A DNA stretch of 40,314 bases from Actinomycetota bacterium (lineage in GTDB: Bacteria; Actinomycetota; Acidimicrobiia; Acidimicrobiales; Ilumatobacteraceae): assembly GCA_005790505.1 (NCBI GenBank), contig SXUP01000021.1, positions 1 through 40,314 on the forward strand, given 5' to 3'. This document shows, in pieces, positions 1-40,314 of this stretch; within the stretch, counting starts at the first letter, position 1; each line of letters begins with the position of its first letter. Made by a program: the position numbers and the translations under genes. The notes below the pieces were generated by a model, which was not told the DNA's origin, ran no database searches, and was given only the letters and a program-made list of their open reading frames with translations.

Positions 1-701
1 AGTCGCAAGAAAGTCAGTGTTCGAATCACCCACCAGCCTGGATCAATTTGATACCAGCGATGGGACAGTCGTGGGGAAGAGGGTGCGGCGTGATGGTTGT
101 TATGCAGACCTTCACCCATCGTGATGAACGCGAGCCATTGCAGATTCGTTGCTTGATTGGAATGGGGCCGCCGACCAAAATGATGCCCCATGGCGTTTAC
201 TGCGGCTGACCCTGCCAAGTAAACATTGAGATGCACGAGTGCAGCCACAATTCCGGCCACTGGTCCAAGCACCAAAATCAAAAATGCAATACCCAAGCCA
301 AGCCCAGTCTTGTTATGTCCAAAGAAATATTGATCCCACTTGTCATCTGGCAAGTCTCGACCGTATTTTGCAATCGTTTCTGGATTTCTAACGCTTTTGC
401 GATACATCATCACATTTTTCATCTGCACTGTCTTCCAACCGTGTAACACAGGGGAGTGGGGGTCACCCTCGATGTCAGTGAAAGCGTGATGTTTGCGATG
501 TACTGCTACCCACTCTCTAGGCTTAATCCCAGTTGAAACCCAAATAATGAAGCGAAACACTATTGCCACTGGCTTTTTGACGGTGAGCGCACGATGACTC
601 AAGGCCCGATGCAAGTAGACAGTTGTGCAAATATTGGCAAGTGCCATCACAAGTAATCCAGCCCCAAAACCAATCAGGATTGTCTTCAATATCTCGCCCA
701 C
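1..701 (-). CDS. Acyl-CoA/acyl-lipid delta-9 desaturase, C-terminus cut by window edge
   Basis: Membrane di-iron fatty-acid desaturase that introduces a cis double bond into acyl chains. Translating the minus strand from GTG at 701 gives all three histidine boxes: YLHRALSHRAL (HxxxxH), VHRKHHAF (HxxHH) and GEGLHNNHHAAP (HxxHH), followed by the family's typical RWYQIDPGWW. Hydrophobic segments flank the boxes. The reading frame is open to base 1, so the C-terminus lies outside the window. GTG 701 is the first possible start after an in-frame TAG at 707-705. There is no Shine-Dalgarno, but TAGCCT lies 6 nt upstream, so the mRNA is probably leaderless. It diverges from a TetR gene across a palindrome, suggesting it is that regulator's target. 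The family call is secure; the substrate (acyl-CoA or acyl-lipid) is not resolved. Confidence 0.93.
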   Translation of the reverse strand, partial: MGEILKTILIGFGAGLLVMALANICTTVYLHRALSHRALTVKKPVAIVFRFIIWVSTGIKPREWVAVHRKHHAFTDIEGDPHSPVLHGWKTVQMKNVMMYRKSVRNPETIAKYGRDLPDDKWDQYFFGHNKTGLGLGIAFLILVLGPVAGIVAALVHLNVYLAGSAAVNAMGHHFGRRPHSNQATNLQWLAFITMGEGLHNNHHAAPSSPRLSHRWYQIDPGWWVIRTLTFLR

Positions 702-760
702 TTGCTAAGGCTAGCCCACTACCTACTGGTAGGTAGGCATTTTGCGCTAGATTGCATGTC
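702..760. promoter_or_regulatory. Divergent desaturase/TetR promoters with palindromic operator
   Basis: Positions 719-736 read CTACCTACTGGTAGGTAG, a perfect inverted repeat (8-bp arms, 2-bp centre). TAGCCT (713-708, minus) lies 6 nt before the desaturase GTG and TAGATT (748-753, plus) lies 7 nt before the TetR GTG. The palindrome falls where the -35 region of both promoters would be. TetR proteins typically bind such sites and repress; autorepression plus repression of the desaturase is inferred. Confidence 0.75.
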
Positions 761-1399
761 GTGGCTCAAGTTTCACCAACAGGCAATAACCGAGCCGATG
801 ACGACGCTCGGTCAACGCGAGAGTTAATCATCGCCGAGTCGTTGCGCTGTTTTGCCGAATCCGGGTATGACGGAACATCACTGAACGATATTGCTGCCGG
901 GGTGGGTATCCGTCGTCCGAGTCTCCTGCACCATTTCACCAACAAGGAGGCGCTGTATGCCGAGGTCTTTGAGAGGTTGTTGGCTGATTGGCTAGAGCGT
1001 CTAGATGTCGCCGTTGCCGATCAGGCCGTTGGTTGGGCCAAAGTGGAGTTGGTACTGAATGCAGGTTTTCGCCTCTTTGAAGACACACCAGATTACGTCC
1101 GCATGATGAGACGAGAGGCCCTTGACGGAGGCGCACATCCAGGTATTGATCTTGCTGCCGTATTGCGACCATTATTCGATTCCGCTTCGGCATATTTTGA
1201 CGCCCAGATGGAGGCAGGGGTCTTCAAGCGGCACAATTCACGACACCTATTGATCACTGGATACGGAGCGATCCTTACCTATTTCAGCGATGCCTCTTTC
1301 ATCGATGGTTTGATTGACGACGACGCACTCCGCAAAGAACACATCGCTGAGCACCGCGACCATGTTCTGTCTTTTTTCAAATCTGCCTTGATTGATTAG
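761..1399 (+). CDS. TetR/AcrR family transcriptional regulator
   Basis: One-component repressor of about 212 residues. The N-terminal helix-turn-helix is recognisable: a TRELIIAESLRCFAESGYDG helix pair, SLNDIAAGVGI, then RRPSLLHHFTNKEALYAEV, the TetR recognition helix and its Y/HHF-x-NKEALY signature. The remaining C-terminal part is a helical ligand-binding and dimer domain. GTG 761 is preferred over TTG 752 because the -10-like TAGATT sits 7 nt upstream (leaderless) and the HTH spacing from the N-terminus is normal. The palindrome upstream and the divergent desaturase suggest control of membrane lipid unsaturation, like the lipid-responsive DesT and AlkX regulators; the ligand (perhaps an acyl-CoA) is inferred. 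Confidence 0.88.
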   Translation: MAQVSPTGNNRADDDARSTRELIIAESLRCFAESGYDGTSLNDIAAGVGIRRPSLLHHFTNKEALYAEVFERLLADWLERLDVAVADQAVGWAKVELVLNAGFRLFEDTPDYVRMMRREALDGGAHPGIDLAAVLRPLFDSASAYFDAQMEAGVFKRHNSRHLLITGYGAILTYFSDASFIDGLIDDDALRKEHIAEHRDHVLSFFKSALID

Positions 1400-1450
1400 G
1401 TCTTTCGTAAGGCGCAGATTGAATGGATTTATTGAGTACGGTTGAGGTCT

Positions 1451-3604
1451 GTGTCTAGAACCCAACGAACCTTGTCAGAGTTTGATTCTCGCGAATTATT
1501 AGGTTCGTGTGGCATCCCGTTTGCGGGGCAAGAACGTGTACTGAGCGCCAATGAGGCGGCTAAAGCCGCAACAAAAATGGGATTCCCAGTTGTTGTCAAA
1601 CTCGGTGGAGAAAATATCGCCCATAAAACGGAAAGAGGATTGGTTCGACTTGGGGTTTCCTCTGAATCTGAGTGCCTCAAGGCGGCCCAAGAGCTCTTGA
1701 GTAAAGCGACCACCAAAGACGGCGCTGTGCACCTGTTGATTTCTAAAATGGTGTTTGGCGCTCGGGAACTAATTGCAGGCGTCCTTGTTGACCCACAGTT
1801 TGGTCCAACGGTGATGCTCGGAGTGGGAGGAGTTCTAACCGAGGCGATTGGTGATGTTGTTTTTAGACCGGCGCCACTGCAAGCCGCTGATGCTGACGCC
1901 ATGATCAGACAAATTAGATCTCAAAAACTGCTGGCTGAATTTCGAGGGGAAGCAGGAGTGAATAGGCAACAGCTTGCCAGCATTTTGATGGGTCTTTCGG
2001 ATATCGCCTGTATCCGTCAAGACATTTTGTCTATCGATATCAATCCACTAATCATAGAATCAAATGGTTCGGTTGTCGCAGTTGATGGTCTTGTAGAAAT
2101 TGGTGCGCGCCAGAACTCAGGGACGGTTAGGCGAACCGCTTTTACAAACCAACAATTCATGGCGCTGTTTGAGCCGCGGGGTGTATTGGTTGCGGGGGCG
2201 TCAAGTCATCCAGGAAAATTTGGTTTTGTCTCACTGCACAATATTTTGGCAAGTGGTTATGCGGGTGCCGTGTTTGGAACAAATCTTCAAGGCGAGGAGG
2301 TGCTCGGCATTACGACAGTCGCTGACATTGCCGCCCTTCCTGATGATGGCATTGATCTTGTATTTGTTTGCACGCCAGCTTCTGCCAACCTTGATCTATT
2401 GCGAGCATGCGCAAACAAGGGTGTTAAGGCCGCATTTTTAACATCTGCTGGCTACGGGGAAGCAGGAGAACAAGGTCGCTTCGATGAAGCTGAATTGGTT
2501 CGAGTGGCCGACGAACTCGGCATCTTGTTGGCTGGACCAAATGGGCAAGGAGTGGTTTCAACCCCAGTAAACTTATGTGCTCAGATCGTGGCGCCATATC
2601 CACCGCGTGGTTCAATTTCTGTGGCAAGTCAAAGTGGAAACTTTGTCTCAAGTTTTTTAAATTATGCTCGGCAGACAGGCGTGGGCATTAGTCGCGCTGT
2701 GTCGGCAGGGAATGCTGCCTGTTTGGGTGTTGCTGATCTTTTGGAATTTTACGCGACTGACACTGAAACGAAAGTTTCTCTGGCCTATGTCGAAGGAATC
2801 ACAGACGGTAGGGAACTAATGAACCGCATTGGAGCGACAGTTCGCACCACTCCAGTTGTATTGGTTAAGGGAGGCTCTACCCAAATGGGGGCGATGGCTG
2901 CTGCCAGCCACACGGGAGCTCTTGCGGCTGATGATGCGGTCTTTGATGGAGCATGCCGACAGTGGGGCATTTCGCGGGCGGCAACCGTTGAGGAGGCTTT
3001 CGAGGCAGCAGCAACCTTTGCCACGCAACCTTTGCCACGTGGACCGCGCGTTGTGGTGTTGACAACCGCAGGGGGATGGGGTGTTGTTACGGCCGATGCT
3101 ATTGCCCGTGACGGTTTATTGGTGCTCACCGACCTAGCCGATGACTTGAAAGATGCAATTGATAAAAAATTGCCTCCACGATGGAGCAAAAATAATCCCG
3201 TTGATTGCGCTGGTGGTGAAATTCGCGACACCATTCCAGAGGTCATGGAGTTGATCGCTCGACACGACAGCGTTGATGCCGTTATTTATCTCGGACTCGG
3301 AATACAGGCCAATCAAGCGCGTTTAATGCGGGAGGGGTCTTTTTATCCTGATCACGGACTTGAGCGGATTGTGACGTACCACGAGCGCCAAGACGCGCGC
3401 TTTGCCCAGGCAGCACATGACCTAATTATCGCCGTTAACAAACCAATTCTTGTGGCCACCGAATTGGCTGTGGCAGACCCAGGCAATAGTGGTGTAGTTA
3501 CTGTCAAGAACACTGGTCATTTGTGTTATGCCAGCGGCAATCGAGCAGTAACTGCTCTCGGTCACCTCTATCGCTATGCGGTATTTGTCGGGGAATCGCG
3601 GTAA
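1451..3604 (+). CDS. ADP-forming acyl-CoA synthetase / acetate-CoA ligase family protein
   Basis: About 717 residues, matching fused alpha-beta NDP-forming acyl-CoA ligases. The N-terminal third is an ATP-grasp domain (FPVVVKLGGENIAHKTERGL and, later, GPTVMLGVGGVLTEA). The middle is a CoA-binding Rossmann domain (RGVLVAGASSHPGKFGFVSL) followed by succinyl-CoA-ligase-like domains with ISVASQSGNF and MAAASHTGALAADD; the latter holds the His expected to be phosphorylated. The ATP-grasp-first order is a known permutation of the family. The enzyme interconverts an acyl-CoA plus ADP and phosphate with the free acid plus ATP; substrate unknown. The start may be TTG 1442 or GTG 1451; TACGGT lies 8 nt before the GTG. 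Its position behind the TetR gene hints at acyl-group metabolism. Confidence 0.85.
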   Translation: MSRTQRTLSEFDSRELLGSCGIPFAGQERVLSANEAAKAATKMGFPVVVKLGGENIAHKTERGLVRLGVSSESECLKAAQELLSKATTKDGAVHLLISKMVFGARELIAGVLVDPQFGPTVMLGVGGVLTEAIGDVVFRPAPLQAADADAMIRQIRSQKLLAEFRGEAGVNRQQLASILMGLSDIACIRQDILSIDINPLIIESNGSVVAVDGLVEIGARQNSGTVRRTAFTNQQFMALFEPRGVLVAGASSHPGKFGFVSLHNILASGYAGAVFGTNLQGEEVLGITTVADIAALPDDGIDLVFVCTPASANLDLLRACANKGVKAAFLTSAGYGEAGEQGRFDEAELVRVADELGILLAGPNGQGVVSTPVNLCAQIVAPYPPRGSISVASQSGNFVSSFLNYARQTGVGISRAVSAGNAACLGVADLLEFYATDTETKVSLAYVEGITDGRELMNRIGATVRTTPVVLVKGGSTQMGAMAAASHTGALAADDAVFDGACRQWGISRAATVEEAFEAAATFATQPLPRGPRVVVLTTAGGWGVVTADAIARDGLLVLTDLADDLKDAIDKKLPPRWSKNNPVDCAGGEIRDTIPEVMELIARHDSVDAVIYLGLGIQANQARLMREGSFYPDHGLERIVTYHERQDARFAQAAHDLIIAVNKPILVATELAVADPGNSGVVTVKNTGHLCYASGNRAVTALGHLYRYAVFVGESR

Positions 3605-3608
3605 CTCG

Positions 3609-5003
3609 ATGAGACGTGCAGCGCGTCCAGCACGGGTTGTTGCGATTGGAGGCACATTTGTCTTAGTGCTTCTTCTTGTCGGACTTTCTTACACGACGAG
3701 TGTTGCCACGCGAGTCAACAATAATGACGAAGCTGTGGAATCAGGAACATCGATACTGGTACCAGTTCTATCGGCAAGACGAACGCCAACTGTATTGTCA
3801 GCTGTTACACGAATCGGCAAGTTAACGAGTGGGTTGTCAACCCTAAATAAAAAAATACCAAAAAACTCGTGCTTGGTTGTCTCATGGATGGGGCGTCAAC
3901 TAATTTCTACTCGTGCGGATACGCCTTTGACGCCTGCCAGCGCATTGAAACTTTTCACCGGTTTCGCTGCACTTCGGGCACTTGGTCCTTCTCATACTTT
4001 TACGACAACCGTCAAGGGAGAAATTAAAGACGGTGTGGTGACGGGTGATTTATATCTAATCGGAGGGGGAGACCCTCTGCTGGTGCGACGCGACTATGTG
4101 GCCAATGAAAAGTATCCAACCTTGTCGCCTACCTACATGGAGGTGCTCGCAGATGCAATTGTCGCCGCAGGAGTTCAGACAATATCGGGCACGATTGTTG
4201 GTGTGGACGATCGCTTTGATGACGTTCGCTATCCGTCTACATGGCCCACAAGTTTCTATGCTGCCGAGGGCGGACCACTTGGGGCTCTGATGTCTAGTGA
4301 TGGATCGGCCTTGGGGCAGGCCCTAAAACCAGACGATCCAGCGATTGGTGCAGCCGATGACTTGCATGCGCTGCTTGGTTTACGCGGTGTAGTGATGACG
4401 GGGCAGTCGAAAAATGGTTCTGTTGCCGAGTCTGTTCCAACAATTACAGAACTAACTTCTGCTCCGTTGTCAGAAATTGTGCGAGAGATGTTGGTGAACA
4501 GCGATAACAACACCGCTGAACTATTGCTCAAAGAAATGGGGTTTGTCGTAAAAAAGTCGGGGACGACAGCAGATGGTCTAGCGGTTGTGATGGAGCAACT
4601 CAGCCTGGCAAAGATCCCTGTTGCTGGCTTGAGTATTTTGGATGGCTCAGGCTTGACGACTGAAAGCACGGCTACATGTTCGGCACTCATGGCAGTCCTG
4701 ACCCAAGAGAGCGCGACATTGCCAACGATGCTCGCAGTCGCAGGAGAAACTGGAACACTGGGCTCGGTCTTTGGGGGGCAATCCATCAAGGGTCGCCTTG
4801 TTGCCAAAACTGGCACCCTACGTAACGTAAAGAGCATCGCTGGATATGTGCCCCTCAGTGGCGCTGACCCAGTGTTATTTTCTTTCATGGTTAACAAAGT
4901 GGGCATAGACAATCAAAGTCAATATCGACCTTTGTGGTACGAATTAGGCGATGCGTTAGATCGAGCATCGCCCAATCCACGTCCTGAGGATCTGGCACCA
5001 TAG
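3609..5003 (+). CDS. dacB: D-alanyl-D-alanine carboxypeptidase/endopeptidase, PBP4 (S13) family
   Basis: Penicillin-binding protein acting on peptidoglycan stem peptides outside the membrane; 464 residues, normal for S13. Residues 9-28 are a signal anchor or signal peptide. The three active-site motifs are present: SALK (S111, K114), SDN (298-300) and KTG (400-402). The long insert between the first two motifs is typical of PBP4. ATG 3609 lies 4 nt after the preceding stop; an upstream extension to 3576 would only overlap that gene. Mycobacterial genomes carry a homologue (Rv3627c) next to tilS/hpt; that context is absent here. Confidence 0.92.
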   Translation: MRRAARPARVVAIGGTFVLVLLLVGLSYTTSVATRVNNNDEAVESGTSILVPVLSARRTPTVLSAVTRIGKLTSGLSTLNKKIPKNSCLVVSWMGRQLISTRADTPLTPASALKLFTGFAALRALGPSHTFTTTVKGEIKDGVVTGDLYLIGGGDPLLVRRDYVANEKYPTLSPTYMEVLADAIVAAGVQTISGTIVGVDDRFDDVRYPSTWPTSFYAAEGGPLGALMSSDGSALGQALKPDDPAIGAADDLHALLGLRGVVMTGQSKNGSVAESVPTITELTSAPLSEIVREMLVNSDNNTAELLLKEMGFVVKKSGTTADGLAVVMEQLSLAKIPVAGLSILDGSGLTTESTATCSALMAVLTQESATLPTMLAVAGETGTLGSVFGGQSIKGRLVAKTGTLRNVKSIAGYVPLSGADPVLFSFMVNKVGIDNQSQYRPLWYELGDALDRASPNPRPEDLAP

Positions 5004-5028
5004 ACAAAATTGTGCTTGGCTTTAGTAG

Positions 5029-5718
5029 ATGATCGTCCCAATGTTTCCACTTGGTTCGGTTTTCTTGCCCGGAGACCTCGTCCCGCTTCGTATTTTTGAA
5101 CCTCGATATGTCGAGATGATGCATAAATTGCTCGCTGGCGAAACAGAAGTAGACATGTCGTTTGGATGCGTGTTGATTGGCAAAGGATCTGAAGTTGGTG
5201 GTGACGACCAGCGACGCGATGTGGGTGTGATGGTTCATATAGAGCAATGTGTCGTCACGCCTGAGGGGGGCTACGCCTTGGTTGGTCTAGCAGGTGACAT
5301 CCTGTTAGTCGATGAATGGTTAGTCGATGAGCCCTTTCCTCGGGCCCGTGTCGGATTCCGCCAAAATCTTGAAGCAGAACCTGAGATGAATACCAGTGCG
5401 ATTTCAGATCTGCAAAGACGAATCAAAAGTTCAGCTGAGGCCGTTGATCATATTTTGCTAGAGGTTCAAGGTCCCAATCTCAGTAGTTCAGATCCAAGAG
5501 ACGGTTATTTGGATCTAGAAATGCTTGACCAGACCCAAAACTGGGTGGACTCTTTGGCTGATGTTCTTTGGTACGTGGCGCGGCACCTTCCTGCTGGCCC
5601 CGAACTTCGATACGACTTTTTATCTTGCCTAACGTTGAGTGAATTGGTTAAGGCAGTCGAATCCGCCATCACCCACACTCAAGAACTTCTGGCTTTTTCC
5701 AAACTTGAGCGGGACTGA
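5029..5718 (+). CDS. Lon N-terminal (substrate-binding) domain protein
   Basis: 229 residues beginning MFPLGSVFLPGDLVPLRIFEP, which with RYVEMM is the signature of the Lon protease N-terminal (LAN/PUA-like) domain. There is no AAA or protease domain, so this is the stand-alone family common in actinobacteria. The C-terminal half (about 120-229) is helical. It follows dacB by 25 nt on the same strand, so cotranscription is likely. The stand-alone domain has no established biochemical role; it may bind peptides or unfolded protein. Confidence 0.85.
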   Translation: MIVPMFPLGSVFLPGDLVPLRIFEPRYVEMMHKLLAGETEVDMSFGCVLIGKGSEVGGDDQRRDVGVMVHIEQCVVTPEGGYALVGLAGDILLVDEWLVDEPFPRARVGFRQNLEAEPEMNTSAISDLQRRIKSSAEAVDHILLEVQGPNLSSSDPRDGYLDLEMLDQTQNWVDSLADVLWYVARHLPAGPELRYDFLSCLTLSELVKAVESAITHTQELLAFSKLERD

Positions 5719-5788
5719 CTGGCTCATAACACCCGTGACACCTAACGGTGGCGAGTAAAAGCACGTTTGGCACGGTATCCATATAGAT

Positions 5789-6124
5789 GTGAGTAAGACC
5801 GAACCATCTCGACACATGGGACCTGTAGACCGCGTAGAGGACCTCGTTGAGGCCGTAAAACAGTACGCCAAACAAGAAACCCTGGGTCCTCTAAGAGGGG
5901 CTGGTCGCTGGCTTGGCTTTGGGGCATTAGCAGCCTTGTTGCTCGGGTCTGCTTTGGTGCTGGGGGTGCTGGGAGTGCTTCGATTATCACAAGATTTGGG
6001 TGGCGAAGCCCTTGACGGCGCTTGGTCTTTTGTCCACTACCTCATTGCTGCTGTTTTTAACTTGTTATTCATATCTATGGCGTTGTCTCGAATCAGCAAG
6101 ACTTCTTTAGCGAAGGAGAAATAA
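5789..6124 (+). CDS. Small membrane protein, actinobacterial holin-X-like
   Basis: 111 residues with a soluble amphipathic N-terminus (about 1-40) and two strong transmembrane segments (about 43-66 and 82-102). The layout and the GPLRGAGRWLGFGALAALLL region resemble the Putative Actinobacterial Holin-X / phage_holin_3_6 family (PF07332), a family defined by similarity only. No phage genes are nearby, so a lytic role is unlikely. The GTG start follows an AT-rich TATCCATATAGAT stretch and has no Shine-Dalgarno. The gene abuts the next small one and is probably cotranscribed with it. Confidence 0.65.
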   Translation: MSKTEPSRHMGPVDRVEDLVEAVKQYAKQETLGPLRGAGRWLGFGALAALLLGSALVLGVLGVLRLSQDLGGEALDGAWSFVHYLIAAVFNLLFISMALSRISKTSLAKEK

Positions 6125-6337
6125 ATGTCCGAGACAAATGGTCGCATAAGCAAGGATGACCTTGAAGAAAAGTTTCGCGCGCTGCAGGCTGATTTACAAG
6201 GAAGGTTCAGCTCCAAGAAGGATTCAATCGTGGCGATTGGATCGGTCATCGGCGCTGTAGTGGTCATCTTGGCTTATTTATTGGGGAGACGGCGTGGCAA
6301 ACGAAAAGGCGGTCGCGTCGAGATTCGTCGTTTTTAG
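6125..6337 (+). CDS. Hypothetical single-span membrane protein (70 aa)
   Basis: The ATG directly follows the upstream TAA, with AAGGAG 6 nt before it, so translation is well supported. Residues 8-30 are a charged helix, 35-53 a Gly/Ile/Val transmembrane helix (GSVIGAVVVILAYLLG), and the tail is very basic (RRRGKRKGG), predicting a cytoplasmic C-terminus. No known function. It is the second of three tiny genes between the Lon-domain gene and trmI. Confidence 0.7.
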   Translation: MSETNGRISKDDLEEKFRALQADLQGRFSSKKDSIVAIGSVIGAVVVILAYLLGRRRGKRKGGRVEIRRF

Positions 6338-6343
6338 ATCAAG

Positions 6344-6541
6344 ATGGTTTATCTCCTTAAACGATTGTTGTTTAGTCGCCTCTTGATGCGCGTTTTGCGA
6401 CGAAAGAGAAAATTCTCATTTCCCGTCATTATTGTTTGGGCGATAAGAAGACTGCTAAGAAGTCGGCGTTCGATTTTGTCCGTTGCTGACATGTCCGACG
6501 GCGAAACGCTCATCATCTCTCGGAAACACGAGCGTGTCTAG
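6344..6541 (+). CDS. Hypothetical very basic small protein (65 aa)
   Basis: Starts 6 nt after the previous stop and its stop (TAG 6539-6541) overlaps the trmI GTG, consistent with a compact operon. About a quarter of residues are Arg/Lys (for example RVLRRKRKF, RRLLRSRRS), with one moderately hydrophobic stretch near 27-37. No family recognised. It could be a chance ORF, but the tight packing favours a real gene. Confidence 0.5.
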   Translation: MVYLLKRLLFSRLLMRVLRRKRKFSFPVIIVWAIRRLLRSRRSILSVADMSDGETLIISRKHERV

Positions 6542-7343
6542 TAACATTGCGCTACCATTTGCGGCGGGCGAAAAGGCGCTGTTCATTGATGGCAAGCAAA
6601 GGCGCTATTTACTTACTCTTGATGATGAGGGTGAGTTTCATAGCCACTCGGGCTATGTTGCGCATTCAACCGTGATTGGTCAAGAGACTGGCATCATCGT
6701 GGAGTCCACAAAAGGTGCCCGCTATTTGGTCTTGCGTCCAACACTCGAAGACTTTGTTGTTGAGATGCCTCGAGGAGCGCAGGTTATTTACCCCAAAGAT
6801 CTCGCCCCAATCTGCATGCTTGGCGACATCCATCCAGGTGTTCGCGTATGGGAGACGGGAGTCGGTTCAGGAGCATTGTCAATGACAATGTTGCGCTGGG
6901 GAGCCACGATTGTTGGAACAGAGTTACGAGAAGACTTCTTGAATCGGGCGCGGACTAACGTTCGATCGTTCTTGGGCCAAGAAGCGCTTAATCGCTATGA
7001 AGTTTCTCTTGGAGACAGTTACCTTTCTCCGCCTCAAGGACGTTTCGACCGAGTGGTGCTTGATTTACCTGAGCCTTGGCAGGTTGTTCCACATGCCGAA
7101 GGCGTGATGGTGGCTGGTGGAATATTGGTGGCCTATACGCCTTCAATTACTCAGGCGGTCCAAGTGCGGGAAGCACTCAGTAAATTTTGGGTTGATCAAC
7201 GAACACTTGAAGTTCTGCACCGAACCTGGCACATCGAAGGCATGGCAGTTCGACCTGATCATCGAATGGTTGCGCACACTGCATTTTTGACAACAGCGCG
7301 GTTCGTGGGCGAAAAAAGAATCTTAGAATCTAAGGCTCAATAA
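6534..7343 (+). CDS. trmI: tRNA (adenine-58-N1)-methyltransferase TrmI
   Basis: SAM-dependent enzyme methylating A58 in the tRNA T-loop; 269 residues from GTG 6534. The N-terminal beta domain (1-85) precedes a Rossmann methyltransferase domain with motif I ETGVGSGAL (107-115) and the adenine-pocket motif LDLPEPW (176-182), typical of TrmI. GTG 6534 is chosen over TTG 6483 because the shared family N-terminus (FAAGEKALFIDGKQRRYLL) begins just after it. In M. tuberculosis the homologue Rv2118c also lies beside the mpa/dop/pup cluster, so this is conserved synteny. The end overlaps the convergent ferredoxin gene by 14 nt. Confidence 0.93.
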   Translation: MSSNIALPFAAGEKALFIDGKQRRYLLTLDDEGEFHSHSGYVAHSTVIGQETGIIVESTKGARYLVLRPTLEDFVVEMPRGAQVIYPKDLAPICMLGDIHPGVRVWETGVGSGALSMTMLRWGATIVGTELREDFLNRARTNVRSFLGQEALNRYEVSLGDSYLSPPQGRFDRVVLDLPEPWQVVPHAEGVMVAGGILVAYTPSITQAVQVREALSKFWVDQRTLEVLHRTWHIEGMAVRPDHRMVAHTAFLTTARFVGEKRILESKAQ

Positions 7344-7575
7344 AAATACATTCGCCGGGGCATTCCTCGGCAGACTCCACGACGGCATCAAGTTGGCTGT
7401 CAGCGAAATTAGCGACACCCTCAGCCCCTTGGGCTTGGCCCTTGGCAGTTGCATAAATGACTGCTCCTTCTTTGACATATGCCAAGCCGTCATCGAGGAG
7501 TGTGAACACATCTGGTGCGATTTCCTCGCAGAGCCCGTCTCCGGTACAGAGGTCTTGATCAATCCATACCTTCAT
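7330..7575 (-). CDS. Ferredoxin, 3Fe-4S/4Fe-4S single-cluster type
   Basis: 81-residue acidic electron carrier. Cluster motif C10-TGDGL-C16 has Asp13 where the middle cysteine of CxxCxxC would be, as in Pyrococcus furiosus ferredoxin; the distal ligand is C72 (ECPGEC). It has an APDVF segment after the first motif and the usual C-terminal CIFIEP. Such ferredoxins often serve cytochrome P450s or other oxidoreductases, but no partner is adjacent. AAGGAG lies about 10 nt before the ATG, so unlike many genes here it has a Shine-Dalgarno leader. It is convergent with trmI and divergent from mpa. Confidence 0.9.
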   Translation of the reverse strand: MKVWIDQDLCTGDGLCEEIAPDVFTLLDDGLAYVKEGAVIYATAKGQAQGAEGVANFADSQLDAVVESAEECPGECIFIEP

Positions 7576-7752
7576 TTGTATATAACTCCTTAATTGATGT
7601 TTTTAGGGGGTTTGGTAAGCCGCTTTCGCGCATCCCGAATATATCGGTGCCCACACTTTACACGACAGAACCATAAAACTGAGGTTGCAGAAGGGAGGAC
7701 CCAAAGGGAGGACCGTATGGTCTCTTTGTCGCGGACGGAATAGGGTTGAAAT
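7576..7752. promoter_or_regulatory. Ferredoxin/mpa divergent intergenic region with 13-bp direct repeat
   Basis: Holds both divergent promoters. A 13-bp tandem repeat, AAGGGAGGACCCA (7691-7703) and AAGGGAGGACCGT (7704-7716), matches at 11 of 13 positions. It is followed by an 8-codon ORF (ATG 7717 to TAG 7741-7743, MVSLSRTE) with ideal Shine-Dalgarno spacing. TAGGGT (7741-7746) lies 6 nt before the mpa GTG and could be the -10 of a leaderless mpa transcript. Either the repeats are a regulator site or they are the leader of a short upstream ORF; the sequence alone does not decide. Confidence 0.5.
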
Positions 7753-9516
7753 GTGACCGACGAGACAATAGGTGCAGGACTTGGGGATCCGACCCCAGAA
7801 GAAGTTCTTGAAATTGAGCAACTAAGGCTTCAAATAATTGAATTGCGGCAACGCTTGACTGACCTGCCAAAACGAACGCATGCCATCGAATCTCGTTTGC
7901 TCGAAACCAAGGGGCGGCTGAGTCAGACCGAAGCACAAAATGAAAAATTGACTCTCTCGCTGAAAGAAACTCGCCAGCAGGTCGCATCGTTGCGGGAAGA
8001 AGTTGACAAGTTGTCGCAGCCTCCATCGGCCTATGGCGTGGTGCTGGGTCTAAACGACGATAAAACAATTGATGTTCTGACGAGTGGACGCAAGATGAGG
8101 GTGAACAGTACGCCTGAAATTGATCGGGAAGATTTGGTGCGCGGTGCAGAAGTCGTGCTCAATGAGAGCCTAAACATCGTTGACGCTCGTCGTCCCGAAG
8201 TCACCGGCGAGGTTGTAACCCTTAAAGAGATTCTGCAAGACGGTGTGCGCGCCATCATTCGTGGTCGTGCCGATGAAGAAAGAGTCTGTGAATTAGCTGA
8301 TTCATTGCGTGGTGTATACCTTCGAGTCGGGGACCTTTTACGCCTCGACACTCGTACCAATCTCCTGCTCGAACGACTGCCTCAGCCTGAAGTGGATGAA
8401 CTTTTGCTTGAAGAGGTCCCAGACATCTCTTACGCAGACATTGGTGGTCTTGATGCACAGATTGAGCAAATCGCCGACGCAGTAGAACTGCCGTTCCTTC
8501 ACCGAGATTTATTTGCCGAACATCTGTTGCCCGCCCCCAAAGGGATTTTGCTCTACGGTCCGCCTGGATGTGGCAAAACCCTCATCGCCAAGGCGGTGGC
8601 CAATAGTTTGGCTAAAAAAGTTGCCGCCGACAACGGCGACGAAAAAGGCCGCTCATATTTCATCAACATTAAGGGTCCAGAACTTCTCAACAAATATGTG
8701 GGTGAAACCGAGAGACAAATACGACTGGTTTTTCAAAGAGCCCGCGAGAAAAGTGAAGAAGGGTGGCCTGTAATTATTTTTTTTGATGAGATGGACTCGA
8801 TGTTTCGAACCCGAGGAAGTGGCATTTCTTCCGACATGGAATCAACGATAGTTCCACAGTTGCTTGCCGAGATTGACGGTGTGGAGGGGCTGCGCAATGT
8901 TATTGTTATAGGGGCGACTAATCGAGAAGATCTCATCGACCCTGCGATATTGCGTCCTGGCAGACTTGACGTAAAGATAAAGATTGAACGACCAACCGCT
9001 AACGCCGCACATCAGATTTTTGCGCGTTATTTGACCACTGAACTTCCCCTTGACGAAAGTGAGATAGAAACGATTGGGCTCGGTGACAGGGAGATCATGG
9101 TGGCTCGCATGATTGAGCGCACTGTAGAGGAGATGTATCGACAAGATGCTGACAATAAGTTCCTTGAAGTGACCTACCAAAACGGTGATAAAGAGATCTT
9201 GTATTTTAAAGACTTCTCGAGTGGAGCAATGATAGAAAATATTGTTCGGCGGGCCAAAAAACTTTCCATTAAACGAGTCATTTCTGGTGGGTTCAAGGGC
9301 ATTTGTACTCAGGACCTCATCGACAGTATTCGTCAAGAGTTCGTTGAGCATCACGACTTGCCGAACACGACAAATCCTGACGATTGGGCCCGCATCTCTG
9401 GAAAAAAGGGGGAGCGAATTGTTTTTATTCGTACCTTGGTTACCCCTGCAAGCGACTCCGATGCCACTGAAGGCGTGAGAGCGATCGAGCCTGCTGCTAC
9501 GGGTCAGTACCTGTAG
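7753..9516 (+). CDS. mpa: Proteasomal AAA+ unfoldase Mpa/ARC
   Basis: Hexameric ATPase that recognises pupylated proteins and threads them into the 20S proteasome. 587 residues in the canonical order: N-terminal coiled coil (about 15-88) that binds Pup, two OB domains (about 92-220), and an AAA module with Walker A GPPGCGKT (269-276) and Walker B IIFFDE (341-346). It ends in GQYL, the proteasome gate-docking motif of Mpa. GTG 7753 is used; no strong Shine-Dalgarno precedes it. It heads a tightly packed operon (dop starts 5 nt after its stop). Confidence 0.97.
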
Positions 9517-9520
9517 CCAT

Positions 9521-11038
9521 ATGGCAATTTTAAAAGTCTGCGGAATTGAGACTGAATACGGCATAGTCACAAGAGGATTCGAGGTTTCCCCTGTCGCATC
9601 ATCGTCAATGTTGATAAATGCCTATGCGGGTTCGATGAAGCAAAAAATAGGTTGGGATTTTTTTGACGAACAACCTTCGGTAGATGTTCGTGGTGCAGTT
9701 ACGGGTGTGTCATACCCCCCTGAAATTGAAACTCATCTCGTCAACGCGGTTCTCACGAATGGCGCCAGGTACTACGTAGATCATGCCCATCCTGAGGTTT
9801 CCACGCCAGAGTGTCTCACGCCGAGCGACATTGTTCTTTACGATCGTGCAGCCGAAGAAATTGTTCGCCAGAGCATCGTTTCTGTGAATCGGCTTTTACC
9901 AGAGGGGCAAGAGATTGGCACCTTTAAAAATAACTCCGACGGCAAGGGAAACAGTTACGGATGTCATGAGAATTATCTGATTGCCCGTGAACTCTCGTTT
10001 GGGCGCTTGGCAGCCCAAATTACGACTCACTTCGTCACGCGACAGATTTTCTGTGGTGCTGGAAAGGTCGGGAGCGAAAATGGCGCACCGGAGGTTCCGT
10101 TTCAAATTTCGCAGCGTGCAGATTTTTTTGAAGAAGAAGTTGGTCTTGAAACAACCGTCAAGCGACCAATTATAAATACTCGGGATGAGCCTCATTGTGA
10201 TCCACAGAAGTACAGACGCCTTCATGTGATTGTTGGTGATGCCAACATGAGCGAGGTCGCCACTTTCTTGAAGGTCGGAACCACATCATTGATTCTTGCC
10301 CTGATTGAAGATCTTCAATATCCCGACTGGTTGGTTCTCCGAAATCCCGTGTCCCAAATTCGAGCAGTCAGTCATGACATTTCTCTGACAACAATGTGTG
10401 AATTGCAAGATGGCAGAAAGATGACTGCCGTCGAAATCCAGCAGCAACTCCTTGAAACATGCCGACATTATTTGTTGACCCATGATGACCCAACATCAGG
10501 AGACGCAGACAAAATATTGCTTGAGTGGGGCTCAGTTCTTGATTGCTTGGAGTCATCGCCTGAAAATGCTGCTGATCGGGTTGATTGGATTGCCAAGCGA
10601 CGAATTCTGGAGGGATTTGCGGAGCGCCACGGGGTTGCTTCATTGAGCGCTCAGCTACGAGCGATAGACCTGCAGTATCACGACATGCGTCCAGACAAAT
10701 GTCTCGCACTTCGCGTTGGTCTGCGCACCCTTGTCGATGTCGACAATGTCTTGCGCGCCATCACCGATCCACCGATCAACACACGGGCATACTTTCGGGG
10801 CACATGCCTGTCCCTGTTCCCACAAAATATCGTTGCCGCAAATTGGGACAGCATTGTGATTGACACTGGCGATGAGATTTTGAGACGGATCCCAATGATG
10901 GAACCCCTCAAAGGGACGCGAGCCATTGTGGGGGATCTGTTGGCTTCGACAACGACCGTAGAGGAGCTCCTGCTGAGGTTGGGTGCCACTGATAGCCCTG
11001 GATGGGACCCGTTAATGATGCCTGAACCTGGCTGGTAA
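9521..11038 (+). CDS. dop: Pup deamidase/depupylase Dop
   Basis: Carboxylate-amine ligase-like enzyme that deamidates the C-terminal Gln of Pup and removes Pup from substrates. 505 residues. The GIETEYGI start motif, the RYYVDHAHPEVSTPE active-site segment (D87 region), the [14 protein letters not shown] loop and NTRDEPH are all present. Residues about 45-72 (DEQPSVDVRGAVTGV and on) correspond to the Dop-loop insertion absent from PafA, which separates this gene from its paralogue at 12764. Pup encoded downstream ends in Gln, so deamidation is needed here. Confidence 0.96.
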   Translation: MAILKVCGIETEYGIVTRGFEVSPVASSSMLINAYAGSMKQKIGWDFFDEQPSVDVRGAVTGVSYPPEIETHLVNAVLTNGARYYVDHAHPEVSTPECLTPSDIVLYDRAAEEIVRQSIVSVNRLLPEGQEIGTFKNNSDGKGNSYGCHENYLIARELSFGRLAAQITTHFVTRQIFCGAGKVGSENGAPEVPFQISQRADFFEEEVGLETTVKRPIINTRDEPHCDPQKYRRLHVIVGDANMSEVATFLKVGTTSLILALIEDLQYPDWLVLRNPVSQIRAVSHDISLTTMCELQDGRKMTAVEIQQQLLETCRHYLLTHDDPTSGDADKILLEWGSVLDCLESSPENAADRVDWIAKRRILEGFAERHGVASLSAQLRAIDLQYHDMRPDKCLALRVGLRTLVDVDNVLRAITDPPINTRAYFRGTCLSLFPQNIVAANWDSIVIDTGDEILRRIPMMEPLKGTRAIVGDLLASTTTVEELLLRLGATDSPGWDPLMMPEPGW

Positions 11039-11086
11039 TTTGCTCTGGCGGTGGCACCACGCGACATTGCTGACTACGGTAGGAAC

Positions 11087-11284
11087 ATGGCTGAACAGAT
11101 AAGAAAAACAACAGCGCCAACGGGTACTTCATCGCCGCAGGCGGGCGGTGACCAAGAAATATCGTCTAAAAGTGGGCAACGCATTAAAGATGAACTTGAT
11201 GACCTACTAGACGAGATTGATGAAGTGTTGGAAACTAATGCTGAAGATTTTGTAAACAACTATGTTCAAAAGGGTGGGCAGTAG
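11087..11284 (+). CDS. pup: Prokaryotic ubiquitin-like protein Pup
   Basis: 65-residue intrinsically disordered tag covalently attached to substrate lysines. The C-terminal half, [20 protein letters not shown] then [11 protein letters not shown], is the conserved Mpa-binding helix and GGQ terminus. The last residue is Gln, so Dop must convert it to Glu before ligation by PafA. ATG 11087 gives almost exactly the usual family length; the GTG at 11051 would add 12 atypical residues. Its end overlaps the longest possible prcB reading frame but not the chosen prcB start. Confidence 0.95.
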
Positions 11285-11300
11285 TCTTCTGCATACTCCT

Positions 11301-12083
11301 ATGTCAATGCCGTACTTCACTCCAAGTCAAGATCCGGGTGCTAATTTCCAAGCACTCTTATCTCGAGTTGGACTGAGTCATCAACCCACCTCGGGCCTGT
11401 CGGTTGCTGATATCCCCCATGCGACAACATGTGTCGCCGTCACATATCAAGATGGCGTCGTAATGGCAGGAGATCGCCGTGCGACTGCTGGCAACCTAAT
11501 CAGTCACCGCGACATGGAAAAAGTGGTGCAAGCAGACACTTTTAGTGGTGTCGGGATTGCGGGTGCAGCGGGTCCAGCAATGGAGATGATAAAGCTTTTT
11601 CAGTTGCAACTAGAGCACTATGAAAAAATGGAAGGTCAGCAGCTTTCCCTTGAAGGTAAAGCGAATCAACTTTCCACAATGGTTAGAGCAAACCTGCCCT
11701 CAGCAATGCAAGGTTTAGGTGTTGTCCCGATTTTTGGTGGATTTGAGCCTCGCCAGGCCAAGGGTCGCCTTTGGGACTATGACGTAACTGGCGGTCGTTA
11801 TGAGGAACGCGAGTTTGTGGCAATTGGATCTGGAAGTTTGCATGCCGGAACTGTCATCAAGATTGGGTGGCGACCCCAAATGACCCAAGGTGATGCCGTG
11901 ACGCTGGTTTGTAGGGCACTTTGGGAAGCGGCCGATGCAGACAGCGCCACCGGTGGACCAGATGTCTTGCGAGGAATTTTTCCGATCGTGGCATCTATCT
12001 CCCAAAACGGTTGGGTAGCCGTCGAAGACGCCGAGCTCGCAGGGGTTTTTGAGTCCATCATCTCGCAAGTGAGATCACGATGA
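11301..12083 (+). CDS. prcB: 20S proteasome beta subunit PrcB
   Basis: Catalytic subunit of the 20S core; N-terminal nucleophile hydrolase. From ATG 11301 the precursor has a 41-residue propeptide ending IPHA, and self-cleavage before T42 (TTCVAVTYQDGVVMAGDRRA) exposes the catalytic threonine; M. tuberculosis PrcB is processed at the same point (HG/TTIVA). GDRRAT, conserved around the oxyanion region, and Lys/Asp positions typical of the fold are visible. ATG 11307 is an alternative start. The stop overlaps the prcA start (ATGA), implying coupled translation of beta and alpha subunits. Confidence 0.96.
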   Translation: MSMPYFTPSQDPGANFQALLSRVGLSHQPTSGLSVADIPHATTCVAVTYQDGVVMAGDRRATAGNLISHRDMEKVVQADTFSGVGIAGAAGPAMEMIKLFQLQLEHYEKMEGQQLSLEGKANQLSTMVRANLPSAMQGLGVVPIFGGFEPRQAKGRLWDYDVTGGRYEEREFVAIGSGSLHAGTVIKIGWRPQMTQGDAVTLVCRALWEAADADSATGGPDVLRGIFPIVASISQNGWVAVEDAELAGVFESIISQVRSR

Positions 12084-12757
12084 CAATGCCGTTCTACGTT
12101 CCACCGGAACAACAGATGAAGGATCGTGCCGAGTTTGCACGCAAAGGAATTTCGCGCGGACGCTCTATCGTTGCTTGTCAGTATCAAGACGGAATATTGT
12201 TTGTGGCAGAGAACCCAAGCAAAACTCTTCGCAAGATTTCCGAGATTTATGATCGCATTGCCTTTGCAGGCGTCGGTAAGTACAACGAATTTGACCAACT
12301 GCGCCAAGCCGGCGTGCGTGCCGCCGACCTCAAGGGTTATCAGTACGCTCGCGACGACGTTGATGCTCGCAGCCTGGCAAATCAATATGCCCAAATGATG
12401 GGTCATATCTTTACCCATGATCAAAAGCCTCTCGAGGTTGAAATTCTCGTCGCTGAGATCGGTCATGAGGTTTCCCACGACAGGTTGTTTCACATCTTGT
12501 ACGACGGAACAGTGATGGATGAAAACAGATTTTCGGTGCTCGGCGGAGATGCTGATCCGATAAGTGAGCGAATGAATACTGCCTTTGTGGCAAATGCGAC
12601 ACTGTCTATTGCGCTCAAAGCGTGTGCATCATCTTTGGGTGGCCCCGATAAAACACTGGCAGCGGAGGATCTTGAAGTAGCAGTTATTGAACGTGATGCC
12701 AGTCGTCGGAGTTTTAGGCGGATTGAGTCAGCCGAAGTCACTTTATTGTTGGGATGA
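12080..12757 (+). CDS. prcA: 20S proteasome alpha subunit PrcA
   Basis: Non-catalytic ring subunit that gates the 20S chamber and docks Mpa through its GQYL tail. 225 residues starting MTMPFYVPPEQQMKDRAEFA, close to the actinobacterial PrcA N-terminus that forms the gate, followed by RKGISRGRSIVACQYQDGIL and NPSKTLRKISEIYDR. No propeptide or N-terminal Thr, as expected. Shares a 4-nt ATGA overlap with prcB and is followed after 6 nt by pafA. Confidence 0.96.
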   Translation: MTMPFYVPPEQQMKDRAEFARKGISRGRSIVACQYQDGILFVAENPSKTLRKISEIYDRIAFAGVGKYNEFDQLRQAGVRAADLKGYQYARDDVDARSLANQYAQMMGHIFTHDQKPLEVEILVAEIGHEVSHDRLFHILYDGTVMDENRFSVLGGDADPISERMNTAFVANATLSIALKACASSLGGPDKTLAAEDLEVAVIERDASRRSFRRIESAEVTLLLG

Positions 12758-12763
12758 CGTTCA

Positions 12764-14122
12764 ATGGAACGTCGAATCTTTGGACTTGAGAACGAATATG
12801 GGATTACCTGCACACTGCGTGGGCAACGTCGTTTAACCCCTGATGAGGTGGCGCGTTACCTTTTTCGAAAAGTGGTGTCATGGGGTCGTAGCTCCAATGT
12901 TTTTCTTGAAAATGGTGCCCGTCTGTATCTTGATGTTGGCTCACACCCAGAATATGCGACGCCGGAGTGTGACTCAATTTATGATGTGGTTGTCTACGAC
13001 AAAGCCGGAGAGCGCTTGTTGCAAGAACTCGTGGTCACTGCCGAAGAGAGACTTCAAGATGAAGGCATACGGGGCACGATCTATCTCTTTAAAAACAACA
13101 CAGATTCAGCAGGGAACAGTTATGGATGTCATGAGAACTATTTAGTGCATCGCACTGACTCAAGTCATCGTTACGACGACGTATTTATTCCTTTCCTTGT
13201 GAGTCGCCAGATCTTTACTGGTGCTGGCAAAGTTCAACCGTCTCCCCGTGGAGCGTTCTACGGCATGTCCCAAAGAGCCGAGCACATTTGGGAAAGTGTT
13301 TCATCGGCGACGACCCGCTCTCGACCAATTATAAATACGCGCGATGAACCTCACTCCGATGCAGAACTATACAGAAGACTACATGTCATCGTCGGCGACT
13401 CAAATATGAGCGAATACACCACATTTGTTAAAATGGGTAGTGCGGCCTGTGTCCTGCGGATGATGGAAGATGACGCTGTGCAACTGCGTGATATGACACT
13501 TGAAAATCCAATCCGCGCGATACGTGAGATAAGTTCGGACATTGCCTGTCGAAGAACCGTACGGCTCGAGAGCGGTCGGGAAGTGAGAGCGGTCGATATC
13601 CAACGTGAGTATCTCAATGCCGCATTGCTCTACTCCAAGAGCAATGGGTTTCCTGAGTTAGAAACACGAGCTCTTGGGATGTGGGAGCACTGCATCTCGA
13701 CGATTGAAAATGATCCATTAAAGCTTGACAGAGAGGTCGACTGGGTGATCAAGTTGAAACTTATTGAGGCATTCTGCCAAAGACACAATCTGACGCTTGA
13801 TGACGCCAGAGTGCAACTTTTAGATCTTCAGTATCACGATATCAACACTGAGCGGGGAGTTTTTTACAAGATGCAGAATAAAAATCTTGTAGACCGAATC
13901 TGCGATGATAACGATATTTTGCGGGCCATGACAGTTGCTCCGACAAGCACCCGCGCGCACCTGAGAGGAGCGTTTATAAAAGCGGCCAAAGTAAAAAAAC
14001 GTGACTATACAGTTGATTGGGTTCATCTTAAATTGAACGACCAACAACAACGCACAGTTCTTTGCAAGGACCCGTTTGCAGCGACAGATGAGAGGGTTGA
14101 ACGACTTATTGCAGGTTTATAG
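12764..14122 (+). CDS. pafA: Pup-protein ligase PafA
   Basis: ATP-dependent ligase joining the C-terminal Glu of deamidated Pup to substrate lysines. 452 residues; glutamine-synthetase-like fold motifs GLENEYGIT (7-15), [14 protein letters not shown] with the catalytic Asp at 57, [14 protein letters not shown] and [17 protein letters not shown]. It lacks the Dop-loop found in its paralogue at 9521. In M. tuberculosis pafA is several genes away from prcA, whereas here it directly follows. Its end is followed by the signal peptidase gene. Confidence 0.96.
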
Positions 14123-14156
14123 TCAGCAATTGAATAAAGGAGTATCCTTACAACTC

Positions 14157-14765
14157 GTGTCGCAGTCAATTGAGCCCGAAGAGTTGTTTGACGGTGACCC
14201 CGCTGGGCAAAGCCTCGTCAAAATTCTTAGGGATTGGGCGTTGGTTGTCTGCATCGCATTGGCAGCAGCTCTTTTGGTTCGATTTTATGTACTCCAGCAG
14301 TACTACATTTCTGGGCCCTCAATGGAAAGCACTTTATTTGAGAATGATCGGGTGCTTGTCAGCAAAATCAGTTATCAGCTTGGCGGTATAGGCCGTGGCG
14401 ACGTAATAGTTTTTGACAGGATTACCTCGGATGGTGCCACTGTCGCTCATGACGACCTGATTAAACGTGTCGTCGGACTTTCCGGTGAAAAAGTAGAGAT
14501 TCGTTCCTGCGTTGTTTTTATCAACGATGTAGCTCTCGATGAACCGTATCTCGACGAAGAAGATCTTACTCAGGTTGAACTTGTAGACAAATGTGGACAG
14601 CCCAATATGTCTCCAAAAATAGTTCCAGCGAATCAAATATTTGTGATGGGAGATAACCGGCCGGATTCATTTGATAGCCGCTCCTTTGGTTCTATCAGTG
14701 AGAGACTGGTCGTTGGAAGGGCCTTCGTCGCTATATGGCCCTTTGACAGTTGGAAAATTTTGTAG
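14157..14765 (+). CDS. lepB: Signal peptidase I
   Basis: Membrane serine protease that removes Sec and Tat signal peptides. From GTG 14157 it has 202 residues: one N-terminal transmembrane helix (about 28-44), catalytic Ser55 in SGPSMESTL, catalytic Lys103 in DLIKRVVGLSG, and the conserved MGDNRPDSFDSRSFG box. AAGGAG (14137-14142) lies 14 nt upstream of the GTG; an in-frame extension into pafA reaches 14076 but would add residues not typical of the family. It is the last plus-strand gene of the proteasome operon and converges on the GDPD gene. Confidence 0.9.
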   Translation: MSQSIEPEELFDGDPAGQSLVKILRDWALVVCIALAAALLVRFYVLQQYYISGPSMESTLFENDRVLVSKISYQLGGIGRGDVIVFDRITSDGATVAHDDLIKRVVGLSGEKVEIRSCVVFINDVALDEPYLDEEDLTQVELVDKCGQPNMSPKIVPANQIFVMGDNRPDSFDSRSFGSISERLVVGRAFVAIWPFDSWKIL

Positions 14766-14771
14766 AACGCA

Positions 14772-15497
14772 CTACGCAGATGGTTCGATTTGACGAACAT
14801 AAGAGTCCATCATGCGATCAACATGGTCGCTGAAAACTCCATCTAGACCCATTCTGAATCCATGGTCCAATACTTGGTCAAACTGCATATCCCAACCGAA
14901 AGCGAGTCTTTCAAAGCGATGAACAAGAGTGGTGAGACCACCGTTCCAGTCACTGTGATGCATATTTAGGCAATCAATTCCTGCTTCCCGCAGAGAAGCG
15001 GCACGACGCTCGGGTCCTTCTGTAATTTTTGCTAACCGAGTGGAGTCAACAAGGCGTACGTCGGGTTGTAATGCTCGTCGGCTGGCGAGTTCTTGCCATG
15101 ACGGGTGACAGAGCCACAGTTGATCCAACGGAAAGCTGCAATTATTGCAGATATCAATAAGACCAGTAAAAGCCCGTAGATCCTTGAGGTCCAGACTGAT
15201 TTGAATATCAGTCCCAATTGAATTGATGAATGCTTCAAAAGTTGGGATGTGTTCAGGCAGATGTTTGGACATAATCTGAGCAATTGGTTTCTTGCGCAGG
15301 CCCACGCGAACCGCGCCATCATGATCCAGGACAACAACGCCATCTGCAGTGATCCACACGTCACTTTCAAGGCCTGTTGCCCCGAGTCGTAGCCCCAGAG
15401 CAAATGCGGGCATCGTATTTTCTGGCAGGTGTGCGCTAGCACCGCGATGAGCAAACGCAATCGGGGGATTCAGGAGAGAAGGAAGTCGCTGCTGCAC
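14772..15497 (-). CDS. Glycerophosphodiester phosphodiesterase (GDPD) family protein
   Basis: Hydrolyses glycerophosphodiesters to glycerol-3-phosphate and an alcohol. 241 residues from GTG 15497. Catalytic landmarks of the TIM-barrel family: FAHRGASAHLPENT near the N-terminus (HR and E), LESDVWITADGVVVLDHD (ExD and the second His), and a C-terminal GVFSDHVDRM. The start is GTG 15497 because TACGCT lies 6 nt upstream; longer frames run into the tatA/B gene on the other strand. No signal peptide, so cytoplasmic. Confidence 0.9.
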   Translation of the reverse strand: MQQRLPSLLNPPIAFAHRGASAHLPENTMPAFALGLRLGATGLESDVWITADGVVVLDHDGAVRVGLRKKPIAQIMSKHLPEHIPTFEAFINSIGTDIQISLDLKDLRAFTGLIDICNNCSFPLDQLWLCHPSWQELASRRALQPDVRLVDSTRLAKITEGPERRAASLREAGIDCLNMHHSDWNGGLTTLVHRFERLAFGWDMQFDQVLDHGFRMGLDGVFSDHVDRMMDSYVRQIEPSA

Positions 15498-15534
15498 CGC
15501 GCCAGCGTAGGGGATGAGTCCTACACTTGGGAAG
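15498..15534. promoter_or_regulatory. Divergent leaderless promoters, GDPD and tatA/B
   Basis: Only 37 bp separate two GTG starts. TACGCT (15509-15504, minus) precedes the GDPD GTG by 6 nt and TACACT (15522-15527, plus) precedes the tatA/B GTG by 7 nt. Each -10 would sit in the other promoter's -35 to spacer zone, so the two may compete. Inferred from sequence only. Confidence 0.5.
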
Positions 15535-15837
15535 GTGTTCAACCTTTCGAGCAGTGAGATTATCTTTTTGCTCATTTTGGGGCTTGTGGTTCTAGGACCT
15601 GACCGACTGCCCAATGTGATTCGCAAGGTTGGACGGGTTTACGGCGAGGTCCGTCGCATGGCCAATGGCTTTGAGGCAGAAATGCGCGAAACATTCAAGG
15701 AGCCTCTCGATGAAATTCGGGGCACTGCCAACACACTAAGGCATGGTTTCGGGGAGGTTGACTCCGAACCATCTCCTCCAATGCGACCAGAAAAAGCTGA
15801 GTCTGCCCAAACGCAATCGGACCCCGATGCGAATTAA
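15535..15837 (+). CDS. tatB: Twin-arginine translocase TatA/TatB family subunit
   Basis: Single-span membrane component of the Tat system that exports folded proteins. N-terminal helix SSSEIIFLLILGLVVLGPDR, then the hinge and amphipathic helix LPNVIRKVGRVYGEVRRMA, and a hydrophilic Pro/Glu-rich tail; 100 residues. The VLGPDRLP hinge is closer to TatB (GPxRLP) than to TatA (FGxxKLP), but the two are hard to separate by sequence. GTG 15535 preserves the usual short N-terminus; ATG 15514 would add 7 residues. It overlaps tatC by 11 nt. Confidence 0.85.
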   Translation: MFNLSSSEIIFLLILGLVVLGPDRLPNVIRKVGRVYGEVRRMANGFEAEMRETFKEPLDEIRGTANTLRHGFGEVDSEPSPPMRPEKAESAQTQSDPDAN

Positions 15838-16600
15838 AAAATCACCAGTGGTCGAAAAAGAAATGACCATGGTGCAACATCTTCGAGAACTACGAAAGCG
15901 CATTTTCCGCTCATTGTTGGCAGTGGGTGTTTGTGCCATCACGTTGCTCGTGTTCTATGAACCTGTACTTCGAATGCTGACAAGACCATACCGAGATGTC
16001 TGCAATAAGCGCACCGATTTCAAATGTGATGGAAGTTTGTTTACGTTGGGGCCCCTTGACGGCCTTACGGCAAGGATGAAGGTTGCCACCTATGGAGGAT
16101 TGATTTTGGCTTTGCCAATAATCCTTTGGCAGATTTGGAAATTTGTTGTTCCTGCACTCGAAAAACAAGAGAAACGGTACGCAATTCCGTTCATCGCCTC
16201 GTCCCTAGTGCTCTTTTCTACGGGGGGATACTTGGCCTATTGGACCCTTGATCGGGCACTAGAATTTCTCATCTCCTGGTCAGGTCCTGATGTCACTCAG
16301 GCCTACCAAATAACCAAATACATCAGCCTTGTGTCGCTGATGGGTTTGGCCTATGGCATCGGATTCCTGTCGCCAGTGCTCATCGTGTTTTTACAGTTGG
16401 TTGGTGTCGTCACTCCCCAAAAACTTGTCAAGAACTGGCGCAATGCGATTATGGTTATTTTCTTGACGGCGGCCGTCATTACTCCGAGCGGTGACCCCAT
16501 AAGTATGTTGTCGCTGGCTATTCCAATGAGTTTGCTCTTCTGGATCGCTGTTCTTATTGGATGGCTCCTCGTTCGGCGCCGTCAGCCAGCACCTGTATGA
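15827..16600 (+). CDS. tatC: Sec-independent protein translocase TatC
   Basis: Multi-pass receptor for twin-arginine signal peptides. 257 residues from ATG 15827. N-terminal MTMVQHLRELRKRIFRSLLA is the conserved TatC opening (HL-x-ELR-x-R), followed by six hydrophobic segments and the family's FxxPALxxxEKR-like FVVPALEKQEKRYAIPF. The C-terminal part AAVITPSGDPISMLSLAIPM is also conserved. It overlaps the tatA/B stop and its own stop overlaps the helicase ATG (ATGA). The order tat-helY is conserved with M. tuberculosis Rv2094c-Rv2092c. Confidence 0.95.
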   Translation: MRIKKSPVVEKEMTMVQHLRELRKRIFRSLLAVGVCAITLLVFYEPVLRMLTRPYRDVCNKRTDFKCDGSLFTLGPLDGLTARMKVATYGGLILALPIILWQIWKFVVPALEKQEKRYAIPFIASSLVLFSTGGYLAYWTLDRALEFLISWSGPDVTQAYQITKYISLVSLMGLAYGIGFLSPVLIVFLQLVGVVTPQKLVKNWRNAIMVIFLTAAVITPSGDPISMLSLAIPMSLLFWIAVLIGWLLVRRRQPAPV

Positions 16601-19173
16601 CGGACCAATCGGCAAGAGAAATACGCGAGCAATTCATTCGTCGTCTCAATTACGTGCCCGATCGATTTCAGATTGAGGCGATGAACTCCCTTGACGCTGG
16701 GGCATCAATTCTTGTCGCCGCGCCCACTGGCTCAGGGAAAACATTGGTCGCCGAATATGCGATTGATCAGGCGTTGGCGTCCGATTTGCGCTCCTTTTAC
16801 ACGGCACCCATCAAGGCGCTCTCAAATCAAAAATTTCGCGATTTGTGTGATCTCTACGGCTCAGACAGCGTCGGACTAGTCACTGGCGATAATGCGATCA
16901 ATTCTGATGCACCCGTTGTCGTAATGACGACAGAAGTGCTGCGCAACATGATTTATTCGGCTTCACCAAAACTTGAGCAGTTAGGCGTGGTTATTCTCGA
17001 CGAGGTTCACTTCTTGCAGGATTCATATCGTGGTCCTGTCTGGGAAGAGGTGATTATTCAATTGCCGCTTGAAGTGCAACTCGTGTGTTTGTCGGCGACG
17101 GTGTCAAATGCCGACGAGGTCGGAGCCTGGCTGACAACAGTTCGTGGTCGGACCGATGTAGTCACTGAGAATAGGCGACCAGTTGAATTAGTCAACCATT
17201 TTGCCCTTGGAGACTCTGCCCAGGGTCGCGTCACAATACACGATACGGTCGTCAATGGAGAGGCCAACGCCTCGGTGCGTCGTTTGCTTGACTCTGATCG
17301 CAATTTTGGTCGGTCGGGGAGAGTTCGGAGCAAGACTAATCGAAAACGCTTTTTCACTCCTTCGCGCCCAGATCTTGTGGATCTTTTAGCAAGTGAAGAT
17401 CTTCTGCCAGCAATAGTTTTTATTTTCAGTCGCGCTCAATGTGAAGATGCAGTCAAATCTTGTATTCGCGATGGAATTGTTTTAACTGATCCTGAGGAAG
17501 AATCTCGAATCACCCAGATCATCAATGACCACACAACCGATCTGACCGCTGATGATCGAGCAGCCCTGCGCTTTGATGAATTCCTCGAGCAGGCGGGAGC
17601 AGGTATTTCTTGTCACCACGCGGGAATGATTCCGATGTTCAAGGAAGCCATCGAACAATGTTTTATCGAGGGTCTAATAAAGGTTGTTTTCGCTACCGAG
17701 ACTTTGGCCGTTGGGATCAATATGCCGGCACGAGCAGTGGTGATTGAAAAATTAACCAAATTTACGGGGGAAAACCATATGTTGTTGAAGGCCAGCGAAT
17801 TTGCCCAATTAACGGGTCGTGCTGGCCGACGCGGGCTCGACGAAATTGGACACGCTGTTACTTTGTGGAATCCATTTATTACATTCGACCAGATAGTTGC
17901 ATTGGCTCTGAGCAGGAGCTTTCGCCTTTCGTCGGCTTTTCGACCCACCTTCAATATGGCCGTCAACCTGGTGCGGGCTCATACTCGGCAGGGCACTCAG
18001 CACGTGCTGAATCTTTCCTTCGCTCAGTTTCAAACGGACAAAGACGTGGTGCTGTCGGAGGCAAACCTGCAGAGCAAGAAACTCGCCGTTCTTGAGTTGT
18101 CCCGATCACGTGCAGGAGTATTGGATGAGGTCAGTGAATCTCTCCCAATTTCAATCTCCACCACTGAATTAGAAATCGCTCTGCGTGGACTGCGGCCAGG
18201 CGATGTCGTTCTTTTTGAGACGGCTGTTCTGCGAGGTCGGGGAGCCATCATCGCCACGGCCACGAGAAAATCTGGCACCCGACTAACAGTCGTCAGTGCA
18301 TCACGCAAGGTTTTACAACTTACAGCGCCAGATTTTTTGAGTCTGCCCCGACGTTGCGGTGGAATTGATATTCCCGTTCCTTACGAACCAACGCAAACTG
18401 AGTTCATACGCGAAGCTGCAAAAAGACTCATTAAGGCTAAAATTTCCGAAGAACCGGCCCAGCAATCAAGCCTTGCTGAAATCCCCGTGGATCCAAATCC
18501 GCGCAGCACTCGTGAGCGGCGTCAACTGCGATTAATGTCTGAAATTTCCCAGATGGAACAACGGATGGCGACTCGTTCAGGTTCGGTGAGCGCCCGCTTT
18601 GATGAAGTCATTGATGTTCTTGAGACATTGGGCTACGTCCGAGATTGGACACTCACCGATAAAGGCATACTGCTCTCCCGAGTCTTTCACGAATCGGACC
18701 TATTGATCGTTGAAGTGATCTCCAGCGGGATGCTTGACTCGCTGTCACCTGTAGATCTTGCCGCCGTACTCTCAACGGTTGTGTTTGAGACACGAGGTCC
18801 AGACGATGGCGGACCTGTGCGCTGGCCTAACGAAACTGTAACCAATAGATTCAAACGAATCGAGCGGCTAACTCTGCGGCTGCACGAGATTCAGAGGGAA
18901 CACTCTATGAACCTCTATCGCAAGCCAGATGGAGGTATTTCTTTTGAGGTATCTCAGTGGGCGTCAGGCAAGAATCTTTCAAAGGTTCTGCACCCTGATC
19001 TGACGCCAGGTGATTTTGTCCGCTCAGTCCGACAACTTATTGATCTCTTGAATCAAATCGCATCTGCGGCTCCTGACGACAAACTTCGTCAGTCTGCTGC
19101 CCAAGCGGTAGACCTTATGAACCGTGGAGTGGTCGCTGCTGGGATGAGCTCTGAAGTGGCTGAACTGGCCTAG
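16597..19173 (+). CDS. helY: Ski2-like DEAD/DEAH-box RNA helicase, HelY type
   Basis: 858-residue superfamily 2 ATPase. Walker A AAPTGSGKT (41-49), PIKALSNQK motif Ia, box II DEVH (135-138), LSATV motif III, and motif VI QLTGRAGRRG. Sequences between IVFIFSRAQCEDAV and HHAGMIP match the Ski2/Mtr4 helicase core, and the C-terminal part has the DSH-type helical region. M. tuberculosis HelY (Rv2092c) lies in the same place after tatC. Expected role: RNA unwinding in turnover or processing, inferred. Start ATG 16597 overlaps the tatC stop. Confidence 0.93.
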   Translation: MTDQSAREIREQFIRRLNYVPDRFQIEAMNSLDAGASILVAAPTGSGKTLVAEYAIDQALASDLRSFYTAPIKALSNQKFRDLCDLYGSDSVGLVTGDNAINSDAPVVVMTTEVLRNMIYSASPKLEQLGVVILDEVHFLQDSYRGPVWEEVIIQLPLEVQLVCLSATVSNADEVGAWLTTVRGRTDVVTENRRPVELVNHFALGDSAQGRVTIHDTVVNGEANASVRRLLDSDRNFGRSGRVRSKTNRKRFFTPSRPDLVDLLASEDLLPAIVFIFSRAQCEDAVKSCIRDGIVLTDPEEESRITQIINDHTTDLTADDRAALRFDEFLEQAGAGISCHHAGMIPMFKEAIEQCFIEGLIKVVFATETLAVGINMPARAVVIEKLTKFTGENHMLLKASEFAQLTGRAGRRGLDEIGHAVTLWNPFITFDQIVALALSRSFRLSSAFRPTFNMAVNLVRAHTRQGTQHVLNLSFAQFQTDKDVVLSEANLQSKKLAVLELSRSRAGVLDEVSESLPISISTTELEIALRGLRPGDVVLFETAVLRGRGAIIATATRKSGTRLTVVSASRKVLQLTAPDFLSLPRRCGGIDIPVPYEPTQTEFIREAAKRLIKAKISEEPAQQSSLAEIPVDPNPRSTRERRQLRLMSEISQMEQRMATRSGSVSARFDEVIDVLETLGYVRDWTLTDKGILLSRVFHESDLLIVEVISSGMLDSLSPVDLAAVLSTVVFETRGPDDGGPVRWPNETVTNRFKRIERLTLRLHEIQREHSMNLYRKPDGGISFEVSQWASGKNLSKVLHPDLTPGDFVRSVRQLIDLLNQIASAAPDDKLRQSAAQAVDLMNRGVVAAGMSSEVAELA

Positions 19174-19188
19174 GAGTCAGGAATTGCT

Positions 19189-19827
19189 ATGACCATTAAA
19201 AAAAATCATGAGTGGGGAGTCGAAATTGATCTGTGCCCTCCGTTCATAAAAGTCAGATCAGACCACGAAATCGGCCTGCACTTGGACAGCAAAACATGCA
19301 ACTGCTTTGTTCTTGACGGTGGGTCGTTGTTTGAATCTCTTGGCAACCCGCAAGCACCCCCTGCAATCGGTCCCGCCCGAAGTCTGCCGTTTGATGTGAT
19401 AACTGTTGTTGTGACGCAGAAGAATTTTGAGCACACAGTTACCGCTGTAAATGACATTTTTATTCGCAATAAATGGCGTCATGGCGGTTGGCTGAAGGGT
19501 CCACTATTCGTTGTTACAAATACGGGAATCAGGCAAGGTCGCCAAATTGCAACGCGGGCTCACCCAAACGATGGGCACCTTGACGTCATCTCAATAGCCA
19601 CAATGAATGTGCGACAACGCCTCCTTGGGTGGTCTAAGGCCAAACTTGGGAACCATATCCCACATCCAAAGGTGCAAGTGTCTCGTGCAACGCACCTTGT
19701 TGTGCCAGTAGATGCAACTCAGACAGTCGTAATCGACAAATGCCGATATGACCATGTCACACGCATCTCCCTTACTATCGTTCCTGATGCCGCCCACGTG
19801 CTGATTGCAACAGGCCTCACCCTCTAG
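19189..19827 (+). CDS. Stand-alone DAGK/LCB5 C-terminal-domain protein
   Basis: 212 residues resembling the beta-sandwich half of YegS/diacylglycerol kinase-type lipid kinases: PLFVVTNTGIRQGRQIATRA, then HPNDGHLDVISI (the usual P-x-A-x-x-x-DG-LDV motif) and a final VVIDKCRYDHVTRISLTIVP. There is no N-terminal nucleotide-binding GGDGT half in the gene or just upstream, so it is unlikely to be an active kinase alone. It begins 15 nt after the helicase stop. It may be a regulatory or binding module, or act with a separate catalytic subunit. Confidence 0.65.
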   Translation: MTIKKNHEWGVEIDLCPPFIKVRSDHEIGLHLDSKTCNCFVLDGGSLFESLGNPQAPPAIGPARSLPFDVITVVVTQKNFEHTVTAVNDIFIRNKWRHGGWLKGPLFVVTNTGIRQGRQIATRAHPNDGHLDVISIATMNVRQRLLGWSKAKLGNHIPHPKVQVSRATHLVVPVDATQTVVIDKCRYDHVTRISLTIVPDAAHVLIATGLTL

Positions 19828-19860
19828 TTTAGATTATGGCAAAATGGATTGAAGAAAACT

Positions 19861-21060
19861 ATGACATCTGATGTAGAGAATTTAAAGCAGCAGGCCTGCT
19901 CGTTTATCGACAAAATGGCCGCTGAACTCATTGAGATTAGCCACGATATACACGATCACCCCGAACTTAATTTCAAAGAGCACTATGCGGCGGAGCGTTT
20001 AGCGCGTGCAGCAACCAAGCACGGACTCGATACAACAATTGGCGCCTACGGAGTTCCGACAGGTTTTGCCGCACAGCACGGAACGGGACCAACCGTGGCA
20101 ATAGTTTGTGAATACGATGCGCTACCAGGTATCGGACATGGTTGTGGCCACAACGTTATTGCGGCTGCCGGAATAGGCGCAGCACTTGCTGCAGTCTCTG
20201 TTTGCAACTCAAGCGGTGGTTCAGTGCGTTTGTTGGGGACACCCGCCGAAGAAGGTGGTGGCGGAAAAATATCAATGGGACGCAACGGAGCTTTCCAGGG
20301 TTTGGATGCGGCCATGATGGTACATCCAGCTGATGCAGATTTAACGACGATTGACGCAATTGCGATTCAACAACTTCTTGTTGAATACACGGGGCGAGCC
20401 TCGCACGCCGCTGCTGCCCCTGAGTATGGACGCAATGCTCTCGACGCAGCCGTGATGGGATACATCGGTGTTGCCGCGCTCCGACAACACATCGCGCCCA
20501 CCGAGCGGGTCCACGGAATTTTTATCAAGGCTGGCGATAAACCAAACATCGTTCCGCGCGAGTCATCGATGGACTGGTACGTCCGCTCCGACACAATTGC
20601 TACCTTGCAGCCGCTCAAAAGTCGTGTGTTGGCTTGCCTTGAAGCGGGTGCCGTGTCGTGTGGTTGCACCATGACTCATCAATGGGATGATCGACCATAT
20701 GCCGAGATGCTGACAAACGGACCACTTGTGGCTTCATATGTTGCAAACTCGGCAGCACTCGGCAGAGTCGTACGAGATCCACGAGATTGTGGTCATGCAG
20801 TGGTTGGCAGCACCGACATGGGAAACGTCAGTCACCTAGTTCCGTCTATTCATCCAATGATTTCCATCGCGCCTCGGGGCACTGCCATCCACACGGAAGA
20901 ATTTGCAAAACATGCCCGAAGTCACACAGCGGACTTGGCAATCCTTGATGCATCCAAGGCGATGGTGATGACGGCAATCGACTTTTGGACTTCGGCGCCT
21001 CGACAATCCCTCGTAGCAAAAGTATTTTCGGAGGAGAACACATCAACTGATGTGTTGTGA
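19861..21060 (+). CDS. M20 family metallopeptidase/amidohydrolase (AbgB/IAA-amino-acid hydrolase-like)
   Basis: Zinc amidohydrolase of about 399 residues. It has HDHPELNFKEHYAAE (substrate/dimer N-terminal helix), YDALPGIGHGCGHN (metal ligands of M20D enzymes), LLGTPAEEGGGGK (catalytic Glu-Glu), and a late metal-ligand region with VPSIHPMISI and GTAIHTEEF. Such enzymes cleave N-acyl amino acids or aminobenzoyl-glutamate; the substrate is unknown. ATG 19861 or TTG 19849 are possible starts; neither has a clear Shine-Dalgarno. An 11-codon ORF (ATG 19836) overlaps this start in another frame. Confidence 0.87.
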   Translation: MTSDVENLKQQACSFIDKMAAELIEISHDIHDHPELNFKEHYAAERLARAATKHGLDTTIGAYGVPTGFAAQHGTGPTVAIVCEYDALPGIGHGCGHNVIAAAGIGAALAAVSVCNSSGGSVRLLGTPAEEGGGGKISMGRNGAFQGLDAAMMVHPADADLTTIDAIAIQQLLVEYTGRASHAAAAPEYGRNALDAAVMGYIGVAALRQHIAPTERVHGIFIKAGDKPNIVPRESSMDWYVRSDTIATLQPLKSRVLACLEAGAVSCGCTMTHQWDDRPYAEMLTNGPLVASYVANSAALGRVVRDPRDCGHAVVGSTDMGNVSHLVPSIHPMISIAPRGTAIHTEEFAKHARSHTADLAILDASKAMVMTAIDFWTSAPRQSLVAKVFSEENTSTDVL

Positions 21061-21106
21061 GCGGTATCCGCAGTGGACAACCGCCCGACGAATAGGCTGA
21101 TCAACT

Positions 21107-22702
21107 GTGACGGTGTATGTTCCTGAGGACTTTTCAGACTCTGAGGCTCAAATTCTTCGGCGGTATTTTACTAACTTAGATCTTCCTGTTTTCGCCCTCG
21201 TCAATCTTCCAGAAGTCGTCAAAGGCGCTCTTTTTGCTCGTTACAGTCGCAGTCCTCGCAGTCTTCGACGATTATTTTTGGACGAGTTCGTGGGGGACCT
21301 TGACATCACCGGTGACCAGAACGTGGACGCAACAATCGGGCTTGAACGAGCTGAAGGGTTGTACGAGAAAGTTTTTTTTGAATACGGGGATGACTCTGTT
21401 GCGCAACTCGGTGGCGTTCATTTGGCGTGTGAACAGGCATCAAATATTTTGACGAAAGTTTTGGAGTGGGGACGCTTGATGAGTTATCTCGAGCAAAGCA
21501 CTCGTTATATTTCCTACGACGAAAGACTCGGTGGAAGGTATCGGTTCTTTCGCGACCCTGAAGTTTTAGCGAGTAAACTCGCTAATCGATATGTAGGCGA
21601 CATGGATCGGATGTTTGACTCATACAGCGAACTCGCTAGCAAGGTCACCGAACATGTACGTCAAACAGTTCGCCAAACCGATGGAGTCAGCGATTTCGTT
21701 TTTCGCCAAGCGACTCGTGCCAAAGCGCTTGACGCAGTACGTGGGGCACTGCCGGCGGCATCTTTGTCAAATGTCGGAATCTACGGCAGCGGACAGGCAT
21801 ACGAACAGTTATTGCTTCGAATGCGGGCTCATCCACTGCCAGAGGCCCGTCATTATGCCGACATGATGTTGGGGGAACTGCGTAAAGTTATTCCAAGTTT
21901 TCTAAAACGCGTCGACATTAAAGAGCGTGGTGGAGAATGGTCGCAATACATCTCTGACACACATGAAGACACAGCAGTCCTGGTTGATGAACTTTTTAGC
22001 GATCAGATCGCCGATGAGTCCGATGAAGTAAGTCTTGTTGGTTTTGACCCCGACGGCGAAAACAAGGTAATTGCAGCGATCTGCTATGCACAGTCACATC
22101 TTCCCGAGTCCCAACTCCTCGCCCTCGTAGATCGCATGACTGCTCAGGACAAGACTGCTCTTTTGTTGGCTTATGTTGGCGAACGAAAAAACAGACGCCA
22201 CCGCCCGGGACGAGCATTTGAGCGAACTGACTATCGGTTTGACATTCTGTCTGATTATGGTGCTTTTCGAGATATGCAACGCCACCGCATGCTGACCATT
22301 GAGTGGCAACCCTTGACGCCGTACCACGGCTTTACTCGTCCCGAACTACTCGTCAACTCTGGTTGCGCTGAGCAATTTGACGAGGTTATGGAGCGCTCTA
22401 GAGGCCTGTATGAGGCTCTCGGTGAACATTTTAGCCAACAGGCGCCTTACGCCGTCTCGATGGCTTACAGAATGCGCTACGTAATGCAATTCAATGCTCG
22501 CGAGGCCATGCACATGCTTGAATTGCGATCTTCGCCCCAGGGACATCCTTCTTATCGGCGCGTTTCCCTAGAAATGCATAACCAGATTGCGAGCGTGGCT
22601 GGGCACAAGGCCATTGCCGCAGCGATGAGTCACATGACTACCGAGGCTCCCGAGCTCGAACGCCTTGATTCCGAGCGACGTGCTGAACAGCGCCGTTCTT
22701 GA
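21107..22702 (+). CDS. Double-length ThyX-like protein (FAD-dependent thymidylate synthase family)
   Basis: 531 residues, about twice normal ThyX, apparently two ThyX-like domains (about 30-270 and 300-520). Domain 1 carries EYGDDSVAQLGG and SYLEQSTRYISY (126-137), the C-terminal half of the ThyX signature RHRxxSxNEQSxRY, but WGR replaces RHR. Domain 2 carries RHRMLT (392-397), the first half, but lacks NEQSxRY. Each domain therefore keeps half of the motif. Double-length ThyX homologues are annotated in several phyla; whether they make dTMP is unsettled. GTG start with TAGGCT 8 nt upstream. Confidence 0.8.
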   Translation: MTVYVPEDFSDSEAQILRRYFTNLDLPVFALVNLPEVVKGALFARYSRSPRSLRRLFLDEFVGDLDITGDQNVDATIGLERAEGLYEKVFFEYGDDSVAQLGGVHLACEQASNILTKVLEWGRLMSYLEQSTRYISYDERLGGRYRFFRDPEVLASKLANRYVGDMDRMFDSYSELASKVTEHVRQTVRQTDGVSDFVFRQATRAKALDAVRGALPAASLSNVGIYGSGQAYEQLLLRMRAHPLPEARHYADMMLGELRKVIPSFLKRVDIKERGGEWSQYISDTHEDTAVLVDELFSDQIADESDEVSLVGFDPDGENKVIAAICYAQSHLPESQLLALVDRMTAQDKTALLLAYVGERKNRRHRPGRAFERTDYRFDILSDYGAFRDMQRHRMLTIEWQPLTPYHGFTRPELLVNSGCAEQFDEVMERSRGLYEALGEHFSQQAPYAVSMAYRMRYVMQFNAREAMHMLELRSSPQGHPSYRRVSLEMHNQIASVAGHKAIAAAMSHMTTEAPELERLDSERRAEQRRS

Positions 22703-22862
22703 TTTCTGGCCTGTTAGACCAGGGGTCAACCTGATTCTGTAAGAAATCTTGCTGTAATACGTCTCGAAGGCTCGTTTTGTGTCTAGTATCCCGCCGCGTG
22801 GTTTGTCGCAAAAATAATTGTGACGGTTGGCGCAATGCTCAGTTGGGCAGAAAGGCATCCAA

Positions 22863-23411
22863 ATGGCTGCAAAGAAAAAAGTAGCGAAGGCGCAGGCTAA
22901 GCCAAAAGCGAAGGCGCAAGCTAAGCCAAAAGTGAAGCCCAAGCCAGCCACAGAGATCGAGCCTGAAGAAGCCGACCTCGACCCAGACGATCTTGACGAT
23001 CTTGACGTTGACCCCGAAATACTTCTTGATGATGAAGTCGATCTAGACGATGAAGAATTTGAATCAGACGAGGAGGGGTCTGACGACATAGATGATGACG
23101 CCAGCATGGGCGCAACGATCGTTTCTCGCCCAGGCTCACTTGACGACGATGACGAAGAAGATCTCACGACACCGGATGACGTCGAAGATGACTTGAGCAA
23201 AATCCTAAAAGAAAAACTTGTGGCGGCCGAAGAAGAAGTCAATGAAGACGAAGAATTAGAAGTTGACGATCGTGGACTGGCTGATGACCATCTGCAGCCC
23301 AAAAGAGATGATGAGCAACTGTGCTCAAGTTGTTTTTTGCTGGTTCGCAGTGCGGCGCCTTTTTGTCCAGTCGGCGATGATTCCTGTCCAATTTTTGTCA
23401 CAAAGTCATGA
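22863..23411 (+). CDS. Acidic DUF4193-like protein with C-terminal Cys motif
   Basis: 182 residues in three zones: a Lys/Ala/Pro-rich N-terminus (about 1-35) with two copies of AKAQAKPK; a very acidic Asp/Glu-rich middle (about 38-155); and a C-terminus with LCSSCFLLVRS, matching the CSSCFLV motif of actinobacterial DUF4193 proteins (for example Rv2699c), plus two later Cys. The C-terminal cysteines probably bind zinc; function unknown. ATG 22863 has AAAGG 8 nt upstream. Its stop overlaps the next ATG (ATGA). The protein is longer and far more acidic than typical DUF4193 members. Confidence 0.75.
   Translation: MAAKKKVAKAQAKPKAKAQAKPKVKPKPATEIEPEEADLDPDDLDDLDVDPEILLDDEVDLDDEEFESDEEGSDDIDDDASMGATIVSRPGSLDDDDEEDLTTPDDVEDDLSKILKEKLVAAEEEVNEDEELEVDDRGLADDHLQPKRDDEQLCSSCFLLVRSAAPFCPVGDDSCPIFVTKS
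22884..22931 (+). repeat. 24-bp tandem duplication inside the DUF4193 gene
   Basis: Two adjacent 24-bp units (22884-22907 and 22908-22931) differ at one base (GCGCAG versus GCGCAA) and each encodes AKAQAKPK. A near-perfect tandem copy of this kind can change copy number by slippage, altering the basic tail length without a frameshift. Confidence 0.85.
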
Positions 23412-23788
23412 CAAACAACGTTCCTTTGTCTGAAATGACTGCCAAGGCAGAAGCATTGGTTGCCTCATTGCGTCGACAAGCTCCAGCCGCCAAGATGATT
23501 GGTGAGTACGCCGTCAAACAGGGCTTGGAAATGTTACTACAACGTTTAAATATTGGGGCCTCCAGCAACTCTGACTCCAGTGCCAAACCGTCAGTGGTCG
23601 TGACCGAAACGCAAACTGACGAGGAACCCTATGTTGATTACAATCTGCGCACTGCTAGACAAATAATTGAAGCACTCGCTGGGTTGACGGTAAATCAGCA
23701 ACGCGCCATTCTCAAATATGAACAGGCGCACCGCAACAGGGTCACCGTTGTGCAGGCCTGCCAAAGGGTCCTCAAGGACGTTACCTAA
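23408..23788 (+). CDS. Hypothetical protein, helical, coupled to DUF4193 gene
   Basis: 126 residues; not assigned to a family. An N-terminal amphipathic helical region (about 10-48), a Ser/Thr/acid-rich linker (about 50-74), and a C-terminal helical stretch with ARQIIEALAGLTVNQQRAIL then KYEQAHRNRVTV that looks conserved and protein- or nucleic-acid-binding in character. It starts with a 4-nt overlap with the upstream gene and is followed 1 nt later by the GNAT gene, so the three form one operon. Confidence 0.7.
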   Translation: MTNNVPLSEMTAKAEALVASLRRQAPAAKMIGEYAVKQGLEMLLQRLNIGASSNSDSSAKPSVVVTETQTDEEPYVDYNLRTARQIIEALAGLTVNQQRAILKYEQAHRNRVTVVQACQRVLKDVT

Positions 23789-23789
23789 C

Positions 23790-24236
23790 ATGGCTCTCGT
23801 GTCGGTAGAACGCGGTCAAGAGGCCGATTTAATCGTTCTGCTCGACCACCAGTCTCGTTCAGCAGCCGAAGGGTTGTCGATGCGCGGAGATATTGATGTC
23901 TTTGTCGGGGAGGATCTTTCCGAGCCAATTTTCTTTGTTGCTCGATTGGAAGAGAGCATTGTTGGCACTTTGATTTGTTCGCGTTGGCGTCTTGTCCATT
24001 GGTGCATAAGCCACGTCTATGTAGAACCAGATGCGCGCGATATTGGAACAGCCGATTCACTCATGCATGCAGCAATCGATGCGCTTGGATCCTCTGTGGG
24101 GCGCATTTACGCCCAAGCATTGCCTGGTGACAGGGCAATGAAAAATTTATTTGAACGGCATGGATTAACGGCTCGAACGATTGTGGTGGGACGCGACTTT
24201 AGCGACCCTTCCACTGAGGAGCACGCTTCTCAATAA
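23790..24236 (+). CDS. GNAT family N-acetyltransferase
   Basis: 148 residues from ATG 23790, 1 nt after the previous stop. The GNAT core is visible: IFFVARLEESIVGTLICSRW (beta strands 2-3), CISHVYVEPDARDIGTADSL, the acetyl-CoA pyrophosphate-binding segment (R/Q-x-x-G/A replaced by R-D-I-G-T-A), and MKNLFERHGLTARTIVVGRD at the C-terminus. Substrate unknown. The longer frame to 23718 would run into the upstream gene. Its tail overlaps the convergent crotonase gene by 38 nt. Confidence 0.82.
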   Translation: MALVSVERGQEADLIVLLDHQSRSAAEGLSMRGDIDVFVGEDLSEPIFFVARLEESIVGTLICSRWRLVHWCISHVYVEPDARDIGTADSLMHAAIDALGSSVGRIYAQALPGDRAMKNLFERHGLTARTIVVGRDFSDPSTEEHASQ

Positions 24237-24984
24237 ATGCCGTCAGACCTTCTTTGGTGTCTTGGGACTGCAGCACGACAGCAAATTCAGCATTCGTCAT
24301 TTTTTTCAGTGCTTCATCACTTTCATAGGCAGCGGCGAGCACGACTTTGCGACTCGCATAAACCGCAAGTGGAGCTGCCAAACATATTTTGTTGGCGAGT
24401 TCGAACGCCACATCAACAGTTTTGCCAGGCTCTGTGATTCGATTGACGAGACCAAGTTCGTATGCCCGTTGGGCGGGGAGTGGTTCCCCGGTCAAAATAA
24501 CTTCCATTGCAACTGCTTGTCCGATGGCTCTTGGCAGTCTAAAAAGACCGCCAGCACCGGCGATGAGGTTGCGTTTCACTTCCGCTAACCCAAAAGCCGA
24601 AATCGATGACGCCACAACCATGTCGGAAGCCAGAACAATTTCACAGCCACCTGCCGTTGCCAGGCCATCAACTGCCACTATCACCGGCTTTGATCGTTCG
24701 CGATATACAAAGCCACCAAAGCCACCACGCTTTGTGTTAAGCGCACCGGCATCGCCTGAGTTAATTGCCTTGAGGTCTGCGCCTGCACAAAAGACCGGAT
24801 TCTTTTGACCTTCTGTATTGGCAGTCAATACCCCAACCCATACATCTGGATCTGCTTCTAATTGATCTATTGCTGCTTCGAGACCTTGTGCCACATCGCC
24901 GTTGACTGCGTTGCGAGCTTCAGGACGATTCAGGGTGATAACAGCTACTTGACCACGTCGTTCGTAAAGGACTTTTTCTGACAT
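24199..24984 (-). CDS. Enoyl-CoA hydratase/isomerase (crotonase) family protein
   Basis: 261 residues. Oxyanion-hole motifs NPVFCAGADLKAI and VDGLATAGGCEIVLASD are present, as is the second acid-bearing segment FGLAEVKRNLIAGAGG; both glutamates used by hydratases are conserved (in GGCE and GLAE), so hydratase activity is plausible. It would hydrate trans-2-enoyl-CoA in beta-oxidation or a related pathway. The ATG has no Shine-Dalgarno, but TAACTT is 6 nt upstream. It stands alone on the minus strand, so its pathway cannot be told from context. Confidence 0.92.
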   Translation of the reverse strand: MSEKVLYERRGQVAVITLNRPEARNAVNGDVAQGLEAAIDQLEADPDVWVGVLTANTEGQKNPVFCAGADLKAINSGDAGALNTKRGGFGGFVYRERSKPVIVAVDGLATAGGCEIVLASDMVVASSISAFGLAEVKRNLIAGAGGLFRLPRAIGQAVAMEVILTGEPLPAQRAYELGLVNRITEPGKTVDVAFELANKICLAAPLAVYASRKVVLAAAYESDEALKKMTNAEFAVVLQSQDTKEGLTAFIEKRAPQWKGR

Positions 24985-25032
24985 GTTGACAAGTTAGTCG
25001 CTGAGCTTTGTGGCACAAGATTCCTAGAGGCT

Positions 25033-26454
25033 CTAGGCGATGGGAGAATCCAATTCGACTTGTTCTTGTGCATCTGGAGCGGCATCAATAATTACGGTGC
25101 TTGACTCCTCAGAAACTGTTTCCACTTCTGTCGGCACCACTTCTGGTGCTACGACTCGCTCTGGGGACCTGGGCAGTACCTGGGCGGGTTTGGCTGGCTT
25201 GCTGGGCGCACGCACGGGTCGCAGTGGCCGAGGCATTTGCTTTTTTGTCGTAGCAGTGACACCAAACATGGCTGCAACAAGGGGCATCAACGGGGCCAAG
25301 CGCGTAACGGTTTTGGTTAATTCTTCAGTTACAACTTGGGGAAGTACAGCGGGCACGATGCGAGCATGCACGGGTGAAAACGCCGCCGATTCCAGCACAA
25401 TGATCCATCGATCAACAGGCAAATCAGCGGTAAGTGATGCACTTGCAGCAGAGGCGAGTTGATTGCCAAGTTCCGCCGGAAAGGGGACTCCAGCCTTTGG
25501 TGGCATAGACGATGAATTCAAGGCACGAACAACCCTGCCTACTTTGAGTGCAAGAGCGATATCTTCGAGCCAATTTTTTATCTCTTCGTCTTGTCTACGC
25601 GCGAGCGACAACTTGATTTCTGCAGCGAGTGTTCTCGTGGATTGATCGCGGGCAATGGTTGGGTCGTCGCCAGCGACAACCAACGCACGAAGATCTCGGA
25701 GATCGATTTCAGACATTATTTTCTGTGCTGCTTGAGCGCGGTCTAACCATTCTGCAACTCGCAGACGCGGCAACAATTGCTCGGCAATTGCAACAAGTCC
25801 GTCAGCAGGAATCACCTCATGCCCGGCAGCGACTGCAATCGCATTCTGCTCAGCAACAGCGGCACGAACTGCGGGAAGTCCTCCCAACAAAACACGTTCG
25901 GCAACTGCTCTGTGAGATTCTGGCAACGCACTTAATATGGCATCAATATTCACTCGACCAGCACGGATGCGCTTGGCTTTGGGACGCTGGGGGATTTCTT
26001 CGGGCGCTTCAAAGCGAGGACGACGGGGGCGTTCAGGGCGCGGTTTGTCAGAAGGAGTGCGATCGCTAGGCGATGTCTCTTTGCGCGTGCGTGGTGGGCG
26101 GGTGCGGTCTGATGCGCCATCGGGGCGGTCGCGCCGAGGGCCATTACGAGGTCCGTCGCTACGACCACCTTTCTTTTGCAAAACAGAAGTGACTGGTTCA
26201 AATTTTTTTTCACTCGGAATCAGCGCCAGAATTCCAACTCGCTCGGCCTTTGCCTTTAGAGACGTCATCGTCAAAACCCGACTTCCGTCAAGGTCTGTTT
26301 CAATTTCAGCGCGAAGCGTTTCGTTTATGGCTGCCCCTTCGGGCACGATGTCGGCACTCACAATGCCTTTGGGTTCGCGGGCTCCGGCAGCACGCCATGT
26401 CCATGTTCCGTCGGCACGTTTGCTGGTAAGTTCAATTTCAATACGGCGAGACAT
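25033..26454 (-). CDS. Large Arg/Pro-rich protein of unknown function
   Basis: 473 residues from ATG 26454 (MSRRIEIELTSKRADG). Residues 1-90 are a beta-rich domain with TWTWRAAGAREPKGIV. Residues about 98-165 are a very basic, disordered Arg/Pro/Asp-rich linker (RNGPRRDRPDG, RPERPRRPRF). Residues about 168-390 are an Ala/Leu/Glu-rich helical domain (DAILSALPESHRAVAERVLL). The tail is Pro/Val/Glu-rich and disordered. The basic linker suggests binding to RNA, DNA or the ribosome, as an inference. No catalytic motif seen. It is divergent from the carbonic anhydrase gene. Confidence 0.75.
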   Translation of the reverse strand: MSRRIEIELTSKRADGTWTWRAAGAREPKGIVSADIVPEGAAINETLRAEIETDLDGSRVLTMTSLKAKAERVGILALIPSEKKFEPVTSVLQKKGGRSDGPRNGPRRDRPDGASDRTRPPRTRKETSPSDRTPSDKPRPERPRRPRFEAPEEIPQRPKAKRIRAGRVNIDAILSALPESHRAVAERVLLGGLPAVRAAVAEQNAIAVAAGHEVIPADGLVAIAEQLLPRLRVAEWLDRAQAAQKIMSEIDLRDLRALVVAGDDPTIARDQSTRTLAAEIKLSLARRQDEEIKNWLEDIALALKVGRVVRALNSSSMPPKAGVPFPAELGNQLASAASASLTADLPVDRWIIVLESAAFSPVHARIVPAVLPQVVTEELTKTVTRLAPLMPLVAAMFGVTATTKKQMPRPLRPVRAPSKPAKPAQVLPRSPERVVAPEVVPTEVETVSEESSTVIIDAAPDAQEQVELDSPIA

Positions 26455-26500
26455 AGCGCCAATACGGTACCTGCAGATGAGCAAGTTGCTACGGTATGGC
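26455..26500. promoter_or_regulatory. Overlapping divergent promoters
   Basis: TACGGTACC (26463-26471) supplies a plus-strand TANNNT (TACGGT 26463-26468) and a minus-strand TANNNT (TACCGT 26469-26464) that overlap by five bases. They would serve the carbonic anhydrase and the Arg/Pro-rich gene respectively, so only one polymerase could bind at a time. A second TACGGT at 26490-26495 lies 5 nt before ATG 26501. Confidence 0.4.
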
Positions 26501-27019
26501 ATGCCCATTTATGCACTTGGCGATCAAATTCCCGACATCCACGAAACCGCTTATGTCCATCCCGATGCAGTTGTCATAGGTTCAGTCACCATCGGAGCAG
26601 AGAGCACGATTTGGCCAGGTGCCGTGTTGCGAGGCGACGACGGAGAGATTTTTATTGGGGCTCGAACAAGCATTCAAGATGGCACCGTGGTTCACACGAC
26701 TCCGCAATTTCCAACGACGGTGGGCGATGACTGCGTGATTGGACATCTTGTCCACCTTGAAGGATGTCGCATCGCAGACAGCGCACAAGTCAGTTCAGGC
26801 GCAGTTGTGTTGCACAATGCTTCTGTGGGCTCTGGAGCCATCGTCGCGGCCAATGCCGTAGTTCTAAATAACACCACTGTTCCATCGGGAGCACTTGCCG
26901 TAGGTGCGCCGGCGACCATCAAGCCTGACAAGGCCCGTCAAGAAGACATAAAATTTGCGGCAATGGCGTACGTCGCCAAAGGCAGACGATTTAGCGATAC
27001 TTTACGACTACTGAAGTAA
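26501..27019 (+). CDS. Gamma-class carbonic anhydrase family protein (left-handed beta-helix)
   Basis: 172 residues beginning MPIYALGDQIPDIHETAYVH, a typical start for the family. Repeated hexapeptides (VVIGSVTIGAESTIWPGAV, IFIGARTSIQDGTVVH) form a left-handed beta-helix. Metal-ligand histidines are in VVHTTP and GHLVHLEGC, as in the YrdA/PaaY/Cam group. ATG 26477 (8 codons upstream) is also possible; the long open frame further upstream is antisense to the neighbour. Carbonic anhydrase activity is expected but not every homologue has it. Convergent with whiB. Confidence 0.9.
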   Translation: MPIYALGDQIPDIHETAYVHPDAVVIGSVTIGAESTIWPGAVLRGDDGEIFIGARTSIQDGTVVHTTPQFPTTVGDDCVIGHLVHLEGCRIADSAQVSSGAVVLHNASVGSGAIVAANAVVLNNTTVPSGALAVGAPATIKPDKARQEDIKFAAMAYVAKGRRFSDTLRLLK

Positions 27020-27022
27020 CGG

Positions 27023-27328
27023 TCACCCGACGTTTCGGGCGCGAACACCAATCGGGGCGATTAATCGATACCCGGCAGTGTGCCGTTCTTCCTCAGACTC
27101 GCCACCCCAAAATCCGTATTCACGGTGACGCCGCGCAAATGATCGGCATTCATTCAACACCGAACACGATTTACAGACTTCGCGGGCTTGAGATTCTCGT
27201 CGCTCACGGGCTTGAGGTCGTTCTGCCGCTGCTGGAAAAAAAATATTGGAAAGACCTCGACAGGCCGCATCAATTTCCCACACGGTTTCTTCCCACGGAC
27301 GCGCTGAAAACAAATCTCCAATTGCCAT
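27023..27328 (-). CDS. whiB: WhiB-family iron-sulfur transcription factor
   Basis: 101 residues. Four cysteines that ligate a [4Fe-4S] cluster: C23 (AACRG), C52 and C55 (CKSC) and C61, with the intervening FFP motif. The C-terminal GFWGGESEEER turn is the sigma-factor contact of WhiB proteins. Wbl proteins are restricted to actinobacteria and their phages, which supports the taxonomic placement. GGGGG lies 4 nt before the ATG as Shine-Dalgarno. Which Wbl subclass (WhiB1, 2, 4 or other) cannot be said. Confidence 0.95.
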   Translation of the reverse strand: MAIGDLFSARPWEETVWEIDAACRGLSNIFFPAAAERPQARERRESQAREVCKSCSVLNECRSFARRHREYGFWGGESEEERHTAGYRLIAPIGVRARNVG

Positions 27329-27431
27329 TAAGCCCCCTATAGATACCGTCGTACTTTAGCCCAAAGGTTGAAATGTGCAAAAAATTGTTGGAACATTCTT
27401 GTTAAAAACTTGGGACTTGCCGGCTCCAAAG

Positions 27432-27440
27432 TTATCCACA
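27432..27440 (+). other. Consensus DnaA box
   Basis: TTATCCACA, the exact consensus DnaA-binding 9-mer, is in the 137-bp gap between the threonine aldolase gene and whiB. It is upstream of whiB with respect to whiB's transcription. No further boxes are clustered here, so it is not an origin; it could be a DnaA regulatory or titration site or chance. Confidence 0.4.
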
Positions 27441-27465
27441 GGCAATCCAGTCATGGCCCAGATTT

Positions 27466-28518
27466 TTACTCTGCCAAGACTGTCGCAACTCCGCCCACAA
27501 AAGCGTCAATATCGGCGGGGGAGGTGTCCCACGAGGTCATCCATCGCACCTGATGTCGGTTGATATCCCAATCCCAGAAAAAAGACCATTCCTGAAGTTT
27601 TGCCTTTGCTGGGTTGTGCATGATCGGAAACAAACTGTTCACAGCAGGCATATCAATTTGAAGTGATTTGAATTCCTTTGTTTTCCTAAACAATGTCTGG
27701 GCTGCGGTATTTGCAGCAGTCGCAGTTGAGATCCAAAGGTCATCGTCTAAAGCCCGCACAAATTGTGCGGCGGTGTAACGCATTTTTGACGGCAGTTGAG
27801 TCACCTGTTTGTGCAAATACTGGGCGCGACGCCCGCGATATTGGGGGGCAACAAGCACCGCTTCGGCGTTGAGCATCGCATTTTTTGTGCCGCCAAAACT
27901 TAATGCATCAACTCCCGCTGCAAAAGTCATTTTCTGAAAAACATCACGAGTTGCCCCCATGGCGGCGACTGCGTTTGCGATGCGTGCTCCGTCGACATGC
28001 ACCCGCATTCCGTATTGATGAGCTGTCTGACAGATGGCTTGAATTTCTGCGATGCTGTAGAGCGTTCCCAATTCCGTTGGCTGCGAGATTGAAACCACAC
28101 CTGGTTGCGTGTGATGGATACTTCCCAGAACATTGACCGCCGACACGATTTGCGCCGGTTGCAATTTGCCATCAGGGGAGACAACTGTTTGCAACTTGAC
28201 ACCTAAAATTCGTTCGGGTGCGCCTGTTTCATCGACGGCAATGTGAGACCACTCAGTACACAGAACTGATTCAGCTCGTTCGAGCAAAATGGCCAACGCC
28301 AAGATATTCGATCCCGTGCCACCAAAAGTAAACAAGACGTCCACATCTGCGTCGGCGAGTGCACAAAATGCATTGGTACCAGATTGTGTGAATCGATCAA
28401 CTCCATAGGCGAGTTCGTGAGTGGCGTTCGCCCCAGCGATTGCCTCGAGATATTGGGGATGAATCCCGCTGGCATTGTCACTTGCAAATAATCGTTGCGG
28501 GGGCTCGGGCATTGACAC
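27466..28518 (-). CDS. ltaE: Low-specificity threonine aldolase (PLP)
   Basis: Cleaves threonine to glycine and acetaldehyde; about 350 residues. It has LFASDNASGIHPQYLEAIAG at the N-terminus, FTFGGTGSNILALA, VHVDGARIANAVAAMG (PLP-binding Asp), and SFGGTKNAML with the Schiff-base Lys, all typical of fold-type I threonine aldolases. Starts GTG 28518 or ATG 28512 fit; TACAAT 7 nt before the GTG suggests a leaderless transcript. It may feed glycine to the glycine cleavage genes encoded about 3 kb away, an inference. Divergent from the Cys4 gene. Confidence 0.9.
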   Translation of the reverse strand: MSMPEPPQRLFASDNASGIHPQYLEAIAGANATHELAYGVDRFTQSGTNAFCALADADVDVLFTFGGTGSNILALAILLERAESVLCTEWSHIAVDETGAPERILGVKLQTVVSPDGKLQPAQIVSAVNVLGSIHHTQPGVVSISQPTELGTLYSIAEIQAICQTAHQYGMRVHVDGARIANAVAAMGATRDVFQKMTFAAGVDALSFGGTKNAMLNAEAVLVAPQYRGRRAQYLHKQVTQLPSKMRYTAAQFVRALDDDLWISTATAANTAAQTLFRKTKEFKSLQIDMPAVNSLFPIMHNPAKAKLQEWSFFWDWDINRHQVRWMTSWDTSPADIDAFVGGVATVLAE

Positions 28519-28551
28519 CACACAGATTGTAACCTCCGTTAGTATTTCGTC

Positions 28552-28923
28552 ATGATGAAATCGGGTAATCGCCCCGACAGGGCATCGGAGCGATGTCGGT
28601 GGTGTCGTAAGGTGTTGGCGTTCAAAACAGGCCCGGGGCGTCCTCGTGAATTTTGTAGCCAAGCATGTCGTCAATGGGACTGGGTTGCTCGCCAAAGATC
28701 CAAGGAGTTAGCCCTTACAGAAAACGAACTGGTGGTTGCCAGGGATGAACTAGATGACCTGAAAGACAAGATCTATGTCCTGAATTGTGCAGTCGAAGAC
28801 GTCCGTTCTGATCTCGCGGCCAACTCACGCGCCACGAAAGAAGCGTTGCAAGAAGATCTCAGATGGCTGATTGAGTCGGCAGAGCCAGTAATTGCCAGCG
28901 ACCTCAGACCCCAGGTTCTATAG
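28552..28923 (+). CDS. Small Cys4 (zinc-finger-like) coiled-coil protein
   Basis: 123 residues, no family recognised. C15 and C18 (CRWC) pair with C35 and C39 (FCSQAC), and the flanking GRPREFCSQACRQWDW looks like the ends of a small zinc-binding domain; similar motifs occur in actinobacterial proteins of unknown function. Residues about 48-95 form a charged coiled coil. ATG 28552 (or the next codon, 28555) has TAGTAT 6 nt upstream. It could be a DNA- or RNA-binding regulator of the divergent threonine aldolase gene, but this is speculative. Confidence 0.75.
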   Translation: MMKSGNRPDRASERCRWCRKVLAFKTGPGRPREFCSQACRQWDWVARQRSKELALTENELVVARDELDDLKDKIYVLNCAVEDVRSDLAANSRATKEALQEDLRWLIESAEPVIASDLRPQVL

Positions 28924-29022
28924 GCATTTCGTGCTGGCCTTTTTCGTAGCCCATAATTCCCGTTATGTAATATTAGGAGAAGTCCAGAACGGTATGGGCT
29001 GCGGGGTTCCTAGAGTGCAGAT

Positions 29023-30285
29023 ATGACTTTCCCCCATTTGGGTCCTGGACGCTCACAGGGTGTGATTGAAGAAGAACTCGAAGCCATGCGAGCCAATGAT
29101 GTGGCCTGGCGTGACGGTCGTGCTTTTACCCTTGCCTACAGTGCGGGTCCAGATGTGCTCGCCGTGGCACAAGATGCCTATCAAAGGTTTGCCAATGAGA
29201 ACGCTCTAAATACCGATGCCTTTCCTAGTCTTCGCTTGATGGCTGGTGAGGTGGTGAACACGGTCTTGGGCTGGACCCATGCCCCCGCTACCGGAGCAGG
29301 TTTTATGACTTCTGGTGGCACAGAAAGCCTCCTGTTGGCTGTGCGTGCCGCTCGGGAGCGTCGTCGTCGCCAGAACAGACCCCTATCAGGCTTGAACATT
29401 GTGTTGCCAACATCAGCCCATGCCGCACTTGAGAAAGCATGTTCATATTTTGATGTGGCGAGTCGACGTGTTGCGGTCGCAGCCGACTGGCGGGCCAATC
29501 TTGGAGCCATGCAAGATGCCATTGATGACGGAACTATTTTGCTGGTCGCGTCGGCGCCTCAGTATCCGCAGGGCGTAATTGATCCCGTCACGGAAATTGC
29601 TGCTCTAGCCATGGCAAACGATCTCAACTGTCATGTTGACGCATGCATGGGCGGAGTCACACTCACCTACCTTGAACAACTCGGAGAAGCCGTTGCCCTC
29701 TGGGATTTCCGTGTTGATGGTGTTACGTCGATTTCAGTTGATTTACACAAATACGGTTACACCTCAAAAGGCGCAGGAGTACTCGTTCATCGCACCAAGG
29801 AGTTGCGCGCCGACCAAACCTTTGTCACTCAGAATTGGTTGGGAGGAACTTATGGTTCAAGCGGAATACTTGGCACAAAATCTGGAGGGCCGATTGCCTC
29901 TGCGTGGGCGGTCATGCATTATCTCGGTGATGACGGTTACAAACGAGTCACCGCATCGGCCCGTGCGACCGCACTAGCCATCGCTAGTCACATTGACGAG
30001 CATTCATCGTTGTTGTTACTTGCTCAGCCGGACGCAACTTTGCTTTCTTTTGCCAGCAACGACGATCGGCTTGATATTTTTATGCTTGCCGATAACTTGC
30101 GGCGTCGCGGTTGGTATCTCGATCGACAAGGCCCTCCCCCTGCTCTCCACCTCACCGTTAACGCAATTCACGATAAAGTCATGACGATATTCATTGAGGA
30201 TTTAGATAGGGCGATTGACGAAACAATTTCGGACTGTAGGAAAAACAACACCACTGCTAGCGGTTCTTACGGGACGATCGAGTAA
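29023..30285 (+). CDS. PLP-dependent decarboxylase/S1P-lyase-like enzyme
   Basis: 420-residue group II decarboxylase-fold protein. It has GFMTSGGTESLLLAVRAAR (cofactor phosphate pocket), HVDACMGG (PLP-stacking Asp) and SVDLHKYGYTSKGAGVL with Schiff-base Lys243. The HKYGYTSKG form is characteristic of sphingosine-1-phosphate-lyase-type enzymes rather than glutamate decarboxylase; bacterial members can act on phosphorylated or amino-acid substrates, so the reaction is uncertain. ATG 29023 has TAGAGT 6 nt upstream and no Shine-Dalgarno. It converges on the tiny gene at 30313. Confidence 0.85.
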   Translation: MTFPHLGPGRSQGVIEEELEAMRANDVAWRDGRAFTLAYSAGPDVLAVAQDAYQRFANENALNTDAFPSLRLMAGEVVNTVLGWTHAPATGAGFMTSGGTESLLLAVRAARERRRRQNRPLSGLNIVLPTSAHAALEKACSYFDVASRRVAVAADWRANLGAMQDAIDDGTILLVASAPQYPQGVIDPVTEIAALAMANDLNCHVDACMGGVTLTYLEQLGEAVALWDFRVDGVTSISVDLHKYGYTSKGAGVLVHRTKELRADQTFVTQNWLGGTYGSSGILGTKSGGPIASAWAVMHYLGDDGYKRVTASARATALAIASHIDEHSSLLLLAQPDATLLSFASNDDRLDIFMLADNLRRRGWYLDRQGPPPALHLTVNAIHDKVMTIFIEDLDRAIDETISDCRKNNTTASGSYGTIE

Positions 30286-30312
30286 CCACTCACTTTTGCA
30301 CGGCCAACTTCA

Positions 30313-30513
30313 TCAATCACTGATTGTATTTTGTTCGGCTTTTATTGGATTCAGATTTTGCTTTCTTGAAGAGAAAAAGATCTTTGGTCGCAGTCGTTGC
30401 AGGCTGAGCTTGACGCCTACGGCCAGCGCTGAGAGCCCACCAGCAGCAAAGGTCACCGTCATGCTTCCCGAGCCAGCGTCAATGCAAGTGACACAATTTA
30501 AAGTCAAAGACAT
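30313..30513 (-). CDS. Tiny membrane protein of the IDPGSGS family
   Basis: 66 residues, easily missed. It contains CIDAGSGSMTVTFAAGG, LSALAVGVKL and a basic tail with FFSSRKQ, matching the pattern of small proteins with YIDPGTGS, a single transmembrane helix and an Lys/Arg-rich FF tail that are widespread and uncharacterised. Its ATG is 17 nt after the stop of the SCO6745-like gene on the same strand, suggesting an operon. Overlapping plus-strand reading frames here have no recognisable product. Confidence 0.6.
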   Translation of the reverse strand: MSLTLNCVTCIDAGSGSMTVTFAAGGLSALAVGVKLSLQRLRPKIFFSSRKQNLNPIKAEQNTISD

Positions 30514-30530
30514 AGTCCTAGTTTAGAGAA

Positions 30531-31292
30531 CTATTCAGTGAGCAAGTGAACAATAGATTCAATAGAGGCGCTAAATTCTCCACGTTCCTGAGCGGTCAAA
30601 GCCGACTCATAAACAGGTTCTTGCAGGAGATCCGTCAAGTGTTCGGCCGCAACGCGAACCTCAACAAGATGCTTGACATCTGGAAAGGGCGATTGCCAAC
30701 CAAATTTCGTCGCGATCTGCTCCCCATCTCCGGAGTCGAGATATCGGGTCAGAATTGATTCGACTGGGGTCAAACCACTTGCCGCCGTAGCCATGATGTG
30801 CGCACTTCCCCTCCACTCACGCAACAAGTGCAGTAAAAAATATGCTCCTCCCGCACTGTCTGTTGGTCGTGGCATCTTTTTCCAGCCGACAAAAAGAGAG
30901 TTTCCACTCAGCGGAACCGCATCAACAACACGTTCACCAAGTTCAATGAAACGATCCAGACCATCAACGTCAACTAAACGCTTACGACCATACGAAGCAC
31001 ATGCCTCAGCAAAGCGTTGGGCGCCTGCTTTTGCCCCTTCCACGCCGATCCCCGCCTCCCACATCAATCTGACAAGGGAAGGTGAAAATGGTCCGAATGC
31101 TGCAGAAATGATGTCTGCGTCAACATCGCCGAGGACTCCCCCACGACCAACCACATAGTAAGCAAAGCCATTTGGGTACCCAAAGTCTTTACAAGAGCCA
31201 ATGGTTTCTGGGTGCAACATGAATTTTCCACCTGTGTCGCCAACAGGCTGAGCTAGCGCTTGAACGCACTCTAAGGCAGACATCGACTTCAT
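30531..31292 (-). CDS. SCO6745-like family protein
   Basis: 253 residues. GRGGVLGDVDADIISAAFGP followed by FSPSLVRLMWEAG, then FAEACASYGRKRLVDVDGL and LREWRGSAHIMATAASGLTP match the pattern of the actinobacterial SCO6745 family, whose function is not established. ATG 31292 has TAGTTT 6 nt upstream (31304-31299), so it may be leaderless; ATG 31283 is an alternative. The protein is helical with no catalytic motif visible. It is divergent from the glycine riboswitch and probably cotranscribed with the tiny gene after it. Confidence 0.7.
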   Translation of the reverse strand: MKSMSALECVQALAQPVGDTGGKFMLHPETIGSCKDFGYPNGFAYYVVGRGGVLGDVDADIISAAFGPFSPSLVRLMWEAGIGVEGAKAGAQRFAEACASYGRKRLVDVDGLDRFIELGERVVDAVPLSGNSLFVGWKKMPRPTDSAGGAYFLLHLLREWRGSAHIMATAASGLTPVESILTRYLDSGDGEQIATKFGWQSPFPDVKHLVEVRVAAEHLTDLLQEPVYESALTAQERGEFSASIESIVHLLTE

Positions 31293-31329
31293 ATAGAAAA
31301 ACTAACCGCATTGTCACCAAGTCGTGCTG

Positions 31330-31358
31330 TTCAAGATGTAATCTAAAAGGGCTATAAC
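31330..31358 (+). promoter_or_regulatory. Promoter of the glycine riboswitch transcript
   Basis: TTCAAG (31330-31335), 17 nt, TATAAC (31353-31358). The predicted transcription start is about 31365, directly at the 5' edge of the first riboswitch aptamer, which supports the assignment. Confidence 0.6.
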
Positions 31359-31363
31359 CCGTT

Positions 31364-31535
31364 TGGGAGAGCATTGTTGCACAGCCAGTGCAACGATCGC
31401 CGAAGGAGCAACCACCCCGGAACCTCTCAGGCCCATGGACCGAACGGACTGGCAACGCTGGAAAGTAGGGACTCGTCCCTCGCCGACGGGGAAAACCTTC
31501 ACGGGTGAAGCTCTCAGGCACAAAAGACAGCGGGG
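31364..31535 (+). ncRNA. Tandem glycine riboswitch
   Basis: Two glycine aptamers in series. The first has GGGAGAG at its 5' strand, CGCCGAAGGAGCAACC and the core GGAACCTCTCAGGCCC. The second, after a short linker (about 31441-31455), has TCGCCGACGGGGAAAACC and GGGTGAAGCTCTCAGGCAC, ending in GACAGCGGGGG. CTCTCAGGC in both cores is the hallmark sequence. It precedes gcvP, and glycine riboswitches of this layout usually switch on glycine cleavage genes when glycine is abundant. Only about 20 nt separate it from the gcvP Shine-Dalgarno, so control of translation initiation is plausible. Confidence 0.93.
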
Positions 31536-31567
31536 GTGCACATAGTTCTTTTCAAAGGAGCCGCACC

Positions 31568-34444
31568 ATGCCACATGTACTTGACCGAGAGCAATTTACC
31601 GATCGCCATCTAGGGCTGTCTGTTGATGACCGCGCAGAAATGCTCAGCACTATTGGACGCCAATCAATTGACGATCTACTCAGTGTCACGATTCCAGAAC
31701 AGATTCGTCTGCGATCATCGCTCGCCCTCAACTCGGCAGTCCCAGAGGCACAAGTTCTTCGTTTATTGCGAGACAAATTTGACGGTGATGTCGTGCGTCG
31801 CAGTTTTATCGGACAGGGTTATTACGGCACCATTACCCCACCAGTCATCAAGCGCAATGTTCTGGAAAATCCAGCTTGGTACACGTCCTACACCCCGTAT
31901 CAACCAGAAATAAGTCAAGGTCGTCTGGAAGCAATTCTTAATTTTCAAACAATGATCGCAGAACTCACAGGACTGGACCTCGCAAATGCATCGTTGCTTG
32001 ACGAAGCAACCGCCGTCGCGGAGGCAGTGACAATGGCGCGTCGAGTGAGCAAGAACACCTCCAATATTGTTTTGGTTGAAAAGGATATTCATCCCCAAAC
32101 ACTCAATGTCCTGCGTACCCGCACAGAACCTGTTGGTATTGAAATTGTTTTGGGCACGCTCGATGATTTTTCAAATACCGATGCCTTTGCATTGGTCGTT
32201 TCATGGCCTGCCAGTTCTGGTGCCATCGCTTCTCCTGCAACCGTTGCCTCATCGGTTGCCCATCATCGGTCTCGCGGTGTTGTTGCTATTGCTAGTACCG
32301 ACTTGTTGGCCTGCGCTCAAATTCTTCCGCCGGGTCAACTCGGATTTGATGTCGCCGTTGGCTCGGCGCAGCGATTCGGAGTTCCGATGGGTTTTGGAGG
32401 ACCTCATGCAGCCTTTATGGCTGTTGCTACCGAACACGCCAGGTCGCTGCCAGGCCGTCTTGTTGGGGTCAGCACTGACACCGCTGGGCGTCCCGCATTG
32501 CGGTTGAGTCTGCAAACACGCGAACAACACATTCGTCGGGAAAAAGCGACATCGAACATCTGCACTGCGCAAGTATTGCTTGCCAATATTGCCGGCTTTT
32601 ATGGCGCATGGCATGGTCCAGTCGGACTGCAAACAATTGCTCGTCGGGTGCATGGCCTCACTAGTGCCTTTGCGTCTTTGGCGACCAAAGGTGACTTGAA
32701 TCTCGTATCCAATGATTTTTTCGACACCGTGGCTCTTCGCACAAATGATGCCCTGGCGCTAGCCACGCAGGCTCGACAGAATGGTTGCAACATCCGACAG
32801 ATCGATGAAACCACGATTTCGGTCAGTTTTGACGAGACGATGGTGGCCCAAGATGTGGTCACGGTATTGAATGCAATTGGGATCACGGCAACAGTGCAGT
32901 CCGTCAATGATTGCGCTACCGATCAACGGACGAGTCTTCTGCGAACAGATGACTTTATGACCCAGAGTGTTTTTGGGCGTTATCACACGGAACACGAAAT
33001 GCTTCGTTACATTCGGCGCCTTTCAGATAAGGACCTGGCCCTCGATCGAACGATGATTCCTTTGGGCTCATGCACGATGAAACTGAATTCAACTACTGAA
33101 ATGGAACCAATCACTTGGTCGCTTCTCGCTGACCTTCATCCGTACGTTCCAAATGATGAGAGTGTCGGCTACCGATCACTCATCTCCGATCTTGAAGACA
33201 TGTTGTGCGCAATTACTGGTTATGACGCGGTGAGTCTGCAACCCAACGCCGGAAGTCAAGGTGAATTTGCTGGTCTTTTAGCAATCCGCGCCTATCACCG
33301 ATCTCGTGGTGACTTTGACCGCACGATCTGTCTGATACCGTCAAGCGCACATGGAACTAATGCCGCGAGTGCCGTCATGGCCGGTATGGGCGTCGTCGTA
33401 ATCGCTTGTGATGAAAATGGAAACGTAGACCTTCAAGACCTACGAGCCAAAGTTGATGCTGCCGGCAATCGCTTGGCTGCATTGATGGTGACATACCCGA
33501 GCACTCATGGAGTCTTTGAAACAGCCATCAGCGACATCTGTGAACTGATTCATCAAAACGGTGGACAGGTGTATGTGGATGGAGCCAATCTCAATGCGTT
33601 AGTTGCTGTTGCGCAACCTGGCAAATTTGGGGCCGACGTGAGTCATCTTAATTTGCACAAGACTTTTTGTATTCCTCATGGCGGTGGAGGCCCAGGTGTC
33701 GGTCCTGTGGCCGTGAGGTCTCATCTCGCCCCGTTTTTGCCGGGACATCCGCTCACCCAACACGACGAGACCAGCGTCGGCGCTGTCTCGGCTGCACCTT
33801 TTGGCTCCGCTGCAATTTTGGCTATTCCATGGGTGTACATCTCAATGATGGGTCCAGAAGGCTTATTGGCGGCTACCGGAGACGCCATTCTTTCGGCAAA
33901 CTATGTCGCTCATAGATTGAACAATCAGTACCCAACTCTGTACACCGGCCCCTCTGGAACCGTTGCCCATGAATGCATCCTTGATATTCGGGACATCACC
34001 AAGACGACTGGTGTCACTGTTGATGACATTGCCAAACGACTGATGGATTTCTGTTTTCATGGTCCAACTATGAGTTTCCCAGTCGCTGGAACCCTGATGG
34101 TCGAGCCCACAGAAAGTGAATCGTTGATCGAACTCAATCGCTTCGTTGATGCGATGCTCCAGATTGCAGTTGAAATTGATTCCGTTCGTCAATCTCAAAT
34201 CAGCATTGACGATTCACCACTGCGGAATGCCCCCCACACAGTAGAAGATGTCATATCTGGCAATTGGCAACGGCTGTACTCGCGGGAGTCCGCTTTGTTC
34301 CCAACACCGCTGTTGCGGACCAGATCCTATTATCCGGCGGTCTCCCGAATTGACGCGGTTTTTGGTGACAGAAACTTGGTTTGCACATGTGCGCCGATAG
34401 AGGAATACGCGATGTCCCTTGAGAGCGGTACTCTGGCTCAGTGA
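31568..34444 (+). CDS. gcvP: Glycine dehydrogenase (decarboxylating), glycine cleavage P protein
   Basis: PLP enzyme that decarboxylates glycine and transfers the aminomethyl group to lipoylated GcvH. 958 residues, full single-chain length with fused N- and C-terminal halves. The N-terminal FTDRHLGLSVDDRAEMLSTI and the glycine-rich GSQGEFAGL and HGTNAASA motifs are present; PLP Lys698 lies in LNLHKTFCIPHGGGGPG. ATG 31568 has AAAGGAG 7 nt upstream, so the ORF's upstream extension into the riboswitch is not used. M. tuberculosis has the P gene (gcvB, Rv1832) beside the same MerR/DUF151 block. Confidence 0.97.
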   Translation: MPHVLDREQFTDRHLGLSVDDRAEMLSTIGRQSIDDLLSVTIPEQIRLRSSLALNSAVPEAQVLRLLRDKFDGDVVRRSFIGQGYYGTITPPVIKRNVLENPAWYTSYTPYQPEISQGRLEAILNFQTMIAELTGLDLANASLLDEATAVAEAVTMARRVSKNTSNIVLVEKDIHPQTLNVLRTRTEPVGIEIVLGTLDDFSNTDAFALVVSWPASSGAIASPATVASSVAHHRSRGVVAIASTDLLACAQILPPGQLGFDVAVGSAQRFGVPMGFGGPHAAFMAVATEHARSLPGRLVGVSTDTAGRPALRLSLQTREQHIRREKATSNICTAQVLLANIAGFYGAWHGPVGLQTIARRVHGLTSAFASLATKGDLNLVSNDFFDTVALRTNDALALATQARQNGCNIRQIDETTISVSFDETMVAQDVVTVLNAIGITATVQSVNDCATDQRTSLLRTDDFMTQSVFGRYHTEHEMLRYIRRLSDKDLALDRTMIPLGSCTMKLNSTTEMEPITWSLLADLHPYVPNDESVGYRSLISDLEDMLCAITGYDAVSLQPNAGSQGEFAGLLAIRAYHRSRGDFDRTICLIPSSAHGTNAASAVMAGMGVVVIACDENGNVDLQDLRAKVDAAGNRLAALMVTYPSTHGVFETAISDICELIHQNGGQVYVDGANLNALVAVAQPGKFGADVSHLNLHKTFCIPHGGGGPGVGPVAVRSHLAPFLPGHPLTQHDETSVGAVSAAPFGSAAILAIPWVYISMMGPEGLLAATGDAILSANYVAHRLNNQYPTLYTGPSGTVAHECILDIRDITKTTGVTVDDIAKRLMDFCFHGPTMSFPVAGTLMVEPTESESLIELNRFVDAMLQIAVEIDSVRQSQISIDDSPLRNAPHTVEDVISGNWQRLYSRESALFPTPLLRTRSYYPAVSRIDAVFGDRNLVCTCAPIEEYAMSLESGTLAQ

Positions 34445-34701
34445 CTAACGAAGATGGTGATTCCCCGAAGCCCAACCCTCTGGCTGGAATCGATGAACTT
34501 CTCAAATTGCTTCTTCAGCTGGATCCAAAAACTGTCGGAGCGAACGCCATTGAAAATACCCGCCGTCTGATTGACGAGATTTCTGCTGCGATTACCACAT
34601 TTACTTCAACAATGGAAAATCTCAATGCCACTGCCATTCGATTAAATGATTTTATGGACCAGATGACATCGCGATTTTCCGATGATGGTGGAAACTCCTG
34701 A
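34441..34701 (+). CDS. Small helical hypothetical protein coupled to gcvP
   Basis: 86 residues; the GTG start overlaps the gcvP stop (GTGA), so translation is coupled. A short Pro/Asp-rich N-terminus precedes two predicted helices (about 18-33 and 38-76; TRRLIDEISAAITTFTSTME, ATAIRLNDFMDQMTSRF), a heptad-like pattern suggesting a coiled coil. No family recognised. Under the riboswitch it would be made with GcvP; a role in glycine cleavage is only inferred from that. Confidence 0.6.
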   Translation: MTNEDGDSPKPNPLAGIDELLKLLLQLDPKTVGANAIENTRRLIDEISAAITTFTSTMENLNATAIRLNDFMDQMTSRFSDDGGNS

Positions 34702-34703
34702 AT

Positions 34704-35759
34704 TTATTTTTTTTTCGCGACAAAAGGCAACTTGATCACTTTGCCCTCAAGCATCGTTCCGCGCACATCGAGTAGAACATCTTGTCCGACGGGAGTGTCG
34801 ACGCTGACGAAAGCCATTGCAATGCAATACCCTAATGTCGGCGAAAAATTCCCACTTGACACGCAACCAATAATTTCATCATTAAGCAAAACAGATGTCC
34901 CATCGCGAGCAGGGCGCCGCCCTTCAATCGTGATTCCGATTAACTTTTTTGTCAGACCAGTTTCCTTGGTTGCCTTTAGTGCTCCACGACCCCGAAACGT
35001 TTCTTTGTCCCATGACACGGCCCATTCCAGACCTGCCTCAAGAGGATTAATCCCATCCCCTAACTCATGACCATGCAAAGGAAGTCCCGCTTCTAGGCGC
35101 AAGGTGTCGCGCGCTCCAAGCCCTGCTGGCACGCCGCCAGCAGCCGCCAGCGCTCGCCATAATTCGGCAGCGCGAGCAACAGGAACGGCAATCTCTAAAC
35201 CATCCTCACCTGTGTAGCCAGTTCCTGCGATGGTGCATCGCGCCCCGAGAATCTCCATTTCGGCGACGCGGAAGCGCCCCACTGTTGCCGCTTGGGGTGA
35301 TGCCTTTGCAACGACCTGCCTCGCCTGTGGGCCTTGCACGGCGATAATCGCCCGAGTGTCAGTGGTGTCTACTCCCCCGATCGCTTCTTGCACGCGGGCT
35401 GTATTGGATGCATTTGGCATCACATCAAAGACATCGTCACGCACCCACCACACGATGATGTCATCTAGCACCGAAGCATCAAATTGGTCCAACAAATGCG
35501 TGTACTGCGCACGCCCCACCGAAATTTTATTGAGATCGTTGGTGAAAGCACTTTGCAAACACTCAAAGGCATTGACACCCGAAACACGCACGGTCCCAAG
35601 ATGCGAGACATCAAACATCGCAGCACTATTTCTGCACGCCGCATGTTCAATCAAGGTACCAGTCGGATATGTAATCGGCATTTCCCAGCCACCAAAGGCA
35701 GCCATCTTGGCGCCAAGCTCGCGGTGCACCACATCCAGCGGCGAGACTTTGACGGACAT
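34704..35759 (-). CDS. gcvT: Aminomethyltransferase, glycine cleavage T protein
   Basis: Transfers the methylene group from GcvH-bound aminomethyl to tetrahydrofolate, releasing ammonia. 351 residues. LGAKMAAFGGWEMPITYPTG, SAAMFDVSHLGTVRVSG (folate-binding Asp region), GTGYTGEDGLEIAVP, GARDTLRLEAGLPLHGHEL and RGRGAL are all conserved in GcvT. It is convergent with gcvP (ends 34704 versus 34701) and follows the merR gene at 35762 by 2 nt on the same strand, so it belongs to that minus-strand transcript rather than the riboswitch one. Confidence 0.95.
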   Translation of the reverse strand: MSVKVSPLDVVHRELGAKMAAFGGWEMPITYPTGTLIEHAACRNSAAMFDVSHLGTVRVSGVNAFECLQSAFTNDLNKISVGRAQYTHLLDQFDASVLDDIIVWWVRDDVFDVMPNASNTARVQEAIGGVDTTDTRAIIAVQGPQARQVVAKASPQAATVGRFRVAEMEILGARCTIAGTGYTGEDGLEIAVPVARAAELWRALAAAGGVPAGLGARDTLRLEAGLPLHGHELGDGINPLEAGLEWAVSWDKETFRGRGALKATKETGLTKKLIGITIEGRRPARDGTSVLLNDEIIGCVSSGNFSPTLGYCIAMAFVSVDTPVGQDVLLDVRGTMLEGKVIKLPFVAKKK

Positions 35760-35761
35760 CG

Positions 35762-36220
35762 TTATGAATTGACGATTTTCGTTGCCAGTCTGATTTCATC
35801 CTCAGTTTTACGACTTGAAATAATCGTCGCATCAACTTCGCTCCTGATGCCTGAGAGAGGAATCACATTAAATACTCCTTGACCCCTGTTTATAAGATCA
35901 ATAAGTTCTCCACCGTCACACAAAATAACATTTTTGCCACTTATGACGAGGTGCGCTGAGGCTATGTCAGTTTCCAGATGATCTCGTAGGTAACTGAAAA
36001 CATCACGGATTGATTCAAGTCGAATACCTGCATCGAGAAGTTTTTTTACTACTTTGAGCTCCAGTAAATCTCGATAGTTGTACGCACGACGGCTACCACT
36101 TCCTGCAGCATCGTTGACACTTGGTCGAATAAGATTGGTGCGGGCCCAATGATCTAGTTGACGGTACGAAATTCCGACGATTGTTACTGTCTGCTTGCCT
36201 GTGAAACTTTCAGTACTCAT
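35762..36220 (-). CDS. MerR-family regulator (Rv1830-like)
   Basis: 152 residues from ATG 36220, with GGAG 4 nt upstream. N-terminal winged HTH: GISYRQLDHWARTNLIRPSV, GSGSRRAYNYRDLLELKVVK and a helix LLDAGIRLESIRDVFSYL. No effector Cys cluster, so not a classic metal-responsive MerR. Order matches M. tuberculosis Rv1828 (MerR) - Rv1829 (DUF151) - Rv1830 (MerR). It has its own promoter upstream and gcvT follows after 2 nt, so control of glycine cleavage is an attractive inference. Confidence 0.85.
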   Translation of the reverse strand: MSTESFTGKQTVTIVGISYRQLDHWARTNLIRPSVNDAAGSGSRRAYNYRDLLELKVVKKLLDAGIRLESIRDVFSYLRDHLETDIASAHLVISGKNVILCDGGELIDLINRGQGVFNVIPLSGIRSEVDATIISSRKTEDEIRLATKIVNS

Positions 36221-36269
36221 TGATCTCCAAACTAGGCTCGTTACACGCAGATAACTACGCCGAGGTAAT

Positions 36270-36298
36270 ACGCTATGAGCAGAAATCTTCTTCGTCAA
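36270..36298 (-). promoter_or_regulatory. Promoter of the merR-gcvT transcript
   Basis: On the minus strand, TTGACG (36298-36293) is followed by 17 nt and TAGCGT (36275-36270). Near-consensus housekeeping spacing; transcription would start near 36263, leaving a leader of about 40 nt before ATG 36220, which has a Shine-Dalgarno. Confidence 0.6.
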
Positions 36299-36338
36299 GG
36301 GAACACTAGTTCGCAGGAAAAACTGGGATTTTGGCTTT

Positions 36339-36818
36339 TTATGCCAGAAAATCCTCCGGCTTTATCGTGTCAATAAAATCCTTGAACTCTTCAAGAATAT
36401 TGTCCTCGTCAGCTTCCGGAGAAACCTTCCCCACGTCGTCGATCAGGTCGTCCTTGATGAAAATCGGACATTGAGCCCGAACAGCAAGGGCAACTCCATC
36501 AGAGGGACGACAAGAGATCACCGTGTCTATGCCCCGACACGAGAGTGTCATCTCGGCATAGTACGTTCCTGCCACCATCTCGGTAATAACCACTTGGCTG
36601 AGTGCAACATCAATTTTTTGAAGCGCCAAAACAAACAAATCATGGGTCAAGGGTCGTGGCATCTCGGTACCCTCAAGGGCGGTGTGAATTGAAGCGGCCT
36701 CAGGTGCGCCAATGAAAATATCAAAATAGCGAAAAGGCGAGGTCGATTCCTTCAATCTCATGGCAGGGGTGTTTGCTATTTGATCTACCCGTACACCAAC
36801 GATTTCTATCTCTATCAT
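36339..36818 (-). CDS. Bifunctional nuclease domain (DUF151) protein
   Basis: 159 residues of the BFN/DUF151 family: MIEIEIVGVRVDQIANTPAM, FDIFIGAPEAASIHTALEG, RPLTHDLFVLAL, and PSDGVALAVRAQCPIFI are typical. Family members have shown RNase/DNase activity in plants and Thermotoga, but the role in actinobacteria is unclear. It overlaps the upstream merR stop by 4 nt (ATGA), so both are translated together. Homologue of Rv1829 in the conserved block. Confidence 0.9.
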   Translation of the reverse strand: MIEIEIVGVRVDQIANTPAMRLKESTSPFRYFDIFIGAPEAASIHTALEGTEMPRPLTHDLFVLALQKIDVALSQVVITEMVAGTYYAEMTLSCRGIDTVISCRPSDGVALAVRAQCPIFIKDDLIDDVGKVSPEADEDNILEEFKDFIDTIKPEDFLA

Positions 36819-37630
36819 TTTCGACCTTCCGTCAGACGTATTATCTCTCGACTCATCAATGCCTCGCGAAGTTCTGCTCCCAATGAGATAAATTCCTCAA
36901 GCATTGCAGTCGCCTCTTCGCGCGCCCCAGGGTTTCGCTGCCTCAGTATTGGCAAAATCCTCTGTTCAAAAAGGTCCGTCTCTCTATCTGCGGACATCTT
37001 CCATGATCGAAGGTGCCGAACATCGATCCCAAGGTCCATAAATCGCTTTGCGACTCGCGCAACCGACACCGACTGTTCGTCATAAAAAGTAGTGTCCCCC
37101 ACATTGTGCCCCTCGACAAGTCCGGCATTTTCCAAACTTTTTAATACTTCTTGGGCTATATCGCATTGCGACAGGAGTGCTTCGCGGGGCAACGATTCCG
37201 TCTTATCGGCATGGGCTACCGCTTGGGCATGCTGTTGACGTTGCTCCCGGCGAACATCTGACTGCTGGCGATTGGTATCCTTCACCGCCGCAGTGGTAAC
37301 CGTTTTCTTTCGAGATGTCGGATGGGACGCCTCGCTTTGAGCAAAAGATTCCGGCGACAATGTCCTGTCGCCGGTGGTATCTAAGGTGTCATCTTCGATC
37401 TGACTGCGAATTACGCGAAGCGGAACGTAGCTATCTTTTTGCTGTCGCAATATGTAACGCAGTTTCTCAACTTCAACATCGCTGAATTTACGATATCCTG
37501 AAGGTGTTCTCTCAGGTTTTATTAAACCTTGGCTTTCAAGAAAGCGAATTTTGGAAATAGTGACATCCGAAAACTCATCCAAAAGTACTGCCAAGACTTC
37601 GCCGATGGACAAATAGTCGCGGACGGTCAT
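36815..37630 (-). CDS. MerR-family regulator (Rv1828-like)
   Basis: 271 residues. N-terminal HTH (LSIGEVLAVLLDEFSDVTIS, KIRFLESQGLIKPERTPSGY, RKFSDVEVEKLRYIL) with the usual MerR arrangement; the later part has a long hydrophilic linker (about 88-145) and a C-terminal helical domain (about 150-271). It is longer than most MerRs and fits the Rv1828/HspR-like actinobacterial regulators of unknown signal. It overlaps the FHA gene by 4 nt and DUF151 by 4 nt, so the three genes are coupled. Confidence 0.9.
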   Translation of the reverse strand: MTVRDYLSIGEVLAVLLDEFSDVTISKIRFLESQGLIKPERTPSGYRKFSDVEVEKLRYILRQQKDSYVPLRVIRSQIEDDTLDTTGDRTLSPESFAQSEASHPTSRKKTVTTAAVKDTNRQQSDVRREQRQQHAQAVAHADKTESLPREALLSQCDIAQEVLKSLENAGLVEGHNVGDTTFYDEQSVSVARVAKRFMDLGIDVRHLRSWKMSADRETDLFEQRILPILRQRNPGAREEATAMLEEFISLGAELREALMSREIIRLTEGRK

Positions 37631-38118
37631 CGTGTATCCTCGGGTCGCTCGAAAAATACGAGGTGAAACTTACCGACCTGCAGATCATCTCCTTGCTTGA
37701 GTGCGCATTCATCAATACGACGTTGGTTGACGTAGGTTCCGTTCAATGAGCCTGCATCGCGCACAACATAAGTGGTGTTGGTCCAAATAATTTCAACGTG
37801 CCGACGCGACACAGTGATGTCATCAAGGCTGATATCGCTATCTGGATGACGACCAAGCGTAGTTATCTCCTTGTTCAGCGAGAACCGTTCTCCTGCCTGT
37901 GAACCAGATCGAACGACCAAAACTGCTTTTCCTGGGGCAATGTCTCCGAGCGAAACCGTTGCATTGTCGGCAGACCCCGGAGCGTCTTGAAGTGCATCTG
38001 TTTTACTGAGAGTAAGCGTTCGATCTTGACGCAGGTCCAAAACTGATCCACAAGATGAACAGAATCCTGATTCAGGAGGATTTCGGTGTCCACAACTGTT
38101 GCAAAATACGTATGCCAT
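37627..38118 (-). CDS. garA: Zinc-ribbon plus FHA protein, GarA/OdhI-like
   Basis: 163 residues. C6-C9 and C20-C23 (CNSCG, CSSCG) form an N-terminal zinc ribbon; a linker with DRTLTLSKTD (32-41) follows, where GarA has its ETTS phosphorylation motif; the FHA domain holds GRHPDSDISLDD (89-100), SRRH (104-107) and LNGTYVN (125-131), which bind phosphothreonine. GarA/OdhI inhibit 2-oxoglutarate dehydrogenase and control glutamate metabolism when not phosphorylated. Next to gcvH as in mycobacteria (Rv1826-Rv1827). The ATG overlaps the gcvH stop (TAATG). Confidence 0.88.
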   Translation of the reverse strand: MAYVFCNSCGHRNPPESGFCSSCGSVLDLRQDRTLTLSKTDALQDAPGSADNATVSLGDIAPGKAVLVVRSGSQAGERFSLNKEITTLGRHPDSDISLDDITVSRRHVEIIWTNTTYVVRDAGSLNGTYVNQRRIDECALKQGDDLQVGKFHLVFFERPEDTR

Positions 38119-38495
38119 TAATGCCCCAGTAACAACTTGTAAGCCTCTTCAGTCAACAAGTTCTCCAGATCAGATGGATTGCACTCAATTTCGCAAATCC
38201 AACCATCACCATATGGGTCAGTATTAATCAGTTCTGGCTTTGATCCGAGCAACTCATTCACCGCAACAACGACCCCAGCAATCGGAGCATAAACATCGTT
38301 GACAGATTTTGTACTTTCGATTTCGCTGAAACTCGCACTTTTAGCGACGGTGTTGCCGACCGTGGGCAATTGAATGAAAACGATATCCCCAAGAGCATCC
38401 TGGGCGTAGTCTGTGATGCCGATTCGGACCCGAGGTCCATCCCCTGCTACCCATTCGTGATCGGAGGTATAACGCAGATTTGTGGGAAGGTTCAT
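38118..38495 (-). CDS. gcvH: Glycine cleavage H protein
   Basis: 125-residue lipoyl carrier that shuttles the aminomethyl group between GcvP and GcvT. It starts NLRYTSDHEWV, and the lipoyl-lysine loop is SEIESTKSVNDVYAP with K63. Length and DALGDIVFIQLPTVG are typical. It overlaps pgsA by 4 nt. The L protein (dihydrolipoamide dehydrogenase) and lipoyl-attachment enzymes are not in the window. Confidence 0.97.
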   Translation of the reverse strand: MNLPTNLRYTSDHEWVAGDGPRVRIGITDYAQDALGDIVFIQLPTVGNTVAKSASFSEIESTKSVNDVYAPIAGVVVAVNELLGSKPELINTDPYGDGWICEIECNPSDLENLLTEEAYKLLLGH

Positions 38496-39064
38496 GACTC
38501 CTTACGGTACTCGGAGCGTCCCATGTGGGCGCGCACCATCGGAACGTATTGCACAGCAGTGACATAGCTCAAGGTCAGACCAGGCACGGCCAGTACCCAA
38601 CCCAAGAACCAAAAGATTCGCCAGACGCCACCCTCGCTCCCGATTAACACCCAGGGCACGGCTCCCAGAAGCAAAAAAGTTGCCCATTTACCCAAGTTGG
38701 TCACCCCAAACCGTTGCATACCCAACAGAGTCGCGCCGAGCATCAAAAGGGCAACGAAACCTTCCCGAACTAAAATCGCAACACCAAACCAAAGAGGAAT
38801 TCCCGAGTAGTAGAGCGCCGTCGTCACCCCGATAAAAAAAACAAGCCTGTCGACTACTGGATCCAAGACTTTTCCAAGTTCACTAACTTGATTTAGACGC
38901 CGAGCGAGATAACCGTCAACCCAATCAGTTGCCCCCAGTGAACCCAGCATGAAGGCGGCAGCGACTACTTGACCATCGCTCATCAACAACACGTACCAGG
39001 GCAAAAGGCATAATCTCAGTAGCGTGACAGCATTTGGAATTGTTGCAATGTCACTTCGACGCAC
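38492..39064 (-). CDS. pgsA: CDP-alcohol phosphatidyltransferase (PgsA-like)
   Basis: 190 residues with about five transmembrane helices. The CDP-alcohol motif DG-x2-AR-x8-G-x3-D-x3-D is intact: D47, D50, G51, R55, G64, D68 and D72 (TDWVDGYLARRLNQVSELG, then KVLDPVVDR). It makes phosphatidylglycerophosphate or a related phospholipid; the substrate is not resolved. M. tuberculosis places pgsA2 (Rv1822) a few genes from gcvH as well. GTG start with TACGAT 6 nt upstream and no Shine-Dalgarno. Confidence 0.92.
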   Translation of the reverse strand: MRRSDIATIPNAVTLLRLCLLPWYVLLMSDGQVVAAAFMLGSLGATDWVDGYLARRLNQVSELGKVLDPVVDRLVFFIGVTTALYYSGIPLWFGVAILVREGFVALLMLGATLLGMQRFGVTNLGKWATFLLLGAVPWVLIGSEGGVWRIFWFLGWVLAVPGLTLSYVTAVQYVPMVRAHMGRSEYRKES

Positions 39065-39131
39065 ACCATTATCGTAGTCATTTGTCCTATTGTATTGGTA
39101 GCGTTTTTACTGTTTCTTGGGTATTCCACGT

Positions 39132-39551
39132 ATGACAACACTCTTCACCAAACTCATCAACCACGAGATACCCGGCGTCTTTGTCTACCGTGATCACGTT
39201 TGTGTCGCATTTATGAGCATCAACCCACTTGCGGTAGGGCACACACTTGTCGTACCAATAGAAGAAGTTGATGAGTGGACAGATCTAGACCGCGACACAG
39301 CAGAACACTTATTCCATATTTCGCATCTCATCGGAAAGGCACAGAAGACTGCATTTTCGTGCTCACGAGTTGGTCTAATTATCGCAGGTTACGAAATAAA
39401 TCATTGTCATCTGCACATCATCCCAACGAATGACATGCAGCAACTTTCGTTTGCCAATGCCACACTTTCCGTCTCTTCCAAAGAACTTCAGGAGGCGGCT
39501 GTATTGTTGCGTGGTGGACTGCCGGCTGTCGGCCTTGCGCCTTCAGAATAA
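39132..39551 (+). CDS. HIT-family (histidine triad) nucleotide hydrolase/transferase
   Basis: 139 residues from ATG 39132 (TTG 39117 is possible). FTKLINHEIPGVFVYRDHVC and LAVGHTLVVPIEEVDEWTDL lead to the catalytic triad HCHLHIIP (HxHxH). Such proteins hydrolyse adenosine 5'-phosphoramidates or dinucleoside polyphosphates. The pre-triad residue spacing is typical of the HIT family; physiological substrate unknown. The 3' end overlaps the SRAP gene by 9 nt, tail to tail. Confidence 0.92.
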   Translation: MTTLFTKLINHEIPGVFVYRDHVCVAFMSINPLAVGHTLVVPIEEVDEWTDLDRDTAEHLFHISHLIGKAQKTAFSCSRVGLIIAGYEINHCHLHIIPTNDMQQLSFANATLSVSSKELQEAAVLLRGGLPAVGLAPSE

Positions 39552-40229
39552 TTGCTCAGGTTCAATCGGTGTCAGCAATCCTTCATCTTGATTTCTAACG
39601 CTATTTACTTGAGTTGATACGGCGTGGTAGCGCAACCCTGACTCACATTTTGAAGTAAGCAAACTTAAAGGCGCAGGCTCTCCTGAAAGCCAATTACAAA
39701 TCATGTCTCTTTCAATTATTGCTGGACTTCGATGGTGAATCTCAGACACATCATCGGACGCCTCCCGCGTTATCACCACAAACATCGGCATACCCAATGG
39801 TCCCGCTGTTGGTGAGTACAACCCAGCAACCAAGGCGGGCTGTTCATCTTGGCGACGGATATAAAAAGGTCGCTTGAATTTTTCAGGAGTGGTTCCCCAT
39901 TCAAAAAACCCGCGCATCGGTACAATGCAACGATTCTTAGCAACTAGATCACGGAACGATGGCTTTTCATGAACTGTCTCAGCGCGAGCATTAATCATTG
40001 GCGTGTTGGAAGCATTTTTAGATGCCCATGAACGAGATAAGCCCCACTGCAAGAGTTGGACTTCAAGACATCCGTTTCGTGCAATCACAACAGGAAGCAT
40101 CTGAGAGGGTGCAGCATTGAACAGTGTTTGTTGGTCTGCGACGTTGAATACGACCTTTTGTTGAGTTGAATCCTCAAGAAACGCAACCAACTCCGAAGTT
40201 GAAAAATTACTTACAAAACGCCCACACAT
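39543..40229 (-). CDS. SRAP/HMCES (YedK) DNA-abasic-site crosslinking protein
   Basis: 228 residues. Cys2, exposed after Met removal, forms a thiazolidine crosslink with abasic sites in single-stranded DNA; MCGRFVS, MINARAET, GFFEWG and the late IHHRSPAI (catalytic His) are all present. Family role: protecting ssDNA abasic sites and suppressing error-prone repair. No SOS-box-like sequence is evident. ATG 40229 has TAGACT 6 nt upstream (40241-40236). Confidence 0.94.
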   Translation of the reverse strand: MCGRFVSNFSTSELVAFLEDSTQQKVVFNVADQQTLFNAAPSQMLPVVIARNGCLEVQLLQWGLSRSWASKNASNTPMINARAETVHEKPSFRDLVAKNRCIVPMRGFFEWGTTPEKFKRPFYIRRQDEQPALVAGLYSPTAGPLGMPMFVVITREASDDVSEIHHRSPAIIERDMICNWLSGEPAPLSLLTSKCESGLRYHAVSTQVNSVRNQDEGLLTPIEPEQLF

Positions 40230-40289
40230 CTGCCGAGTCTATTATTGCAATGTGAGGTACGCCATTCTGCGCAGCGCATAAAACAGCAG

Positions 40290-40314
40290 TCGGGCTGGCG
40301 GGATTTGAACCCAC
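40290..40314 (-). tRNA. Partial tRNA (3' end), possibly tRNA-Pro
   Basis: The minus strand reads a T-arm GTGGGTTCAAATCCCGC followed by acceptor strand CAGCCCG and discriminator A. The GGTTCAAATCC T-loop is unmistakable. CCA is not encoded. The rest, including the anticodon, lies beyond the window. The acceptor strand implies a 5' end CGGGCTG, seen in bacterial tRNA-Pro; identity is provisional. Confidence 0.7.

Follow-up and report, generated by a model that had tools for sequence, protein, structure and literature searches.

A probable FAD-dependent thymidylate synthase built from two fused and specialised ThyX halves

What can be the function of a protein that carries two ThyX-like domains, neither of which holds the complete catalytic signature? 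The question is raised by one gene in a 40,314-nucleotide stretch of an actinobacterial genome (the window, meaning here the whole stretch that was analysed), whose boundaries are as the first-pass annotation gave them and are listed with its parts in Table 1. That annotation had described a first domain (D1) that keeps SYLEQSTRY but has WGR for RHR, and a second (D2) that keeps RHR but has lost NEQSxRY, and alignment with canonical ThyX bears this out. Residues W121-G122-R123 stand at the R-H-R position of D1, where E129, S131, R133 and Y134 are kept; R392-H393-R394 are kept in D2 and the S-x-R-Y positions are lost. The contiguous signature RHRx7SxR is therefore found in neither domain. Two outcomes had been envisaged for such a pair, the rebuilding of a complete site from complementary halves or the acquisition of another function. 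The evidence points, with high probability, to an FAD-dependent thymidylate synthase made of two fused, specialised ThyX halves with composite sites, which is likely the sole route to dTMP.

Table 1. Position of the double ThyX gene in the window, with its two halves and the motifs that distinguish them
Feature	Coordinates	Strand	Evidence and remarks
Double ThyX gene	21107..22702	+	ORF of 531 aa with GTG start; the start MTVYVPE is common to close relatives
D1, residues 20-295, ThyX fold, predicted dUMP-binding half (role C)	21164..21991	+	hhalign 99.6; AlphaFold2 model of D1 alone, Z 14.8 to M. tuberculosis (Mtb) ThyX
D2, residues 304-531, ThyX fold, predicted FAD-binding half (role A; most of role B in bacterial-type rows)	22016..22699	+	hhalign 99.3; Z 16.9 to T. 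maritima ThyX
D1 WGR (121-123), degenerate RHR counterpart	21467..21475	+	Alignment, 54 bacterial-type rows
D1 SYLEQSTRY (126-134), E86/S88/R90/Y91 equivalents, predicted substrate binding and tyrosine lid	21482..21508	+	E129, S131, R133 invariant in A3 (56 rows)
D1 D209..R212, counterparts of T. maritima E144 and R147	21731..21742	+	Invariant in A3; D 94/94, R 94/94
D2 HRPGRAFE (365-372), counterpart of the HxTPFE loop (H53, E58)	22199..22222	+	H365 50/54 and E372 54/54 bacterial-type rows; most viral rows differ
D2 RHR (392-394)	22280..22288	+	94/96 rows; RHN in 2
D2 NAR (463-465), N163 and R165 equivalents (FAD AMP tail)	22493..22501	+	R465 54/54 bacterial-type rows
D2 ELR (472-474), R174 equivalent (Mtb R199), predicted dUMP contact from subunit A	22520..22528	+	R474 invariant in A3; role per PMC6514825

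Membership of the family can be judged from profiles and from folds. The Pfam Thy1 profile (PF02511) matches two stretches of the protein with 121.2 bits against a cut-off of 24.8, which places it in the superfamily. The thyX equivalog TIGR02170 gives 44.4 bits against a cut-off of 87.9, and the protein is for this reason filed as a double-domain Thy1-superfamily variant that works like ThyX. A phmmer search of the PDB with the window protein alone returned no ThyX, and a profile (A1) reached ThyX chains there at best with E 0.026. Pairwise hhalign against a reference alignment of 11 canonical ThyX sequences gives the probabilities in Table 1, and direct comparison of D1 with D2 a probability of only 48. 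The monomer structure prediction proposed in the first-pass annotation found a ThyX fold in each half. Using a folding alignment of 56 rows (A3; 19-93% identity to the window protein), AlphaFold2 modelled the whole chain with a mean pLDDT of 90.9 and a pTM of 0.89, and on our reading of the model the main helices and strands run in the same order in D1 and D2. The D2 model (residues 304-513) matches T. maritima ThyX with Z 16.9, at 2.3 Å over 190 residues. D1 folded alone (mean pLDDT 88.1) matches M. tuberculosis ThyX, in complex with FdUMP and FAD, with Z 14.8, at 3.3 Å over 206 residues, and the best entry of another fold in the D1 search scores just 4.9. PolB (4p5a, 4p5b) turns up in the structure searches with D1 and with D2. 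On these models, then, D1 and D2 are both ThyX folds, each sharing the fold of the canonical ThyX/FDTS enzymes (T. maritima TM0449, M. tuberculosis, H. pylori; PF02511, TIGR02170). Unlike canonical ThyX, the double has two domains per chain, with RHR and SxRY on different halves. A side observation concerns the 3' end of the gene, where a 277-aa serine-rich ORF (22568-23401, minus strand) runs antisense to it and to the downstream gene for an acidic protein; it is probably a spurious mirror of that low-complexity acidic gene.

The division of the motifs is conserved over a wide range of relatives. We collected 99 doubles, dropped 3 duplicates and aligned the remaining 96, which fall into 24 clusters at 50% identity and comprise 54 bacterial-type rows (3 of them, L105-L107, from viral contigs), 40 viral rows and 2 from Bacillaceae/Paenibacillaceae plasmids. 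RHR is missing from D1 in all 96, as is the full S..R-Y set from D2, and the S and R of SxR are present in D1 of every one. The lid tyrosine of D1 is kept in 91 (A in 2, F in 2 and K in 1 of the others), and RHR stands in D2 of 94, with RHN in the other 2. Since the split is seen in all 96 rows and across 24 clusters, it is not due to chance. The invariant residues of the A3 alignment are E109, S112, K117, E129, S131, R133, D209 and R212 in D1, and R388, D389, Q391, R392, H393, R394, R474, H480 and R484 in D2. A scan of genome contigs gave 584 relatives among 585 pattern matches; in the best 80 of these, almost all titled acidimicrobia or actinobacteria and compared for the placement of these two motifs only, no RHR precedes E-x-STRY, and one is found 230-310 residues after it, at 80 of 80 loci. 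At the degenerate site of D1, over the 54 bacterial-type rows, the R78 position is W in 38, R in 13, D in 2 and K in 1, and the H79 position is G in 47, P in 4, C in 2 and S in 1. The third RHR residue, R123, is retained in all 54 and R238 (the R174 equivalent) in 46, so the A role of D1 is broken but not wholly erased. Between close relatives dN is about 0.03-0.05, the only usable rate because dS was returned as -1 in five of six comparisons (1.99 in the other).

How could the two halves form a working site? The first-pass annotation had stated that an ordinary ThyX site is made from residues of different subunits of a tetramer, in agreement with a structural review (PMC6514825, section 9). 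In one such site, RHR (Mtb residues 95-97) and R199 come from subunit A, subunit B offers S71 and R190 to FAD, and the contribution of subunit C consists of R87, S105, R107, the Q103 backbone and the lid tyrosine Y108 (PMC6514825, section 9). Mutants mark Ser88 and Tyr91 as critical in ThyX (PMC11940539). The A set maps to R392, H393, R394 and R474 of D2, and most of the C set to E129 (at the Q103 position), S131, R133 and Y134 of D1. The chain of the double thus holds the A residues and most of the C residues of canonical ThyX once each. The exception is Mtb R87, which is replaced by N113 in D1 and by Y384 in D2; T. maritima also lacks it. On the review's assignment of subunits, with RHR and R474 in D2 and SxRY in D1, D2 would stand in for subunit A and D1 for subunit C.

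A mechanism can be proposed on this basis. Two fused, specialised ThyX domains would form an FAD-dependent thymidylate synthase of the Thy1/ThyX superfamily, in which D2 is predicted to supply the flavin-side residues (RHR, the R174 equivalent, the H53-like loop and NAR) and D1 the dUMP-side residues (the equivalents of E86, S88, R90, Y91, E/D144 and R147). By analogy with published ThyX structures, two chains would pair into a pseudo-tetramer (D1, D2, D1', D2'), and each live site would take FAD from one D2, and dUMP with the tyrosine lid from one D1. The other two sites would have to draw RHR from D1 and SxRY from D2, and should be dead. The dimer would then carry two FAD and two working sites, where the canonical homotetramer has four. 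The predicted reaction, dUMP + methylene-tetrahydrofolate -> dTMP + tetrahydrofolate, would release tetrahydrofolate, in agreement with the absence of thyA and of the PF00186 type of dihydrofolate reductase (DHFR) described below.

The genomic setting bears directly on this proposal, as a canonical thyA or thyX elsewhere in the genome had been named in the first-pass annotation, together with failed complementation, as an argument for another function. Neither was found: in the genome of origin (2.01 Mb, 97.4% complete), thyA gave no match and Thy1 matched the double ThyX gene alone, and neither a PF00265 thymidine kinase nor a PF00186 DHFR was found. It has one dTMP kinase, and its single dNK match sits inside that gene. 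The pattern extends to the order, sampled here by 61 genomes including this one, of which 32 are good (at least 90% complete, at most 5% contamination). The double is present in 56 of the 61, in all 32 good genomes and in 30 of 30 genera; the five genomes without it are 62-82% complete. Both thyA (PF00303) and PF00186 DHFR are absent from all 61. The absence of this DHFR is expected where dTMP comes from ThyX chemistry, and the double shares with canonical ThyX a niche without thyA and PF00186 DHFR. A PF00265 thymidine kinase occurs in 11 of the 61 genomes and in 8 of the 32 good ones.

Several observations in the order concern single assemblies. Outside the doubles, one weak Thy1 match is left in the 61 genomes (G019 C247:7348-7728, 25.9 bits, in a 514-aa frame); the same genome has a strong thymidine kinase match (C76:3856-4374) unseen in the other sampled genomes of its genus, and both extras are possibly contamination or a phage contig. 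Genome G021 has two different doubles (C4, C184), 93% and 72% identical to that of the window, which suggests mixed strains or a second copy. The best named match to the window protein is L108, from a metagenome-assembled genome (MAG) titled Acidimicrobiaceae bacterium isolate ZE-17mar17-69, with 93% protein identity, which makes the genome of origin presumably that of an acidimicrobial actinobacterium. Two MAGs titled Bifidobacterium breve (L110 and L184) carry acidimicrobial-type doubles 75% and 64% identical to it, and their titles look mislabelled.

Beyond the order, 296 genomes of the phylum were surveyed, with a double called at E < 1e-50 to the A1 profile and a canonical ThyX at a best Thy1 E < 1e-30, both thresholds of our own. 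A double was found in 95. None of these has a canonical ThyX, and three have any thyA match (full-length in two pieces in G246, a fragment in G184, a weak partial match in G270). Among the 201 genomes without a double, 191 have a canonical ThyX or some thyA match, however weak, and 10 have neither at these thresholds. A strong thyA (E < 1e-60) or canonical ThyX occurs in 1 of the 95 and in 153 of the 201 (Fisher p 1.3e-39, a value that overstates the case because the genomes are related and the thresholds were set by us). The double therefore occupies the place held in other lineages by one of the two known synthases. Exclusion is not absolute, as G246 has both a double and thyA. The two pieces of the latter (C39:1968-2603 and 3602-3886) lie about 1 kb apart, possibly owing to an intervening element or to decay of the gene after its replacement.

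The proposal that a fused pair rebuilds a complete site from complementary halves is thus supported by the two subunit sets, by conservation at a distance, and by the absence of thyA and PF00186 DHFR and, in the genome of origin, of another ThyX. Could the protein instead be another uridine-nucleotide C5 methylase, or some other flavin or nucleotide enzyme, with dTMP coming from elsewhere? PolB, which shares the fold and methylates UMP/dUMP, does appear among the matches of both halves, and a TIGR02170 score under the cut-off is what such an enzyme might give. We nevertheless regard this as unlikely, given a genome that has a dTMP kinase and no other known thymidylate synthase or PF00265 thymidine kinase, the presence of the double in every good genome of the order, and a phylum sample in which it hardly ever shares a genome with thyA or canonical ThyX. 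A new function argued from the broken motifs was rejected on the same genomic niche and on the complementarity of the residues. Thymidine salvage was likewise rejected as the source of dTMP, as the genome has no PF00265 kinase and the one dNK match it does have falls within the dTMP kinase gene.

Degeneration of one half is possible in a fused pair, and the loss of RHR from D1 could mean that this half is a pseudo-domain serving only structure or regulation, with all catalysis in D2, or that the roles are the other way round. However, a decaying half is not expected to retain the complement of its partner. The dUMP-side residues that D2 has lost are among the most conserved in D1 (E129, S131, R133, D209 and R212 are invariant over the 56 rows of A3), and RHR with R474, lost or broken in D1, is invariant in D2 over the same rows, so that a single working half seems very improbable. 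A separate ThyX-like subunit that completes the sites would be in keeping with canonical sites drawn from three subunits (PMC6514825), yet both residue sets already lie on one chain and the genome has no other Thy1 match, which makes such a requirement extremely unlikely. The double is most likely a working thymidylate synthase, as predicted from its sequence and genomic niche, and probably the only route of the organism to dTMP.

Relatives of the double are also carried by viruses and plasmids. They were found on 44 IMG/VR loci, of which 17 lie on contigs of at least 200 kb (up to 529 kb), and in isolated large phages: in Tunturiibacter phage Tunturi_5, where the gene directly follows that of dCMP deaminase and lies three genes from dUTPase, and in Vibrio phages, where it is annotated as hypothetical. 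Ten viral neighbour genes were picked by hand from 8 viral loci, of 19 listed. Five of these carry domains for nucleotide or DNA synthesis, matching IMP dehydrogenase, NT5C deoxynucleotidase, ribonucleotide reductase (weakly), DNA polymerase A and dNMP kinase; two belong to other families and three have no match. The viral doubles (Tunturi_5, Vibrio phage vB_VmeM-Yong XC31 and IMG/VR) share the RHR/SxR split of the window protein in all 40 aligned rows, even though the viral rows of A3, L105-L107 excepted, are only 19-28% identical to it. PHROG 36506 (thymidylate synthase, 491 positions) has matches to three phage doubles as well as to the window protein. A0A7D4 of Microcystis phage LMM01 (491 aa) is the top BFVD structure match, over 532 alignment columns, with a TM-score of 0.58 and an rmsd of 13.3 Å, values that point to a different, or an uncertain, arrangement of the halves. 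Two viral loci have features of their own: the DNA polymerase A at L205:3-2210, upstream of a large-phage double, has intein splicing and HNH domains, and the double ThyX frame on viral contig L188 (543 codons) meets a stop in frame at codon 509, which may be the true end of the protein.

On plasmids, ten records carry a protein that aligns with that of the window over most of its length and is in every case annotated as FAD-dependent thymidylate synthase; they include Parabacteroides distasonis (45.5%), Miltoncostaea, Euzebya, Bacillus and Paenibacillus. The two aligned rows of Bacillus (L230) and Paenibacillus (L231), of 7 Bacillaceae/Paenibacillaceae records, have RHN in D2 and the R165 equivalent in D1. 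Each is encoded on a plasmid of some 200 kb, downstream of DUF1257 and DUF2997 genes; the two form a separate subtype, perhaps on phage-plasmids. The ThyX of Chlamydia trachomatis (CT632) is reportedly unusually long and active, according to a 2005 paper in J. Biol. Chem.

A second split concerns the residues that hold the FAD tail. In the bacterial-type rows these are found in D2: the R165 equivalent, R465, is there in every row (two also have it in D1), N463 in 52 of 54, and H365 and E372 nearly always (Table 1). In viral doubles, H53 and R165 are mostly found in D1. With K counted as R, the R165 position of D1 is R/K in 36 of the 40 viral rows (27 in D1 only, 9 in both halves); of the other four rows, two have the residue in D2 alone and two lack it altogether. 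The H53 position of D1 is H in 38; the H53 position of D2 is less sure than that of R165 because the region is gapped. Exceptions in both groups make this a trend and not an absolute rule. In a tree of the halves (71 tips, 182 columns), all 30 D2 form one clade with support of 100, the doubles separate from canonical ThyX with support of 99, and D1 forms a clade with support of only 45. Independent fusions in bacteria and phages were rejected on the first two values, and the third means that a single fusion is favoured, not proven. We tentatively suggest that one fusion may have been followed by two ways of sharing the three-subunit site, with A in D2 and C in D1 in both groups, and the B contribution (R165, with H53 and N163) in D2 in the bacterial type and mostly in D1 in large-phage doubles. 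The quaternary architecture would then have been re-wired while the chemistry stayed the same. Ser71 of the B set fits poorly with a whole B role in D2, since this serine is retained in D1 (S97) but absent from D2, and stays in D1 in bacterial-type and viral rows alike. If the suggestion is true, then by analogy with a 222 tetramer D2 would pair with D2' across the FAD pair in bacteria and with D1 in phages, and either placement would leave two live and two dead sites per dimer. These two placements are the ones that would keep D2 and D1 in the A-C relation.

The double-domain family has itself been seen before and is named by public annotation. A duplication of the ThyX domain in Chloroflexi was noted in 2009 and called uncharacterised (PMC3224940, Biol Direct), in a passage that describes it without a residue split, a mechanism or a sequence. 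No later study of duplicated ThyX was found in the open-licence literature searched, and within that literature the conserved division of RHR and SxRY and the group-specific split of the FAD-tail residues appear new. The double appears to be the sole source of dTMP of the actinobacterial order sampled, being present in 32 of 32 good genomes where thyA is found in none of 61, and it is carried by large phages as well. It can be regarded as a natural experiment, in which evolution has dissected a site of three identical subunits into specialised halves, and the split points to which residue acts from which subunit with no need for mutagenesis. The prediction that follows, a ThyX with just two of its four sites, can easily be tested.
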